64,000 nucleotides of DNA from Thermoanaerobaculales bacterium (GTDB lineage: Bacteria > Acidobacteriota > Thermoanaerobaculia > Thermoanaerobaculales > Sulfomarinibacteraceae). Below, one piece after another: positions 1 through 64,000 of the stretch. The notes beneath the pieces are model-generated. The model searched no databases. It had not been told where the DNA came from and saw only the letters and a list, made by a program, of their open reading frames with translations. Numbering within the stretch: the first letter of the stretch is position 1; each line of letters opens with the position of its first letter. Location: positions 1 to 64,000 of the forward strand of contig JALOLD010000004.1 in the NCBI GenBank assembly GCA_025456145.1. Direction: 5' to 3'. The position numbers and the translations under genes are program-made.

Positions 1-911
1 CCGGGCGAGTCGTCGATCCAGATGTCGGCCTCCTGGAGCGCCTGCGCCGCCATCTCGAGCTTCGGCCAGTCGGCCTTCGCGAGGTAGCCGCCGGCGAGCC
101 GCTTCTGGTCGACCCGGCCCTCGGCCGAGAGCATCCGGCGGACCAGCTGCTCGGCCGACATCTCGAGCGAGAAGATCGCGACCCGCTTCTTCGCGCGCAG
201 CGCGGCGTGGCAGCAGATGTTGACGCCGAGCGAGGTCTTGCCCATCGAGGGGCGGGCGGCGAGGATGACCAGGTCCTTGCTCTGCAGACCCGAGGTGAGC
301 TCGTTGAGGCGCAGGAAGCCGGTGTCGAGCCCGGTCAGGGTCGAGTGCGACGACCGGCTCTGCTCGATCGCCGCGAGCTCCGCCTCGGTGAGGCCGCGGA
401 TGTGGATCAGACCGCCGGCGAGGGTGTCCTCGGCGATGTGGTAGACGTCGCGCTGCGCCGCCTCGACCGCCTCGCGGGCCTCGCCGTGGTCCATCGAGCA
501 GGTCGTCAGGATCCTCTGGGCGGCGGCGATGAGGCGCCGCTTGACCGCCTTGTCGTGGACGATCTCGCCGTAGTGGACCGCGTTGGCGACATCGGGCAGG
601 GCGTCGACCATCGACGAGAGGTACGCGGCGCCCCCGGCCCGCTCGAGCCGGCCCTGCTCGCGCAGGTGGTTGGTCACGGTCAGCAGGTCGACCGCCTGTC
701 CGCGCTCGTGGAGCGTCGTGCAGGCGGCGAAGACGAGGCGGTGGGCCTCGACGTAGAACTCCTCCTCGCGGACCTTTTCGATCACCATGAGCAGAGCCGT
801 CGGGTCGAGCAGGATCGCCCCGAGCACCGCGCGCTCGGCCTCGGGCTCGTAGGGGAGCCGCTCGACCAGCGGCGGACCGGCGGAGATCACCTCGTTCGGG
901 CTCGTGCTCAT
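1..911 (-). CDS. dnaB: Replicative DNA helicase DnaB, 3' end cut by window
   Basis: This is the ring helicase that unwinds DNA at the replication fork. The visible 303 residues hold the all-alpha N-terminal domain (about 15-120), which binds primase and the helicase loader. The start of the RecA-like ATPase domain follows, with Walker A ARPSMGKTS near residue 226 and the SLEMS motif shortly after. The C-terminal part, with Walker B and the DNA-binding loops, lies beyond position 1. ATG at 911 is chosen because it matches the family start. It sits 9 nt behind a TACGAT -10 box (926-921), so the mRNA is probably almost leaderless. The next gene upstream on this strand is separated from it by a clear terminator. 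Confidence 0.96.
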   Translation of the reverse strand, partial: MSTSPNEVISAGPPLVERLPYEPEAERAVLGAILLDPTALLMVIEKVREEEFYVEAHRLVFAACTTLHERGQAVDLLTVTNHLREQGRLERAGGAAYLSSMVDALPDVANAVHYGEIVHDKAVKRRLIAAAQRILTTCSMDHGEAREAVEAAQRDVYHIAEDTLAGGLIHIRGLTEAELAAIEQSRSSHSTLTGLDTGFLRLNELTSGLQSKDLVILAARPSMGKTSLGVNICCHAALRAKKRVAIFSLEMSAEQLVRRMLSAEGRVDQKRLAGGYLAKADWPKLEMAAQALQEADIWIDDSP

Positions 912-920
912 GGGAGACGT

Positions 921-949
921 ATCGTATCGCAGACCGCGATCGTGGTCAG
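921..949 (-). promoter_or_regulatory. dnaB promoter
   Basis: On the minus strand CTGACC (949-944) and TACGAT (926-921) are separated by 17 nt. This is a plausible sigma70-type promoter whose start point would fall within a few bases of the dnaB ATG at 911. Confidence 0.5.
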
Positions 950-951
950 TC

Positions 952-994
952 TTTTTTCTCGCCGAGACTGCCATGGAATCTCGGCGAGAAAAAA
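952..994. repeat. Perfect 16-bp inverted repeat upstream of dnaB
   Basis: The arms TTTTTTCTCGCCGAGA (952-967) and its exact reverse complement (979-994) flank an 11-nt loop. In RNA from either strand the T run lies on the 5' arm and an A run on the 3' arm, so neither orientation gives a hairpin followed by U. It is therefore not an ordinary terminator. It sits just upstream of the dnaB -35 box and may be an operator or a small palindromic repeat. Confidence 0.8.
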
Positions 995-1004
995 CTGAGG
1001 GTTG

Positions 1005-1037
1005 TAAAAAAACGCCCGGGCCGAGGCCCGGGCGTTT
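1005..1037 (-). terminator. Rho-independent terminator of the TonB receptor gene
   Basis: An 11-bp perfect stem (1037-1027 with 1020-1010, GC core CGCCCGGG) with a 6-nt loop is followed on the minus strand by a run of seven T. It begins 18 nt after the receptor stop codon. Confidence 0.92.
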
Positions 1038-1055
1038 GGGATGGAAGACCGGAAA

Positions 1056-4000
1056 CTAGAACGACCAGCGGACGCCGAGGCGCGCCCGCCAGCGCGAGGT
1101 CAGGTCGTTGTAGGTGAAGATGTCGTTGCTCTCGGGGGCGGTGACGATACCACGGAGCTGGTAGATCGGCTTGCCGAGGTCGTTGACGCCGAGATAGGTC
1201 ACCGGGGTCACGGTGCCGAACGGGATGTACCGGACGAGCCCCGACTCGTCGTCGATGAGGTTCCAGAAGTTGAAGATGTCGAGGGTGATCTGGAGCGACG
1301 ACTTGCCGGGCACCGGGATGTTCTGCCGGATCGCCAGGTCGGTCTGGGTCACCCAGGGCTGGTTGGTGACGTTACGCGGCGCGATCCCGCCCTTGTAGCC
1401 GTCGAGCCCGGCCCGCGAGAGATAAGCGTCGAGCTGCTCCCAGGTGCCGTTGGTGATCTCGACGTCGTCCGGCCCCGAGGGCACGTAGATCAGGTCGTTG
1501 GAGGTGTAGAAGTCCTCGTTGATCGACCCCGTGCTGAAGGCGTAGATGTTGGTGTAGGGCTTGCCGCTCTGGCGGTTCCAGAACATCGAGAGGATGGTCG
1601 ACCAGCGCGAGTTGCGGTTGAGCTCGACGTTGACGTTGACCATCCCCCGGTGCTCGACCTGGAAGTCCGAGGCCGACAGCCCGACGTTGTTCGGGTCGAC
1701 CGCCTCGACGAACTGCCAGTTGGAGACCGCACGGCTCGAGGTGGCGTCGTTGACCACGTTGGACTCGCCCCAGGTGTAGGACACCGAGCCCCAGAACGGC
1801 GAGTTGCTGTAGGGCTTCTCGAGCTTGAGGATGACGTTGGTGGCGTCGCCCTCGTCGGTGTTGGTCAGATAATAGGCGCCGGAGAAGTCCCTGCTCCACT
1901 GCTCGTAGATCGGCCGGCCGTCGAAGGGCAGGGTCTCGCCGGTCTGGACGATGTTGAGGTTCTTGTAGTCGATCTCGTTGGTGCTCTTGGCGTACAGCAC
2001 CTCGGCGGTGGCGACCATGTTCCACCAGGGCAGGCGGTGGTCATAGGCGATGTTGGCGCGCCAGGTCTGGGGGAACTCGAAGTCGGGGTCGACGGCGTTG
2101 ATCTCCTGGGTCGAGGCGCCGCCGATGTCGGAGGGCTGGCTGTCCGGATCCGGGTTGAAGGGGATCCAGTTGCCTTCGCTTCCGAACGCACGCAGCGTCG
2201 TCTGCCGCGTCCCGGTCCGGCCGTAGTTGTTGGAGATCCAGACGTACGGGGTGCGGCCGGTGAACAGGCCGACGCCGCCGCGCAGCTGCTTCGAGCCGTC
2301 GTTCGAGATGTCCCAGTTGAAGCCGATCCGAGGCGACCACAGGGTGTTGCCGCTCGGGACGTCGTCGGTGCGGACCCCAAAGGTGTCGTCGGCGAGCGGG
2401 TTGTACTCCGGATCATCCGGGAAGAAGGGTGCGTCGACCCGCAGCCCGTAGGTCAGGGTCACGTTCGACCTGACCCGCCAGGTGTCGCCGGCGTACAGCC
2501 CGAGCTGGAAGGTGTCGAACTCGTCGGCCGGGTTGTTCGGGTCGTTGGCGTAGGTGTAGTCGTAGCGGCTCGCGTTGCCGGCGTAGTAGTCGGCGAGGGT
2601 GGTGAACTGGTAGGAGCCGAAGCCGTCCTGGATGAACAGGTTGTAGAACGAGTAGAACTCGTTGTGGGTGCCGATGGTGATCTCGTGGTTACCGGTGAAG
2701 AAGGTGAAGTCGTCGGTGAGCTCGATGATGTCGGTGTCGAGCTGGTTGTAGGTCGAGAACTGCTCGGTCCCCGCATGCCACGAGTTGAAGTCGCCGTCGA
2801 CGTTGTTGATCTGGATGTGCGGGAAGCGGCCGCCGACCCCGCCGCGCTTATCGCGGATGGTCTGGTAGGTCACCCGGAGCTGGTTGAAGTAGCTGTCGGC
2901 GAAGATCGCGTCCCACTGGGCGACGAAGGAGTTGGTCTCGTTGGTGAAGTCGTAGGCCTCGTTGGCCCACTCGTAGGTGGAGCTGCCGGGCCGGTTGATG
3001 ACGTTCGACGCGTCGATGTAGTTGTAGCGCGCGACCAGGTTGTTCGAGGCGTTGAGGTTGAAATCGACGCGGGCGAAGAGCTTGTCGCTCGGGGTCTCGC
3101 GGGTCAGCTCGCCGAGTCCGCCCGGGTCGTAGCCGTAGGTGTCGAGGTTGAACTGGCGGAACTCCTCGGCCTCGGCGACGTAGGCGCCGCCCTGCCAGGC
3201 CTCGCCGGTCGAGCCGTCGATCGACCAGCCGGTCGGCCGGTCGAGGTCGTTGTGGCCGTAGTTGACGAAGAAGAAGGCCTTGTCCTTGGCGATCGGGCCG
3301 CCCAGGCTGGCGCCGTACTCGGTGTCGTCGAAGGTCCCGAGCTCGGGGAAGTCGTCGGGACCGCTGCCCACCCAGCTGTCGCTCGAGGTGTAACCGAAGA
3401 CGTTGCCGCTGAACGTGTTCGAGCCCGAGCGGGTGATCACGTTGACGCTGCCGCCGGTGAAGCCGCCCTGGCGGACGTCGAAGCTCGAGGTCACGAGCTG
3501 GATCTCCTGGACCGCGTCGAGCTGGATCGGCTGGGTCTCCGCCTGGCCGCCCGGGGTGCCGCTGTCGGCGAGACCGAAGACGTCGTTGTTGACCGAGCCG
3601 TCGATCGAGATGTTGTTGTAGCGCGGGTTGCGGCCGGCGATCGAGAGCACGGTCGCGGTGGTGTCGGGCGAGTAGGTCGAGAACACCGGGTTGGTCCGCG
3701 CGAAGTCGTAGAGGCTGCGCTGGACCGTCGGCAGGGCCTCGATCGTCCGCTGCGGCACCGAGCTGGTGACGCCCATCCGGGTCGGGGTGATGAGATCGCT
3801 CGCCTGGCTCGTGATGATGATCTCCTCGGTGGCCGCCTCGAGCTGGAGCACGAGGGTCAGATAGGCCGCCTCGCCGAGCCGGACGTAGGTCTCGCCGATC
3901 GTCTGGGTGGCGAAGCCGGGGAGGCTCGCGACGACCTCGTAGGGGCCGCCGGCCTTGACGTTGGCGATGCCGAAGCGGCCGGCGCCGTCGGTGACGGCGT

Positions 4001-4169
4001 TGTAGGTCGTCCCGGTGGCGGTCAGGGTCGCGACCACCGTGACCCCGGGCAGCGGGTCGCCGTTGGGGTCGGCCACATAGCCGGTCAGTGAGCCGGTCGT
4101 CACGCCTTGGGCGTGACCGATCCCCGCCCAGGCAACGGCCAGGACTGCGATGAAGACCAGACGTTTCAT
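1056..4169 (-). CDS. TonB-dependent outer-membrane receptor with carboxypeptidase-regulatory-like domain
   Basis: This is a 1037-residue outer-membrane channel for energised uptake of large ligands. The N-terminus is a signal peptide ending GIGHAQG. Residues about 25-110 form a carboxypeptidase-regulatory-like beta domain (DPNGDPLPGVTV motif). A plug domain follows (about 120-240), then a long barrel with many aromatic-ended strands, finishing in the classic terminal Phe (GVRWSF). A strong ribosome site (GGAGGAGGAG) precedes the ATG. This architecture is typical of the large receptor families of Acidobacteriota, often linked to glycan or peptide uptake, but the ligand cannot be read from sequence. 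Two direct repeats upstream (4235-4280) suggest regulation. It stands alone, with its own terminator. Confidence 0.9.
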   Translation of the reverse strand: MKRLVFIAVLAVAWAGIGHAQGVTTGSLTGYVADPNGDPLPGVTVVATLTATGTTYNAVTDGAGRFGIANVKAGGPYEVVASLPGFATQTIGETYVRLGEAAYLTLVLQLEAATEEIIITSQASDLITPTRMGVTSSVPQRTIEALPTVQRSLYDFARTNPVFSTYSPDTTATVLSIAGRNPRYNNISIDGSVNNDVFGLADSGTPGGQAETQPIQLDAVQEIQLVTSSFDVRQGGFTGGSVNVITRSGSNTFSGNVFGYTSSDSWVGSGPDDFPELGTFDDTEYGASLGGPIAKDKAFFFVNYGHNDLDRPTGWSIDGSTGEAWQGGAYVAEAEEFRQFNLDTYGYDPGGLGELTRETPSDKLFARVDFNLNASNNLVARYNYIDASNVINRPGSSTYEWANEAYDFTNETNSFVAQWDAIFADSYFNQLRVTYQTIRDKRGGVGGRFPHIQINNVDGDFNSWHAGTEQFSTYNQLDTDIIELTDDFTFFTGNHEITIGTHNEFYSFYNLFIQDGFGSYQFTTLADYYAGNASRYDYTYANDPNNPADEFDTFQLGLYAGDTWRVRSNVTLTYGLRVDAPFFPDDPEYNPLADDTFGVRTDDVPSGNTLWSPRIGFNWDISNDGSKQLRGGVGLFTGRTPYVWISNNYGRTGTRQTTLRAFGSEGNWIPFNPDPDSQPSDIGGASTQEINAVDPDFEFPQTWRANIAYDHRLPWWNMVATAEVLYAKSTNEIDYKNLNIVQTGETLPFDGRPIYEQWSRDFSGAYYLTNTDEGDATNVILKLEKPYSNSPFWGSVSYTWGESNVVNDATSSRAVSNWQFVEAVDPNNVGLSASDFQVEHRGMVNVNVELNRNSRWSTILSMFWNRQSGKPYTNIYAFSTGSINEDFYTSNDLIYVPSGPDDVEITNGTWEQLDAYLSRAGLDGYKGGIAPRNVTNQPWVTQTDLAIRQNIPVPGKSSLQITLDIFNFWNLIDDESGLVRYIPFGTVTPVTYLGVNDLGKPIYQLRGIVTAPESNDIFTYNDLTSRWRARLGVRWSF

Positions 4170-4234
4170 TTCTCTCCTCCTCCTTAGACAGTCGTTGCGT
4201 CCGAGAATCTACCACCCCCCGGGTCCCTGCGGGA

Positions 4235-4280
4235 GGTCTTCACCCGGTTTTTTCGCCTCGCTCGGCGGGTCTTCACCCGG
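4235..4280. promoter_or_regulatory. Two 13-bp direct repeats upstream of the TonB receptor gene
   Basis: GGTCTTCACCCGG occurs at 4235-4247 and again at 4268-4280, 33 bp apart (about three helical turns). They lie upstream of a TAGATT -10-like box (4211-4206, minus strand) for the receptor gene. Same-face spacing of identical sites is what a dimeric activator or response regulator usually needs. The protein is unknown. Confidence 0.5.
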
Positions 4281-4297
4281 CGATCCGAGATCCAATC

Positions 4298-5386
4298 TCA
4301 GGCTCGTCGGTCGCCGGCCGACTGGAGCGCTCGAAACGCTGCCACCGCCTCGGCCGTCTCGACCCGCTGGTCGAGGGCGACGCCGTCGTCGGTCGGCAGC
4401 ACCCAGCCGACCCTCGCCGCGTCGCGCTTCTTGTCGACCGCGATGAAGCGGCACACCGCCTCGGCGTCGAGATCGGCGATCCCGGGGCGCGACCCGAGCC
4501 GGTCGAGCGCCCCGCGGAGTGTGGTCTCGCCGGACGGGGTGAGCAGGCCGCGGGCCCGGGCGAGGACGGCTTCCGCCTCGATCCCCCAGGCGACCGCCTC
4601 CCCGTGCAGGTAACGGCGGTACGACGTCGCCGCCTCGAGGGCGTGGCCCAGGGTGTGGCCGAGGTTGAGCGCCTTGCGCCGACCGCCCTCGCGCTCGTCG
4701 GCGGCGACGATCCCCGATTTGACCGAGACCGACCGGGCGACGAGCTGCTGCCAGCCCTCTGGCGACATCGATCGATAGGTCGGCGGCCGGTCGGACGGGA
4801 GGAGCTCGAGCAGGCCGCGGTCGCCGATCCACGCCGCCTTGACGACCTCGGCGAGGCCGGACCGCAGCTCGCGGTCGGGGAGCGTCGCCAGGGTCGCGGT
4901 GTCGGCGACGACCAGCCGGGGCGGCCAGAAGGCGCCGACCAGGTTCTTGCCCTCGGGCAGGTTGACCCCGGTCTTGCCGCCGATGGCGGCATCGACCATG
5001 CCGAGCAGGGTGGTCGGCGCGGCGACCCAGGCGATCCCGCGCAGGAAGACCGCGGCAGCGAAGCCGACGGTGTCGGTGACGACCCCGCCGCCGATCGCCA
5101 GGACGGAGGCGCCGCGGTCGAACCGGTCGGCGAGCCAGCGCCGGCAGATCGCCGACACCGAGGTCCACGACTTGTGCGGCTCGCCGGCCGGCAGCTCGAC
5201 GACACCCAGCGCCAGGGCATCGCCGACCCGGCCTCCGTGGAGCGGTCCGACGGTCGCATCGGTGACGATCCCCCGCGGGTGATCGAGCCCCTCGGATCGC
5301 AGGATCTCGTCGAGGCGGGCGAGGAGATCCTGTCCGATCAGCACGGCGTAGTCGCCGTGGGCGGAGGAGAGCTCGATCCGAATCAT
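4298..5386 (-). CDS. aroB: 3-dehydroquinate synthase
   Basis: This is the second step of the shikimate pathway, converting DAHP to 3-dehydroquinate with NAD and a divalent metal. The 362-residue protein has the family landmarks: the NAD-binding GGGVVTDTVGF stretch, TTLLGMVDAAIGGKTGVN, a LPEGKNLVGAFW segment and the metal-ligand HTLGHALE. I place the start at the ATG at 5386 (MIRIELSS). A TACCAT -10 box occupies 5398-5393, which makes the in-frame ATG at 5401 too far upstream to be transcribed. The mRNA would be leaderless. aroC lies about 5 kb away, not in the same operon. Confidence 0.95.
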   Translation of the reverse strand: MIRIELSSAHGDYAVLIGQDLLARLDEILRSEGLDHPRGIVTDATVGPLHGGRVGDALALGVVELPAGEPHKSWTSVSAICRRWLADRFDRGASVLAIGGGVVTDTVGFAAAVFLRGIAWVAAPTTLLGMVDAAIGGKTGVNLPEGKNLVGAFWPPRLVVADTATLATLPDRELRSGLAEVVKAAWIGDRGLLELLPSDRPPTYRSMSPEGWQQLVARSVSVKSGIVAADEREGGRRKALNLGHTLGHALEAATSYRRYLHGEAVAWGIEAEAVLARARGLLTPSGETTLRGALDRLGSRPGIADLDAEAVCRFIAVDKKRDAARVGWVLPTDDGVALDQRVETAEAVAAFRALQSAGDRRA

Positions 5387-5521
5387 GCCGTCATGGTACA
5401 CGCCACGGCCCCGGGAGATGCCGCCCGCCGTCGATCGAATTGAGACATGATCTTAAATTATTGCGATGCAACGGCTTGGGTGATACCGTTATGGCTCGAC
5501 GGTTCGTCTTTGGAGGGCTCG

Positions 5522-8500
5522 ATGCGCGCTCATCTCGTCCTGGCGTCGGTGGTGGTCCTGGCTGTCGGTTCGGTGGCGGGGGCCGGGGCCGCGGAGGTGA
5601 TCGACCTCGGTCCGCTCTCGACCGGGATCGAGCTCGTGGTCGACGGAGCGGAGGTGCTCCACGTACAGGTCTCGGAGGTCCGGCTCGACCGGATCGCGAT
5701 CGAGGGCGCCGACTGGGCGGTGGTTCAAGTCCCGGGCGGCCACAACTCGATGGACCGCGGCCTGCCCTCGCTGCCCTCGCTGACCGGCGAGTACCTCCTC
5801 GAGCGGACCGGCGCGATCCGCCTCGAGCTGGTCGACGCCCGGGTCCGCGAGCTCGACCTCGGAAGCTACGGTTTTTCCGGCGTCGCGCCGTCGAAGGGCC
5901 ACTTCGACCGCGGCACCGATCCCGCCACCGTGCCCTGGGTCTTCGACCCCAAGGTGTACGGCGGTGCCGCGTCCTACCCGGCCGAGACAGCGGTCGTCGA
6001 CCGCCCGGCCATCGCGGGACCGCTCCGCGCCCAGGCGCTGCGGCTGCCGACCGCACACTGGCGGCCCGACACCAACGTCCTCACGGTCGTCGAGGAGGCC
6101 TGGTTCCGGGTCGTCCGGCTCACCGAGGGCGACAACCCCAGGATCGGACCGGACCGGCCGCTGACCGGGCTGTTCGACGCCGTCGCCCGCCTCCACGCCG
6201 TCAACTACGACCAGGCCCGGTCGCGCTACGTCCCCTTCGTCGAGACCGGACGGCTGCTCATCCTCGCGTATGACGACTTCGTCGACGAGGCCGCCCCGCT
6301 CGCCGACTGGGAGAGCCTGGTCGGCTACCCGACCCTCCTCACGCCGGTGTCGGCGGCCGGGACCACCGGCGCCCAGATCAAGAGCTACATCCAGTCGCTG
6401 TACGACGCCCCGGAGGGCCTCTCCTGGATCATCCTGGTCGGCGACGCCCAGCAGATCCCGTCGCTCAGCGGGGTCAACGAGGGTGCGACCTGCGACCCCT
6501 GCTACACCAAGCTCGAGGGCGCCGACAACCGCCCGGACGCGGCGATCTCCCGGATCTCCGCCCAGACCGGCGCCCAGGTCACCGTCCAGGTCGACAAGAT
6601 CCTCGACTACGAGCAGCTCCCCGACTCGGGCTCCGCCGCGGCATGGTACGGCAAGGCGTTCGGCGTCGCCGGCGACGACACCGGCGGCACCCCGTCCTAC
6701 GCCGACTGGCAGCGGATGGACTTCCTGCGCGACGACCTGCTGGCACCGGCCTACACCTACACCGAGTTCGACCAGCTCTACCACTACCCGACCAAGGCGG
6801 CGGTCGCCGGCTCGATCAACGCCGGCCGCTCGCTCGGGCTCTACATCGGCCACGGCTCGGAGACCTCGTGGTCGACCTCGGGCTTCAGCGTCAGCGACAT
6901 CAACTCGATGCTGACCAACGACGAGACCCAGCCGGTGATCTGGAGCGTCGCCTGCGTCAACGGCAGATTCGACCGCACGGGCGGCGACTGCTTCGGCGAG
7001 GCCTGGCTCAAGAAGGACGGCGGCGGCGCGGTGAGCTTCGAGGGCGCGACGACCAACGAGTCGTGGGTGCCGCCGTGCGACGCCCAGCGCGGCTTCATCG
7101 ACGCCCTCCGCCTCGAGACCGCCTTCACCACCGGCGGCCAGCACGTCAACGGCAAGCTCTACTGCATGGACGTCAACGGCGACTCGAACTCCTCCGAGGG
7201 GACCAGATTCATGGAGCAGTCGACGCTGTTCGGCGCCGCCACGATGTGGCCGCGCACCGCCGAGGCGCTGACCCCCGACGAGCCGGTCGACTACAACCTG
7301 GCGGGCGGCGTCGCCACGCTGACCGTCAAGGTCGGCGGCGCGCCCTTCGCCGCCGCGAGCGGCGCCATCGTCTCGTTCTACGAGGACACCGGCGGCGTCA
7401 ACGTCCTCGGCTCGGGTCTGGTCGACGCCGGCGGCGTCGTCACCGCCGTGATGTCGGGCGACCCGACCCACTGCCACATCCACGGCCGCAACCTGATCCC
7501 GACCTCGTACGAGCTCGGCGCCCGAGAGGCCGGGCGGGTCAGCCTCGACGCCGCCGCGTACGCCTGCGCCTCCCTGGTGACGGTGCGGGTCGCCGACAGC
7601 AACATCCCGGGCTCAAGCCCGGCGACCATCGACACGACCACCGCCGAGCTCGCGGCGGGCGGCGGTCCGACCCTCGTCACCCTCACCGAGACCGGCCCCG
7701 ACCGCGACATCTACGTCGGCGCCGCCCAGCTCGGCGTCAACCTCGCGGTCGCTCACGGCGACACCCTCGTCGCGACCTACATCGACGCCGACGACGGCGC
7801 CGGCGGGGTCAACGTGCCACGCACCGCGACCGCGACGGTCGACTGTCTCGGTCCGGCGATCTCGTCGGTCGCCGCCACCGCCACCGAGGCCGCGGTGACC
7901 TTCGGCTTCGCCACCGACGAGCCGGGCACCACCGAGATCGTCTGGGGAACATCGGCGCCGCCCGCAAACGTCGTTTCGGACGCCGCCCTGACCACCGCGC
8001 ACGAGGTCATCGTCGACGGGCTGACGCCGTGCACGACGCTCTACTACGAGGTTCGCAGCGCCGACGCCCAGGGCAACCTGACGATCGACGACAACGGCGG
8101 CGCCTTCTACACCGTCGACACCGCCGGCTGGGGCACCTTCCTCGAGGAGAGCTTCGACACCGATCCGGGCTGGACGATCGACAACGGCGGCTTCCCGACC
8201 ACCGGTTGGGCCTTCGGCCAGCCGACCGGCCAGGGCCAGGACATCTATGGCGGCCCCGACCCCCTGGCCGGCTACAGCGGCCCCTACGCCTACGGCGTCA
8301 ACCTCGACGGCGACGCGCCGGCCAACGCCGGGAACAACGAGATCAAGCTCACCACCCCGGTCATCGACCTGTCGGAGGCGACCTCGGCGCGGCTCCGCTT
8401 CCGGCGCTGGCTCGGGGTCGAGCAGGACGCCTACGACCACGCGCGGATCCTGCTCTCCCTCGACGGCGGCGCGAGCTGGCAGACGGCCTGGGAGAACGGA

Positions 8501-8749
8501 AGCTCGACCATCGACGACCAGGCGTGGATCGAGCAGGTCGTCGACCTGCCCCAGGCGGTCGGCCAGAGCCAGGTCAGGATCCGCTGGACCTACGGCTCGT
8601 CCGACAGCATCTGGAACTACTGCGGCTGGAACATCGACGACGTCGTCGTCGAGGGTGCGAGACCCTGCACCAACATGAACCCGCTCTTCCTCGACGGCTT
8701 CGAGACCGGCGACTGCAGTCGCTGGGACATGGTCGTCGGCGAGAACTGA
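5522..8749 (+). CDS. Secreted C25-family (gingipain-type) cysteine peptidase
   Basis: The 1075-residue product has a signal peptide (MRAHLVLASVVVLAVG... to AGA/AA). After a propeptide-like N-terminal region comes a C25 caspase-like catalytic domain (about residues 250-610). It carries the catalytic His in IGHGSE and the Cys in SVACVNG. Beyond this are a beta domain resembling the gingipain Ig-like fold, a fibronectin-III-like segment (about 775-865) and a C-terminal jelly-roll module rich in Asp/Gly/Trp. The protein ends LFLDGFETGDCSRWD plus eight residues. The start is fixed by GGAGGG at 5512-5517; an in-frame ATG at 5447 would precede the signal peptide and has no ribosome site. It probably degrades extracellular protein. 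Substrate specificity is not readable. Confidence 0.88.
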   Translation: MRAHLVLASVVVLAVGSVAGAGAAEVIDLGPLSTGIELVVDGAEVLHVQVSEVRLDRIAIEGADWAVVQVPGGHNSMDRGLPSLPSLTGEYLLERTGAIRLELVDARVRELDLGSYGFSGVAPSKGHFDRGTDPATVPWVFDPKVYGGAASYPAETAVVDRPAIAGPLRAQALRLPTAHWRPDTNVLTVVEEAWFRVVRLTEGDNPRIGPDRPLTGLFDAVARLHAVNYDQARSRYVPFVETGRLLILAYDDFVDEAAPLADWESLVGYPTLLTPVSAAGTTGAQIKSYIQSLYDAPEGLSWIILVGDAQQIPSLSGVNEGATCDPCYTKLEGADNRPDAAISRISAQTGAQVTVQVDKILDYEQLPDSGSAAAWYGKAFGVAGDDTGGTPSYADWQRMDFLRDDLLAPAYTYTEFDQLYHYPTKAAVAGSINAGRSLGLYIGHGSETSWSTSGFSVSDINSMLTNDETQPVIWSVACVNGRFDRTGGDCFGEAWLKKDGGGAVSFEGATTNESWVPPCDAQRGFIDALRLETAFTTGGQHVNGKLYCMDVNGDSNSSEGTRFMEQSTLFGAATMWPRTAEALTPDEPVDYNLAGGVATLTVKVGGAPFAAASGAIVSFYEDTGGVNVLGSGLVDAGGVVTAVMSGDPTHCHIHGRNLIPTSYELGAREAGRVSLDAAAYACASLVTVRVADSNIPGSSPATIDTTTAELAAGGGPTLVTLTETGPDRDIYVGAAQLGVNLAVAHGDTLVATYIDADDGAGGVNVPRTATATVDCLGPAISSVAATATEAAVTFGFATDEPGTTEIVWGTSAPPANVVSDAALTTAHEVIVDGLTPCTTLYYEVRSADAQGNLTIDDNGGAFYTVDTAGWGTFLEESFDTDPGWTIDNGGFPTTGWAFGQPTGQGQDIYGGPDPLAGYSGPYAYGVNLDGDAPANAGNNEIKLTTPVIDLSEATSARLRFRRWLGVEQDAYDHARILLSLDGGASWQTAWENGSSTIDDQAWIEQVVDLPQAVGQSQVRIRWTYGSSDSIWNYCGWNIDDVVVEGARPCTNMNPLFLDGFETGDCSRWDMVVGEN

Positions 8750-8782
8750 GCCCCTCCGCGGGGGGCGGTCCTTCGACCGAGC

Positions 8783-10456
8783 CTAGGGGCTTGCCGGGAC
8801 GGTGCGCTCGTCGGTCACCACCGGGCCGAGCCACCAGTTGCCGTCGACCGCGGGTCGCCACGGCGAGCGGCGGGCGATGAAGTCGCCGATCAGGTCGGCC
8901 ACCTCAGCGGGCGACTGCCAGAGCCGCTCGGCCTCGGCGAGGTGCGGGAAGCCGCCCCCGCCGGCGGCGCGGAAGTTGTTGCAGACCAGCGTGAGCTCGC
9001 GGTCGGGCTCGAGGGTCCGCCCCCGATACCGCGGCTCGACGACCCGGGCGCCCTCGGGACGGGTCGGGTCGATCCGGTACGACAGGCCGGCGACCGAGTC
9101 GACGTTGTAGATCGGGATGTCGGGGTCGGCGACAACGGCGCAGGCGCCCGAGGGATCGCACTCGAGACCGTCGTAGTACCGCGCGGCGTGCTCGAGGACG
9201 TCGACGATCTCGGCGCCGGTCACCCGGAGCTTGACCAGGGTGTTGGGGTAGACGTAGAGGCCGTGCACCCAGCGCCAGGTCACCGGACCCGCTTCGAGAT
9301 CGGGGGTCCGGTCGGTGAGCAGCGAGGCGAGCGAGAGCTCGGCCCCCGACGCCTCGAGCTGGACCTCGTGGATCAGATCGACCGCGGCGCAGTCGCGCAG
9401 CCGGCAGCCGGCGACGCTGACCGGCTCGGCGGCGTCGCCGACCGGCCCGTCGAGGGTCGCCTTGACCCGCCGGTGGAGATCGGCGAGGTCGGCGACCACC
9501 GTGGGGTCGGGCTCGACCCCGGCGGTCTCCAGGTTGCGGCCGCTCCACGAGGAGATCCGCCAGCCGGCCTCCCCCCGCTCGAGCTCGAGGTCGATCCTGG
9601 TCACCAGCCGGGCCCGGGCCCGGGGCTGCGACACGATGGCGCCGTCGAGCTCGTACGGCGGAATGTCGCGGTGGGTGTGACCGGTGAGCAGCACGTCGAT
9701 CCCGGGCAATCGCGCGAGCCGCTCCGCCCAGTCCTCGTCGGCGGCCATCGCCTTCGGACCCTCGCCCGGCTCGCCCTCGAAGCCGGTGTGGGCGAGGACG
9801 ACGACCAGGTCGCAGCCCTCCTCGGAGCGCAGCCGCTCGACCTGCTCGCGGGCGACCTCGTCCATCGGCCGGAAGGCGAGCCCGCGGATGTGCTCGGGCC
9901 GCTCCCAGCCCGGCACCGCCGGGGTGGTGAGACCGACGACCCCGACCCTCACCTCCCCCGCCTCGATCACCATCCGCTCGGGAAAGACCGGCTCGCCGGT
10001 GGCCGCGTCGACGGTGTTGGCGGACAGGAAGGGGAAGTCGGCCTGACTCTCGGCCCGCCGCAGCGTCTCGAGGCCGAAGTTGAACTCGTGATTGCCCACC
10101 GCCATCGCGTCGTAGCCGATCCGGTTCATCACCGAGATCGTCGGGCTCGGATCGGCCCAGCGGACGAGCGAAAACTGCTCGAGGGGCGTGCCCTGGATGG
10201 TGTCCCCCGAGTCGAGGACCAGCACCGGGCTCGTCGACTCGGCGCGGATCGCGCCGACCAGGGTTGCGACCTGGGCCAGGGAGCCGTCGGCCGGCCGGTC
10301 GCGGAGGTCGTCCCAGGGCAGGACGCTGCCGTGCAGGTCGGAGGTGTGGAGCAGGGTGAGCCGCTGCACCTGGGCGTCGGCAGGAAACGAGAGGATCAGG
10401 ATCGCGGCCGCGCAGCCGACGATCGTGGCCGGGGTTCGTGTTCTTCGATCAGCCAT
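8783..10456 (-). CDS. Periplasmic 5'-nucleotidase / 2',3'-cyclic phosphodiesterase family protein
   Basis: This is a UshA-type two-domain phosphatase of 557 residues with a signal peptide cleaved near FPADAQ. The metallophosphatase domain shows all core metal motifs: HTSDLHG, DSGDTIQGTP, VGNHEFNFG and LTGHTHRD. The C-terminal 5'-nucleotidase domain (about 330-520) carries the substrate-binding region, including NNFRAAGGGGFP. It hydrolyses extracytoplasmic nucleotides for phosphate and nucleoside salvage. The ATG at 10456 opens the signal peptide and follows a TATGAT box (10471-10466) by 9 nt. A longer in-frame opening upstream runs antisense through aroC and is not real. It converges on the C25 peptidase gene, with only 33 bp between them. 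Confidence 0.92.
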   Translation of the reverse strand: MADRRTRTPATIVGCAAAILILSFPADAQVQRLTLLHTSDLHGSVLPWDDLRDRPADGSLAQVATLVGAIRAESTSPVLVLDSGDTIQGTPLEQFSLVRWADPSPTISVMNRIGYDAMAVGNHEFNFGLETLRRAESQADFPFLSANTVDAATGEPVFPERMVIEAGEVRVGVVGLTTPAVPGWERPEHIRGLAFRPMDEVAREQVERLRSEEGCDLVVVLAHTGFEGEPGEGPKAMAADEDWAERLARLPGIDVLLTGHTHRDIPPYELDGAIVSQPRARARLVTRIDLELERGEAGWRISSWSGRNLETAGVEPDPTVVADLADLHRRVKATLDGPVGDAAEPVSVAGCRLRDCAAVDLIHEVQLEASGAELSLASLLTDRTPDLEAGPVTWRWVHGLYVYPNTLVKLRVTGAEIVDVLEHAARYYDGLECDPSGACAVVADPDIPIYNVDSVAGLSYRIDPTRPEGARVVEPRYRGRTLEPDRELTLVCNNFRAAGGGGFPHLAEAERLWQSPAEVADLIGDFIARRSPWRPAVDGNWWLGPVVTDERTVPASP

Positions 10457-10564
10457 CGTGCGGGGATCATAGCAGGCGACCGAGGGCCGTCGCGGTGGCC
10501 GCCTTCGAGCGGGCGGGTTATGCTCGTCAGCGATGAACGGTACGCCTGTCGACCGGGGCCCGGG

Positions 10565-11755
10565 ATGTCCCTGAGACGGCTCCGCCTGCTGACCGGCGGC
10601 GAGTCCCACGGACCCAAGCTGACGGCGGTGCTCGAGGGCCTCCCCGCCGGCCTCGGGCTCGACCGCGGGCTGATCGACGACTGGCTGGCCCGGCGCCAGC
10701 ACGGCTTCGGCCGCGGCGGCCGGCAGCGCATCGAGCATGACGTGGTGGCGGTCTCCGGCGGTCTGCGCGACGGGCGGACCCTCGGAGGTCCCCTCGTCCT
10801 CGAGCTCGCCAACCTCGACTGGAAGAGCTGGGCGGAGGTCATGGACCCCTGGACGACCGACGCCGGGCTCGCCGCCGACCGTGCGGTGACCCGCCCGCGT
10901 CCCGGCCACGCCGACTTCTCGGGCGGCGCCGCCACCGACCAGCTCGCCGACATGCGCAACGTCCTCGAGCGGGCCTCGGCCCGGGAGACCGGGGCGCGGG
11001 TGATGGCCGGCGCGGTCTGCGCCCAGCTGCTCGCGCGCTACGGCGTCGGCCTCCGCTCGGCGGTGCTCCAGCTCGGCCCGCTGGTCGTCGCCGAGGGCCC
11101 GCCGAGCTGGGACGGGCTGGCCGGGGTCCGTTCCGACTCGCCGCTCGTCACCCCGCACCCGGATCGCGAGGAGGCGCTGGTCGAGGCGGTGCGGGCCGCC
11201 CGCGCCGCCGGCGACACCCTGGGCGGCGTCGTCGGGGCGGTGGTCCGCGGGCTGCCGCCCGGGCTCGGCTCCCACACCCACTGGGACCGCAAGCTCGACG
11301 GGCGGCTCGTCCAGGCGCTGGTCAGCATCCACTCGGTCAAGGCGGCGGCGATCGGCGCCGGCCTCGAGGTCGCCGGGCGGCCCGGCTCGGAGGCCCACGA
11401 CCCGATCCGCCTGGTCGACGGCAGGCTGACCCGCGACAGCAACCGCGCGGGAGGGCTCGAGGGCGGGGTGACCAACGGCGAGGACCTGGTGGTGCGGGCC
11501 TTCCTCAAGCCGATCTCGACCCTCCGCCGGGGCCTGCCCTCGGTCGACCTCCCAACCCGCGAGCCCGGCGCCACCGCCTGGGAGCGCTCCGATGTCACCG
11601 CGATCGGCGCCGCCCCGGTCATCGTCGAGGCGATGCTCGCCCTGGTCTTGGCCGACGAGCTGCTGGCCAAGCTCGGCGGCGACGCGATCGCCGACACCGA
11701 TGCCGCCTGGAAGGCGCTGTGCAGTCGCCTCGAGCCCTGGTGGCGACCGGAGTAG
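10565..11755 (+). CDS. aroC: Chorismate synthase
   Basis: This is the last step of the shikimate pathway, turning 5-enolpyruvylshikimate 3-phosphate into chorismate with reduced FMN. The 396-residue length is usual. It shows the N-terminal LTGGESHG motif, the QHGFGRGGRQRIE signature, RPGHADFSGG, RASARETGARV and the C-terminal EGGVTNGEDL. The ATG at 10565 matches the family start MSLRRLR. An in-frame ATG at 10520 would add 15 residues and overlaps a TATGCT box. It is divergent from the 5'-nucleotidase gene and converges on the sigma-factor gene across a 430-bp gap that holds a palindromic element. Confidence 0.96.
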   Translation: MSLRRLRLLTGGESHGPKLTAVLEGLPAGLGLDRGLIDDWLARRQHGFGRGGRQRIEHDVVAVSGGLRDGRTLGGPLVLELANLDWKSWAEVMDPWTTDAGLAADRAVTRPRPGHADFSGGAATDQLADMRNVLERASARETGARVMAGAVCAQLLARYGVGLRSAVLQLGPLVVAEGPPSWDGLAGVRSDSPLVTPHPDREEALVEAVRAARAAGDTLGGVVGAVVRGLPPGLGSHTHWDRKLDGRLVQALVSIHSVKAAAIGAGLEVAGRPGSEAHDPIRLVDGRLTRDSNRAGGLEGGVTNGEDLVVRAFLKPISTLRRGLPSVDLPTREPGATAWERSDVTAIGAAPVIVEAMLALVLADELLAKLGGDAIADTDAAWKALCSRLEPWWRPE

Positions 11756-11780
11756 ATGCTCACCGCAAGGGTGATCAATC

Positions 11781-12149
11781 CATCGCAGACGTCGCAAGCG
11801 CGAAGGCTCGAAGACACGAAGGCGGTCACGAAGACATCGCGTTTCTGACCCATCACACATCGCATCCTTCGCACGCGATGATGGCGGCGGAGTCGGTGCC
11901 GGTCCTCGACCGCACCACCGTGGCAACGCCCGACCGATCCGAAGGCACGCTTTCGTCACGGACGGGCGATGGCCTTCTCGCTGTCCTCGGAGCGCAGCGG
12001 CTCAGCCTGCGCCCTTTTGGGTCCCCACCACCCGACATCCGAAAAAGGAATGCGCGATGGATGCGATGGGTCAACATCGCGATGAATGCGATGCCTTCGC
12101 GTGTGACGCCTTCGCGCCTTGGCGTCTTTGCGCTTGCGACGTTGCGATG
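11781..12149. repeat. Imperfect 370-bp inverted-repeat element, convergent intergenic (element A)
   Basis: The 430-bp gap between aroC and the sigma gene has no credible gene. Its left arm (about 11781-11880) pairs with the reverse complement of its right arm (about 12048-12149) over roughly 100 nt with small gaps. The outer parts read CATCGCAGACGTCGCAAGCG and CATCGCAACGTCGCAAGCG. Both arms are built from short iterated words of the type CGAAGRCRCGAAG and ATCGCATC. A 20-mer at 11801-11820 matches 18 of 20 positions of element B at 33392-33411. The centre (11881-12047) looks unique. Confidence 0.8.
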
Positions 12150-12185
12150 TCTGAAATGACCCTGGGTCTCTCGCGTCCTTCCGGG

Positions 12186-12758
12186 TCAGTTGCCTGCCCG
12201 AAGCTCGTCGAGGCGCTGCCGGAGGCGATTGCGGACTCGCATGAGGCGCATCTTGAGCGCGGCGTCGGAGATGCCGAGGCGCTCGGCCATGGAGGCGATC
12301 GACTCGCCGTTGGCCTTGGCGACGAGCAGCTCGACGGTCTCGGCATCCTCGTCGTCGAGCACGGCGAGCATCAGCCGCAGCTCGGCGAGACGCTCGGCAC
12401 GGGCGTGCGGGTCGTCGTCGTCGGCGACGTTGACCGCCGCGTCGAGATCGTCCTCCCGCCGCACCGCGACCCGGCGCAGGTGATCGCGGGCCGCGTTGGC
12501 GGCGATCCGGCGCACCCAGGCGGTGAAGGTCCGCGGCTCGTCGAGGTCGCCGAGGTGGCGCCATGCCCGGATCGCCACCTCCTGGGCGAGGTCGCGGGCG
12601 GTCTCCGCCTGGCGGACGCCGCAGGCGAAGAGGGTCGAGGTGATGGCGGCGCGGTGCGTCTGCAGCAGCTCGGTGAAGGCGGGCTCGTCGCCGCCGCGCG
12701 CGCGCTCGACGAGATCGGCCGTCGCCTGCCACTCGGAAGGTCGGTTCGCGGCGCCCAC
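12186..12758 (-). CDS. ECF-type RNA polymerase sigma factor
   Basis: The 190-residue protein has sigma-70 region 2 (about 20-85, with [14 protein letters not shown]) and region 4 (about 130-185, helix-turn-helix [20 protein letters not shown]). It should recruit polymerase to a dedicated set of promoters. The start is GTG at 12758, 9 nt behind a TATCCT box (12773-12768). No anti-sigma gene is adjacent. The nearest zinc-finger-like membrane protein is 6 kb away at 19049, so its control is unclear. It is divergent from carA, with the two -10 boxes nearly back to back. Confidence 0.9.
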
Positions 12759-12796
12759 TGTCGGTCCAGGATACCGTGATACCCTACGCCGACGTC

Positions 12797-13959
12797 ATGG
12801 CGAGCCTCCGAGATCTCCCCCGACAGCTCGACAACCCCCGGCCTGCCCACCTCGTCCTGTCGGACGGCACGGTGTTCGCGGGCTTCGCCGCCGGCCTTTC
12901 GGCCAGCGTCGAGGGCGAGGTCGTCTTCAACACCGCGATGACCGGCTACCAGGAGATGCTGACCGATCCCTCCTACCACGGTCAGATCCTCTGCCTGACC
13001 ACCTCGCACGTCGGTCAGGTCGGGGTCAACGCCCTCGACGCCGAGTCCGACCGGGTGTGGGCGCGGGCGCTGGTCGTCCAGGACCTCGATTCAGAGCCCT
13101 CGTCGTGGCGCTCCGAGGAGGGCGTCGAGGGCTGGCTGGGGCGGCTCGGCGTGTCGGTCGGCTGGGGCTTCGACGTCCGCTCGATCGTCCGCCACATCCG
13201 GACCGCGGGGGCGGTGCCGGGGGTGCTGGCGTGCGACGGGACGCCGCCCGACGCGCTGGTCGCGCGGGCCCGCGCGGCCCGCGGCACCGACGGCTGCGAC
13301 CTCGCCCGCGAGGTCGCCTGCGGCGAGGCCTATGCCTGGAACCGGGGGCCGTGGATCTCGCCGTCGGGCCGGCAGAGGGATGCCGCCGGCGACGACCGGC
13401 CGCCGGTCGCGGTCATCGACTACGGGGTCAAGCGGTCGATCCTGCGCCGGCTGGTCGCCGAGGGTCTCAGGGTTCGGGTGCTCCCGCCCTCGGTGTCGGC
13501 CGACGTCGTGCTCGCCGACGGCCACGCCGGCGTCGTGCTGTCGAACGGGCCGGGCGACCCGGCGGCGGTGGCCGGCGCGCGCGAGCTGATCGGCCGGCTC
13601 ATCGGCCGGGTGCCGGTGCTCGGGATCTGCCTCGGCTGCCAGCTCCTCGGGCTGACCCTCGGCGGCCGCACCGTCAAGCTGCCCTTCGGTCACCACGGCG
13701 GCAACCACCCGGTGCGCGAGCTCGCCACGTCGCGGGTGCTCGTCACCTCGCAGAACCACAACTACGCGGTCGAGGAGTCGTCGCTGCCGCGCGAGGTCGA
13801 GGTGACCCACATCAACCTGACCGACGGGACCCTCGAGGGGCTGGCGTTGCCCCGGGCCGGGGTCGAGGCGGTCCAGTTCCACCCCGAGGCGGCGCCCGGA
13901 CCCAACGACGCCGCCGGTCTGTTCGCGCGCTTCGCCCGGCGCTGCCGCGGGGAGTCGGC

Positions 13960-13963
<4 letters not shown>
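12797..13963 (+). CDS. carA: Carbamoyl-phosphate synthase small subunit
   Basis: This is the glutaminase subunit that hydrolyses glutamine and feeds ammonia to CarB for arginine and pyrimidine synthesis. The 388 residues comprise the N-terminal small domain ([16 protein letters not shown] motif) and a class I glutamine amidotransferase domain. That domain has the nucleophile in [10 protein letters not shown] and the His-Glu pair in [11 protein letters not shown] prefer ATG 12797 because a TACCCT -10 box lies at 12780-12785. The alternative GTG at 12776 would be upstream of transcription. The stop overlaps the carB start (ATGA). Confidence 0.95.
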
Positions 13964-17187
<3,224 letters not shown>

Positions 17188-17201
17188 CGATCGCCGACAG
17201 C

Positions 17202-18095
17202 TCAGGTGACGCTGGTCAGGCGGAACTCGGCGAGGAGCCGGGCGTCGACGAGATCCCAGCGCGAGCCCTCGACGCGGAAGAACTGCTCGCCGACGGTGTA
17301 GGCGCGCTCGATCCTGCGTACCACGATGTCCGGGTCGGCCATCATCCGAAGCGGCGCGCTGATCAGGCTGTAGCTGATGAAGCGCAGGTCGTCGGCGGTG
17401 TCGAAGGCGCCGTCGCGGCCGGCCGAGACGAGCTCGAGGCGCAGCCAGTCGCCGGTGCCGAGATCGGGCCGGTCGACGGTGTGGAAGTGGGCCTGGAGCC
17501 CCGCCTCGAGATCGGCCGCGACCTCGGGGTCGGTCCTCCAGCCTTCGCCGCGCTCGATGACCCGGGTCGCGACCCGGTAGGGCCGGTCCCAGCCGTCGCT
17601 GTCGCGGACCTCGTAGAACACCCGCACCGAGGCGGGCGCCATCCCGGCGTCGGCGCCGAAGAAGACCAGCGGCAGCCAGCCGCGGACGTTCATCGTCGAC
17701 TTTGGGGCGAGGGCCTCGGCCCAACCGTCGCCGAAGGGGAAGGCCTCGACCTCGCGGACCGCGTGGCGGGAGGCGGCGGCGCCGATCTCGTGCATCCGGT
17801 GGATGGTTACCAGCTCGGCTGCGCGGCCGTCGTCGCCGAAGACCATCCAACGCAGCGTGGTGGCGAGGTCGGGCCCCGGCCCGGTGTCACGCAGACGGAT
17901 GAAGCCGAGGACGACCAGCGCGATGACCCCGCCATAAACCAGGAGCCGCCAGCCGCCCGAGGCGAGCCGCTCGAGCAGCGAGGCGCGGGGCGGGGACGAG
18001 ATGGCGGCGCTGAGGTCCCAGCCGCAGAGCGGGCAGATGGTCGAGCGCTGGGGGAGGTCGGCGCCGCAGCCACCGCAGGTGAGCACGTTGTCCAT
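17202..18095 (-). CDS. Zinc-ribbon membrane protein of unknown function
   Basis: I do not recognise this 297-residue protein. It begins with a zinc ribbon (CGGCGADLPQ...CPLCGWDL, four Cys). A linker and one transmembrane helix follow (about residues 48-66, LLVYGGVIALVVLGFIRL). The remaining roughly 230 residues are probably extracytoplasmic. They contain FPFGDGWAEA and a segment about rows of dates or rates that I cannot assign. The ATG at 18095 follows a TACCCT box (18107-18102) by 6 nt, so it is probably leaderless. It lies 44 bp downstream of the SDR gene on the same strand and converges on carB with 14 bp between them. Confidence 0.75.
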   Translation of the reverse strand: MDNVLTCGGCGADLPQRSTICPLCGWDLSAAISSPPRASLLERLASGGWRLLVYGGVIALVVLGFIRLRDTGPGPDLATTLRWMVFGDDGRAAELVTIHRMHEIGAAASRHAVREVEAFPFGDGWAEALAPKSTMNVRGWLPLVFFGADAGMAPASVRVFYEVRDSDGWDRPYRVATRVIERGEGWRTDPEVAADLEAGLQAHFHTVDRPDLGTGDWLRLELVSAGRDGAFDTADDLRFISYSLISAPLRMMADPDIVVRRIERAYTVGEQFFRVEGSRWDLVDARLLAEFRLTSVT

Positions 18096-18139
18096 GGTGG
18101 AAGGGTAGCGCAACCGGTCGCGGACCGGCTCGACGGGGC

Positions 18140-18931
18140 TCAGTGGCGACGGCCGGTGCCGGCGATCAGCCAGCGCGTCGGTCCGGGGAGAACGGCGGCG
18201 GACCAGGCGATCAACGCGAGCGCGAGCGGGTGGTAGACCGTCGCACGCGGCCTCCGGACGACCCCGAGGATGACCTCGGCACAGCGCTCGGGTGTCGAGA
18301 CCGGGATCAGCCCGCCGATCTTCGGGATGAACTGGCGGGACCCGGGGTTTGCCGCGAAGTACTCGCTCGAGACCTCGCCGAAGGTGACCAGCGAGCTGGT
18401 CACGCCGGTCCCACGGAGATCCTGTCGTAACGCCTCGTGGAGACCGCGCAGGGCCCAGCGCGAGGCGGCGTAGGCGGTAGCGCCGGGCCACGGGATGATC
18501 GACGCCGGCGAGCCGACGTGGATCAGCCGTCCCCGGCCGGCGGCGATCATGTCGCCGAGGAAGGCCCGGGAGGCGTGGGCGGCGGCGAGGTAGGGGGCGC
18601 CGATCATCGCGTCGATCTCGTCGTGCCGGGTCTCCTCGAGGAAGCGCCAAACCCCGGCGCCGGCCGAGTTGACGAGCAGCGACGGGGGGGCCCAGACGGA
18701 CCGCACGCGGTCGGCCGCCGCCGCGACGGCGGCGCCGTCGGCGCAGTCGACGGCCGCGATCATGGCCTCGCCGCCCGCCCCGGCGATCTCGGCGGCCAGC
18801 GCCTCGAGCCGCCCGACCCGACGCGCGAGCAGGGCCACCCGCCAGCCCTCGGCGGCCAGCGCCATCGTGGTCGCCCGTCCGATCCCGCTCGACGCCCCGG
18901 TGACCACCGCGACACCCTGTCCGATCACCAT
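18140..18931 (-). CDS. Short-chain dehydrogenase/reductase with atypical active site
   Basis: This is a classical-SDR-length (263 residues) Rossmann protein with the cofactor motif TGASSGIG and the NSAG variant of NNAG. The catalytic Ser is in HVGSPAS. The active-site tetrad is YAASR (about residues 153-157), with Arg where nearly all family members have Lys. An Arg near the first strand end (LLARR) favours NADP(H). A hydrophobic C-terminal stretch could contact the membrane. ATG 18931 follows a TAGGAT box (18943-18938) by 6 nt, which argues for a leaderless mRNA. The substrate is unknown. Confidence 0.85.
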   Translation of the reverse strand: MVIGQGVAVVTGASSGIGRATTMALAAEGWRVALLARRVGRLEALAAEIAGAGGEAMIAAVDCADGAAVAAAADRVRSVWAPPSLLVNSAGAGVWRFLEETRHDEIDAMIGAPYLAAAHASRAFLGDMIAAGRGRLIHVGSPASIIPWPGATAYAASRWALRGLHEALRQDLRGTGVTSSLVTFGEVSSEYFAANPGSRQFIPKIGGLIPVSTPERCAEVILGVVRRPRATVYHPLALALIAWSAAVLPGPTRWLIAGTGRRH

Positions 18932-19048
18932 GTCGGCATCCTAACCCGACCACCGACGATCCGGTCGCATGGCCGATGCAGCGGAGGCCCGGCTCGTCGG
19001 AACCGGCGTTACCTTTTCGGCCCGCCCACGTCCTTGTACTCGGAGACG

Positions 19049-19645
19049 ATGATGAACGCCCCGAGCTGCCCCGACCACGGACGACTCGCCCTCGACCTCG
19101 CCCTCGGCCGTCTCGACGACCAGGCCGCCCTCGAGGCCGAGCGTGCCCTCGGCTCGTGCCCGCACTGCCGGGCGTGGTGGGGCGACCGGCTGGAGGGCGA
19201 GGCCGTCGCGATGGTCGACGAGGCGGTCGCCGCGGCCCTCGCCGGCCTCAGGCTGCCCGGGCGCCGGCGCGGCCACGGGTGGGTGGCGCTCGCCGCGGCT
19301 CTCGTAATGGCCATCGGAGCGACGACGCTGTGGCTCGCCCGCCGCCCGGTGGTCGGCCCCGCCTCGCCCGAGACGCCGGTCCGGGTGGCGGTGATCACGA
19401 CCTTCGACTTCGAGGCCCCGGCAACCACCCCGGCCGAGCGTGGACCGGCGCTCGCAGGGGAGCCCGGAGCCGCCGAGCCGGTGTTCGTCCCGACCGGTCC
19501 GCGGTCCACGGTCGCCGACCCCGGTCCGGCGACCGGCGAGGCCCTCCCAGAGGCGGCGGCCGCGCCGCCCGTCGTCGAGACCGAGCCGCTGTTCGCCGCA
19601 GGCTTCGAGTCCGGCGATCTCGGCGGCTGGGTGCCGAGCACCTGA
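19049..19645 (+). CDS. Small membrane protein with anti-sigma-like zinc finger and GFESGD tail
   Basis: This 198-residue protein has a short Cys/His N-terminal region (SCPDHGRLAL...GSCPHCRAW). It resembles the zinc finger of anti-sigma proteins but lacks the usual His before the CxxC. A transmembrane helix lies at about 75-97 (WVALAAALVMAIGATTLWLA). A low-complexity Pro/Ala/Glu-rich extracytoplasmic tail ends LFAAGFESGDLGGW plus four residues. GGAG at 19042-19045 serves the tandem ATGs at 19049 and 19052; the second has better spacing. No sigma gene adjoins it. The ending matches the C25 peptidase ending. The function is unknown; anti-sigma activity is only a possibility. Confidence 0.65.
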   Translation: MMNAPSCPDHGRLALDLALGRLDDQAALEAERALGSCPHCRAWWGDRLEGEAVAMVDEAVAAALAGLRLPGRRRGHGWVALAAALVMAIGATTLWLARRPVVGPASPETPVRVAVITTFDFEAPATTPAERGPALAGEPGAAEPVFVPTGPRSTVADPGPATGEALPEAAAAPPVVETEPLFAAGFESGDLGGWVPST

Positions 19646-19763
19646 TTCCCGGCCAAAGCGACGGAGAAACGCCGATCCCGCGCGATCGGCGATCGACCCG
19701 ACCGGCGTTCATCGACGTTGCGCTACCATGGCTCCGCCCGGTTTCCCGGGTCGGAGGATCCCG

Positions 19764-21836
<2,073 letters not shown>

Positions 21837-21904
21837 GCAACGGCGCGCGGGCAGCTGCCGGCGAGACCCGGGGCTGATACCATGGTGAACAGGCGGAGGA
21901 CCGC

Positions 21905-22522
21905 GTGATCATCACCTGTCCGGAGTGCGACACCAAGTATCGCTACGACGAGCGCCGCTTCGACGGAGCCGTAAGCAAGCGTGTCAAGTGCACGTCGTGC
22001 AGCCACACCTTCGAGGTCGCCAACCCAACCCGGCCGTCACCCCCTGCCGACCTGCCGCGGGACCGCGGTCGGTTCTCCGATGTGGCGGCCGGGGCGGCCG
22101 CCGGACCCGAGCTCGAGCTCGAGATCGAGCCCGAGCCCGCGACCGGACCGATCACCGAGCAGCCTTCGGCGCCGGATCGGGATCTCGACGGGCCGCTGCC
22201 CCCCCTGCCGACCGACCCGCGCTACTCGCTGGCGGTCATCGCCGGCGGTCAGGCGGGCAGCGTCTACCAGATCCACAAGCCCCGGGTCTACCTCGGCCGC
22301 GGCTCCGCGATGGACATCCAGCTCCGTGACTCGGAGGTCTCGCGCCGTCACGCGATGATCGAGATCCGCGACCCCGATGTCACGCTGACCGACCTCGCCT
22401 CGACCAACGGGACCTGGTTCGGCGGGGCTCAGATCGCCAGCGCGGAGCTCGGCCACCAGGACGAGTTCACCCTCGGCTCGACCACCCTGATGCTCATCGT
22501 GACGCCGGTGCGCGGCGCCTGA
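21905..22522 (+). CDS. Zinc-ribbon plus FHA-domain protein
   Basis: The 205-residue cytoplasmic protein begins with an MJ0042-type zinc ribbon (ITCPECDTKYRYDE...VKCTSCSHTFEV). An acidic Pro-rich linker follows (about 40-100), then a forkhead-associated domain. That domain carries the phosphothreonine-binding GRGSAMDIQL, SEVSRRHAMI and STNGTWFGG motifs (about 125-200). It should bind Thr-phosphorylated partners, yet no Ser/Thr kinase gene is nearby. GTG at 21905 follows GGCGGAGGA; a TACCAT box lies at 21878-21883. It precedes the gliding-type ABC operon by 147 bp, and that operon has its own promoter. Confidence 0.85.
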   Translation: MIITCPECDTKYRYDERRFDGAVSKRVKCTSCSHTFEVANPTRPSPPADLPRDRGRFSDVAAGAAAGPELELEIEPEPATGPITEQPSAPDRDLDGPLPPLPTDPRYSLAVIAGGQAGSVYQIHKPRVYLGRGSAMDIQLRDSEVSRRHAMIEIRDPDVTLTDLASTNGTWFGGAQIASAELGHQDEFTLGSTTLMLIVTPVRGA

Positions 22523-22569
22523 CGCGTCGATTTGGCCGGTCGAGCGCCGGCACGGGGCCGAGACCGGTC

Positions 22570-22599
22570 TTGCAAACGGGCACCGCACTTGCTTATCGT
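22570..22599 (+). promoter_or_regulatory. Promoter of the gliding-type ABC operon
   Basis: TTGCAA (22570-22575) and TATCGT (22594-22599) are spaced 18 nt apart, about 70 bp before the ABC ATPase start. The same spacing and -10 recur at 60366-60395. Confidence 0.5.
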
Positions 22600-22669
22600 G
22601 CGCGCTTGAAACCGCTGACAGCGGCCGGCTCGGGCCGAGCTCCGACCACCGGCTGCCGGGGAGTTCGCG

Positions 22670-23620
22670 ATGATCGAGGTCGAAAACCTGTCGAAGACCT
22701 ATGTCGACGCGCCGGTCGTCGACGGCCTGAGCTTCTTCGTGCCCGAGGGTCAGGTGGTCGGCCTGCTCGGGCCGAACGGCGCCGGCAAGACCACCGCGAT
22801 GCGGATGATGACCGCCTTTCTGCCGCCCACCGAAGGACGGGTCGTGGTGGCCGGCGTCGACCTCGACGCCGACCCGGTCGGTCTGCGTCGCCAGATCGGC
22901 TATCTGCCCGAGAACGTCCCGCTCTACCCCGAGCTGAGGGTCGAGGAGTACCTGCGGTTCCGCGCCGATGTCGAAGGGGTGAGCCGGGCCGACCAGCCGG
23001 GACGGCTCGACGACGTCCTCGGCCGGTGCATGCTCGCCGATGTCCGGCGCCAGCTCATCGGCACCCTGTCGAAGGGATACCGGCAGCGGGTCGGGCTCGC
23101 CGGGGCGCTGATCCACCGGCCGCCGGTGCTCATCCTCGACGAGCCGACGGTCGGGCTCGACCCCAACCAGATCATCAAGATCCGCGAGCTGATCACCGAG
23201 CTCGGCCGGGACCACACGGTGGTGCTGTCGACCCACATCCTGCCCGAGGTCGAGCAGGTCTGCGAGCGGGTGCTGATCATCGACCACGGCCGGATCGTCG
23301 CCGACGGGACCCCGGATGCCCTGGGCAGCCGGCTGATCGGCAACCCGACGATCCGCGTCGAGCTGCGCGGCGCGGACGCCGCGGCGGAGGCGCTCGGTCA
23401 GCTGCCCGGGGTGGTCGCCGTCGAGGCCCGGGGTGGGGGCGTCTACTCGGTCGAGCACCATGCCGAGTCCGACCCCCGGGAGGCGGTCTTCCGGCTCGCC
23501 GTCGACCGCGGCTGGGTGCTGATCGGCCTCAACCCGGAGCGGGCGACCCTCGAGGACGTGTTCGTGCGGCTGACGACCGCCGACAGCGCGATCCCCGCGC
23601 CCGCGGTCGAGGAGGTGTGA
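22670..23620 (+). CDS. ABC transporter ATP-binding protein, GldA/ABC-2 type
   Basis: This 316-residue ATPase has Walker A GPNGAGKTT, a Q-loop (RQIGYLPENVPLYPEL), the signature LSKGYRQR and Walker B LILDEPTVGLD with a following H-loop (STHIL). The C-terminal roughly 80 residues form the extension common in GldA/CcmA-like ATPases. It powers the membrane protein encoded one base after its stop. The four-gene order ATPase, permease, GldG-like, DUF4340 matches an exporter or auxiliary complex first linked to gliding in Bacteroidota but widespread in non-gliders. The transported substrate is unknown. Confidence 0.93.
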   Translation: MIEVENLSKTYVDAPVVDGLSFFVPEGQVVGLLGPNGAGKTTAMRMMTAFLPPTEGRVVVAGVDLDADPVGLRRQIGYLPENVPLYPELRVEEYLRFRADVEGVSRADQPGRLDDVLGRCMLADVRRQLIGTLSKGYRQRVGLAGALIHRPPVLILDEPTVGLDPNQIIKIRELITELGRDHTVVLSTHILPEVEQVCERVLIIDHGRIVADGTPDALGSRLIGNPTIRVELRGADAAAEALGQLPGVVAVEARGGGVYSVEHHAESDPREAVFRLAVDRGWVLIGLNPERATLEDVFVRLTTADSAIPAPAVEEV

Positions 23621-23621
23621 C

Positions 23622-24362
23622 ATGAGGGCACTCCTGGCCATCGTCCGGCGCGAGATGATCGCCTTCTTCTCGTCGCCGCTGGCCTATATCGTCATGGCGG
23701 CGTTCCTGCTCCTCCAGGGCGCCCTGTTCACGCTGATCGTCGGCTATCTCAGCCAGCCCGGCCAGTCCTCGATGTCGATCCTCCAGGCGTTCTTCGGGGG
23801 CACCATCTTCTTCTGGTTCTTCCTCGTCGTGGCGCCGCTCATCACCATGCGCCTGGTCGCCGAGGAGCGGCGCTCGGGGACCGTAGAGGTGCTGCTGACC
23901 TCGCCGGTCACCGAGGGCCAGGTGGTCATCGGCAAGTTCGTCGCCGCCCTGCTGTTCTACCTCGCCCTGTGGCTGCCGACCGTGGTCTACGTGGTCATGG
24001 TGAAGTCGCAGGCGGCGGTCGACTGGGGAGCGGTGGCGGCCTCGTACCTCGGGGTGATCCTTTTCGGCGCACTCTTCGTCTCGCTCGGCCTGCTCGCCTC
24101 GACGCTGACCCGCAACCAGATCATCGCGGCGGTGCTCGCCTTCACCGGGCTGATCGTGCTGTTCGGCGTGCCGCTGGTCAGGGGCCTGCTCGTCTCGTCC
24201 TCGGTCTTCGCCGCGGTGGTCGACCATGCCGATCTGTGGCAGCACATGGCCGACTATGCCAAGGGTATCGTCGACACCCGGCACGTGGTGTACGAGCTCT
24301 CGCTCACCGGCCTCTTCCTTTTTCTCGCGACCAAGAGCCTCGAGCTCGTCAAGTGGAGGTGA
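23622..24362 (+). CDS. ABC-2 type permease, GldF-like
   Basis: The 246-residue integral membrane protein has six predicted helices. The first starts AYIVMAAFLLLQGALF; later ones include FFWFFLVVAPLITMRLV and a glycine-rich pair around residues 140-190. The cytoplasmic loop EERRSGTVEVLLTSPVTE is a hallmark of ABC-2 and GldF permeases. It starts one base after the ATPase stop and is surely its partner. The next gene starts 4 bp after its stop. Confidence 0.92.
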   Translation: MRALLAIVRREMIAFFSSPLAYIVMAAFLLLQGALFTLIVGYLSQPGQSSMSILQAFFGGTIFFWFFLVVAPLITMRLVAEERRSGTVEVLLTSPVTEGQVVIGKFVAALLFYLALWLPTVVYVVMVKSQAAVDWGAVAASYLGVILFGALFVSLGLLASTLTRNQIIAAVLAFTGLIVLFGVPLVRGLLVSSSVFAAVVDHADLWQHMADYAKGIVDTRHVVYELSLTGLFLFLATKSLELVKWR

Positions 24363-24366
24363 CGGC

Positions 24367-25854
24367 ATGAGACGGCACGCCCTGCGTTACGGTGTCGCCG
24401 GCGTCGTCGCGGTGGTCCTCGTGGTCGGCCTGGCGCTGATGGCCAACTGGCTCGGCGCGCGCCATTACGAGCGCTGGGACTGGACCACGACCCGGCTCTA
24501 CTCGCTGTCCGACAAGAGCCTCAACCTGGTGGCGTCGCTCGACGAGGACATCAAGGTGGTGGTCTTCATGGTGCCCGGCGGGCCGCTTTACGACCAGGTG
24601 CACGAGCTGCTCGAGCGCTACCAGGCGGCGTCGGACCGGATCTCCGTCGAGTACATCGACCCCGACAAGGAGCCCTTGCGGACGACCCAGCTGAGCCAGG
24701 AGTACGGCGTTCAGATCGCCGACACGGTGGTGCTGATCGCCGGCGAGCGCACCAAGTACGTCACCTCCGAGCAGATGGTCGAGTACGACTACTCGGGGAT
24801 GCAGTTCGGCCAGCAGCCGACGGTCCGCGCCTTCAAGGGAGAGGAGCAGCTGACCTCGGCGATCCTGTCCCTGGTCGCGACCGAGGTGCCGAGGGTGGTG
24901 TTCGTCACCGGGCACGGCGAGGCGACGCTCGAGCCGACCGGCTCGGGCGTCCTCGCCGGGCGCAGCCTGTCGGTCCTCGTCGACGCGCTCCGGAGGGACA
25001 ACATCGAGGCCGCCGGGGCGAGCCTCCTCTCCGGCGAGGTCCCGGCCGACGCCGACGTCGTCGTCATCGCCGGCCCGGTCACCCCCTTCACCGAGGTCGA
25101 GATTGCGGCCCTCGGCGCCTTCCTCGACCGGGGCGGCCGGTTGATCGTCGCCCTCGACCCGCTGATCGAGGCCGACGGCACGATGCGTCCGACCCGGCTC
25201 GAAGCCTTCCTCGCGGACCGCGGCGTCGTGGTCGGTGACGACCTCGTGGTCGACCCGTCGCGCAAGCTGCCGTTCTTCGATCTCTCGGCGGTCTATCTGA
25301 CCGACTTCGCCGCCCACCCGATCACCCGGGGTCTCGAGGGGATCGCCGTGCTCTTCCCGACCGCCCGGTCGCTGCTCCCCGATGCCGACGACGCCCAGTC
25401 GATCGTCGAGACGAGCGCCGACGGCTGGGGGGAGACCGATCTCGGGATGCTGCTCCGCGGCGAGCCGGTGGCCGCCGACGAGGGCGCCGACCGGATGGGC
25501 CCGGTCGCCGTGGCGGTGGTCGTCGAGTCCGACGCCCCGGAGGCGTCGCCGGCCGAGATCGAGGGCGCCGCCCCGACCGACGAAGGGACCTACCGGCTCG
25601 CCGTGTTCGGCGACGCGGACTTCCTCACCGACGCCGAGATCGGCAACGCCGGCAACCTGATCCTCGCGATGAACACCGTCAACTGGATGACCGCGCGCGA
25701 CCTCGCGATGGGTATCCCGCCCCGCAACGTCGAGGACCTCGGCTTCTTCATCGACCAGCGGCAGATGCGGATCATCCAGATCGTCGTGCTGCTGGTGATG
25801 CCCGGCGCGGCCGTCGCGGCCGGCGTCCTCGTCTGGCGGCGCCGCCGGCACTGA
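24367..25854 (+). CDS. GldG-like ABC-associated extracytoplasmic protein
   Basis: In this 495-residue protein one transmembrane helix (about 10-30) is followed by a large extracytoplasmic domain of the GldG/ABC_transp_aux family (TTRLYSLSDKSLNLVASLDE, then VEYIDPDKEP). A second helix lies at the extreme C-terminus (about 470-490), followed by RRRRH. Both ends are therefore cytoplasmic. The domain resembles the Rossmann-like IFT52/GldG fold, thought to be a scaffold rather than an enzyme. The ATG at 24367 follows the permease stop closely; open sequence further upstream overlaps the permease and is rejected. Confidence 0.88.
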   Translation: MRRHALRYGVAGVVAVVLVVGLALMANWLGARHYERWDWTTTRLYSLSDKSLNLVASLDEDIKVVVFMVPGGPLYDQVHELLERYQAASDRISVEYIDPDKEPLRTTQLSQEYGVQIADTVVLIAGERTKYVTSEQMVEYDYSGMQFGQQPTVRAFKGEEQLTSAILSLVATEVPRVVFVTGHGEATLEPTGSGVLAGRSLSVLVDALRRDNIEAAGASLLSGEVPADADVVVIAGPVTPFTEVEIAALGAFLDRGGRLIVALDPLIEADGTMRPTRLEAFLADRGVVVGDDLVVDPSRKLPFFDLSAVYLTDFAAHPITRGLEGIAVLFPTARSLLPDADDAQSIVETSADGWGETDLGMLLRGEPVAADEGADRMGPVAVAVVVESDAPEASPAEIEGAAPTDEGTYRLAVFGDADFLTDAEIGNAGNLILAMNTVNWMTARDLAMGIPPRNVEDLGFFIDQRQMRIIQIVVLLVMPGAAVAAGVLVWRRRRH

Positions 25855-25869
25855 GGGCGTGGAGGAGAG

Positions 25870-27219
25870 ATGCGCAGCCGCAACCTCATCATCCTGGCCG
25901 CCGTCGTCGCGGTCGTCGGCGCCTTCATCGGGTTCTTCGAGCGCCACCAGCCGACCACCGATGAGCGTGCAGAGCGCGCCGACCGGGTGCTCGGCTCGCT
26001 CGACGAGGACGAGGTCGCCTCGCTCGTCGTCAGATCGCCTCGCGGCGCGGTCCGGTTGGAGCGGACCGGCGACGACTGGCGTCTGGTCGAGCCCGTCGAC
26101 TACCCGGCGGACGACGACGCCGTCCGCTCGCTCCTGCGCTCGATCGGTCGTCTCGACGTCGAGCGTACGCTGCCGGCCGGCGACGTCGAGGCGGGCGCCT
26201 ACGGGGTCGACGAGCCGGCGCTCGGCCTCGAGCTGGTCACGACCGACGGGACGCGCCACACCCTCGCGATCGGCGACGAGACCGCCCTCGGTGGTAGGAG
26301 AGCAGTTCGACGCGACGGTGAGGCCGACATTCTGCTCGTCGCCTCGACCTTCGCCGACGAGCTCGACCGCGAGCTCGACGACTGGCGGTCGCGGTCGGTG
26401 GTCGACGTGCTCGAGGCCGATCTCCTGAGGATCGAGGTCGAGGCGCCGCCGGATCTCATCCGGGCGGTCCGCACCGGCGACCGCTGGCGCCTCGAGTCGC
26501 CGCTCGTCGATCTCGCCGACCAGGAGCAGCTGCGCAGCCTGGTCTCCGAGCTCGACGACCTGCGGATCAGCGAGTTTCTCCCGAGCGACGCCGACGCCGC
26601 CGAGCTCGGGCTCGACCCCCCCGAGTACCGCGTCGAGCTCGTGCCGGAGGGCGGCCGCGAGCCGATCACCCTCGAGCTCGCGGCGCCGGCCGGCGACCAG
26701 TCGACGGTGGTCTGCCGACGCAACGGGAGCGAGCTCTTCACGGTGCCGGAGACGATCCGGGCTCGGCTCGCCAAGGCGCCCGTCCGGTGGCGCTCGGCCG
26801 CGGTCTGGCCCTTCGCGAGCTGGGACGCGGTCAAGCTCGAGATCACCGCCGCCGACGGCGAGGAGCTGGTCCTCGACCGGGTCGACGGGATGTGGCGGCT
26901 GGCCGGCGGCGGCGAAGCCGACGACGCCGAGGTGCGACGCCGGCTCGCCGCGCTCGCCGATCTCGAGGCCCTCGACCACGACCTCATGCTGCCGCCGACC
27001 GAGGTGATGGGGAGCGTCATCGTCGTGCTCGAGGAGGAGGGCGCCGCGGAGGGCCTGACCTACACCTTCTACGCCCCGCTCGAGGAGGGCGGTCACGCCG
27101 CGGTGACGGTGAGCGCCCGGGCCGGGGTGATGGGGATCGAGGCCGCGCTGGCCGAGACCGTCGTCGGCGATCTCGGTGCGCTCCGGCGACCCGTCGCGGA
27201 GACCGTCGCGGCCGAGTGA
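25870..27219 (+). CDS. DUF4340 domain protein of the gliding-type ABC operon
   Basis: The 449-residue protein has a single N-terminal membrane anchor (about 5-22). Repeated beta-rich DUF4340 units follow, carrying the motif W-R-L-x-x-P near residues 72, 205 and 340 (DDWRLVEPVDYPAD, RWRLESPLVDLAD, MWRLAGGGEADDAE). It lies 15 bp after the GldG-like gene with ribosome site GGAGGAGAG, so it is the last gene of the operon. DUF4340 proteins regularly follow GldG-like genes. They are presumed extracytoplasmic partners, with no known biochemical activity. Confidence 0.85.
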   Translation: MRSRNLIILAAVVAVVGAFIGFFERHQPTTDERAERADRVLGSLDEDEVASLVVRSPRGAVRLERTGDDWRLVEPVDYPADDDAVRSLLRSIGRLDVERTLPAGDVEAGAYGVDEPALGLELVTTDGTRHTLAIGDETALGGRRAVRRDGEADILLVASTFADELDRELDDWRSRSVVDVLEADLLRIEVEAPPDLIRAVRTGDRWRLESPLVDLADQEQLRSLVSELDDLRISEFLPSDADAAELGLDPPEYRVELVPEGGREPITLELAAPAGDQSTVVCRRNGSELFTVPETIRARLAKAPVRWRSAAVWPFASWDAVKLEITAADGEELVLDRVDGMWRLAGGGEADDAEVRRRLAALADLEALDHDLMLPPTEVMGSVIVVLEEEGAAEGLTYTFYAPLEEGGHAAVTVSARAGVMGIEAALAETVVGDLGALRRPVAETVAAE

Positions 27220-27361
27220 CCGGCCGGGCGGTGCGGTCTCGCCAGTTGAGGCTCGTCTTCCCCCGTGGAGACCTCGAGGCCAGAGGCGGCGACCCGGCCT
27301 GATCGCCGTCGGTCGTGGCCGGCGCGGCGGCGCGTTACAATGCGCCGACTGAGGAGGAGCG

Positions 27362-29662
27362 TTGACCCAACCGACCTGGCGCGAGACCTTCGACGACCTT
27401 CGGCAGCGACGACCCGGGCTCGCCCAGCGGGTCTGCCGGCGGCTGTTGCTCGACATGCAGAGCCAGGGGCTGATCGACCTCGACGACATCGACGAGGAGA
27501 TCGCGGTCGCGCTCAACCTGTCGGGGGCGAGCTCCAGGTTCGACCCCAACCGCCCCAAGCCCCGGCCGCCCGAGCAGGGCCGCAGCGCGCTGTACGACCT
27601 CGCCTTGAAGTACGCCGAGCAGCACCTCTCGGCCGACGAGATCGCCGCCACCGTCGTGCTCACCGAGAAGCGGGCCCTCGCCCTCGAGGTGGCGCGCCTC
27701 GCCGAGGACGCCGACACCCCCCTCGCCGATCTGCGCGAGATCGTCCACGAGTTTCTCGCCTTCGCTCCCGGCGAGGGCTCGTCGCTGCCCGAGGACGTGA
27801 TCGGTACGAGGGCAGCGCTGGTCCGGCGGCTGCTCACCGACCACCTCGACTTCATCGGGGTCGCCAAGCGGTTCGTCCGGGTGAGCGACTTCGCCTGGGT
27901 GCTCGACCGGATCGTCCCGACCTATGGTCAGCAGGGCCGGCTCGGCGGCAAGTCGGCCGGCCTCATCCTCGCCCACTCGATCCTCCAGCAGGCCCGGTAC
28001 GAGGGTCGGCTGGCGTTCGACTACCGACTGCCGTCGTCGTACTTCCTGCCGTCCAACGGGATCCTCGAGTTCATCGAGTACAACAACCTCGAGGAGATCA
28101 TCAACGTCAAGTACAAGGACATCGACGAGGTCCGCAACGAGTACCCGCTGGTCGAGCGGCTGTTCAAGAACGGCTCGATGCCGCCGACCATCCATGACGG
28201 GCTCGAGAAGATGCTCCTCGAGATCGGCGAGCGGCCGGTCGTCGTGCGGTCCTCGAGCCTCCTCGAGGATCGGATCGGCCACGCCTTTTCGGGCAAGTAC
28301 AAGAGCCTCTTCATCCGGAACAAGGGGACCATCGAGGCTCGCCTCGACGCCCTCGAGAATGCGATCTCCGAGGTCTACGCCTCGGTCTTCCACCCCGACC
28401 CGATCGAGTACCGGCGAAGCCGGGGGCTGATCGACTTCCAGGAGCAGATGGGCATCCTCATCCAGGAGGTCGTCGGGCGGGAGGTCGGGAGCATGCTCTT
28501 CCCGGTCTTCGCGGGGGTCGCCTTCTCGCGCTGCGAGATGCGCTGGTCGCCGCGGATCCGCCACACCGACGGGATGGCCCGCCTGGTCCTCGGCCTCGGC
28601 ACCCGGGCGGTCGACCGGACGGTCGACGACTACCCGGTGCTGGTCGCCCTCGAGCAGCCGACGCTGCGCGCGGTCCAGCAGCCGGACGAGGTCTACCGGT
28701 ACTCCCAGGGCGACGTCGACGTGATCGACCTCAAGGAGAGCCAGTTCGACTCGATCCCGATCGAGGCCTTTCTCCGGCGGGTCGGGCGCAAGCTGCCGCA
28801 GATGAACAGGATCTTCTCGATCTACCGCGACCGACAGCTGCTGCCGATGGTCGGGGTCATGGCCCAGATCGACCCCTCCGAGCCGGTGGTCACCTTCGAC
28901 GGGCTCGTCAAATCGGACTTCCCGGCCTCGCTCAAGACGATGCTCGATCTGCTCGAGGAGGGGCTCGGCGATCCGGTCGACATCGAGTTCGCCCACGACG
29001 GCGACCACCTCTTCATGCTTCAGTGCCGTGCCCTGAGCCTCGGCTCGTCGGCCCATCGGGTGCCGGTGCCGGCCAACGTCGAGGAGGAAGACCGGGTCTT
29101 CTCGGCCAACCGCTATGTCCAGATGGCGCAGATTTTCGACATCGAGTACGTCGTCCTCGTCGACCCGCGCGACTACGAGAAGCTGCCCACCCGCGAGGCC
29201 ATGCTCCGGGTCGGCCGCGCGGTGAGCGCCCTCAACCAGCACCTGCCGGCCCGCCGCTTCATCCTGATGGGCCCCGGGCGGTGGGGCAGCCGGGGCGACA
29301 TCCGCCTCGGCGTCCCGGTGACCTACTCGGACATCAGCCACACCGCAATGCTCGTCGAGATCGCGCGCCAGCGCGGCTCCTACCTGCCCGACGTCAGCTT
29401 CGGCACCCACTTTTTCAACGATCTCGTGGAGTCGAAGATCGCCTATCTGCCGGTCTACCCGGACGACAAGCGCGTGGTCTGGAACGACCCCTTCTTCGAC
29501 GGCTCGGCCAACGCCCTCGCCGAGGTCGTGCCGGACTTCGCGGACATGGCCCAGGTGATCCGGGTGATCCGCGTCCCGGATGCCGCGCCCGGTAAGCTCC
29601 TGCACGTCGTGATGGACGCCGAGGCCGATCGCGCGCTCGCCTTCCTCGCTCCCCCCAAATGA
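27362..29662 (+). CDS. PEP/pyruvate-binding (PPDK N-terminal-like) protein without PEP domains
   Basis: The 766-residue protein has an alpha-helical N-terminal region (1-185). An ATP-grasp domain of the PEP synthase/PPDK N-terminal type follows (about 190-580), beginning LGGKSAGLILAHSIL and including VVVRSSSLLEDR and GKYKSLFI. It ends in the characteristic LFMLQCRAL. The last 180 residues contain FILMGPGRWGSRGDIRLG and VSFGTHFFNDLVE. The swivelling phosphohistidine domain and the PEP-binding TIM barrel are absent, so it cannot be a complete PEP synthase. I take it as an ATP-dependent phosphotransferase or regulator of unknown substrate. The start is TTG at 27362 after GAGGAGGAGC; a TACAAT box lies at 27336-27341. 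Confidence 0.8.
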   Translation: MTQPTWRETFDDLRQRRPGLAQRVCRRLLLDMQSQGLIDLDDIDEEIAVALNLSGASSRFDPNRPKPRPPEQGRSALYDLALKYAEQHLSADEIAATVVLTEKRALALEVARLAEDADTPLADLREIVHEFLAFAPGEGSSLPEDVIGTRAALVRRLLTDHLDFIGVAKRFVRVSDFAWVLDRIVPTYGQQGRLGGKSAGLILAHSILQQARYEGRLAFDYRLPSSYFLPSNGILEFIEYNNLEEIINVKYKDIDEVRNEYPLVERLFKNGSMPPTIHDGLEKMLLEIGERPVVVRSSSLLEDRIGHAFSGKYKSLFIRNKGTIEARLDALENAISEVYASVFHPDPIEYRRSRGLIDFQEQMGILIQEVVGREVGSMLFPVFAGVAFSRCEMRWSPRIRHTDGMARLVLGLGTRAVDRTVDDYPVLVALEQPTLRAVQQPDEVYRYSQGDVDVIDLKESQFDSIPIEAFLRRVGRKLPQMNRIFSIYRDRQLLPMVGVMAQIDPSEPVVTFDGLVKSDFPASLKTMLDLLEEGLGDPVDIEFAHDGDHLFMLQCRALSLGSSAHRVPVPANVEEEDRVFSANRYVQMAQIFDIEYVVLVDPRDYEKLPTREAMLRVGRAVSALNQHLPARRFILMGPGRWGSRGDIRLGVPVTYSDISHTAMLVEIARQRGSYLPDVSFGTHFFNDLVESKIAYLPVYPDDKRVVWNDPFFDGSANALAEVVPDFADMAQVIRVIRVPDAAPGKLLHVVMDAEADRALAFLAPPK

Positions 29663-29682
29663 GCGGCCTGTCGCCGCTCATT
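29658..29682 (+). terminator. Hairpin overlapping the stop codon of the PEP-synthase-like gene
   Basis: A perfect 10-bp stem (29658-29667 with 29673-29682, AATGAGCGGC) and a 5-nt loop include the TGA stop. There is no U tail, so it may stabilise the 3' end rather than terminate alone. Confidence 0.5.
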
Positions 29683-29686
29683 CCGA

Positions 29687-29914
29687 GTTGACAGTCGACA
29701 GTTCACAGTTGACAGGCCCATCGCAGGGGCATCAGCTTCCAGCTCGAATCTCAGCGATCGACTCCACCGCTCGAGACTCGAAGGGAACCGCAGCCGAGCT
29801 GACGGGTGTGGGCCTTCGCCCTCGTCGCACCCTGGCGTTCAACTCGGAAACAAACGCCCGGCCGGAGCCGGGCGCTGCGATGGATCTGTTGACTGTCGAC
29901 TCTTGACTGTCGAC
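29687..29914. repeat. Inverted-repeat element in convergent gap, GTTGACAGT type (element C)
   Basis: The 258-bp gap has no gene. Its borders are a 29-nt arm of iterated GTTGACAGT/CAGTTGACAG words (29687-29715) and the opposite arm 29886-29914, identical at about 22 of 29 positions when reverse-complemented. Between them lie the gdhA terminator and unremarkable sequence. The repeat words differ from those of elements A and B. Confidence 0.75.
29848..29874 (-). terminator. Rho-independent terminator of gdhA
   Basis: An 8-bp GC stem (29874-29867 with 29862-29855, CGCCCGGC) with a 4-nt loop is followed on the minus strand by TTTGTTT. It is about 50 bp after the gdhA stop. Confidence 0.8.
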
Positions 29915-29920
29915 GTGTAC

Positions 29921-31204
29921 TCAGGCCCAGCCGCGTAGGTGGCAGGCGGTGGCGACGCGCTGGATGGCGATCATGTAGGCCGCGTCGCGCATGTACTCGC
30001 CGGTCTCCTCTGCGAGGTCGGCGACGGCGTGGAAGGCGGTCGTCATCTTCTGGTCGAGCCGCTTGAGGACCTCGTCCTTGGGCCAGAAGAAGTTGGTGTT
30101 GCACTGGACCTGCTCGAAGTAGGAGCAGGTCACCCCGCCGGCGTTGGCGAGGAAGTCGGGGATGACGAAGATCTTGCGCCGCTTGAGCTCCTCGTCGGCC
30201 TCCGGGGTGGTCGGACCGTTGGCGCCCTCGGCGACGATCCGGACGTTGCGGTGGATCCGGCCGACGTTGTCGCCGGTGATCTGGTTCTCGAGCGCCGCGG
30301 GGACCAGGATCTGCACGTCCTGGTCGAGCCAGGCTTCGGCCTCGAGCCGCTGGTAGCCGGCCTCCTCCGCCTTGTTCTTGTCGATCGTCCCGAAACGGTT
30401 GGTGATCGACAGCAGGAAGTCGGTGTCGATGCCGTCGGGCTTGGTGTAGGTGTAGGAGACCTGGTCGTCGTTGTCCCAGCACGACACCGCGACCACGGTC
30501 GCGCCGAGCTCGATGAGCTTCTTGGCGGCGTACTGGGCGACGTTGCCGAAGCCCTGGATCGAGGCGCGCATCTGGTTGATCGGCAGCTCCATCCTTTGGA
30601 GCGCCTCGCGGATGGTGAAGACCACGCCGAAGCCGGTGGCCTCGGTGCGGCCGAGCGACCCGCCGACCTCGACCGGCTTGCCGGTGATCATCCCGGGGTA
30701 GTGGCCGCCGGCGAGCTTCTCGTACTCGTCGAGGATCCACACCATGTGCTGCGGGTTGGTCATGACATCCGGCGCGGGCACATCCTGAATCGGCCCGATA
30801 TTCCGCGCGACCTGGCGGACCCAACCGCGGCACAGCGCCTCCTGCTCTCGGGGCGACAGGTTGTGCGGGTCGCAGATCACGCCGCCCTTGCCGCCGCCGA
30901 GCGGGATATCGACCACCGCGCACTTCCAGGTCATCCAGGTGGCGAGGGCGCGGACCGTGTCGATGGTCTCCTGCGGGTGGAAGCGGATCCCGCCCTTGGC
31001 CGGGCCGCGGGCGTCGTTGTGCTGCACCCGGAAGCCGCGGAAGACCTTGACCGCTCCGTCGTCCATCCGGATCGGGATGGTGAAGTGGTACTCGCGCTGC
31101 GGCCAGCGGAGGAGCTGCCGGATCCCGTCGTCGAGCTGGAGCAGCTCGGCGACCCCGTCGAACTGGCGCTGGGCCATGGTGAAGGCGTTGAACTCGTGGC
31201 TCAT
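29921..31204 (-). CDS. gdhA: Glutamate dehydrogenase family protein
   Basis: This 427-residue enzyme reversibly deaminates glutamate to 2-oxoglutarate with NAD(P). The N-terminal domain shows KGGIRFHP with the substrate-binding Lys, the catalytic Lys in PLGGGKGGVICDP and Asp in VPAPDVMTN. The Rossmann domain has GFGNVAQYAA. Length and motifs fit the hexameric 45-kDa Glu/Leu/Phe/Val dehydrogenases; glutamate is the most likely substrate. GGGAG precedes the ATG. The promoter at 31289-31261 carries a palindrome over its -10, so the gene is probably repressed or activated by a dedicated factor. Confidence 0.93.
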   Translation of the reverse strand: MSHEFNAFTMAQRQFDGVAELLQLDDGIRQLLRWPQREYHFTIPIRMDDGAVKVFRGFRVQHNDARGPAKGGIRFHPQETIDTVRALATWMTWKCAVVDIPLGGGKGGVICDPHNLSPREQEALCRGWVRQVARNIGPIQDVPAPDVMTNPQHMVWILDEYEKLAGGHYPGMITGKPVEVGGSLGRTEATGFGVVFTIREALQRMELPINQMRASIQGFGNVAQYAAKKLIELGATVVAVSCWDNDDQVSYTYTKPDGIDTDFLLSITNRFGTIDKNKAEEAGYQRLEAEAWLDQDVQILVPAALENQITGDNVGRIHRNVRIVAEGANGPTTPEADEELKRRKIFVIPDFLANAGGVTCSYFEQVQCNTNFFWPKDEVLKRLDQKMTTAFHAVADLAEETGEYMRDAAYMIAIQRVATACHLRGWA

Positions 31205-31253
31205 GGTGGTCTCCCGTTCGGTCGGTTCGGCCGTCCCGGATGGGGACGGAGCG

Positions 31254-31289
31254 CCTCGGGTATATACGCCTCGACCCGAGGTGAGTCAA
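31254..31289 (-). promoter_or_regulatory. gdhA promoter with palindromic operator
   Basis: On the minus strand TTGACT (31289-31284) and TATATA (31266-31261) are 17 nt apart, close to consensus. The inverted repeat CCTCGGGT (31254-31261) and ACCCGAGG (31274-31281), with a 12-nt spacer, brackets the -10 box. A protein bound there would block or shape polymerase binding. Confidence 0.72.
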
Positions 31290-31384
31290 GGCGTTTCTCG
31301 GACGGATCGTGGCGAACCCGGAGGTCGGGGCGGGTCGCGGGAGACGCCGGACCCGCCCGGCCCCGGTCGGGGTACAATGACCGG

Positions 31385-32191
31385 ATGCTCCTCCACGACA
31401 CCGGCGACCCGGCGCGCACCCTCGCGATCACCCAGGTCTCCCACGCCTGGCTCGGCTGGCAGCTCGCCGAGCACTGGGGCAACCGCCGGTTTACCCGCCC
31501 GCAGCCGCGCGCCGAGGTGCTGGCGGCGGTGATGCTGCACGACTCCGGCTGGACCGAGTTCGACGAGGCGCCGGGGATCGACGCCGACGGACGACCTCAG
31601 ACCTTCGACCGGATGCCGGTCCAGGCCCACCTCGACATCTGGCGCTCGAGCGTCGGCCGGGCGGCGTTGCACAGCCGGTATGCGGCGCTGCTCGTCGCGA
31701 GCCATTTCGCCGATCTCGCCGAGGTCAAGACCGCGGATCTCCTCGAGCGTGGCGACACCGCCGCGGCTCGGCTCGCCGAGAGCTTCCGGGCCGAGATGGA
31801 GCGACGCCAGGCCTCCTGGGTCGAGGTGTTGGCCGCGGACGCCCGCTACCAGGACGTGCTGGCCGGAAGACGCCGGCAGGCGAACGCCGACATCCTGACC
31901 CTCGCCGACCGGATCTCGGTCTATCTCTGCGCGACCCTGGCGTCCCGGTTCGAGGTCGCGGCGCCGACCGCCGACGGGGATTTCGAGCCGGTGCGGCTGA
32001 CCGCCCTCGACCGGACGAGCTGGCGGGTCGAGCCGTGGCCGATGGAGGGCGACCGGGTGCGCCTCCAGTGCGAGGGCCGGCTGCTGCCGACCACCCGGTT
32101 CGAGTCGGCGGAGGAGCTGCACGGCGCGCTCCAGCGAGCGCCGGTCGAACGCATCGGATTCACCCTGCTGCGTTCCTCGGCGGTCGGTTGA
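31385..32191 (+). CDS. DUF3891-family-like protein (HD-like helical protein)
   Basis: The 268-residue soluble protein resembles the DUF3891 family in its N-terminal layout (ITQVSHAWLGWQLAEHWG, then VMLHDSGW). These His/Asp pairs are reminiscent of HD-superfamily metal sites, but no enzymatic activity is known. A mostly helical middle and a beta-rich C-terminus (about 190-265) follow. A TACAAT -10 box at 31373-31378 leaves 6 nt to the ATG, so the transcript is probably leaderless. It is divergent from gdhA and lies just upstream of tRNA-Asn, whose promoter overlaps its stop codon. Confidence 0.65.
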   Translation: MLLHDTGDPARTLAITQVSHAWLGWQLAEHWGNRRFTRPQPRAEVLAAVMLHDSGWTEFDEAPGIDADGRPQTFDRMPVQAHLDIWRSSVGRAALHSRYAALLVASHFADLAEVKTADLLERGDTAAARLAESFRAEMERRQASWVEVLAADARYQDVLAGRRRQANADILTLADRISVYLCATLASRFEVAAPTADGDFEPVRLTALDRTSWRVEPWPMEGDRVRLQCEGRLLPTTRFESAEELHGALQRAPVERIGFTLLRSSAVG

Positions 32192-32215
32192 CAATCGTCG
32201 ACCGGGGGCTACAAT
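32188..32215 (+). promoter_or_regulatory. tRNA-Asn promoter overlapping the upstream stop codon
   Basis: A perfect TTGACA (32188-32193) and TACAAT (32210-32215) with a 16-nt spacer lie 20 bp before the tRNA. The -35 box contains the TGA stop of the preceding gene. Confidence 0.85.
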
Positions 32216-32234
32216 ACGCTTTCGCCACCGATGC

Positions 32235-32309
32235 TCCGCAGTAGCTCAACGGTAGAGCGGGTGGCTGTTAACCACTAGGTTGGGGGTTCAAATCCCTCCT
32301 GCGGAGCCA
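32235..32309 (+). tRNA. tRNA-Asn (GTT)
   Basis: A full cloverleaf is visible: acceptor TCCGCAG/CTGCGGA, D loop AGCTCAACGGTAGAGC, anticodon loop CTGTTAACC with anticodon GTT, T loop GGTTCAAATCC, discriminator G and an encoded CCA end. A strong promoter lies before it and a long hairpin behind it, so it is a single-gene transcription unit. Confidence 0.97.
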
Positions 32310-32320
32310 GTTAGATCAAG

Positions 32321-32358
32321 ACCGACGGGCCCGCGCCAGGCGCGGGCCCGTCGGTTTG
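32321..32358 (+). terminator. Terminator hairpin after tRNA-Asn
   Basis: A perfect 15-bp GC-rich stem (32321-32335 with 32341-32355) with a 5-nt loop CCAGG is followed by TTTG. The U tract is short, but the stem is very stable. Confidence 0.75.
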
Positions 32359-32390
32359 ATGTGTGCTATGGTCCCCCCCCGGAGGAGCGT

Positions 32391-33332
32391 ATGGCTGAAC
32401 GACAGCGCGCGTTGGTCACCGGCGGCGCCGGCTTCCTGGGCTCGCACCTGTGCGAGCGGCTGCTCGGCGAGGGCCTCGACGTGGTCTGCATGGACAACCT
32501 CATCACCGGGAGCCTGGCCAACATCGAGCATCTCTTCGGTCGCGACGGCTTCGTCTTCGTCGAACACGACGTGACCAACTTCATCCACGTCGCCGGGCGG
32601 CTCGACCACGTCCTCCACTTCGCCTCGCCGGCGTCGCCGATCGACTACCTCAAGCTGCCCATCCAGACCCTCAAGGTCGGGTCGCTGGGCACCCACAAGG
32701 CGCTCGGCCTGGCCAAGTCCAAGGGGGCGCGCTTCCTGCTCGCCTCGACCTCCGAGTGCTATGGCGATCCGCTGGTCCACCCGCAGCCCGAGAGCTACTG
32801 GGGGAACGTCAACCCGGTCGGGCCGCGCGGGGTCTACGACGAGGCGAAGAGGTTCGCCGAGGCGATCACCATGGCCTACCACCGCCACCACGGGCTCGAC
32901 ACCCGGATCGTCCGGATCTTCAACACCTACGGTCCGCGGATGCGGGCCGGCGACGGACGGGTGGTGCCGACCTTTATCTGTCAGGCCCTCGACGGCGAGC
33001 CGCTCACCGTGTTCGGGGACGGGCTGCAGACCCGCTCCTTCTGCTACGTCGACGATCTGATCGACGGCATCTGGCGACTGCTCAACTCGGATCATACCGA
33101 CCCGGTCAACATCGGCAACCCGGCGGAGATGACGGTGCTCGACTTCGCCAAGGAGATCATCCGGGTCCTCGGCTCGAAGTCTCGGATCGTCTTCCGCGAG
33201 CTCCCGGTCAACGACCCCAAGGTCCGCCAGCCCGACATCACCCTCGCCCGGCGGGTGCTCGGCTGGGCGCCCGAGGTCACCCTCGCGGACGGTCTCGCGC
33301 CGACCATCGAGTACTTCCGGCACCACCGGTAG
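32391..33332 (+). CDS. UDP-glucuronate decarboxylase-like NAD-dependent epimerase/dehydratase
   Basis: The 313-residue extended-SDR protein has NAD motif [10 protein letters not shown]. It carries the UXS hallmark stretch [20 protein letters not shown], the catalytic STSECYGDP region and YDEAKR (YxxxK). It most likely converts UDP-glucuronate to UDP-xylose for surface polysaccharide; a related 4,6-dehydratase role is less likely. GGAGGAG at 32381 fixes the ATG at 32391. It is isolated from other glycan genes and sits between tRNA-Asn and a convergent lon gene. Confidence 0.87.
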
Positions 33333-33380
33333 GGTCCCGGCGCGGTCTCGTTTCGCTACAGAGACTCAGAACCGCCGCAC

Positions 33381-33664
33381 CATCACAACCACGAAGGCAC
33401 GAGGACACGAACGAGATCACGAAGCCCTCGCGATCAGATCAGGGTCATCGCAGGGGTTTGGCGAAGGGTCGGGGGCGTTCGTGATTCACCACAGAGGCAC
33501 AGAGTTACCGAGACACCTCATGACGCCAGCCATCACACGCATCGCATCGTGAACGGGAACGGGATCGTTGAGCGGGATCGATCGCACCGACGTCCTGCGC
33601 GCAGGATGGCCTCACCACATCCCTTCATGACGACTTCGTGTCTTGGTGTCTTCGTGGTTGTGAC
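33381..33664. repeat. Inverted-repeat element in convergent gap (element B)
   Basis: The 356-bp gap between the epimerase gene and lon has no gene. Its left arm (33381-33424, CATCACAACCACGAAGGCAC...) pairs with the reverse complement of 33622-33664 (CGTCACAACCACGAAGACAC...) with few mismatches. A third related copy in direct orientation lies at about 33485-33524 (CACCACAGAGGCACAGAG). Bases 33392-33411 match element A at 18 of 20 positions. Confidence 0.8.
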
Positions 33665-33688
33665 GATCCGATGGACCATCTGCACCGT

Positions 33689-36061
33689 TCAGGAGTCTCT
33701 GGCGAGGACGATCTCGAGCACCTCGTCGGCGCGGCGAACGAAGTGGCCGCGGACCTGCCGGCGGGCGCGGGGCGGCAGCTCGTCGAGGTCGCGCCGGTTG
33801 GCGGCCGGCATCACGACCTCGCGGATGCCGGCGCGCAGCGCGGCGAGCACCTTCTCCTTGATTCCGCCGACCGCCAGCACATCGCCCCGCAGCGTGAGCT
33901 CCCCGGTCAGGGCGACGTCGTGCCGCAGCGGTCGGCCCGCCGCCGCGGAGACGATCGCGGCGAGCAGGGTGACGCCGGCTGACGGGCCATCCTTCGGAAC
34001 CGCACCGGCCGGCACGTGGACGTGCAGCAGGTGGCGGTCGAACCAGTCCGCGGCGATGCCGTAGGAGGCGGCGTGGGTGCGGGCGAAGGTGACCGCGGCG
34101 GCCGCGGACTCCTTCATCACCTCGCCGAGCGAGCCGGTGAGCTTGACCTCGCCCCGCTCGGCCTCCGATGCCGCCGCTTCGACGTACAGGATGTCGCCGC
34201 CGACCGGGGTGTAGGCGAGACCGGTGGCGACGCCGACCCGGTCCTCACCGAGCCGCTCCTCGGCGAGGTGGGGGCGGGGGCCGAGCAGCCGACCGACGGT
34301 CGCCGGTGTGATCCGCCGCGGGATGCGCCGGCCTTCCGCCGCGAGCACCGCGAGCTTGCGGCAGACCGCGCCGATCTCCCGCTCGAGGTTGCGCACCCCG
34401 GCCTCGCGGGTGTAGCCGTCGACGATCTCGGCGAGCGCCGCGTCGGTGAAGCGCGGTCCGACCCCGGACAGACCGTTCGCGTCGATCTGCCGGGGCACGA
34501 GGTGACGGCGGGCGATCTCGACCTTCTCCTCCGCCGTGTAACCCTCGATGCGGATCGTCTCCATCCGATCGAGAAACGCCGGCTGGATGGTGTCGGTGAG
34601 GTTGGCGGTGGTGATGAAGAGCACCCGCGACAGGTCGAGATCGACGCCGAGGTAGTGGTCGCGGAAGGTGTGGTTCTGCTCCGGGTCGAGGACCTCGAGC
34701 AGGGCCGAGGAAGGGTCGCCGCGAAGGTCGGTTCCGATCTTGTCGACCTCGTCGAGCATGAACACCGGGTTCGAGCTGCCGGCCTGCTGCAGGCACTGGA
34801 CGACCCGGCCCGGAAGGGCGCCGACATAGGTCCGACGGTGACCGCGGATCTCGGCCTCGTCGCGGACCCCGCCCATCGAGGTTCGGACGAAGCGGCGGTC
34901 GAGGGCGCGGGCGATCGACCGCCCGAGCGAGGTCTTGCCGACCCCGGGCGGTCCGACGAAGCACAGGATCGGTCCCCGGCTCTCCGGCTGCAGCTGACGG
35001 ACGGCGAGAAACTCGACGATGCGTTGCTTGACCCGGTCGAGACCGTGGTGGTCCTCGTCGAGGATCCGTCGCGCGGAGGCGATGTCGAGAGTGTCGTCGG
35101 TCGCCTTTCGCCACGGAAGGGTGGTCATCCAGTCGAGCCAGGTACGGACCACCGACGCCTCGGCCGAGTCGGGGTGCATGGCGGCGAGGCGGCGCAGCTG
35201 GGTGTCGAGCTCGCGGCGGGCGTCCTCGGGCAGCTGTGCCGAGTCGGCACGGGTGCGGAACTCGGCAATCTCGCGCTCCGTATCGTCGACCTCGCCGAGC
35301 TCGGCCTGGATGGTGCGCATCTGCTGCCGGAGAAGGTACTCGCGCTGGCCGCGGTCCATCTCGTCGCGGACCCGCGAGGCGATGCGCTCCTGCATCTCGA
35401 GCAGCGCGATCTCGCGCTCGAGCAAGGTATGGACCCGCGCCAGCCGTTCCTCGACGATGTCGCACTCGAGGACCTGCTGGGCGTCGGCCACCGCGAGGCC
35501 GAGATTGGCGGCCGCGAGATCGGCGAGCCGGCCCGGATCGTCGAGATCGGCGGCGAGCACCATGATCTCGGGCGAGATGCCCTTGCCGAGGTCCTGGATC
35601 TTCTCGAGGTTGTCGCGGATGGACCGCAGCGAGGCCTCGACCTCGAGCGACGGCGGTCTGGCGGCGGGCTCGGGCAGCAGCCTGATCCGCGCCGAAAGGT
35701 GTGGCTCGACGGCGGTGAAGTAGTCGGCCCGGGCGCGGGCGAGACCCTGGACGAGGATCCGCTGGCTGCCGTCGGGCAGCTTGACGGCGCGCATGACCGT
35801 GCCGACGCAGCCGACCCGGTTGAGGTCGCCCTCGGTCGGGTCGTCGACCCGGGGGTCGTGCTGGGCGAGCACGAGCATCGCCCGATCGCCGGCCAGGGCC
35901 TCGTCGACCGCCCGCGACGACGTGGCACGGTCGACCGACAGGGGCAGGATGGCGTAGGGAAAGAGCACCGCGTCGCGCAGCGGGAGGACCGGGAGCTCGT
36001 CAGCGACCTGGACGATCTCGACGTCGAGATCGGCGCCCGACGCGCCCGTCTCGGGGGTCAT
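33689..36061 (-). CDS. lon: ATP-dependent protease Lon
   Basis: The 790-residue cytoplasmic AAA+ serine protease degrades damaged and regulatory proteins. The N-terminal LON substrate-binding domain (about 20-210, starting LPVLPLRDAVLFPY) is followed by a coiled-coil region and the AAA+ domain (Walker A VGPPGVGKTS, Walker B FMLDEVDKIG). The C-terminal protease domain has the catalytic Ser in PKDGPSAG and Lys in GGIKEKV. The start at 36061 overlaps the nrdR stop by ATGA, so lon is translated from an nrdR-lon mRNA rather than alone as in most bacteria. Confidence 0.96.
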   Translation of the reverse strand: MTPETGASGADLDVEIVQVADELPVLPLRDAVLFPYAILPLSVDRATSSRAVDEALAGDRAMLVLAQHDPRVDDPTEGDLNRVGCVGTVMRAVKLPDGSQRILVQGLARARADYFTAVEPHLSARIRLLPEPAARPPSLEVEASLRSIRDNLEKIQDLGKGISPEIMVLAADLDDPGRLADLAAANLGLAVADAQQVLECDIVEERLARVHTLLEREIALLEMQERIASRVRDEMDRGQREYLLRQQMRTIQAELGEVDDTEREIAEFRTRADSAQLPEDARRELDTQLRRLAAMHPDSAEASVVRTWLDWMTTLPWRKATDDTLDIASARRILDEDHHGLDRVKQRIVEFLAVRQLQPESRGPILCFVGPPGVGKTSLGRSIARALDRRFVRTSMGGVRDEAEIRGHRRTYVGALPGRVVQCLQQAGSSNPVFMLDEVDKIGTDLRGDPSSALLEVLDPEQNHTFRDHYLGVDLDLSRVLFITTANLTDTIQPAFLDRMETIRIEGYTAEEKVEIARRHLVPRQIDANGLSGVGPRFTDAALAEIVDGYTREAGVRNLEREIGAVCRKLAVLAAEGRRIPRRITPATVGRLLGPRPHLAEERLGEDRVGVATGLAYTPVGGDILYVEAAASEAERGEVKLTGSLGEVMKESAAAAVTFARTHAASYGIAADWFDRHLLHVHVPAGAVPKDGPSAGVTLLAAIVSAAAGRPLRHDVALTGELTLRGDVLAVGGIKEKVLAALRAGIREVVMPAANRRDLDELPPRARRQVRGHFVRRADEVLEIVLARDS

Positions 36062-36519
36062 TGGTCGCGGGTGAGGAGCAGGCCCTTGAGCTCCTCCATG
36101 AACTGGTTGACGTCCTCGAAGCGGCGGTAGACGCTGGCGAAGCGGACATACGCGACCTGGTCGAGGTGGCGCAGCCGCTCGATGACCAGGTGGCCGATCT
36201 CCTCGGTCGCCATCTCGCGCACCTCGCGCGAGGCGATCGCGCTCTCGACGGCGTCGACGATGTCGATCAGGTCGCGCCGCGGCACCGGTCGCTTCTCGCA
36301 GGCCCGGAGCATGCCGTTGAGCAGCTTCTCCCGGTCGAAGGTCTCCCGCCGGCCGTCCCTCTTGACGACCGTCACCGGCAGCTCGTCGACCCGCTCGTAG
36401 GTGGTGAAGCGACGGGAGCAGTCGCTGCACTCCCTCCGCCGACGGATCTCGGCCCCGTCGCGCACCTCGCGCGAGTCGACGACCCGGCTCGACGGGCGGC
36501 CGCAGAAGGGGCAGATCAT
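36058..36519 (-). CDS. nrdR: Ribonucleotide reductase repressor NrdR
   Basis: This is the 153-residue dATP/ATP-sensing repressor of ribonucleotide reductase genes. The N-terminal zinc ribbon (MICPFCGRPSSRVVDSRE...CSDCSRRFTTYERV) and an ATP-cone (about 50-140, VVKRDGRRETFDREKL) cover the full length of the family. It is overlapped on both sides by ATGA junctions, with the flippase-like gene upstream and lon downstream, forming one translationally coupled unit. Confidence 0.97.
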   Translation of the reverse strand: MICPFCGRPSSRVVDSREVRDGAEIRRRRECSDCSRRFTTYERVDELPVTVVKRDGRRETFDREKLLNGMLRACEKRPVPRRDLIDIVDAVESAIASREVREMATEEIGHLVIERLRHLDQVAYVRFASVYRRFEDVNQFMEELKGLLLTRDQ

Positions 36520-37544
36520 CGGTCGTGCTCCTCGTCGGCCATCGCCCGGAGGTCGGACAGACGTACGCCGAGGAAGGGCAAACAGAGCAGCCCGATCACG
36601 GTGACCGGGACAAAGCAGATGGCGTGGTAGACGATGGCGATGGCGGTGGCGAGGTTGAGCTCGGTACCGAAGAACGTCGTCAGCCCGACCTGGGTCGCCT
36701 TGTGGAAGCCGCCGATCCCGCCGGGGGTCGGGATGGCGAGGCCGATGACGGCGAGCGTCACGAGCATGAAGGCGACCCGCAGCGGGAGGTCGAGGTGGAA
36801 GGCGAGCAGGGTGACCTTGACCTGCCAGAAGATGACGTACCACAGCCCGCCGGAGACCGCCGCCGTGACCACCAGGTCGCGGGGCCGCTGGAGAACCCGG
36901 AGGCCGTCGAGAAAGTGGTTGAGGAAGCTCGCGAAGGGGGCTCGCCAGCGCGGCGCGACTCGGGCCACGGGTCGGCTCAGCAGGTCGACGAAGCGCTCTT
37001 GGTAGCGGAACAGACCGAGCAGAACCACGGTGCCGACGGCGAGGCCGAGGCCGACCGCGAAGCCCGAGATCCGCAGCAGCCGCAGGCTGGCCTCGGCATC
37101 GCCGTCGAGCTCGATCATCGATGACGGCCAGACCAGGAAGACGAGAAAGTACAGCACCACCGTCCACAGGTCGAAGACCCGCTCGGTGAGGATCGAGGCG
37201 AGCCCGGCCGACACCGGGAAACGATCGCGCTTGGCGAGCAGGAAGGGACGCAGGATGTCGCCCATCCGAGCCGGCAGCAGGGTGATCGCGGCATAGCCGA
37301 CCGCGGTGGCGAGCAGGGCGCTCGAGTGGCGGACCCTCGCCACCGGGCGGAGGATGAGCATCCAGCGGATCACCCGCACCCAGTAGGAGAAGAGGGCGAG
37401 GGCGGCGGCGAGCGCGATGAGCCAGGGGTTCGCTTGGGCCATCGCTCGGCCCATTTCGTCGAAGTCGACGTTCCACAGGAAGACCGCGAGCAGGACGATC
37501 ATCAGCGCCAGCGACACGGCCACACGCACGGCGGGGCTCTTCAT
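36516..37544 (-). CDS. UPF0104/AglD-like (lysylphosphatidylglycerol synthase TM-type) membrane protein
   Basis: The 342-residue polytopic protein has about eight helices of the LPG_synthase_TM family. It shows the conserved YWVRVIRWMLIL, LLPARMGDILRPFLL and LTERVFDLWTV motifs and the glycine-rich PTPGGIGGFHKAT stretch. Members without the aminoacyl-transferase domain are thought to act as lipid flippases or accessory proteins of lipid or cell-wall synthesis. TACCCT at 37557-37552 leaves 7 nt to ATG 37544, so the message is probably leaderless. It heads the coupled unit with nrdR and lon. Confidence 0.85.
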   Translation of the reverse strand: MKSPAVRVAVSLALMIVLLAVFLWNVDFDEMGRAMAQANPWLIALAAALALFSYWVRVIRWMLILRPVARVRHSSALLATAVGYAAITLLPARMGDILRPFLLAKRDRFPVSAGLASILTERVFDLWTVVLYFLVFLVWPSSMIELDGDAEASLRLLRISGFAVGLGLAVGTVVLLGLFRYQERFVDLLSRPVARVAPRWRAPFASFLNHFLDGLRVLQRPRDLVVTAAVSGGLWYVIFWQVKVTLLAFHLDLPLRVAFMLVTLAVIGLAIPTPGGIGGFHKATQVGLTTFFGTELNLATAIAIVYHAICFVPVTVIGLLCLPFLGVRLSDLRAMADEEHDR

Positions 37545-37622
37545 CCGCCACAGGGTAGTATGGTGGCGGTGTCTTCACAACAACGGCCGCGCGCGCCGGA
37601 GGGGGCGCTCGAGGCGGGAGGA

Positions 37623-38606
37623 ATGGTGACGCAACCGGTCGTGATCGTGCGCTCGAACCCGCGCTGTCTCGCCCATGACCCGGGGCTCGGCCACCCCGAG
37701 TCGGCCCGTCGGCTCGAGGTGGTCCTCGCCGCGCTCGAGGCGGGGGCGGCCGGGCGCTGGACGGTCGACCGCGAGGCGCCGCTGCCTCCCGACGACGACG
37801 TGATCGGTACCCTGAGGTGGATCCACGACGCGGATCACATCGAGCGGGTCCGCCGGGCCTCGGAGGAGGGAGCGGGATGGCTCGACAGCCACGACTGCCG
37901 GGTCTCCAGGGGGACCTTCGACGCCGCCCTCGCGGCGGCCGGTCTCGCCCTCGGCGCCGCCCTGGACCTCGCGAACGGCCGTCTCCAGCGCGCCTTCCTG
38001 GCCATCCGTCCGCCGTCCCACCACGCCGAGCGGTCGGCCGCCAGAGGCTTCTGCTTCTTCAACGCCGTCGCCCTGGCCGCCGAGGTCGTGGTCCAGGCCT
38101 GGAACCGGCCGGTGCTGGTCGTCGACTTCGACGCCCACCACGGCAACGGCACCCAGCGTCACTTCTACGATCGGAGCGACGTCGGCTATGTGTCGGTCCA
38201 CGGCTACCCGGCCTTTCCGGGCTCGGGCGGCGCCGACGAGACCGGCGCCGGCGCCGGCGCCGGGACGACCCGCAACGTACCGCTCGCCCCCGGCGCCGAC
38301 GACGCCGTGTACTGTGAGGCGTTCGAGGGGGCGCTCGAGGAGGTGGGCTCGCGGCTGCAACCCGCTGCGATCGTCGTGTCGGCCGGGTTCGACGCCCACG
38401 TCGCCGACCCGGTGGGCGGGATGAGGCTCACCGAGGTCGGTGTGCGCCGGCTCAGCGCGGCGGTGACGGGCGCCGCCGAGCGCTGGGCGAGCGGTCGGTT
38501 GCTGTCGATTCTCGAGGGCGGATTCGACCTGCAAGCGCTGGCGAATTGCGCTCGGATTCACGTCGAGGAATTGGCCTCGACCGAGGTCGGGAAAGCCGAT
38601 GCGTAA
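37623..38606 (+). CDS. Histone-deacetylase/acetylpolyamine-amidohydrolase family protein
   Basis: The 327-residue arginase/deacetylase-fold protein has a His-His pair (RPPSHHAERS), zinc ligands in DFDAHHGNGT and SAGFDAH, and GFCFFNAVA. The position that holds the transition-state Tyr in most relatives (EGGY) is Phe here (ILEGGFDL). Substrates in bacteria include acetylated polyamines, acetoin-pathway enzymes and other acyl-lysines; none is indicated here. ATG 37623 (next codon GTG) is supported by GGGAGGA. An in-frame ATG at 37560 lies inside a TAGTAT -10-like box. It is divergent from the flippase-like gene. Confidence 0.88.
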   Translation: MVTQPVVIVRSNPRCLAHDPGLGHPESARRLEVVLAALEAGAAGRWTVDREAPLPPDDDVIGTLRWIHDADHIERVRRASEEGAGWLDSHDCRVSRGTFDAALAAAGLALGAALDLANGRLQRAFLAIRPPSHHAERSAARGFCFFNAVALAAEVVVQAWNRPVLVVDFDAHHGNGTQRHFYDRSDVGYVSVHGYPAFPGSGGADETGAGAGAGTTRNVPLAPGADDAVYCEAFEGALEEVGSRLQPAAIVVSAGFDAHVADPVGGMRLTEVGVRRLSAAVTGAAERWASGRLLSILEGGFDLQALANCARIHVEELASTEVGKADA

Positions 38607-38699
38607 TCGCCGCGGTTGTGAAAGCGGCATTGTGACCGAAAATGAGCCCGAAACAGCACGGGAAACAGACGTCGACGGTGCCGTCGATCACAAAATCCA

Positions 38700-38729
38700 T
38701 TGACCGTCGACTTTCATTTGGTATATCAT
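38700..38729 (+). promoter_or_regulatory. Promoter of the secreted repeat protein
   Basis: TTGACC (38700-38705) and TATCAT (38724-38729) have an 18-nt spacer. They lie inside an AT-rich stretch unlike the surroundings, about 50 bp before the start codon. The 174-bp gap before the gene otherwise shows nothing. Confidence 0.65.
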
Positions 38730-38780
38730 CGAACAGGTTAGATTTTCGTGAGCTTGGGTCTGTGCTTCAGAGGAGGACGG

Positions 38781-40460
38781 ATGATGCGCCAGAGAATCAT
38801 CGTCGCGACCGTTGTCCTGGTGTCGGTTTTGCTCGCTGGGAAGGTCGCCGCAGAGCCGATATTCCACCTCGATACGCCCCAGGAAGACGCCACGGTTTTC
38901 GGGCTCGTGACGGTCGCCGGCTACATTCTCGACGACGGTGAGGACTGCGGCCCGTACTGGGCGTGGCAGAGCTGTGATTGGGGCTCGTCGACGGTCTCCC
39001 GGGTCGATCTCTGGGTCGACGGCGCCTTTGTCGCTTCGGCGGATCTCTTCCAGCCCCGCTACGACGTGCTCCAGGCCTTCCCCTGGTACATCGGCACACC
39101 CTTCGAGCGACCCGGGTTCGGAACCTCGTTCGACTCCTCGACGTTGAGCGACGGCGCCCACACCCTCTTCCTTCGGGTCTCCTTCGTCGACGGCACCACG
39201 GAGGACTTCGGCGAGCGCTCGGTGACGGTCGACAACGACATCAACCAGGCGCCGTTCGGCGAGCTCGAGCTGCCCGGCGGCGACCAGCCGATGAGCGGGG
39301 TGTTCCCGGTGACCGGCTGGGCCCTCGACGACTCCGAGATCCGGTTCGTCGAGATCCTGGTCGACGGGCAGTCGGTCGGCAACGCGGTGACCGGCATCCA
39401 CCGCCCCGACATCGGCCACATGTTCCCCAGCCACCCGGACGCCCGGTACGCCGGCTTCGTCAAGATGCTCAACACGACGCACTGGGCCAACGGCATTCAC
39501 ATCCTCGCCGTCCGCCTGGTCGACGACGAGAACGTCTCCCGGATCATCGGTACCCGCTACGTGCAGGCCTTCAACGTGTCGTACAACCTGCCGCCCTTCG
39601 GCGGCATCGACTGGCCGGTCTCGAACCACACCATGTCCGCCAAGGGCTGCAGCGACCCGGGCGGCTGGTCGAGCCCGCCCTTCGAGGACCCGCAGGTCAC
39701 CGAGCTCATCACCGGCTGGGCGCTCGACGTCGGCTCGCAGGGCGACAACGGCGGCGTCGGCTACGTGCAGCTGCTGATCGACGGGGTCATCATCGAGGAC
39801 ACCAGCTTCCCCGGGTTCTGGCACCCCTGGCTGCGGATGGACGTCAACTACTACGGGCTGCCCCGGATGGACATCCTCCGTCTCTTCACCGACGTGCCCA
39901 ACGCCAAGGACAGCGGCTTCAGCTTCGTCATGGACATCTCCGACATGATCATCAGGAAGGGCTACCGCCAGGGTCTGCACTATCTGAAGATCCGCGCCGG
40001 CGACCTCGAGAACAACGTCGCCGACATCGCGCAGATCCCGGTGATCTTCGACTGCGACGACGACCCGGACCGGGCCTCCTGGGGCGACATCTACACCCCC
40101 GCCGGCCCCGGCGAGGTGGTGACCGGGGTGGTTGACGTGACCGGCTGGGCGATCGACCTCGACTTCGCCGAGGAGATCGAGGTATGGGTCGACGGCGAGT
40201 TCGTCAGCTATGTCGACGAGATGTACCTGCCGAGCCCCGAGGTCGTCGACCTGTACCCGTGGTTCCCGACCTACTTCACCGCCAACGCCGGCTACGCCTA
40301 CGCCCTCGACACGGTGGCCGAGGACCTCGCCGACGGCGAGCACGTGCTGGTGATCTGGACCGAGGATCGATGGGGCGGTCGGAACATCGTCGGTGAGCGT
40401 CGGTTCATCCTCGACAACGCTCAAGGCTCGGGTGGCGCTTCGGCCACGGCCGCCGACTGA
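38781..40460 (+). CDS. Secreted protein of four Ig-like repeats
   Basis: The 559-residue protein has a signal peptide (MMRQRIIVATVVLVSVLLAGKVAAEP) and four repeats of about 110-150 residues. Each has the order V-x-GWA-x-D (VAGYILDD, VTGWALDD, ITGWALDV, VTGWAIDL), then a VDG strand. A segment ending in FPWY/FPSHP/FTDVP/YPWFP follows, then an AGF/SGF turn and a DG-x-H-x-L strand. The pattern suggests tandem Ig-like or carbohydrate-binding-like beta modules on the cell surface. No enzymatic motif is visible. AGGAGG at 38771-38776 serves the tandem ATGs at 38781 and 38784. A strong promoter and terminator make it monocistronic. Confidence 0.72.
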   Translation: MMRQRIIVATVVLVSVLLAGKVAAEPIFHLDTPQEDATVFGLVTVAGYILDDGEDCGPYWAWQSCDWGSSTVSRVDLWVDGAFVASADLFQPRYDVLQAFPWYIGTPFERPGFGTSFDSSTLSDGAHTLFLRVSFVDGTTEDFGERSVTVDNDINQAPFGELELPGGDQPMSGVFPVTGWALDDSEIRFVEILVDGQSVGNAVTGIHRPDIGHMFPSHPDARYAGFVKMLNTTHWANGIHILAVRLVDDENVSRIIGTRYVQAFNVSYNLPPFGGIDWPVSNHTMSAKGCSDPGGWSSPPFEDPQVTELITGWALDVGSQGDNGGVGYVQLLIDGVIIEDTSFPGFWHPWLRMDVNYYGLPRMDILRLFTDVPNAKDSGFSFVMDISDMIIRKGYRQGLHYLKIRAGDLENNVADIAQIPVIFDCDDDPDRASWGDIYTPAGPGEVVTGVVDVTGWAIDLDFAEEIEVWVDGEFVSYVDEMYLPSPEVVDLYPWFPTYFTANAGYAYALDTVAEDLADGEHVLVIWTEDRWGGRNIVGERRFILDNAQGSGGASATAAD

Positions 40461-40489
40461 CCGACCCGTCTTCCGACGCGCTTCGAACT

Positions 40490-40517
40490 CCGGCCGGGCC
40501 CCGCGCCCGGCCGGTTT
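40490..40517 (+). terminator. Terminator after the secreted repeat protein gene
   Basis: A perfect 10-bp GC stem (40490-40499 with 40505-40514, CCGGCCGGGC) and a 5-nt loop are followed by TTTGAT, 30 bp after the stop. Confidence 0.7.
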
Positions 40518-40634
40518 GATAGGATCGGGCCGGCGCCGGCGCTCCGTCGGCTCCGGGTCGCGCGCCGATCGCCGGTCGGCGGTCCGGCAGGGCCCGTGAG
40601 GGAGTCCTTTGCAGCTCATGGTATCGACGACAAC

Positions 40635-45408
<4,774 letters not shown>

Positions 45409-45419
45409 AAGGAGCGACC

Positions 45420-45635
45420 ATGGAGATTCCCGGCAAGGTCTCCGTCTACTGTCCGTTGATCGACGCCAAGGGCACCGCGGCGACCCTGCTCGCGATCGCG
45501 CCGCAGGGCTACTACCATCTCGAGGTCGAGATCCGGGGCCGCCGGCATGCCATGTTCCTCCCGATCGCCCACACCGCGATGTACTTCGCCGACGCCGAGC
45601 CCGAGGTCGAGCAGGGGTTCGAGATCGAGAGGTAG
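45420..45635 (+). CDS. Small conserved-looking protein of unknown function (71 aa)
   Basis: I do not recognise this 71-residue soluble protein. It has alternating beta-type segments (GKVSVYCPLIDAKGTA, YYHLEVEIRGRRHAMFL) and an acidic end (EPEVEQGFEIER), suggesting a small beta-barrel or PilZ-like fold. AAGGAG at 45409-45414 places the start at ATG 45420; a GTG at 45405 overlaps the preceding stop. Codon use matches its neighbours. It lies between an intact sigma-54 activator and a decayed one and may be co-transcribed with the former. Confidence 0.7.
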   Translation: MEIPGKVSVYCPLIDAKGTAATLLAIAPQGYYHLEVEIRGRRHAMFLPIAHTAMYFADAEPEVEQGFEIER

Positions 45636-45707
45636 CCGGGGCGATCCGCGGGAATCGACGCTCCGGTACCGGCGAATAAGCGCTCCGCAGGCCGTGTTAC
45701 GAGAGGC

Positions 45708-46859
45708 GTGACCGGGTCAGGCGATCTCGAGCGGATCCTCGCGACGAGGTGGTCGGAGGTGCTGCAGCGCGTCGACGACGCGGTGCTGATCCTCGATCAC
45801 GAGCGGGTCCTCAGGTTCGTCAACGGCCCGGCGCAACGGCTGCTCGGCTACGCCGAGGACCAGACCGTCGGCGGTCGCTGCCGTCTGACGACCCGCGGGG
45901 TCGATTGCGAGCGGGCCTGCCCCCTGACCTTCGCGCTCGAGAGCGACCTCGAGCGAGTCGAGGACTTCGCGACGGTGTACCGGGCGAAGGACGGCCGGGC
46001 GGTGCCGCTCAACGTCACGGTCATCCCCCTGCGCGACGACGACGGCGCCTTTCTCGGGGCGGTCGAGATCCTCCGCCCGAGGGGTCCGCAGCCCGGCTTC
46101 TTCCTGACCGGCTCGTCTCCCGCCATCCGCTCGCTGAGGGCGCGGCTGACCCGCCACGGTCGTGAGCGGACCCACCTGATCCTGGTCGGCGAGCGGCCGG
46201 TGTGCCGGGACCTCGCCCGCGCGGTCCATCGCTTCGCCGGGCTGCCCGACGAGCTCTTCGAAGCGTGGAAGGGGTCGTGGTCGACGGTCGCCGTGTGGCC
46301 GCCGGGCACCGCCTACGCCGACGGCGACGCGGCCGGGTTGTTGCTCGCCGAGCCGCCGCCCGAGGGCTGGCAGTTGGTCGTCGGTGTGGACCCGGGAGCT
46401 CCGTCGATCGGCGGCGCGATCGCCGCGGAGGTGGTCGAGCTGCCGAGCGTCGAGGATGTCGCGGGCGACGTCGACCTCATGGTCGCCGCCTGGATCGACG
46501 CCCTCGCTCCGGGTACCGCGGTGACCCCGGCGGCGCTGCAGCGGCTCGCCCGGGTCGCCCGCGGCAGCGGCTTCGAAGGCCTCGAGAGGGCGTTGGTCGC
46601 GGCGGTCGCCGTCGCCGACGGCCGGATCGAGGAGGTGCACGTCCCGGCGGACGGCTACAGCTCCCACCTGGTCGACGAGCTCCTCCAGGCCGCCGACCCG
46701 CTCGCCGCGTTGGAGTGCCGTCTGCTCACCGAGGTCCTGCACCGCAGCGGGTGGCGGATGCAGGAGGCGGCCGACCGGCTCGGCGTCTCGCGGGTTACGC
46801 TGTGGCGGAAGCTGAAGGACCACGGGATCGAGCGCCCGAACGGCAGCGGCGAGACCTAG
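45708..46859 (+). CDS. PAS/Fis regulator with decayed sigma-54 AAA+ domain
   Basis: The 383-residue protein has an N-terminal PAS domain (about 12-130) whose C-rich segment GGRCRLTTRGVDCERACPL resembles the cysteine cluster of sigma-54 activator PAS domains. The middle aligns by eye with an AAA+ domain (GSSPAIRSLRARL, then HLILVGERPVCRDLARAVHR). The GxxxxGK Walker A, the GAFTGA loop and a normal Walker B are missing, so it should neither hydrolyse ATP nor activate sigma-54. The C-terminal Fis-type helix-turn-helix (AADRLGVSRVTLWRKLKDHG) is intact. It starts with GTG. It is probably a DNA-binding sensor or repressor derived from an activator. Confidence 0.8.
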   Translation: MTGSGDLERILATRWSEVLQRVDDAVLILDHERVLRFVNGPAQRLLGYAEDQTVGGRCRLTTRGVDCERACPLTFALESDLERVEDFATVYRAKDGRAVPLNVTVIPLRDDDGAFLGAVEILRPRGPQPGFFLTGSSPAIRSLRARLTRHGRERTHLILVGERPVCRDLARAVHRFAGLPDELFEAWKGSWSTVAVWPPGTAYADGDAAGLLLAEPPPEGWQLVVGVDPGAPSIGGAIAAEVVELPSVEDVAGDVDLMVAAWIDALAPGTAVTPAALQRLARVARGSGFEGLERALVAAVAVADGRIEEVHVPADGYSSHLVDELLQAADPLAALECRLLTEVLHRSGWRMQEAADRLGVSRVTLWRKLKDHGIERPNGSGET

Positions 46860-46921
46860 CCGTCCGAGCCGGGCCGCCGGGTGAGATCAGAAGGCGTGTC
46901 CGATACAATTGACCCGCACCG

Positions 46922-47656
46922 ATGGCGCCAGCCCACCCCGCCCACGATCCGATTCGCCTGCTGATCGTCGACGACGACGAGCACCTTGCCCGAGGTCTGT
47001 GCAAGAACCTCGAGATCGAGGGCTTCGAGACCGCGAGCGTGGGCAGCGCCGAGGCGGTGCTCGCGGCGCTCGGTGCAGCGACCCGAGAGCCCGATCTCCT
47101 GATCCTCGACATCATGCTGCCCGGCATCGACGGCCTCGAGGTCTGCCGCCGCCTGCGCAACGCCGGCAGCTCGATCCCGATCCTCTTCCTGACCGCCCGC
47201 GGCAGCGACGCCGATCGGATCCTCGGCTTGCGCCTCGGCGCCGACGACTATCTGACCAAGCCGTTCGTCGTCGAGGAGCTGGTGCTCCGGGTCCGCGGCA
47301 TCCTGCGGCGCACCGCCTGGTCGCGGTCGCCGCTCCAGACCTCCCCGGTGGTCGAGGTCGGTCGGTGGCAGGTCGACCTTTCGACGATGCGGGCCTCGAC
47401 CCGGCAGGGCGAGGTCTCGTTGACCGAGCGCGAGGTCATGCTGGTCCGCTTCTTCGCGGAGAACGACGGTCGGGTCCTGAGCCGCGGCGAGCTGCTCGAG
47501 ACGGTGTGGGGCTACACCTTCGACACCGCCACCAGGACCCTCGACACCTTCGTCCACCGCCTGCGCAAGCACTTCGAGGAGGATCCCCGCCACCCGCGCC
47601 ACTTCCACACCGTCCGCGGCGTCGGCTATCGCTTCACCGGGACCGCCGAGGACTGA
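46922..47656 (+). CDS. OmpR/PhoB-family response regulator
   Basis: The 244-residue protein has a receiver domain (acidic pocket VDDDEH, phospho-Asp in LILDIMLPG, Lys in YLTKPF) and a winged-helix DNA-binding domain (about 145-240). The recognition region is TRTLDTFVHRLRKHFEEDP, followed by RGVGYRF. No histidine kinase follows, so it is an orphan here. TACAAT at 46904-46909 lies 12 nt before ATG 46922, with no Shine-Dalgarno sequence. Confidence 0.94.
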   Translation: MAPAHPAHDPIRLLIVDDDEHLARGLCKNLEIEGFETASVGSAEAVLAALGAATREPDLLILDIMLPGIDGLEVCRRLRNAGSSIPILFLTARGSDADRILGLRLGADDYLTKPFVVEELVLRVRGILRRTAWSRSPLQTSPVVEVGRWQVDLSTMRASTRQGEVSLTEREVMLVRFFAENDGRVLSRGELLETVWGYTFDTATRTLDTFVHRLRKHFEEDPRHPRHFHTVRGVGYRFTGTAED

Positions 47657-47714
47657 CGCCGATCCCGAGGCCGGCCGGCACGTGGTAGAATCCGCAGTCC
47701 TTCGGAGGTGATCC

Positions 47715-48236
47715 ATGCGTCGTCTCACCATTCTCGCAGCCGTGGTCCTGGTCGCCGCCGCCCTGCCGGTATCGGCCGGGAAGATCGGCTTTGTCGACGC
47801 CGAGCGCGCCGCGGAGAGCATCGACGAGGGCAAGGTCAAGCTCGCCGAGCTGCAGGCCTGGCAGGCGCCTCGTCAGGCCCAGCTCGACCGGCTGCGCGCC
47901 GAGGTGCTGTCCCTGCGCGATCAGCTGATCGAGCAGGAGGGCACGGCCACGGCCGAGAAGATCGCCGAGATCGAGCGCAACCAGGTCAGGGTGATGCGCG
48001 AGTTCGAGGACGCCCGGCGCAGCTACGAGCGCGAGCTCGAGACGAGAAAGAACCAGGCCCTGGACGACATCTCGCGCAAGATCCGCGAGATCGGGATCGA
48101 GATCGCCAAGGCCAACGACTTCGACGCGGTGTTCCTGGTCGGCGCCCAACCGATGGTCTACATCGCCGAGTCGGCCGATCTCACCGACCAGATCATCCGG
48201 ACCTACAACCAGCGCTTCCCGGTAACGAACCGGTAG
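47715..48236 (+). CDS. skp: OmpH/Skp-family periplasmic chaperone
   Basis: The 173-residue protein has a signal peptide (ends LPVSAGK) and the family opening KIGFVDAERAAESIDEGK. A long coiled-coil region follows (about 45-130, rich in Glu/Arg/Gln), then a beta end (DAVFLVGAQPMVYIAESADLT). Skp trimers hold unfolded outer-membrane proteins. It is not next to bamA or lpxD as in proteobacteria. A near-perfect ribosome site GGAGGTGAT precedes ATG 47715, and a TAGAAT box lies at 47686-47691. Confidence 0.87.
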   Translation: MRRLTILAAVVLVAAALPVSAGKIGFVDAERAAESIDEGKVKLAELQAWQAPRQAQLDRLRAEVLSLRDQLIEQEGTATAEKIAEIERNQVRVMREFEDARRSYERELETRKNQALDDISRKIREIGIEIAKANDFDAVFLVGAQPMVYIAESADLTDQIIRTYNQRFPVTNR

Positions 48237-48260
48237 GCACCGACCGCCACGCCTCGGGTG

Positions 48261-51017
48261 ATGCCCGTGGACCTCGAGCGGCGGCTGATCGGGTGCCTCG
48301 CCTGGGCGGTGGCGGCGGCCGTCGCGGCGGTCGCCGTCGCCGGGCCGGCCGAGCACGACCTCGAGGTCCTCCGGTCGACCCTTCCCGCCACCATCGACAC
48401 CGCCGCCGATCTCGAGGTCGAGCTCGAGATCGCGAACCGCGGCCGCGTGGCGTGGTCGGCCGAGCTCGGCGACGCCGTGGCCTACCACTGGCTGGGCTCG
48501 GACGGCGAGGTCGCGGTGTGGGACGGCGATCGCAGCCCGATCGGTGAGGCCCTCGAGCCCGGACAGAACGCGGTCCTTCCCGCCAGGCTCCGCGCCCCGA
48601 GCCGCGCGGGCGACTACTGCCTGCAGTGGGACGTCGTCCGCGAGGGTGTCCTGTGGGTCTCCGAGGTCGACCCGACGCCGGTCCGTTGTCAGCCGGTCGA
48701 GGTGGTCGCGACCCACGCCTTCTCGCTCATCTCGGTCGATGTGCCGCGGGTCCTGGCGGCCGGCGGTCGTCGGCCAGCGACCGTGATGCTGCGCAACGAC
48801 GGCAGCCGGACCTGGCCGGCCGGGAGCACGGTTGCGCTGGCCTGGCACTGGCTCGACGGCGTCGGCGATGTCGTCGAGTGGGAGGGGGCGCGAGCGACCG
48901 TCGACCGGGTCGTTCCCCCCGGCGCGACGGTCGAGCTCGAAACCGGGGTGAGGGCGCCGGAGCGGGCCGGCCGCCTGCGCCTGGTGTGGGACATGGTCGA
49001 CGACGGGGTCTGCTGGTTCTCCGAGCGCGACCCGACACCGGCGGAGGCGCTGGTCGTGCTGGTCGTCGGTCCGTCCGCGGCGGCCGCTCTGTGGACCGCC
49101 CTGGTCGCGGCGGCGGCGATCGCGGCCGCGATCCGTGGCCGGCGGCGTGGCCGGCTCCGCGGGACCTGGGCGCTGCTCGACCTCGGCTGGCTGGTCGGCG
49201 CGGTCATGATCCGCCAGGCGTGGGTGCTCGCCGGGGGCGGGCACGGGCTGTCGGTCTCCGGCTGGTGTCTTGCCGGCGCCTCGGCGGTGGCCGGCTCGGC
49301 GGTCCTGCTCGGCGTGCGCGACCGGGTCCGCCCCTGGGTGGTCTGGGTCGTCTCCGCGGCGATCACCGCGCTGCTCTTCGCCGACCTCGTCCACCTTCGC
49401 TTCTTCTCCGATCTCGTCTCGGTGGCGGGCCTGCGTTCGGCGGGCCAGCTCGGACAGATCGGGAGCAGCGTCCGGAGCCTGCTCGAGACCGGCGACCTCT
49501 GGTTCTGGGCCGACCTGCTGCCCGGTCTCGGGCTGGCCTGGGCGGTCGCCACCTTCGGCCGGGGCGGCGCCCGGCGCCGGCGGGCGGCGTTCGGTGCGGT
49601 TGCCGTGGCCCTCGGTCTCGCCGCCTGCGGCCTCGTCACGGTCGACCGCGGGCTGTCATTGCGCCAGCTCTTCCACGCCACCGAGGCGGCGCGCCGGGTC
49701 GGGGTGCTCAACCTGCACGCCGCCGATGCCGGCGGCGCGGTGCTCCGTCGCCTGATCCGGCCCGAGCTCGGTGAGGCCGAGCTCGCCGGGGTCGTCGGCT
49801 TCTTCGACCAGCGGCGCCCGCTGCGCGCCGGCGCCGGGCCGCTCGCCGGCGCGGCGAGCGGTGACAACCTGCTGATGATCCAGGTCGAGTCGCTGCAGGG
49901 CTTCGTCGTCGGCCTCGAGATCGGCGGACGCGAGGTGACCCCCACCCTCAACCGCCTGGTCGCCGAGGGCTTCTGGTTCGCCAACGTCACCGACCAGACC
50001 GAGGAGGGCCGGTCGTCCGACGCCGAGCTGTCGACCCAGACCTCGCTGCTGCCGCCGGACCGCGGCGCCGCCGCCTTCCTCTACGCCGGCAACCGCTTCA
50101 CCGGTCTCGCCGGTGTGCTCGGCGAGAGCGGCTACGCGACCCTCTCGGCGGTGCCCTTCGACGGCGGGTTTTGGAACCGCCGGGCGACCCACCGGGCGTA
50201 CGGCTTCGCCGAGAGCCTCTTCGCCGAGGACTTCGGACCGGGCGAGACCGTCGGCTGGGGGCTCGACGACCGCTCGTTTCTCGTCCAGGCGGTCGACCGG
50301 CTGGCGAGGTTGCCCGAGCCGTGGTGCGGTCTGCTGCTGACCCTGTCGCTCCACCACCCCTTCGACGGATTCCCCGACCACCTCAAGACGATCGACGTGG
50401 GCGGGGCCGAAGGGACCCCGTACGGGAACTTCCTCCACACCATGCACTACTTCGACCGGGGGCTCGCGGATCTTCTCGCCGCTCTCACCGAGCGGGGGCT
50501 CGCCGACCGGACGGTGATCGCCCTGTGGGGCGACCACGACGCGGGGTTCGAGTGGGGTCCCGAGCTCGCCCGGACGACCGGTCAACCGGCCGACCCGGTG
50601 GGCTGGTACCTGAGCCAGCAGGTACCCTTCGCCATCCGGGTCCCCGGGCTCGCCGGACCAGGGGCGCCGCTCGCCGTGCCGGCCGGCCACGTCGACGTCG
50701 CGCCGACCCTGCTGGCGCTGCTCGGGGTCGACCCGGCGCCGCTGCCGCTGATCGGCCGCAACCTGCTCGGCGAGCCGGGAGCGGGCCCGGTGGTCGGCGA
50801 GTACCGGTGCTTCAGCGATGCGACCCATCTCTTCCTGAGACGCGGCCCCGAGCTCGCCGACGGCGAGTGCGTCGAGCTCGCCACCCTCGCCCGGGTCGAG
50901 CCGTCGGCCTGCGCCGACGGGTTCGAAGCCGCGCGGCGCCAGGTCGAGATTTCCCGACTGGTGCTCGAGCACGATCTCCAGGTGCGGATCCGCGCCGCCC
51001 TCGACCGCCAACCTTGA
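48261..51017 (+). CDS. LtaS-like phosphoglycerol transferase fused to two Ig-like domains
   Basis: The 918-residue membrane protein starts with a hydrophobic signal-anchor. Two tandem beta domains follow (about 35-145 and 150-260), each with the pattern W-x-A/P...YHWL/WHWLDG...G-Y/R-L-W-D-x-V and ending [10 protein letters not shown] or WFSERDPTP. They resemble NBR1-like Ig domains. About five transmembrane helices follow (270-465), then a sulfatase-fold domain with MIQVESLQ, a nucleophile region [10 protein letters not shown] and WGDHD. It resembles lipoteichoic-acid synthases and phosphoglycerol transferases, but the nucleophile Thr appears to be Ser. It is probably an envelope glycan or lipid modifier. 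GTG 48258 directly precedes the chosen ATG. Confidence 0.82.
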
Positions 51018-51072
51018 CGGGCCGATCCGCCCGCCCTACGATTGTCCGGTCCCACCACGCTGCATTCTGCAG
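51014..51072 (+). promoter_or_regulatory. recA promoter and candidate operator
   Basis: TTGACG (51014-51019) and TACGAT (51037-51042) are separated by 17 nt; the -35 overlaps the upstream stop codon. The inverted repeat CTGCA-TTC-TGCAG (51060-51072) lies between the predicted start point and the ribosome site GAAGGAGAT. It is a candidate SOS repressor site, though it is not a standard LexA box. Confidence 0.68.
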
Positions 51073-51084
51073 AAGGAGATCCTC

Positions 51085-52107
51085 ATGAGCACCGACAGAG
51101 ACGACAAGCTCAAGGCGCTGGAGACCGCCATCGGCCAGATCGAGCGCCAGTTCGGCAAGGGCGCGGTGATGCGCCTCGGCGAGAAGCCGAAAATCCGGGT
51201 CAACGTGATTCCGACCGGCTCGATCGCCCTCGACGCCGCGCTCGGCGTCGGAGGGGTTCCCAAGGGCAGGGTGGTCGAGATCTACGGCCCCGAGTCGTCG
51301 GGCAAGACCACCCTCGCGCTGCACGTCATCGCCAACTGCCAGGCGGCCGGCGGCCTGGCAGCGTTCATCGACGCCGAGCACGCCCTCGACCCCGAGTACG
51401 CCGGCAAGCTCGGCGTCAACCTCGACGAGCTCCTGATCTCGCAGCCCGACTACGGCGAGCAGGCGCTCGAGATCGCCGAGACCCTCATCCGTTCGGGCTC
51501 GGTCGGCGTCGTGGTGATCGACTCGGTGGCCGCCCTGGTGCCGCGCACCGAGCTCGAGGGCGACATGGGCGACGCCGTGGTGGGCCTCCAGGCGAGGCTC
51601 ATGTCGCAGGCCCTGCGCAAGCTCGCCGGGATCGTCGCCAAGTCGAACACCTGTCTCGTCTTCATCAACCAGATCCGGGAGAAGATCGGGGTCATGTTCG
51701 GCAGCCCCGAGACGACCAGCGGGGGCCGAGCGCTCAAGTTCTACTCGTCGGTCCGGATCGACATCCGGCGCACCGCGTCGATCAAGCAGGGCGACCAGGT
51801 GATCGGGAGCCGCACCAAGGCCAAGGTCGCGAAGAACAAGGTCGCGGCGCCCTTCAAGATCGCCGAGTTCGACATCCTGTACGGCGAGGGCATCTCGGGG
51901 ACCGGCGAGCTCCTCGACCTCGGCGTCGAGCACCGGCTGATCCAGAAGTCCGGGTCGTGGTTCTCCTACGGCGAGGAGCGGATCGGTCAGGGCCGTGAGG
52001 CGGCGCGGGCCTTCCTCAAGGAGCACCCGGAGACCGCTGGTGCGATCGAGGTCAAGCTTCGGGACACGCTCGGGCTGCTCCCGGGGGCGAGCGAAGACGA
52101 CGATTGA
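51085..52107 (+). CDS. recA: Recombinase RecA
   Basis: This is the 340-residue strand-exchange protein and SOS co-protease. It has Walker [10 protein letters not shown], Walker [11 protein letters not shown], loop L1 with [16 protein letters not shown], loop L2 ([21 protein letters not shown]) and the ALKFYSSVR motif. An acidic tail ends EDDD. AAGGAG precedes the ATG. The promoter and hairpin at each end suggest a monocistronic gene. Confidence 0.98.
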
Positions 52108-52127
52108 CGCGACATCGTTCGGAGCGC

Positions 52128-52163
52128 GGGCCGCGGCCGGAATCGGCCGCGGCCCGGTCCGGT
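52128..52163 (+). terminator. Hairpin after recA
   Basis: A perfect 12-bp stem (52128-52139 with 52144-52155, GGGCCGCGGCCG) with loop GAAT is followed by GGTCCGGTTT. The stem is strong but the U tract is short and displaced. Confidence 0.6.
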
Positions 52164-52183
52164 TTGACTGTGCGGGAGGCCGG

Positions 52184-53317
52184 ATGAAGCTGGTGACGAA
52201 AATGGTGTGTGCGACCGGTCTGCTCATCGGGATGGCCGGCGGCATCGCGGAGGGGGCGGTCGACCCGCTCCTCAAGCAGGACCCCGAGGTCCTCCGATTC
52301 GTCGAGCGGTCCCTCGCGTGGTACCCCGCCTCGACCTTTACCGTCGTCGCCGATGACCGCTCGCAGACGCCCTCCGGCTCGTACCGCGTCGTCCGGGTCG
52401 CGCGCAGCTGCGACAACCCGGTCCTCGCCGGCGAGCCGTCGGTGGTGGTCGACGAGGTCACCGGTCAGGCCTACCTCGGGAGCGTCGGCGAGCTGCCCTT
52501 CGAGCAGACCGGCGTCGCGCCGCGGAGCCTCCGGAGCTTTCTCGAGGGCTTTCTGCCCGAGGTGCTCGACCGCAACATGAACATGAAGGTCAGGGTGAGC
52601 TGGGACCTGCCCGAGGGCGCGAAGCCCGGGGCGGTCATCCCGTTCACTCTGATGATCGACACCGGGTACGGCGAGTTTCCCAAGCCGACCGCGGTCACCT
52701 CGGACGGAAGGCTCCTCGTCATGGCCGCGGGGCTGCCCCTGAGCGGCGACCCGGTGGCGATCCGTCGGGCGCTCTTCGCCTCGAGCGACGCCGTGGTCTG
52801 GGATCACCCGGGCTCGGCGAAGACGACCGTCGAGATCGTCGAGTTCTCCGATCTCGAGTGCCCGGCGTGCAAGGCGAAGTGGCCGCTGATCGAGAAGGTC
52901 ATCGAGGGCAACGGCGATCGGGTCCGCCACGGGATGGTCAGCTTCCCGCTGACCGGCATCCACCCTTGGGCGTTCCGCGCCTCCTCCGCGACCTGGTGCA
53001 TCGGCGAGCAGCAGGCCGAGCAGCTGATCCCGTTCAAGGAGCTCTTCTACGACCTCCAGCGCGAGATGGAGGTCGGTCTCGTGACGCCGACCTCGATGGA
53101 CTTCGTCGCCGGCAACGGTCTGGACGAGACGAGCTTCCGCAGCTGCTATCTGCGGCAACCCTCGCTCGACGGGGTCCACCGTCAGCTCGCCATCGGCCAC
53201 GTCGTCGGGGTCAACGCGACGCCGACCTACTTCGTCAACGGCTGGATGGTCCAGATGCCCCAGGAGGAGTGGTTCTCAGACCTGGTGGCCCGGCTGTCCC
53301 GGGGCGAGGAGCCCTGA
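52184..53317 (+). CDS. Secreted DsbA-like thioredoxin-fold protein
   Basis: The 377-residue protein has a signal peptide (ends GIAEGAV) and an uncharacterised beta-rich N-terminal domain (about 30-205). A thioredoxin-fold domain of the DsbA/DsbG type follows, with active site CPAC at residues 226-229 (EFSDLECPACKAKW) and the cis-Pro loop GVNATPTYFVNG. It probably makes or repairs disulfides in the envelope, using the N-terminal domain for substrate binding or dimerisation. GGGAGG at 52174-52179 sets ATG 52184. It lies just after recA, behind a hairpin. Confidence 0.88.
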   Translation: MKLVTKMVCATGLLIGMAGGIAEGAVDPLLKQDPEVLRFVERSLAWYPASTFTVVADDRSQTPSGSYRVVRVARSCDNPVLAGEPSVVVDEVTGQAYLGSVGELPFEQTGVAPRSLRSFLEGFLPEVLDRNMNMKVRVSWDLPEGAKPGAVIPFTLMIDTGYGEFPKPTAVTSDGRLLVMAAGLPLSGDPVAIRRALFASSDAVVWDHPGSAKTTVEIVEFSDLECPACKAKWPLIEKVIEGNGDRVRHGMVSFPLTGIHPWAFRASSATWCIGEQQAEQLIPFKELFYDLQREMEVGLVTPTSMDFVAGNGLDETSFRSCYLRQPSLDGVHRQLAIGHVVGVNATPTYFVNGWMVQMPQEEWFSDLVARLSRGEEP

Positions 53318-53350
53318 CCGGCTTCCCGGCACACAACTTGCTTTGACGAG

Positions 53351-53386
53351 GCGATGAGACGAGGCGCGTCCGCGCCGGCTCATCGC
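53351..53386. terminator. Hairpin between the DsbA-like gene and the Hdr-Nuo-like operon
   Basis: An outer 8-bp stem GCGATGAG (53351-53358) with CTCATCGC (53379-53386) encloses an inner stem GGCGCG/CGCGCC (53363-53376). There is no U tail. The rest of this 150-bp gap holds a TACGCT box (53461-53466) but no clear -35. Confidence 0.5.
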
Positions 53387-53467
53387 GCCCCCTGATGGCC
53401 GCGGGCCAGCGCCGGAGAGGCCGCGGGGGCGGTGGCGGTCGCGCTCTGGCTCGGCCGAGTTACGCTG

Positions 53468-55618
53468 ATGGTCCACAGCACGTTACGTGCAGGTGACGGG
53501 GAGGGCGGTCGCGGGGCGGTCCCCGGCGGGTCCGGCCCCGGGGCGCCGGACGCGGCCCGACGACGCGTCGTCGAGCTGGCTTCGGCCATCCTCGAGCGGT
53601 GCCGCGGCGAGGGCCCGTCGAACTGCGAGGCGCGCTGTCCGCTGCGGGTCGACGCCCACCTCTACGTCCAGCTCGCCCGAGCCGGCCGGTTTCGGGAGGC
53701 GTTGCAGACGGTCCGCGAGCGGCTGCCGTTCCCGGGGATTCTCGGCTATGTCTGCACCCACCCGTGCGAGCTCCACTGCAAGCGCCTCGAGCTCGACCGG
53801 GCGATCAGGATCCGCGACATCAAGCGGTTTCTCGCCGAGCACGAGCCAGGCGAGCCCGAGCACATTCTGACGACCGCGCCGCGCCGGCTGCAGCGAGCCG
53901 CCGTGGTCGGCGCGGGACCGGCCGGGTTGCTCGCCGCCCACGACCTCAGACGCCGGGGGTTCGAGGTCGTGCTGATGGAACGGTCCAACCGGATCGGCGG
54001 CTGTCTGACGACCAGGATCCCCGAGTGGCAGCTCCCGGCGGCGGTCCGCGAGCGCGATCTTTCGATCATCCCGGCGCTCGGGATCGAGGTCCGCACCGGC
54101 GTCGCCGTGGGCTCGGACGTCAGCCTCGACGAGCTGGCGTCCGACTTCGACGCGGTGCTGCTCACGGTCGGGTTCGCCGGCGGGCAGGGCCTGCTCCGGG
54201 AGGGGTCGAGCGGCCTCGGCTCGACGGTTCGCGGTACGGTGTGGGCCGATCCGTCGACCTGCTCGACCGGGATCGACGGCGTCTTCGCGGGCGGCGACGC
54301 GGTGAGCGGTCCGACCTCGGTGATCGATGCGCTGGCCTTCGGTCGGCGTGCCGCCGAGGCGGCGAGACGGTACCTGGAGGGCGTCCCCCTCGGGTCGGTC
54401 GCCGAGTCCGCCGACCCGCCGGAGCTGCTCTGGCAGCTCGGCATCGACGAAGCCGAGCGGCGCCGCCGCGAGCGGACCCCGGTGCTCCTCGCTCCGGCGG
54501 CCCCGCCGATGACCGAGAGGGAGGTCCGGGGCGAAGGCGAGCGGTGCCTCGACTGCAGCTGCGACCGGTGCGTCCGCGAGTGCGAGTTCCTGACCACCCA
54601 CTGCAGCTCGCCGCGCGATCTCGCCCGCCGACTGACCGCCGGGGTCGACGGCAACCTGCCGGTGGTCTACTCGTGCAACGTCTGCGGGCTGTGCGCCACG
54701 GTCTGCCCGGTCGACCTCGACACCGGGAAGCTCATGCTCGCCGCCCGCCGCGAGGCGGTCCGGCGGGGGCTGGCGCCGCTTCCCGAACATCGACAGGTGC
54801 GACGCGAGCTGCGGGCCGGGGTCTCGGCCGCCTTCTCGCTCGCCAAGGCGGCGCCCGGTCGCCGACGGGCGAAGCGGCTCTTCTTCACCGGTTGCGAGCT
54901 GCCCGCCACCTCGCCGGGGCAGACCCGCCGCCTGTACGCCCACCTGCTCGAGCAGGACCCGAGGATCGGCGTCCTGATGCACTGCTGCGGCGTACCGGCC
55001 GAGATCCTCGGTCTCGAGGACGACGCGTCTCGGGCCCGCGACGGGATCCGGGCCGCCATGGCCCAGCTCGAGGCCGACGAGCTGCTCGTCGCCTGCCCGC
55101 AGTGCCAGGAGGTGCTCCGCGAGCGGTTCACCGACATCCGGGTGAGCTCGGTCTGGGAGATGCTGGCCGAGACCTGGGATCCCGATCGCCGCTTCGACGA
55201 GCTGCGTCTCGCGGTCCACGACCCGTGCCGGAGCCGGCACGATCCGGAGGTTCACGCCGCGATCCGGACGCTGGTGCGGACCTGCGGCGTCGAGGTCGTC
55301 GAGACCGAGGCGTCGCACGAGCGGACCCGCTGCTGCGGCGCGGGAGGGAAGATCGAGGCGGTCGACTCCGATCTGTACTCGCGGGTCGCCGCCCGGGCCG
55401 CCGCCGAGACCGGTCTGACGATGATCACCTACTGCACCGGCTGCCGGAGCGCGCTTCGCGATGCCGGCCGGGACACCGTCCACATGCTCGACCTGCTGAT
55501 GACCGACGAGCCGTTCGCCCGGACGCTCGACGCCGAGCCGGGGATCGTCGCCCGCCTCGCCAACCGGCTCCGCGCGAAGTGGGAGCTGCGCCGGATGCCG
55601 CCCTCGGCCGGGGAGTGA
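53468..55618 (+). CDS. Fused Fe-S/FAD oxidoreductase with HdrC-like and HdrB-like (CCG) domains
   Basis: This is a 716-residue soluble multi-cofactor protein. Residues about 45-115 form a GltD/NfnB-type Fe-S domain (NCEARCPL, then YVCTHPCELHCKR). About 145-340 is an FAD domain (VVGAGPAGLLAA, later GVFAGGDAVSGP). About 355-420 is a ferredoxin-like pair of clusters (CLDCSCDRCVREC, CNVCGLCATVCP). About 470-690 holds two CCG units (TGCEL/HCCG/CPQC and DPCRS/RCCG/YCTGC), the ligands of the noncubane clusters of heterodisulfide reductase HdrB. The FAD domain lacks the inserted NAD(P)H-binding Rossmann subdomain of GltD. The gene heads an operon with NuoG/E/F-like genes, suggesting disulfide or other two-electron chemistry driven by that module. 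No Shine-Dalgarno is evident at ATG 53468. Confidence 0.85.
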   Translation: MVHSTLRAGDGEGGRGAVPGGSGPGAPDAARRRVVELASAILERCRGEGPSNCEARCPLRVDAHLYVQLARAGRFREALQTVRERLPFPGILGYVCTHPCELHCKRLELDRAIRIRDIKRFLAEHEPGEPEHILTTAPRRLQRAAVVGAGPAGLLAAHDLRRRGFEVVLMERSNRIGGCLTTRIPEWQLPAAVRERDLSIIPALGIEVRTGVAVGSDVSLDELASDFDAVLLTVGFAGGQGLLREGSSGLGSTVRGTVWADPSTCSTGIDGVFAGGDAVSGPTSVIDALAFGRRAAEAARRYLEGVPLGSVAESADPPELLWQLGIDEAERRRRERTPVLLAPAAPPMTEREVRGEGERCLDCSCDRCVRECEFLTTHCSSPRDLARRLTAGVDGNLPVVYSCNVCGLCATVCPVDLDTGKLMLAARREAVRRGLAPLPEHRQVRRELRAGVSAAFSLAKAAPGRRRAKRLFFTGCELPATSPGQTRRLYAHLLEQDPRIGVLMHCCGVPAEILGLEDDASRARDGIRAAMAQLEADELLVACPQCQEVLRERFTDIRVSSVWEMLAETWDPDRRFDELRLAVHDPCRSRHDPEVHAAIRTLVRTCGVEVVETEASHERTRCCGAGGKIEAVDSDLYSRVAARAAAETGLTMITYCTGCRSALRDAGRDTVHMLDLLMTDEPFARTLDAEPGIVARLANRLRAKWELRRMPPSAGE

Positions 55619-55625
55619 GCGGGCG

Positions 55626-58133
55626 ATGGACGCGCCAGCCGTCTCCCTCTCGGTCAACGGTCGGCCGGTGACGACCCCTCGCCACAGGCTCCTCCTCGAG
55701 GTGCTGCGCGAGCTCGGAGTGAGGGTACCGACCCTGTGCCACGACGATCGCCTGGCGCCGTATGGCGGCTGTCGCCTCTGTGTCGTCGAGCGCAAGGACG
55801 GCGCCGGCGGGTTGGTCCCCGCATGCTCGACGCCGGTGCAGGACGGGATGGTCATCGAGACCGACAGCCCGGCGGTGGTGGAGTCCCGGCAGCAGCAGCT
55901 CCAGCTGCTCGCGCTCAACCACCGGATGGACTGCCCGGTGTGCGAGCGCGGCTCGGACTGCCGGCTGCAGGATCTGATCCACGAGATCGGGATTCCCGAG
56001 GACACGCTGCCCTTCGACTTCGCGCCGGTTCCACGGGACGAGACCTCGCCGGTGATCATCCGTGACCCGTCGAGGTGTGTGGTGTGCGGCCGCTGTGTCC
56101 GGCTCTGCGAGGAGGTCCAGGGCGTCGCCGCCCTCGGATTCGTCGGGCGGGGTCTGACGACCCGGGTCGCCCCGTTCCTCGACCGTCCCCTCGACTGCGA
56201 GTTCTGCGGTCAGTGCGTCAACGCCTGCCCGGTCGGGGCGCTGGTGGCCCGACCGTACGCCTCGACGGTTCCGGCCTGGCAGCGTCTCAGGGTCAGGACG
56301 ACGTGCTCGTTCTGCGCCTGCGGCTGCGAGATCTCGGTGGAGACCCACAAGGGGCGGATGGAGCGGGTCACCGCCGACCCGCAGTCGCCGCACAACCGCG
56401 GCAAGCTGTGCGTCAGGGGTTGGCTCGGGCTCGACGTCGTCCACAGCCCGGAGCGTCTCCTCCGGCCGCTCGTCCGTCGCGGGGACGGGCTCGTCGAGGC
56501 CGACTGGAAAGAGGCGCTGGCGGTCGCCGCCGACGGCTTGCGACGGGCGGCGGGCCGTGGTCCGGTGGTCGCGGTGGGGGGCGGACGGTTGAGCTGCGAG
56601 GCCGGCTACCTGCTCCAGGCGCTCGCCCGGGAGGTGCTGCGGACCCCGCACGTCGACTGCGCCCCGGTCGGCGGCGCCGAGGCGCTGGTCGACGGCGTCT
56701 GGGAGGTCTTCGACCGGCCCCGATCGAGCGCCGGCTTCGACGACCTGCGAGCCGCGGACCTCGTCCTCGTCCTCGGCACCGATCCGACCCGCAGTCACCC
56801 CCTGGTCAAGACCGAGCTCGTCCAGGCGTCGATCCGGCGCTCGCTGCCGGTGGTCGTCGCGCTGCCGGTGGCGGGAGGCCTCGACCGTCACGCGGCGGAC
56901 ACCCTCCGGCTCGCCCCGGGTTCGGCCCACGACCTGCTGTGCGCCGTGGCGGCCCGGCTCCTCGAGAAGAACGACGGGCGGGCCGGCGGCGCCGAGGTGC
57001 TCCCGGGCTTCGAGGAGTGGCGACGGTCGATCGTGCGATTCTCCCCCGAGTCGGTGGTTCGGGCGACCGGTGTCTCGATCGCCCAGGTCGACCGGCTGGT
57101 TTCCAGGCTCGAAGGGGCCTGTCGACCGGTGATCGTTCTCGGCACCGGCTCCGGGGTGCCGGGGGACGAGGCCTCGGAGGCGCGGGCGGCGGCGTCGCTG
57201 GTCGCGGTGCTCGGGACCGGCGCCGGGCTGCTCGTGCTCGGTGGCCGGCCCAATGTCCAGGGGCTGGTCGATGTCGGCCTGCACCCGCGGCTGCTCCCCG
57301 GCCACCGGCGTGTCGAGCTGGCCGCCGAGGTCGAAGCTCTCACCGGCCGGGGGACCGTCGCCGAGGAAGGATGGAGCGTCGAGCGCTGGGTCGGGCAGCC
57401 GGTGGCGGCGTCGGGTCTGTTGCTGGTCGGCTTCGACCCGATCGATCTCATGCCGCGCGGCCGCGACCCCCGGCCGGCCCTCGACCGGGCCGGCTTCACG
57501 GTCGTCGTCGACGCCTTCCGGAGCCGCACCGCCGAGCGGGCGGACGTCGTCCTGCCGGCGGCGATTCTCGCCGAACGCGAAGGGACGACGGTCGGCGGCG
57601 ATGGAGTGCGCCGGCCGCTGCGGCGGGCCCTCGAGCCGCCGTCCGGCGCGTCGCCGGACACGACGATCCTGGTCGAGCTCGCCCGGCGGATGGGTGCGAG
57701 CCTCCCCTCCGGCCCGGAGCTCGACCGGGAGCTCGACCGGGTGGTCGGCTGGGGGTGGGGTCGTTCCCGGCCGCGCCGGCTGGCCCCCGCCTCCCAACCC
57801 CAGGCGGCCGCGGTCGCCACGGGCTTCGTGCTCGACGCGGCGCCCCAGCTCTTCCACTCGGGCTCGGTGACCATGCGCAGCACCCTTCTGCAGGAGCTGT
57901 CACCGACCGTCGCGCTGCGTCTCCACCCGGCGGATGCCCGCAGCCTCGGCGTGGCGCGGGGCGAGGTCGTCGCGATCGCGAGCCCGCGGGGCGAGGTCCT
58001 GCTGCGGGCCCGACCCGACCGGTCGGTGAGGCGGGGCACCGTCGTGGTGCCCTGGGCGGGCAGCCGTAACGGTGCGTCGAACCTCTTCGACGACGCTCAC
58101 GAGGCCTTGTCGGTCAAGGTGAGGAAGGCCTGA
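55626..58133 (+). CDS. NuoG-like Fe-S/molybdopterin-fold subunit
   Basis: The 835-residue protein has a [2Fe-2S] ferredoxin domain (YGGCRLCVVE, PACSTP) and the His-Cys3 cluster (HRMDCPVCERGSDC). Two [4Fe-4S] motifs follow (CVVCGRCVRLC, CEFCGQCVNAC), then a fifth cluster before the molybdopterin-oxidoreductase fold (CSFCACGC, then KLCVRGW). It finishes with a C-terminal molybdopterin-binding-like domain. Where formate dehydrogenases carry Cys or Sec, it reads HVDCAPVGGAEAL, without an equivalent ligand. It is therefore NuoG-like wiring rather than a formate dehydrogenase. It lies 7 bp after the Hdr-like fusion and 2 bp before the NuoE-like gene. It probably passes electrons between the NuoF-like subunit and the fusion. 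Confidence 0.88.
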   Translation: MDAPAVSLSVNGRPVTTPRHRLLLEVLRELGVRVPTLCHDDRLAPYGGCRLCVVERKDGAGGLVPACSTPVQDGMVIETDSPAVVESRQQQLQLLALNHRMDCPVCERGSDCRLQDLIHEIGIPEDTLPFDFAPVPRDETSPVIIRDPSRCVVCGRCVRLCEEVQGVAALGFVGRGLTTRVAPFLDRPLDCEFCGQCVNACPVGALVARPYASTVPAWQRLRVRTTCSFCACGCEISVETHKGRMERVTADPQSPHNRGKLCVRGWLGLDVVHSPERLLRPLVRRGDGLVEADWKEALAVAADGLRRAAGRGPVVAVGGGRLSCEAGYLLQALAREVLRTPHVDCAPVGGAEALVDGVWEVFDRPRSSAGFDDLRAADLVLVLGTDPTRSHPLVKTELVQASIRRSLPVVVALPVAGGLDRHAADTLRLAPGSAHDLLCAVAARLLEKNDGRAGGAEVLPGFEEWRRSIVRFSPESVVRATGVSIAQVDRLVSRLEGACRPVIVLGTGSGVPGDEASEARAAASLVAVLGTGAGLLVLGGRPNVQGLVDVGLHPRLLPGHRRVELAAEVEALTGRGTVAEEGWSVERWVGQPVAASGLLLVGFDPIDLMPRGRDPRPALDRAGFTVVVDAFRSRTAERADVVLPAAILAEREGTTVGGDGVRRPLRRALEPPSGASPDTTILVELARRMGASLPSGPELDRELDRVVGWGWGRSRPRRLAPASQPQAAAVATGFVLDAAPQLFHSGSVTMRSTLLQELSPTVALRLHPADARSLGVARGEVVAIASPRGEVLLRARPDRSVRRGTVVVPWAGSRNGASNLFDDAHEALSVKVRKA

Positions 58134-58135
58134 CG

Positions 58136-58702
58136 ATGGTCGACGAGCACGGCTGGACAGATGTCGCCGAGTCCGGGTTCTTCGGCGCCGAGGGGGGAGA
58201 CGGAGCGGACGCCCTCGACCCTGCGGTGGTGGCGCTGGTCGACGAGCTGGTGGCCGCCGCGCCGGCCGGTCGCGAAGGGCTGCTCCCCGTCCTGCTCGGC
58301 CTGCAGACCGCCTTCGACCGGGTCTCGTGGCGGGTCCAGGAGCTGGTTGCGGATCGCTTCGGCCTGTCGCCGGCGCAGGTCGCCGGGATGGTCAGCTTCT
58401 ACCCCGAGCTGAGCCCCGAACGGCGAGGTCGACTGAGGATCGGCGTGTGCGCCGGCACCGGGTGCTGGCTCGCCGGATCGGACGGGTTGCTCGACGAAGC
58501 GACCCGGCAGCTCCACACCGACCGGGCAGCGATCGGCGAGCCTCGTCTCGCGGTCGAACGACCGAGCTGCCTCGGGATCTGCGGTGTCGGACCGGCGGCC
58601 CTGACCGGCGAGCGGGCCCGGCCGGCGACGTCGCCCTCCGGCCTCGGCCGGCTGATCGCCGAGGCCCTCGCCGGGGTGCGGGGAGGAGGGGGCGACCGAT
58701 GA
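58136..58702 (+). CDS. NuoE-like [2Fe-2S] thioredoxin-fold subunit
   Basis: The 188-residue protein has the helical N-terminal part (LLPVLLGLQTAFDRVSW, VAGMVSFYPEL) and the thioredoxin-like [2Fe-2S] domain with all four ligands, in CAGTGC and SCLGIC. It matches the 24-kDa subunit of complex I and the equivalent subunit of NAD-linked hydrogenases and formate dehydrogenases. It ends by ATGA overlap with the NuoF-like gene. It should sit next to the NuoF-like flavin. Confidence 0.92.
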   Translation: MVDEHGWTDVAESGFFGAEGGDGADALDPAVVALVDELVAAAPAGREGLLPVLLGLQTAFDRVSWRVQELVADRFGLSPAQVAGMVSFYPELSPERRGRLRIGVCAGTGCWLAGSDGLLDEATRQLHTDRAAIGEPRLAVERPSCLGICGVGPAALTGERARPATSPSGLGRLIAEALAGVRGGGGDR

Positions 58703-60336
58703 GCCGCGGGCCCGCGGCGCTGATGGAGATCGGAATCTGCAGCGGCAGCGGCTGTCTGGCCCTCGGCGCGCTCGAGGTCTTGGAGGCGACCCGGGAGGCC
58801 GCCGCCCGCTCGGGGCTCGAGGTCATGGTCGCCGCCCGACCCGGGCTCGTCGGCTGCCGGGGCTTCTGCAGCCAGGGCCCGCTGGTTGCCATTCCGGCGA
58901 AGGACCTGCTCTACTGCAGGGTCTCACCCGGCGATGTCGCCGAGATCCTCGAGCGGACCGTCGGACGGGGAGAGGTCGTCGAGCGTCTGCTCTATCTCGA
59001 CCCGGTGAGCGGGAGACGTTGCCGCGGGGTGGCGGACAACCCGTTCTTCGCCCCCCAGAAGCGTCGGGTGCTCGCCCGCTGCGGCGTGGTCGACCCGGAG
59101 GACATCGGGCATGCCATGGCGCACGGCGCCTACCGCGCCCTCGTGCGGGCCCTCGGCGAGATCGGCCCGGCGGCGATCGTCGAGCGGGTCAAGCGGTCGG
59201 GTCTCCAGGAGCGGGCGGGGGCGGGGTTCCCGGTTGGCCTCAAGTGGGCGGTCGTGGCCGAGTCGCAGGCCGACGAGAAGGTGGTGATCGGCAACGGCGA
59301 CAGCGGCGACCCGGGGCTGACCGTCGACCGGACGCTGCTCGAAGGCGATCCGCACGGCGTCATCGAGGGACTCGTCATCGCGGGCCTCGCGGTCGGCGCG
59401 CGCACCGGCCGGCTGTTCCTGCGTTCCGAGCACCGCGTCGGGGTGGCCCGCGTCGAGCGAGCGGTGGTCGAGGCGCGGCGGAGGGGTTTTGTCGGCCCGG
59501 CGGTACTCGGGAGCGACTTCTCGTTCGACATCCAGATCCACACCAACGGCGGGGCCTCGAGCGGCGGCGAGGAGACGGTGCTGCTGAGTGCCCTTCATGG
59601 CCGACGCGCGGTCGCGAGGCCGAGACCCCCGTACCCGGCGGTGAGCGGGCTGTGGGGGCGGCCGACCCTCATCAACTGCCTCGAGACCCTCGCGAACATT
59701 CCGCTGATCGTCGGTGACGGCGTGGCCGGCGACGACCAACCGCCCGCTCTGACCCGGGTGGTCGGGCTGTCGGGCGGGGTGAGGCGGCCGGGCCTCGCCG
59801 AGGTCGGCCCTGACGTCACGGTGAACGAGCTCGTCGCCGGGATCGGCGGCGGTGCGGTCGACGGCGAGATCACGGCCGTGCACGTCGGCGGCCCGGGTGG
59901 GGCGACCCTCGGTCCGGAGCAGCTCGACGCTCCGCTCGACTCGCGGACGCCGAGCGAGCATGGCGCCATCCTGGGCTCGGCGAGCCTCGTCGTGTTGGGG
60001 CGGAGGGACTGCCCTGTCGCGGTGGCGAGGTTCCTGGTCGGGACCTGCGCCGATCAGAGCTGCGGCGCCTGTCCGCCGTGTCGGATCGGCACCAAGGTCG
60101 TGCTCAGCCTGCTCGACCGCGTCGAGACGGGGGCCGCGGACCCGGCCGATCTGGAGCGGCTCGAGCGTCTCGGTCGGCACATCGGTCGGACCGCGATGTG
60201 CGAGATCGGACGCAACGCGTCGCGCACCCTGATCGCGAGCCTCGGGAATCTGCGGGGTTGCTATGAGGCCCATCTCGGCGGGGTCGGCTGTCGGAGCGAG
60301 CTCACGCGCCCTCGGACGGGCCAACCGCGCCGATGA
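58699..60336 (+). CDS. NuoF-like flavoprotein with altered FMN/NADH site
   Basis: The 545-residue protein has an N-terminal thioredoxin-like [2Fe-2S] domain (CSGSGC, GCRGFC). The NuoF body follows, with FMN-loop AGAGFPVGLKW, an SLBB-type domain (about 370-430) and the [4Fe-4S] motif SCGACPPCR with its fourth Cys in AMCEIG. Several normally invariant residues differ. The usual GRGGAGF reads ERAGAGF, NADEGEPG reads NGDSGDPG, and the AYICGEET loop reads ASSGGEET. The NADH specificity is thus in doubt. It is the last gene of the tightly packed operon and overlaps the NuoE-like stop. Confidence 0.87.
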   Translation: MSRGPAALMEIGICSGSGCLALGALEVLEATREAAARSGLEVMVAARPGLVGCRGFCSQGPLVAIPAKDLLYCRVSPGDVAEILERTVGRGEVVERLLYLDPVSGRRCRGVADNPFFAPQKRRVLARCGVVDPEDIGHAMAHGAYRALVRALGEIGPAAIVERVKRSGLQERAGAGFPVGLKWAVVAESQADEKVVIGNGDSGDPGLTVDRTLLEGDPHGVIEGLVIAGLAVGARTGRLFLRSEHRVGVARVERAVVEARRRGFVGPAVLGSDFSFDIQIHTNGGASSGGEETVLLSALHGRRAVARPRPPYPAVSGLWGRPTLINCLETLANIPLIVGDGVAGDDQPPALTRVVGLSGGVRRPGLAEVGPDVTVNELVAGIGGGAVDGEITAVHVGGPGGATLGPEQLDAPLDSRTPSEHGAILGSASLVVLGRRDCPVAVARFLVGTCADQSCGACPPCRIGTKVVLSLLDRVETGAADPADLERLERLGRHIGRTAMCEIGRNASRTLIASLGNLRGCYEAHLGGVGCRSELTRPRTGQPRR

Positions 60337-60365
60337 CGCGGGCCGTCCGCGCCGCGGTCCCGATC

Positions 60366-60395
60366 TTGTCGTCGGGTCGCGGCTTCCGGTATCGT
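60366..60395 (+). promoter_or_regulatory. Candidate promoter of the response regulator-kinase pair
   Basis: TTGTCG (60366-60371) and TATCGT (60390-60395) are 18 nt apart in the 159-bp gap after the NuoF-like gene. They have the same form as the ABC-operon promoter at 22570. Confidence 0.42.
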
Positions 60396-60495
60396 CGGGG
60401 GGGCCGGCGAGGGGCGGGCCCGGTCGGCGACCGGCCGTGGCCTTACGGTGCGGGGCCGGCCGGAAGGGGGCGGTGAGGCGGTGCGAAGGAGGCCG

Positions 60496-60882
60496 ATGAT
60501 CCTGCTCGCGGATGACGACCCGGTCTTCCTCGAGTCGGTGGCGGCGGTCCTGCGACCGCGCTACGACGTCCGGACCGTGGCGAACGGCCGCGAGGCGCTG
60601 ATCGCCGTCGACGACGACCCCCCGGATCTCGTCATTCTCGACGTCATGATGGACCACATGTCGGAGGGGTTCGACGTCGCCCGGACGCTGCGCAGCGCCG
60701 AGGAGACGTCGCTCATTCCGATCATCATCCTGACCGGGGTGGACCGGGTCTACAACGTCAGGATGGAGGTCGACGAGTCGTGGATTCCCGCCGATCACTA
60801 CCTCGGCAAGCCGGTCGCCCCCGACGAGCTGCTCCGGAAGGTCGCCGCCCTCGTCGGACCGGGCGCAGCCGGCTCGCCATGA
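60496..60882 (+). CDS. Single-domain response regulator
   Basis: The 128-residue receiver domain has ADDDP at the acidic pocket, phospho-Asp in LVILDVMMDH, and Thr and Lys in ILTGVD and YLGKPV. It carries an insert (VYNVRMEVDESWIPADHY) before the Lys strand. This insert is of a kind I associate with receivers encoded beside Hdr and hydrogenase operons in sulfate-reducing bacteria; that association is from memory. It has no output domain. AGGAGG lies directly before ATG 60496, and it overlaps the kinase gene by ATGA. It probably signals from or to the electron-transfer complex. Confidence 0.88.
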   Translation: MILLADDDPVFLESVAAVLRPRYDVRTVANGREALIAVDDDPPDLVILDVMMDHMSEGFDVARTLRSAEETSLIPIIILTGVDRVYNVRMEVDESWIPADHYLGKPVAPDELLRKVAALVGPGAAGSP

Positions 60883-62342
60883 TTCGGACGGAACCGACCC
60901 CTCGGCGACCCGGCGACGCCGGCCGTGGTCGTGAGACCGGCCAGGGGCCGGTCGGGGATGACGGCCGCGACCACACCAGCTATCTCTTCTCCTGGGAGCT
61001 GCACGGACGCCTGCTGTGGTTTGCCAATCTCCGATGGGCGGCGGTGGTCGGCCTCGCGGCGGCTGCGCTCGCCGGGCCCGCGGTCGGCATGCCGTCGACC
61101 AACCCGAGCCTGGCGGTGGTCGCCGCGCTGGTCGCGGTCTACAACCTCGGCTTCATCTACCTGCTCCGCTACCGCCTCGGGCCCGAGAGCGCCTACGGCG
61201 ACCTGCGGACGGCGGCGATCCTGCAGATGGTCACCGATCTCGCGGCGCTGTTCGTCACCGTCCACTTCACCGGCGGGTGCGCCAGCCCGGTGCTTCCGTT
61301 CGTCGTCTTCCACATGGCGATCGGCACCATCATGATCGAGACCAGGAGCATGTACCTGCTCGCCTGCGCGGCCTGCGGTGCTGCGGCCGGGCTGTTCGTC
61401 CTCGAGCACCTCGGCGTGCTCGTGCGCTACCCGTCGGCGGCCGGTGGGGTCTCGACGGTGGCGACCTGCGGGCTGTCGACCGCGATGCTGGTCGGGCTGG
61501 TGTTCGGCGTCGTCTATCTCACCGACTCGGTGACCAGCCGGTTCAAGGCTCGCAACGTCGAGCTCCACCAGATCACCACCGAGCTCCAGCGATCCCTCGC
61601 CGAGCGCGAGGCGGTCGAACGTCGGAAGTCGCACTACATGAGGATCTCCGCCCACCAGCTGAGGTCGCCGCTGGGGACGATCAAGACCTCGATCCAGGTG
61701 CTGCTCGACGGCTACCTCGACCCGGGCTCGGCCGAGGGGCGCCGGCTGCTCGAGGGCACGGCCGCCCGCGTCGACTCGCTGCTCGCCATCGTCAACGACC
61801 TCCTCGAGCTCGCCAAGATGCGCGAAGGGAGAGTCAAGGCGCCGTGGGCGAGGAACGTCAGCGTCAACCAGATCCTCGCCGACATCTTCGACGCCCAGGA
61901 CACCTTCGCCAGCGAGGCCGGCGTCGAGCTCGTGCCGCGCTTCATCCAGGAGGGCGCGGCGGTGCTCGACTGGGCGGTGCCCCCCGACCTGGTCTACGCC
62001 TTCGAGAACCTCATCCACAACGCGATCAAGTACTCCAAGCCGGGCGGCGGGACCGTGACCGTCGGTCTCGCCGTCGACCACGAGCGGGCGACGGTGGTCG
62101 TCGCCGACCAGGGCATCGGCATCCCCGACGGTCTCCACGAGGACGTGTTCTTGGAGTTCGTCAGAGCGCCGAACGCCAAGCACGCCGCGGCCGAGGGGAC
62201 CGGTCTCGGGCTGTCGATCGCGCGGGAGGCGGTCGCCATGCACGGCGGTGAGATCGTGCTCCAAAGCGCCGAGGGGGTCGGCACGACCGTCACCGTGGTG
62301 CTGCCCCTGCATCGCGTGCCGCCCGAGCTGTCGGCGCCCTGA
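60879..62342 (+). CDS. Membrane histidine kinase
   Basis: In this 487-residue protein a 40-residue soluble N-terminus leads to six predicted transmembrane helices (about 50-225). A short coiled coil follows, then the dimerisation/phospho-acceptor domain with the His in SAHQLRSPLG. The HATPase_c domain (NAIKYSKPGG, DQGIGIP, GTGLGLSI) completes it. There is almost no periplasmic loop, so it likely senses membrane state, quinone or proton-motive force. It is coupled to the receiver gene before it; no DNA-binding partner is encoded here. Confidence 0.92.
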   Translation: MIRTEPTPRRPGDAGRGRETGQGPVGDDGRDHTSYLFSWELHGRLLWFANLRWAAVVGLAAAALAGPAVGMPSTNPSLAVVAALVAVYNLGFIYLLRYRLGPESAYGDLRTAAILQMVTDLAALFVTVHFTGGCASPVLPFVVFHMAIGTIMIETRSMYLLACAACGAAAGLFVLEHLGVLVRYPSAAGGVSTVATCGLSTAMLVGLVFGVVYLTDSVTSRFKARNVELHQITTELQRSLAEREAVERRKSHYMRISAHQLRSPLGTIKTSIQVLLDGYLDPGSAEGRRLLEGTAARVDSLLAIVNDLLELAKMREGRVKAPWARNVSVNQILADIFDAQDTFASEAGVELVPRFIQEGAAVLDWAVPPDLVYAFENLIHNAIKYSKPGGGTVTVGLAVDHERATVVVADQGIGIPDGLHEDVFLEFVRAPNAKHAAAEGTGLGLSIAREAVAMHGGEIVLQSAEGVGTTVTVVLPLHRVPPELSAP

Positions 62343-62804
62343 CCCGGTCATCGGGGGAGGCCGGCCGACCGGGTGAGTGACAATCTCAGGATCGAGGTCG
62401 GGCACACGCGAGCCGTCACCGGCCGGTAACGTCGTCGCGCCGGCGTCGTCGCCGGAAGGCCATCGTGGGGCGGTCACGATCGGCAGGGTCGGCGGCGCCG
62501 CGATCCCAGCCCGTTGTGGGCTCGCGACTTGGTCGACCCCTCCGTGGTCGCCCCGGTCGGGTCGGCGGGAGAACGCCGAGTGAAACGCTCAGGAATGGCA
62601 ATTGCTGCAACCACGACAGATGCGGGTTTGACGACCGGCGACCGCGGCGCCCGGGGGCGCGGTTCGATGAAGCCGATTGACCGGTCCGGGCGGGCCGGCA
62701 GGCGTTCGGGGTTCGGGGTCTTTCATCTAGATCGCGGTCGTGGATAAAATGTCGCATGACGGAGCTCCGAACCGGGTGTTCCGTAGTACGATGAAGAGGT
62801 GCTA
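62343..62804. other. 462-bp intergenic region, no gene seen
   Basis: An 8-bp inverted repeat (62342-62349 with 62367-62374, ACCCGGTC) lies at the kinase stop, without a U tail. Short open frames occur, but none has a ribosome site or protein-like composition. Towards the right end the GC content falls. -10-like boxes TAAAAT (62745-62750) and TACGAT (62787-62792) precede the cytochrome gene, the second 12 nt before ATG 62805; neither has a clear -35. Confidence 0.6.
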
Positions 62805-63740
62805 ATGATGACTACTCTCGCTTATGTCGTGGCCTATGTCGGGGTCGTGTTTTTCGTCATCGCGTGCGTCGCCCGGTTCGTGATGTGGTCGAAGATGCCG
62901 ATGCACATGCGCTGGGAGCTCTACCCGGTGGCCCACGAGGGCGGCGGCAAGGCCGCCTACGGCGGCTCCTATCTCGAGGACACCGAGTGGTGGACCAAGA
63001 AGCGCGAGGTCTCGCTGATCGGCGAGCTCAAGGTCATGGTGCCCGAGATCCTCTTTCTGGTCGCGCTGCGCGAGCACAACCGGAAGCTCTGGACGCGCTC
63101 CTTCCCGTTCCACTTCGGGCTCTACCTGGTCGGCGGGGCAACCGCGCTGCTGCTGCTCGGCGGCGTCGTGGCCGGTTTTCTGCCGGAGGCGATCAGCCAA
63201 CCGGCCGAGAGGCTGATCGGGCTTCTCGCGCCGGCCCTCGGCGGGGCCGGTCTGATCCTCGGTATCGTCGGGGCGATCGGGCTGCTCCTGCGCCGGCGGA
63301 GCCGTGCGCTGCGCGACTACACCGCGCCGGCCGATCTCTTCAACCTGCTCTTCTTCGTCGTCGCATTCGGCGTCGCGGCGGCGACCTGGCTGCTCTACGA
63401 CCGTGACTTCTCGATGGTCGGAGCCTTCGTCGCCAACCTCGTGACCTTCAACCTCGCGGCGGTGGGAGACGGCACGGCCGGCCTGATGCTCGTTCTGTCG
63501 GTGGTGCTCCTCGCCCTGCTCGTGGCCTACATCCCGACGACCCACATGTCGCACTTCATCGGCAAGTACTTCGCCTACCACTCGATCAGGTGGAAGGACG
63601 ACCCGAATCTCCCCGGCGGCGAGCAGGAGAAGGTGATCGAGGAGCTCCTGTCCCGACCGGTGAGCTGGTCGGCGCCCCACATCGGCGCCGACGGCAAGAA
63701 GAGCTGGCTCGACGTCACCCTGGAGGACCAGAGCAAATGA
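62805..63740 (+). CDS. NarI/TmcC-like membrane cytochrome b subunit
   Basis: The 311-residue protein has five to six transmembrane helices. The segment MRWELYPVAHEGGGKAAYGGSYLED lies after helix 1, a layout I know from the NarI-like cytochrome subunits of Tmc, Hmc and Dsr complexes. His residues in SFPFHFGLYL and THMSHFIGKYFAYH are candidate haem b ligands. It should exchange electrons with the quinone pool on behalf of the HdrD-like protein encoded next. AAGAGG precedes ATG 62805 (ATGATG). The stop overlaps the next start (ATGA). Confidence 0.82.
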   Translation: MMTTLAYVVAYVGVVFFVIACVARFVMWSKMPMHMRWELYPVAHEGGGKAAYGGSYLEDTEWWTKKREVSLIGELKVMVPEILFLVALREHNRKLWTRSFPFHFGLYLVGGATALLLLGGVVAGFLPEAISQPAERLIGLLAPALGGAGLILGIVGAIGLLLRRRSRALRDYTAPADLFNLLFFVVAFGVAAATWLLYDRDFSMVGAFVANLVTFNLAAVGDGTAGLMLVLSVVLLALLVAYIPTTHMSHFIGKYFAYHSIRWKDDPNLPGGEQEKVIEELLSRPVSWSAPHIGADGKKSWLDVTLEDQSK

Positions 63741-64000
63741 AACAGCCCGACAGCGTCAAGGACATGGGGCGGCACCCTGGTCAGCCTCTCGCCCACATCA
63801 ACCCCCTCGAGCAGATCCCGCTGCCGCCGCCCTTCGACAAGATCGACGAGGAGCCCAAGTTCGCCCAGCTCTCGGAGGCCGCGCGCGAGAAGTACGTCGT
63901 GCTCGACGACACCATCGCGGTCAACATCGAGAAGCCGAAGACCAAGGAGGACGAGGACCGGCTGGTCAACGGCTTCCTCAGCGGTCTCGAGAAGCTGTTC
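63737..64000 (+). CDS. HdrD/TmcB-like Fe-S protein, N-terminal part only
   Basis: Only the first 88 residues lie inside the window: MKQPDSVKDMGRHPGQPLAH, then NPLEQIPLPPPFDKIDEE and later VNGFLSGLEKLF. This lead-in resembles TmcB/HdrD-type proteins that later carry ferredoxin and CCG domains; none of those motifs is reached before the window ends. The 4-bp overlap with the cytochrome gene supports a two-subunit membrane complex. The assignment rests on the short N-terminal pattern and on context. Confidence 0.6.
   Translation, partial: MKQPDSVKDMGRHPGQPLAHINPLEQIPLPPPFDKIDEEPKFAQLSEAAREKYVVLDDTIAVNIEKPKTKEDEDRLVNGFLSGLEKLF

Follow-up and report, generated by a model that had tools for sequence, protein, structure and literature searches.

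The gene at positions 45708–46859 of the window, by which we mean the whole stretch of 64,000 nucleotides analysed (contig JALOLD010000004.1 of a sediment-dwelling Thermoanaerobaculales bacterium), encodes a protein laid out like a sigma-54 activator with a decayed ATPase motor. Is it a dying gene, a competitor of the complete activator lying next to it, or a working regulator of another kind? Most likely it is a sigma-54-independent one-component regulator.

Domain layout and the decayed motor

The open reading frame starts with GTG, encodes 383 amino acids and runs without disruption. Its features are as follows:

45708–46859, + strand: motor-less PAS – degenerate AAA+ – HTH_8 regulator (open reading frame, Pfam, orthologs, dN/dS)
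45741–46082, + strand: PAS domain, residues about 12–125 (Pfam PAS_9/PAS_4/PAS; model against PAS structures, Z about 11–12)
45879–45920, + strand: Cys triad C58-x8-C67-x3-C71 (spacing identical across orthologs, intact sisters and other PAS activators)
46089–46673, + strand: degenerate AAA+ domain, residues about 128–322 (ZraR/FleQ profile matches, AF2, fold comparison)
46188–46211, + strand: Walker A remnant GERPVCRD, opposite GESGTGKE (alignments)
46305–46322, + strand: Walker B remnant GTAYAD, opposite GTIFLD in L138 (alignments)
46701–46820, + strand: Fis-type HTH (HTH_8), residues 332–371 (Pfam, 1.5e-13; genome search)
46788–46811, + strand: recognition helix SRVTLWRK (comparison with orthologs, sisters and the HTH_8 proteins of the genome)

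The earlier note on this DNA had described a preserved PAS domain with three Cys, a preserved Fis-type HTH and an AAA+ part lacking Walker A, GAFTGA and Walker B. All of this was borne out. PAS_9 matched residues 24–123 with 3.7e-12, C58, C67 and C71 are present, and the Cys triad and the HTH are conserved in the orthologs. The C-x8-C-x3-C spacing was found in 15/15 degenerate orthologs, 11/11 intact sisters and 14/14 other PAS activators compared, all of them rows found with a profile that itself holds these Cys. The triad is thus not special to the decayed protein.

The loss of motor motifs goes further than the note had it, with the arginine finger and sensor II replaced too. In a profile–profile alignment with the intact sisters (probability 100, E 1.9e-43), GERPVCRD stands opposite the Walker A motif GESGTGKE, both inner Gly and the Lys being replaced, and GSWSTV opposite GAFTGA. 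Further along, GTAYADG aligns with the Walker B motif GTIFLDE, GAPSIGGAI with the arginine finger FRRDLFYRL, and SGFEGL with the sensor II motif GNIREL. Walker A is replaced in 15/15 orthologs and GAFTGA is present in 0/15. The distance from the lost P-loop (VG[ED]) to the lost Walker B (PxG) is 35 residues in 13/13 rows examined. Parts of the dead domain remain, namely the strand and the helix surrounding the former P-loop, an LP....DLP element and the helices of the lid.

Between the PAS and the HTH the protein is of AAA+ origin, though there was no AAA family among the 14 Pfam families listed for the regulator up to E = 1. The NCBIfam models DhaR, ZraR and NtrC matched the lid and the HTH, the best with 7e-12 and far under their cut-offs. 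A profile of ten orthologs, compared with PDB sequences, matched ZraR (5.1e-10) and FleQ (3.2e-8). An AlphaFold model built on the ten-sequence alignment had a mean pLDDT of 81.7 and a pTM of 0.58. Its confidence fell below 50 at residues 57–65, around the first Cys; in the degenerate AAA+ domain, ten-residue means were 80–95, except for 75 at 231–240 and 61 at 311–320. Model residues about 126–318 aligned with the AAA+ domains of FlrC, FleQ, LuxO, NtrC1 and VpsR with Z scores of 12–13.6, in a comparison that re-examined a Foldseek list headed by NtrX (5.1e-8). Slightly lower scores went to other AAA+ proteins (11.7 for Tip48, 11.3 for both paraplegin and replication factor C). Since these score nearly as high, the fold alone says AAA+, and it is the sequence matches that say bEBP (sigma-54-dependent enhancer-binding protein). 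The dead region is predicted to retain the AAA+ fold of sigma-54 activators, with a best Z of 13.6.

Distribution, selection and origin

The earlier note had taken a lack of orthologs with the same truncated ATPase as the sign of a recent pseudogene. Such orthologs exist: 15 of 20 family genomes, the source genome included, have a full-length one with the same motif losses, and G012 has a further copy, a fragment split over two frames where its contig ends; the gene is therefore not a recent pseudogene. The ortholog of G004 runs into a contig end. In the 20 genomes searched, no copy was found in G005, G011, G018 and G019, which are 95, 100, 79 and 65% complete, respectively. The near-complete G005 and G011 show that the regulator is dispensable.

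Carriers include Candidatus Sulfomarinibacter kjeldsenii, a member of Ca. Sulfomarinibacteraceae (FEB-10 in GTDB), which falls in the class Thermoanaerobaculia of the Acidobacteriota; it is these relatives that place the window in this family. A single-protein scan of genome contigs gave ten loci, namely nine full-length orthologs and one HTH-only match in Sphingomonas. Outside the family, no full-length degenerate ortholog was found in 396 phylum genomes, a weak absence, as the genomes were drawn evenly and at most four candidates were scored in each. Two candidates for further motor-less forms, in G135 (405 aa) and G223 (225 aa), were rejected, the profile matching only their PAS part; read by eye, both frames run from the PAS into a GGDEF-looking domain.

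Ortholog frames are open down to about 42% identity to the window protein. By the Nei–Gojobori method, seven ortholog pairs gave dN/dS of 0.13–0.19 over residues 12–376 and 0.14–0.31 over the dead AAA+ domain; several of the dS values exceed 1 and are unreliable, and the closest pair (dS 0.16) gave 0.19 overall and 0.22 for the dead domain. The earlier note had looked to orthologs for signs that the loss is selected, and such signs are present: the orthologs share the loss, dN/dS lies far under 1, and conservation extends to the three Cys and to the HTH. Mean pairwise identity in the degenerate group is lowest in the AAA+ domain (41%, vs 55% in the PAS and 72% in the HTH), whereas in the intact sisters the AAA+ domain is the most conserved part (73%, vs 55 and 69%). 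This is expected once the motor constraint is gone; the domain is still not free. G161, H174-R175, W221 and A261-W262 are invariant in ten sequences. The gene looks like a repurposed regulator, kept intact by relatives, apparently only to sense and to bind DNA, and not like a dying gene.

As for its origin, a phylum search recovered PAS-AAA+-HTH proteins in two other Acidobacteriota families (f16 and f42), with 12 genomes matching. Eleven complete intact sisters were used, and the match in G075, which was in pieces, was dropped. All 11 carry GESGTGKE and GAFTGA. In a full-length tree of 48 proteins, the degenerate group formed one clade (support 100), sister to the intact clade (96). In a tree restricted to the PAS and HTH columns (40 rows), the clade that unites degenerate and intact proteins had support of 98/95. 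Tree rows were picked by similarity. The stem branch of the degenerate clade is long, with 1.97 changes per column in the full-length tree, and for this reason the sister relation rests largely on the PAS and HTH columns.

The intact activators of these two families resemble the regulator in PAS Cys spacing, domain order and recognition helix: SRVTLWRK is found in 15/15 degenerate and 10/11 intact proteins, the eleventh reading SRITLWRR. They differ in keeping an 18-letter set of protein motifs (not shown) together with GN[IV]REL, and in length (452–497 residues in their open frames, vs 383). The trees fit one motor loss; both descent from an intact activator and its horizontal transfer fit them. 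No intact sister was found in the same class among 147 genomes, with at most 11 candidates scored in each; the best reached 443 bits, against 811–871 for the 11 rows that built the profile, values that are high by construction. The genome encodes sigma-54, so the motor loss is not due to its absence. When seven window genes were searched in the 11 sister loci, only the NtrC-type gene and the regulator matched, both at the sister itself; the context of the sister loci therefore gave no function. Genes around five of the intact sisters include SelB-like frames, as judged by eye.

Descent from a sigma-54 activator, with all motor motifs replaced and with the predicted fold, the sensor and the recognition helix retained under purifying selection, is supported. 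The conserved motor-less offshoot of enhancer-binding proteins is real.

Upstream element, neighbours and recognition helix

Around the regulator gene we recognized:

43996–45408 (stop included), + strand: complete NtrC-type response regulator with intact motor motifs (Pfam, motifs)
45420–45635, + strand: conserved small protein of 71 aa, often linked to the regulator, between the NtrC-type gene and the regulator
45674–45698, + strand: conserved GAAT-N18-GTT element, promoter-like, 9 nt ahead of the GTG
46922–47656, + strand: OmpR-type response regulator (Pfam, locus survey)

GAAT-N18/19-GTT was found 8–11 nt before the start codon first used in 14/15 orthologs, and in the fifteenth 9 nt ahead of a GTG farther upstream. 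G010 and G014 retain it too, although their regulator gene sits apart from the 71-aa ORF. The background of such matches was about 0.08 per kb per strand in the loci scanned, the conserved sites included. The Streptomyces SigR consensus has been given as GGAAT-N18-GTT (PMC2375139); the element is alike, but at this locus it has CGAAT where the consensus has GGAAT. This suggests a putative ECF-type promoter, and the closeness of the element to the start codon suggests a leaderless mRNA.

In the genome, GAATRA-N14-16-TGTTA occurs once, and GNGAATA-N17-GTT three times: at the regulator locus, on contig C41, with no start codon 8–11 nt after it, and on contig C109, where it ends 19 nt before a GTG that is a possible start of an exonuclease-III-like frame (by eye). 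The genome holds two SigH-like ECF sigma genes (182 and 164 bits, below the curated cut-off of 251.55), and neither locus has GAAT-N17-19-GTT or a zinc-type anti-sigma motif just downstream. A sigmaR-type regulon was considered and set aside, with no regulon or matching sigma/anti-sigma pair found in the genome; the ECF reading thus draws on motif, position and conservation, and is a lead.

The neighbourhood survey took in 15 loci from genomes other than the source, 14 with a full-length ortholog and one with the fragment of G012. In 13/15 of them the 71-aa ORF precedes the regulator, and the 71-aa gene is present in 18/20 family genomes, including the regulator-less G005 and G011. Its product had no Pfam or NCBIfam match; the model has four strands (AF2 mean pLDDT 76) and gave no significant fold match (best E 0.11). 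An NtrC-type gene was found upstream in 10/15 loci; of the other five, two are cut off by the end of the contig and three leave enough space for it. The OmpR-type gene was found in eight loci, on the opposite strand in six of them. Given this loose gene order, the regulator looks like a unit of its own, loosely tied to its neighbours. Farther along the window, downstream of an OmpH-like gene, 48258–51017 encodes a protein of 919 aa in which Pfam recognises a sulfatase domain and, twice, the Ig-like domain N_BRCA1_IG.

The complete NtrC-like activator placed upstream by the earlier note is there, ending 299 nt before the regulator gene. It has a REC-AAA+-HTH layout (Sigma54_activat 8.7e-71), with motor motifs of 19 protein letters (not shown). 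The suggestion that the decayed protein competes for the same DNA sites is not supported, as the recognition helices differ (SRVTLWRK in the regulator vs GLRTLQRK in the neighbour) and two genomes uncouple the genes. In G009 the regulator gene is present with no NtrC-like gene in the 6 kb upstream, and in G011 the NtrC-like gene is present and the regulator absent. The two proteins share 12 identities in a 21-residue HTH stretch, as many as the regulator shares with L055 and with L056. In enteric NtrC, R456, N457 and R461 contact DNA. At what we take to be the R456 and N457 positions, the regulator and its neighbour differ. These helix comparisons make a competitor at the neighbour's sites unlikely. 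SRVTLW stands in 1/21 HTH_8 proteins found in the genome, the regulator itself, the nearest other helix being SRKTLWEK in L055. An unseen partner with the same helix is possible, the genome being 92% complete.

Likely mode of action and related proteins

We consider it probable, with the mechanism that follows counted in, that the protein arose from an intact PAS-type sigma-54 activator and is now a stable one-component transcription regulator specific to this lineage; this is the best explanation of the data. Sequence, predicted fold and tree support a change on the family stem in which the AAA+ domain gave up its ATP site, the GAFTGA loop that contacts sigma-54, the arginine finger and sensor II, while a compact AAA+ fold, the Cys-bearing PAS sensor and a Fis-type HTH with the sisters' recognition helix were kept. 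The product would lack ATPase activity and bind DNA as a dimer through the HTH, with the PAS domain altering either DNA binding or contact with RNA polymerase, and the dead AAA+ domain may serve as a rigid linker or dimer platform. Such a protein could presumably not open sigma-54 promoters, which would make it either a repressor or, at promoters of the sigma-70 or ECF type, an activator. A leaderless ECF-type promoter of its own probably drives the gene.

A bolder form of this explanation, possible and yet unlikely in our view, is that sigma-54 activators turned into motor-free, thiol-responsive one-component regulators, re-using ancestral enhancer sequences as operators at sigma-70/ECF promoters. 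The gene would then stand under a sigmaR-like ECF promoter, and the ATPase fold would be only a signal-relay scaffold in a redox circuit.

Other readings give the protein a different role or none. The dead AAA+ domain might be the true sensor, for a nucleotide second messenger or a partner protein, leaving dimerisation to the PAS domain. Purifying selection on this domain and its invariant residues fit such a role, and, according to one report, Arg residues of the VfmH AAA+ domain bind c-di-GMP and FleQ is a c-di-GMP effector (PMC10714721); the PAS domain is, however, better conserved than the dead AAA+ domain (55 vs 41%), and we think this rather improbable. We are more doubtful of a dominant-negative competitor, which would occupy the enhancer sites of an intact activator, in the first place the NtrC-like neighbour, or form mixed oligomers there, and so repress it. 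The NtrC-like gene does lie upstream in two thirds of the surveyed loci, and the retained recognition helix is one used by intact activators, albeit of other families. Yet the neighbour's helix is different, no other HTH_8 protein found in the 92%-complete genome has SRVTLW, G009 and G011 separate the two genes, and mixed rings are unlikely with the inter-subunit AAA+ motifs replaced.

A pseudogene, recent or slow, would be an activator decaying without function. The replacement of every motor motif, the long stem branch, the absence from two near-complete family genomes and the two-frame fragment in G012 could be read in this way. Against it stand the frames open in 15 orthologs, the low dN/dS, and the conservation of fold, Cys triad, recognition helix and upstream element, and we regard it as highly improbable.

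Precedents exist for bEBPs that act without the sigma-54 loop. According to two papers (PMC10274813, PMC6375630), GAFTGA-less bEBPs act at sigma-70 promoters, namely Escherichia coli TyrR, the NtrC proteins of Rhodobacter capsulatus and Caulobacter, and Vibrio cholerae VpsR. In the first of these papers (PMC10274813), R. capsulatus NtrC must bind ATP but need not hydrolyse it, Caulobacter NtrC depends on its Walker A and B residues, and VpsR (printed VspR) reportedly works without ATP. The regulator shares with these proteins a bEBP architecture without the sigma-54 loop and a recognisable bEBP descent; it is unlike the NtrC proteins of R. capsulatus and Caulobacter in that the nucleotide site, the arginine finger and sensor II are also replaced. 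VpsR, described as having no need for ATP, is the nearest functional precedent. One report states that Caulobacter NtrC variants without GAFTGA promote sigma-54 genes (PMC12421884). The loss of GAFTGA alone is therefore no proof of sigma-54 independence; here, the ATP site is lost too.

In the titles and abstract openings searched, mostly from non-subscription journals, we found no bEBP described as having lost both Walker motifs (A and B) along with GAFTGA. The known GAFTGA-less activators lost one loop, and two of them, by the accounts above, still need ATP binding or Walker residues; here the replacement extends to every motor motif, selection maintains the carrier fold, and there are intact sisters with almost the same recognition helix. 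The two groups thus show the protein before and after the loss, a natural comparison in which to ask what such a protein can do once its motor is gone and whether the ancestral enhancer sites found a new use. For annotation, the warning is that counting sigma-54 activators in these bacteria by HTH_8 or "Fis family" alone gives too many.

Other altered bEBP-like proteins are encoded in the same genome. Two PAS activators (L044 and L045; G000:C1:76725-78014 and G000:C14:22616-23917) have GAFTDA in place of GAFTGA. They share the PAS Cys spacing with the regulator and differ from it in keeping Walker A and B, in their helices (HPSTLFRK and HPTTLRRK) and in falling into a separate clade. GAFTDA has also been noted in VfmH (PMC10714721).

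Motor loss looks recurrent in this lineage. Outside the window, at G000:C1:120287-121156 (L170, also locus L061), there is a second bEBP-like protein with a decayed motor, having CGRPGSGR for Walker A, VVLRDV for Walker B and no GAFTGA. The AAA+ domain has decayed in a third protein too, the HTH_8 protein L058 (around G000:C71, 7668–7787, also outside the window), which has GERGAGCS for Walker A, VVLDH for Walker B and no GAFTGA. The N-terminus is FHA-like by eye in both. Matches of the L170 type were found in 20/20 family genomes. In the eight such loci that were read, GAFTGA was present in 0/8, and seven had an Arg at the position expected for the Walker A Lys, the eighth having no match to the pattern.

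Follow-up and report, generated by a model that had tools for sequence, protein, structure and literature searches.

It is rather probable that a set of four adjoining genes encodes a soluble reductase of a disulfide, a persulfide, or the DsrC trisulfide, driven by NADH and, in relatives, by ferredoxin as well. The genes lie in a window of 64,000 nucleotides, the whole stretch of DNA analyzed here, from a Thermoanaerobaculales bacterium. The four-gene set was conserved across Acidobacteriota, nearly always alongside genes for sulfate/sulfite reduction, and this linkage to dissimilatory sulfur metabolism and to rhodaneses is the strongest clue to its function. The gene order, the domains, the cofactor motifs, the loss of an NAD(P)H domain, the absence of a Mo-site cysteine, the conservation, and the co-occurrence with dsrA, DsrC, and rhodaneses were all read from the sequence. 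The features of the region are as follows.

53468..55618, + strand: FUS, a GltD-HdrC-HdrB-like flavoprotein of 716 aa lacking the NAD(P)H domain of GltD (ORF, Pfam)
53594..53845, + strand: Fer4_20 (GltD/DPD-type double Fe-S) domain of FUS, residues 43-126 (Pfam)
53885..54385, + strand: FAD Rossmann domain of FUS, residues 136-289 (Pfam)
54542..54721, + strand: HdrC-like double [4Fe-4S] domain of FUS, residues 359-418 (Fer4_17 dicluster; Cys motifs conserved)
54875..55126, + strand: CCG domain 1 of FUS, C-x29-CC-x35-CxxC (motif)
55211..55456, + strand: CCG domain 2 of FUS, C-x34-CC-x32-CxxC (PF02754, motif)
55626..58133, + strand: NuoG/BfuA-like subunit of 835 aa with NuoG-type Fe-S motifs and a molybdopterin-oxidoreductase fold without the catalytic Cys/Sec
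58136..58702, + strand: NuoE/BfuC-like subunit of 188 aa with one [2Fe-2S]
58699..60336, + strand: NuoF/BfuB-like subunit of 545 aa with FMN, B1 cluster, and N-terminal [2Fe-2S]
60448..60882, + strand: response regulator directly 3' of the operon, kept in synteny (Pfam, synteny)
60780..62342, + strand: histidine kinase adjoining the response regulator, conserved (Pfam, synteny; start codon uncertain)
62799..63740, + strand: DsrM/NarI-like membrane cytochrome b, which opens a second DsrMK-like pair (profile search, Pfam)
63590..64000, + strand: 5' part of a DsrK-like CCG protein that exits the window (full gene C1:63590-65341; start codon uncertain)

The fusion of GltD-, HdrC-, and HdrB-like parts in one open reading frame and the gaps of 7, 2, and -4 bp between the FUS, NuoG-, NuoE-, and NuoF-like genes (ORF coordinates) agreed with an earlier sequence-only reading of this DNA. 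That reading had named a gene order confined to this genome as a refutation, and agreement between the phylogenies of the CCG fusion and NuoEFG as a check. FUS was located directly upstream of nuoG in all 18 distinct acidobacterial loci, 11 of which had the complete FUS-G-E-F order, and the trees had no supported conflict. For these counts, L022/L067 and L028/L070 were judged to be the same genomes from their identical coordinates, and each pair was counted once. Beyond Acidobacteriota, an exact-peptide genome scan, which finds close relatives only, gave matches that were almost all from Acidobacteriota, and a search of plasmids revealed FUS homologues of about 33% identity in Fusobacteriota, which retained the NAD(P)H domain and had no adjoining Nuo module.

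dsrA was found in 7 of 9 genomes with FUS and in 25 of 387 genomes without FUS (Fisher P 3.8e-7), and in 15 of all 18 distinct FUS genomes found, against a background of 8%. FUS-bearing acidobacterial genomes usually carried dsrC, too. One genome (G082, 94% complete) had FUS and neither dsrA nor dsrC. The Dsr pathway can do without FUS, because most dsrA-positive Acidobacteriota in the sample (25/32) lacked it. In the window's genome, the contig of the operon also carried dsrAB, dsrL, dsrC, and dsrMKP, with dsrAB approximately 18 kb from the operon; the dsr/tmc sulfur-respiration cluster starts at the end of the window, outside the coordinates covered by the earlier reading. The genome also contained DsrL-2 and DsrMKJOP, which are the usual electron donors, and their presence was counted against our best explanation. 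A tandem rhodanese gene was located 3' of the kinase gene in eight loci, followed in six of them by a gene for a VTT protein, and rhodanese and VTT genes also flanked the fusobacterial FUS homologues; the adjoining pair was absent in the window's genus. The DsrD profile had no match anywhere, and the controls likewise gave none. DsrL-2 resembles FUS in being an iron-sulfur flavoprotein of the GltD type with a link to dsr genes, but DsrL lacks CCG domains and retains its NAD(P)H domain. DsrL has a GltD domain with an NAD(P)H site, C-terminal ferredoxin-type clusters, and a place next to dsrAB, and it was rejected as the identity of FUS, in which the NAD(P)H site is missing; the true DsrL was found beside dsrAB at C1:81542-83284. 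According to a survey of dsrAB-carrying genomes, DsrAB receives reducing equivalents either from DsrL or from an oxidoreductase that is not yet known (PMC10591310). A CCG complex that is linked to NADH and occurs together with dsrA is a direct candidate to supply the DsrAB pathway, and it may be among the electron donors that are still missing for sulfate/sulfite reduction.

The four gene products could instead form the soluble arm of a membrane chain, connecting NADH with the adjoining DsrMK-like cytochrome b/CCG pair, and hence with menaquinone, rather than with a soluble sulfur substrate, although we consider this unlikely. Such cytochromes commonly have CCG proteins as partners (HdrDE, TmcBC, and DsrMK), and a DsrM-like gene, with a DsrK-like gene where the contig reaches, followed the operon in the window's genome, L068, L066, L019, and L069, in the last of which these genes were directly 3' of NuoF. 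However, the DsrK-like protein, which scored 328.6 bits with the DsrK model NF045796 (L006:10590-12341), has CCG and Fe-S domains of its own, and L020, L023, L025, L065, and L070 carried the operon with no DsrM-like gene in the available sequence.

It is quite unlikely that the substrate is selenium or another oxyanion or organothiol, and not a Dsr intermediate, with FUS serving as a generic sulfane/selenane reductase. The related NF045663 ("diclust_near_Sec") proteins share the Fer4_20-FAD-Fe-S-CCG order of FUS with about 30% identity, and FUS scored 506.5 bits with this model, below its curated cut-off of 530. These proteins adjoin a C_GCAxxG_C_C redox protein and, in L060, also a molybdenum hydroxylase, and the fusobacterial homologues are located among rhodanese, VTT, and ABC genes with no dsr nearby, all of which would suit such a substrate. 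On the other hand, acidobacterial genomes with FUS are strongly enriched for dsrA, usually together with dsrC. The NF045663 proteins also differ from FUS in having a C-terminal extension and other neighbors, with no NuoG/E/F match in the loci read. Our literature search found nothing on NF045663, nor on TVP38 together with rhodanese and selenium.

For the NADH-driven sulfur reductase, we infer the activity and substrate, the assembly of the subunits, and the direction of electron flow as follows. The products of the four genes would form a soluble complex with FUS and the NuoG-like subunit as its conserved heart. NADH would pass its electrons to the FMN of the NuoF-like subunit, and in most relatives reduced ferredoxin would probably deliver electrons as well, via the Bfu-type ferredoxin domain that is lost in the window's genus. 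From there, the NuoE/NuoF/NuoG clusters would carry the electrons to FUS, first to its Fe-S clusters and FAD and then through the HdrC-type clusters to the two CCG sites with non-cubane clusters. These sites would reduce a sulfur-sulfur bond, namely that of a thiol disulfide, of a persulfide supplied by the rhodaneses whose genes lie alongside the operon in relatives, or of the DsrC trisulfide produced by dissimilatory sulfite reductase. The GltD-derived domain would no longer bind NAD(P)H, and the Bfu/Nuo module would take over the electron input. Enzymes that use other acceptors (in quinone, lactate, and glycerol-phosphate systems) have CCG domains as well, which counts against a sulfur substrate. 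In relatives with an intact NuoF, it is conceivable, albeit improbable, that the Bfu FMN core merges electrons from NADH and ferredoxin and that the FAD of FUS splits them between the CCG sulfur acceptor and a second partner. If so, two joined electron-splitting modules would constitute a sulfur reductase that is driven by bifurcation and supports dissimilatory sulfite reduction.

FUS contained the two [4Fe-4S] motifs of HdrC (Fer4_17 and Cys motifs) and the two CCG motifs of HdrB, with five Cys each for non-cubane clusters. Both CCG motifs were complete in 15 of 16 FUS proteins, the exception being L069 with an altered CCG1, and CCG domain 2 had a weak sequence match to HdrB from solved Hdr complexes. 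Sequence and fold comparison identified 9bov_A, 8oh5_C, and 9n5u_A as the nearest structures, and the GltD part was closest to StnC/Nfn-ABC. Lys119, invariant in FUS, aligned with the cluster-ligand Lys170 of StnC, and about 145 StnC residues were skipped between FUS residues 249 and 252. FUS lacked the second Rossmann (NAD(P)H-binding) domain of GltD, NfnB, and StnC, also in comparison with DsrL and the fusobacterial homologues; the earlier reading had overlooked this. The AlphaFold model of FUS, built from 10 alignment rows, had a mean pLDDT of 61, with usable FAD and CCG parts and weak Fe-S domains, and this weakness was counted against our best explanation. In the StnABC/Nfn-ABC transhydrogenase (PMC10482914; PDB 8oh5, 9bov, and 9n5u), too, a NuoEF-type core carries a NuoG-like chain with a GltD-like Fe-S/FAD domain next to it; this enzyme is the top sequence and fold match of FUS and shares its Lys cluster ligand. 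FUS differs in being a protein separate from NuoG, in the loss of the NADPH domain, and in its added HdrC/HdrB parts.

The earlier reading had proposed that NuoEFG replaces Flx or Mvh as the partner of an all-in-one Hdr; in the form considered here, an all-in-one HdrABC would bifurcate or confurcate electrons at an HdrA-type flavin. The presence of HdrC and HdrB parts and a flavin in one chain, with an NADH module adjoining, was consistent with this proposal, and the pairing of an Hdr-type (HdrC and double CCG) flavoprotein with a NuoEFG-like module stood. However, FUS had no HdrA bifurcating FAD subunit with Fe-S insertions, and its flavin domain was of the GltD, StnC/NfnABC-like type; we rejected all-in-one HdrABC as its identity and consider the proposal very unlikely. 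The StnC flavin is reported to be non-bifurcating (PMC10482914), and its N5-proximal Arg239 corresponded to Gln in the window (position counted by hand). In comparison with FlxABCD-HdrABC, the four-gene set has neither Flx nor HdrA, and NADH would enter through NuoEF/Bfu. Nor is the combination of Hdr-type and NuoEFG-type modules undescribed, as had been thought possible: nuoEFG-mvhD-hdrA clusters are known in Desulfotignum phosphitoxidans (PMC4046663), and Bam-Bfu (class II benzoyl-CoA reductase, BamGHI plus an HdrA-type module) also joins Hdr-type and NuoEFG-like Bfu modules (PMC9304861), although it has HdrA and a tungstopterin subunit, absent here, and no GltD-HdrB fusion.

The NuoG-like subunit matched Fer2_4, NADH-G_4Fe-4S_3, Fer4_Nqo3, Molybdop_Fe4S4, Molybdopterin, and Molydop_binding, the NuoE-like subunit 2Fe-2S_thioredx, and the NuoF-like subunit Complex1_51K and NADH_4Fe-4S, with a weak 2Fe-2S thioredoxin-like match at its N-terminus. 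The NuoF profile had its best matches among HydB/NiFe-Bfu subunits, with 874 and 871 bits, versus 452 for complex I, and relatives carried the ferredoxin domain. By these sequence criteria, the module is a HydABC/Bfu (HydABC/Stn) bifurcating core by descent, neither complex I nor the generic NuoEFG module of the earlier reading. It is extremely improbable that an ordinary complex I peripheral arm or a degraded NAD-formate dehydrogenase stands by chance beside an unrelated flavoprotein, a reading already contradicted: the NuoG-like protein gives good scores with NuoG as well as Fdh-alpha models, but the complex I cut-offs were missed (NuoG 319.8 < 470; NuoF 309 < 559), the pairing with FUS is conserved in every locus, and the genome has separate complex I genes with their own NuoF and NuoG (at C125), whose absence would have refuted the earlier reading. 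Complex I was rejected on these grounds, and formate dehydrogenase on the Mo-site, which read CAPVGG instead of CARVCH or CSRYCQ and lacked the catalytic Cys/Sec. Sequence motifs of an H-cluster were not found in the four-gene set, so that both absences noted earlier were borne out.

The NuoE/F/G-like subunits are homologous to BfuC/B/A (HydABC-type; Schut et al. 2022, PMC9304861), and most relatives keep all tested BfuB motifs, namely the N-terminal [2Fe-2S], FMN, B1, and B2 ligands and the C-terminal ferredoxin domain. The window's NuoF had the motifs of the FMN/NADH core, the B1 [4Fe-4S], and the N-terminal [2Fe-2S], but the NADH motif NxDEGDPG was changed to NGDSGDPG (Glu to Ser). The C-terminal 2x[4Fe-4S] ferredoxin domain (B3/B4) was absent from NuoF of the window, L026, L068, and L069, whereas NuoF of 8 of 11 relatives kept this domain and the B2 ligands, which were complete in relatives with an intact NuoF (L066 is one such genome); in the window, C438, H525, and C531 were kept and C536 was gone (NiFe-Bfu numbering). 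As judged from these motifs, the window's genus has lost the ferredoxin domain and parts of the NADH motif and the B2 site. The first and last of these losses make electron confurcation, suggested previously, unlikely in the window's own genome. NADH is not the donor everywhere and not certainly here, because G223 had no NuoF in the cluster, NuoF of G356 lacked the FMN/NADH motifs, and the window has the Glu to Ser change. Within a single phylum, the set shows how the deletion of an NAD(P)H domain goes together with a separate NADH module serving as the electron input, and how a ferredoxin site is lost thereafter. Bfu enzymes are modular, and 17 of 57 Bfu clades have no assigned third substrate (PMC9304861); the FUS set gives one Bfu module a concrete, testable assignment, sulfur.

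The gene encoding the GltD/HdrC/HdrB-like fusion protein (FUS; 53468–55618) was followed by nuoG-, nuoE-, and nuoF-like genes (to 60336) with gaps of 7, 2, and −4 bp by ORF coordinates, the same placement and spacing as claimed in the sequence-only reading. In Pfam matches, a GltD/DPD-type Fe-S domain and an FAD Rossmann fold of FUS were followed by a 4Fe-4S dicluster domain and two CCG domains (the five-cysteine motif domain of HdrB); its three neighbors matched NuoG, NuoE, and NuoF domains. The top NCBIfam model for FUS was NF045663, with a score of 506.5 bits slightly under the cut-off of 530, and the NuoG-like and NuoF-like proteins were under the cut-offs for true complex I subunits.

Nearly all FUS members had complete HdrC-type motifs and all five cysteines in each of the two CCG motifs. 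FUS contained no HdrA, and its N-terminal half was nearest to the GltD domains of Nfn-ABC and StnABC in sequence and fold searches; the idea of an all-in-one Hdr was thus abandoned. Lys119 of FUS was invariant and aligned with Lys170 of StnC, an unusual cluster ligand (position counted by hand). Since the FUS–StnC alignment jumped about 145 StnC residues corresponding to the NAD(P)H-binding Rossmann domain, FUS is predicted to bind FAD and probably does not bind NAD(P)H. Residue 179 (window 54002–54004), next to the FAD loop, was an invariant Cys (GG-C-L, against GGML in GltD and StnC) and is possibly a flavin-proximal thiol.

The NuoF profile matched HydB/NiFe-Bfu subunits at 874 and 871 bits versus 452 bits for complex I Nqo1, where Bfu is the HydABC/Stn electron-bifurcating core. 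The genome's ordinary complex I was ruled out as the source of these genes because a distinct set of complex I genes, with its own NuoF and NuoG, was present on another contig (C125). NuoG lacked the Mo-site Cys/Sec in every aligned member, in agreement with the claimed absence of a formate dehydrogenase site. In 8 of 11 relatives, NuoF had the B2-cluster ligands C438, H525, C531, and C536 (NiFe-Bfu numbering) and, at its C-terminus, a double [4Fe-4S] ferredoxin domain, both defining traits of the bifurcating Bfu core (PMC9304861). The window NuoF had no ferredoxin domain, nor did those of the two closest relatives (loci L026 and L068), and all three had another residue in place of Glu in the NADH motif NxDEGDPG (Ser in the window); C536 was also missing from the window NuoF. 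Homologs without B2–B5 have been described as oxidizing NADH without interacting with ferredoxin (PMC9304861); compared with these, B3/B4 are missing from the window NuoF and its B2 is incomplete, but the N-terminal [2Fe-2S] motif is retained. The FMN/NADH motifs were lost from NuoF in genome G356, and in genome G223 (locus L074) the interval from NuoE to the regulator yielded no NuoF. Because NuoF is degraded or absent in such loci, the FUS–NuoG pair is the constant core, and it is the NADH/ferredoxin input that varies. In G356, a divergent NuoE-like stretch reads in frame into the NuoF without recognizable motifs (L069 10954–12555), and FUS and NuoG are nonetheless kept beside DsrMK and dsrA. 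A further Bfu-type set in the window's genome lay next to a 2-oxoacid oxidoreductase: at 150–157 kb of contig C1 (L016:5075–10635), VorB/PorB-like genes were directly followed by BfuC, BfuB with a ferredoxin domain, and a short BfuA (counterparts of NuoE, NuoF, and NuoG, respectively).

An exact-peptide scan of 84,980 species genomes yielded 11 FUS loci, every one in Acidobacteriota; one actinobacterial match was due to chance. Long FUS of the window type occurred in 9 of 396 Acidobacteriota genomes, including the window's own. After removal of duplicates, nuoG lay directly after FUS in all 18 distinct loci and the complete FUS-nuoG-nuoE-nuoF order was found in 11, the others being reduced or ended by contig edges; the gene order thus extends beyond this genome. 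Trees of FUS, NuoG, and NuoF shared their well-supported groups, and no conflict between them had support; the sequence-only reading had proposed to check whether such phylogenies agree. Just upstream of FUS, six loci (L019, L021, L023, L024, L025, and L066) had a gene for a small Cys-rich protein with the motif CxxCxxF...LSSxYGSTRGRAGxC, which was not found upstream of FUS in the window.

The operon was followed by a response regulator and a histidine kinase, and the window's end fell within a sulfur-respiration island continuing on the same contig with a second DsrMK-like pair, TmcD, TmcB, and HmcB-like genes, and then dsrAB, DsrL, dsrN-like, dsrMKP, and dsrC; aprA was on a different contig. 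The second DsrMK-like pair, with the TmcD, TmcB, and HmcB-like genes (window 62799–64000 onward; L006:9799–19069), did not belong to the canonical dsrMKP cluster, which lay close to dsrAB. With kinship ignored, dsrA was present in 7 of 9 FUS genomes versus 25 of 387 non-FUS genomes (Fisher P = 3.8e-7; 396 genomes), and the FUS/dsrA counts within the window's own order were 6/0/1/4 (one-sided P = 0.015, kinship likewise ignored). Adding named-genome loci gave dsrA in 15 of 18 distinct FUS genomes. Two of the three dsrA-negative FUS genomes, G303 (84% complete) and G403, had dsrC and a dsrC fragment, respectively. In eight loci, a tandem rhodanese gene came after the kinase, followed by a VTT membrane protein in six, the available sequence stopping earlier in the other two; no adjacent rhodanese/VTT pair was found in the window's genus.

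As best supported by these sequence features, NADH, joined by ferredoxin where the ferredoxin domain is retained, would supply electrons to NuoE/F/G, which would hand them on to FUS. The CCG sites are the catalytic centers of HdrB, and those of FUS would reduce a sulfur–sulfur bond in a disulfide, persulfide, or DsrC-trisulfide. For an acceptor of such comparatively high potential, NADH by itself may be enough, which would fit the loss of the ferredoxin site. DsrC has been proposed to receive electrons from NADH-linked Hdr complexes (PMC6470260).

The suggestion of a possibly undescribed complex stood in part: the general pairing of Hdr-type and NuoEFG-type proteins has precedents in Bam-Bfu (PMC9304861) and D. 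phosphitoxidans (PMC4046663), whereas no description of the FUS–NuoEFG variant was found in the literature searched. What is new is a predicted Bfu-derived complex with a GltD(minus NAD(P)H)-HdrC-HdrB fusion as its third-substrate module; its conservation across the phylum and its association with dissimilatory sulfur metabolism are new as well.

Fusobacterial FUS homologs (about 33% identity) kept the NAD(P)H domain and had no NuoEFG neighbors. NF045663 proteins of another acidobacterial family were also missing this domain without a Nuo neighbor; its loss is therefore not strictly tied to gain of the module. In the acidobacterial family f39, an NF045663 protein was encoded between a molybdenum hydroxylase and a C_GCAxxG_C_C redox protein (L060 3208–9092). 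Rhodanese and VTT gene types also adjoined the fusobacterial homologs: on an Ilyobacter polytropus plasmid (L097:11594–13141), two rhodanese domains were fused with a VTT membrane domain in one protein, adjoining a FUS homolog that still holds its NAD(P)H domain.
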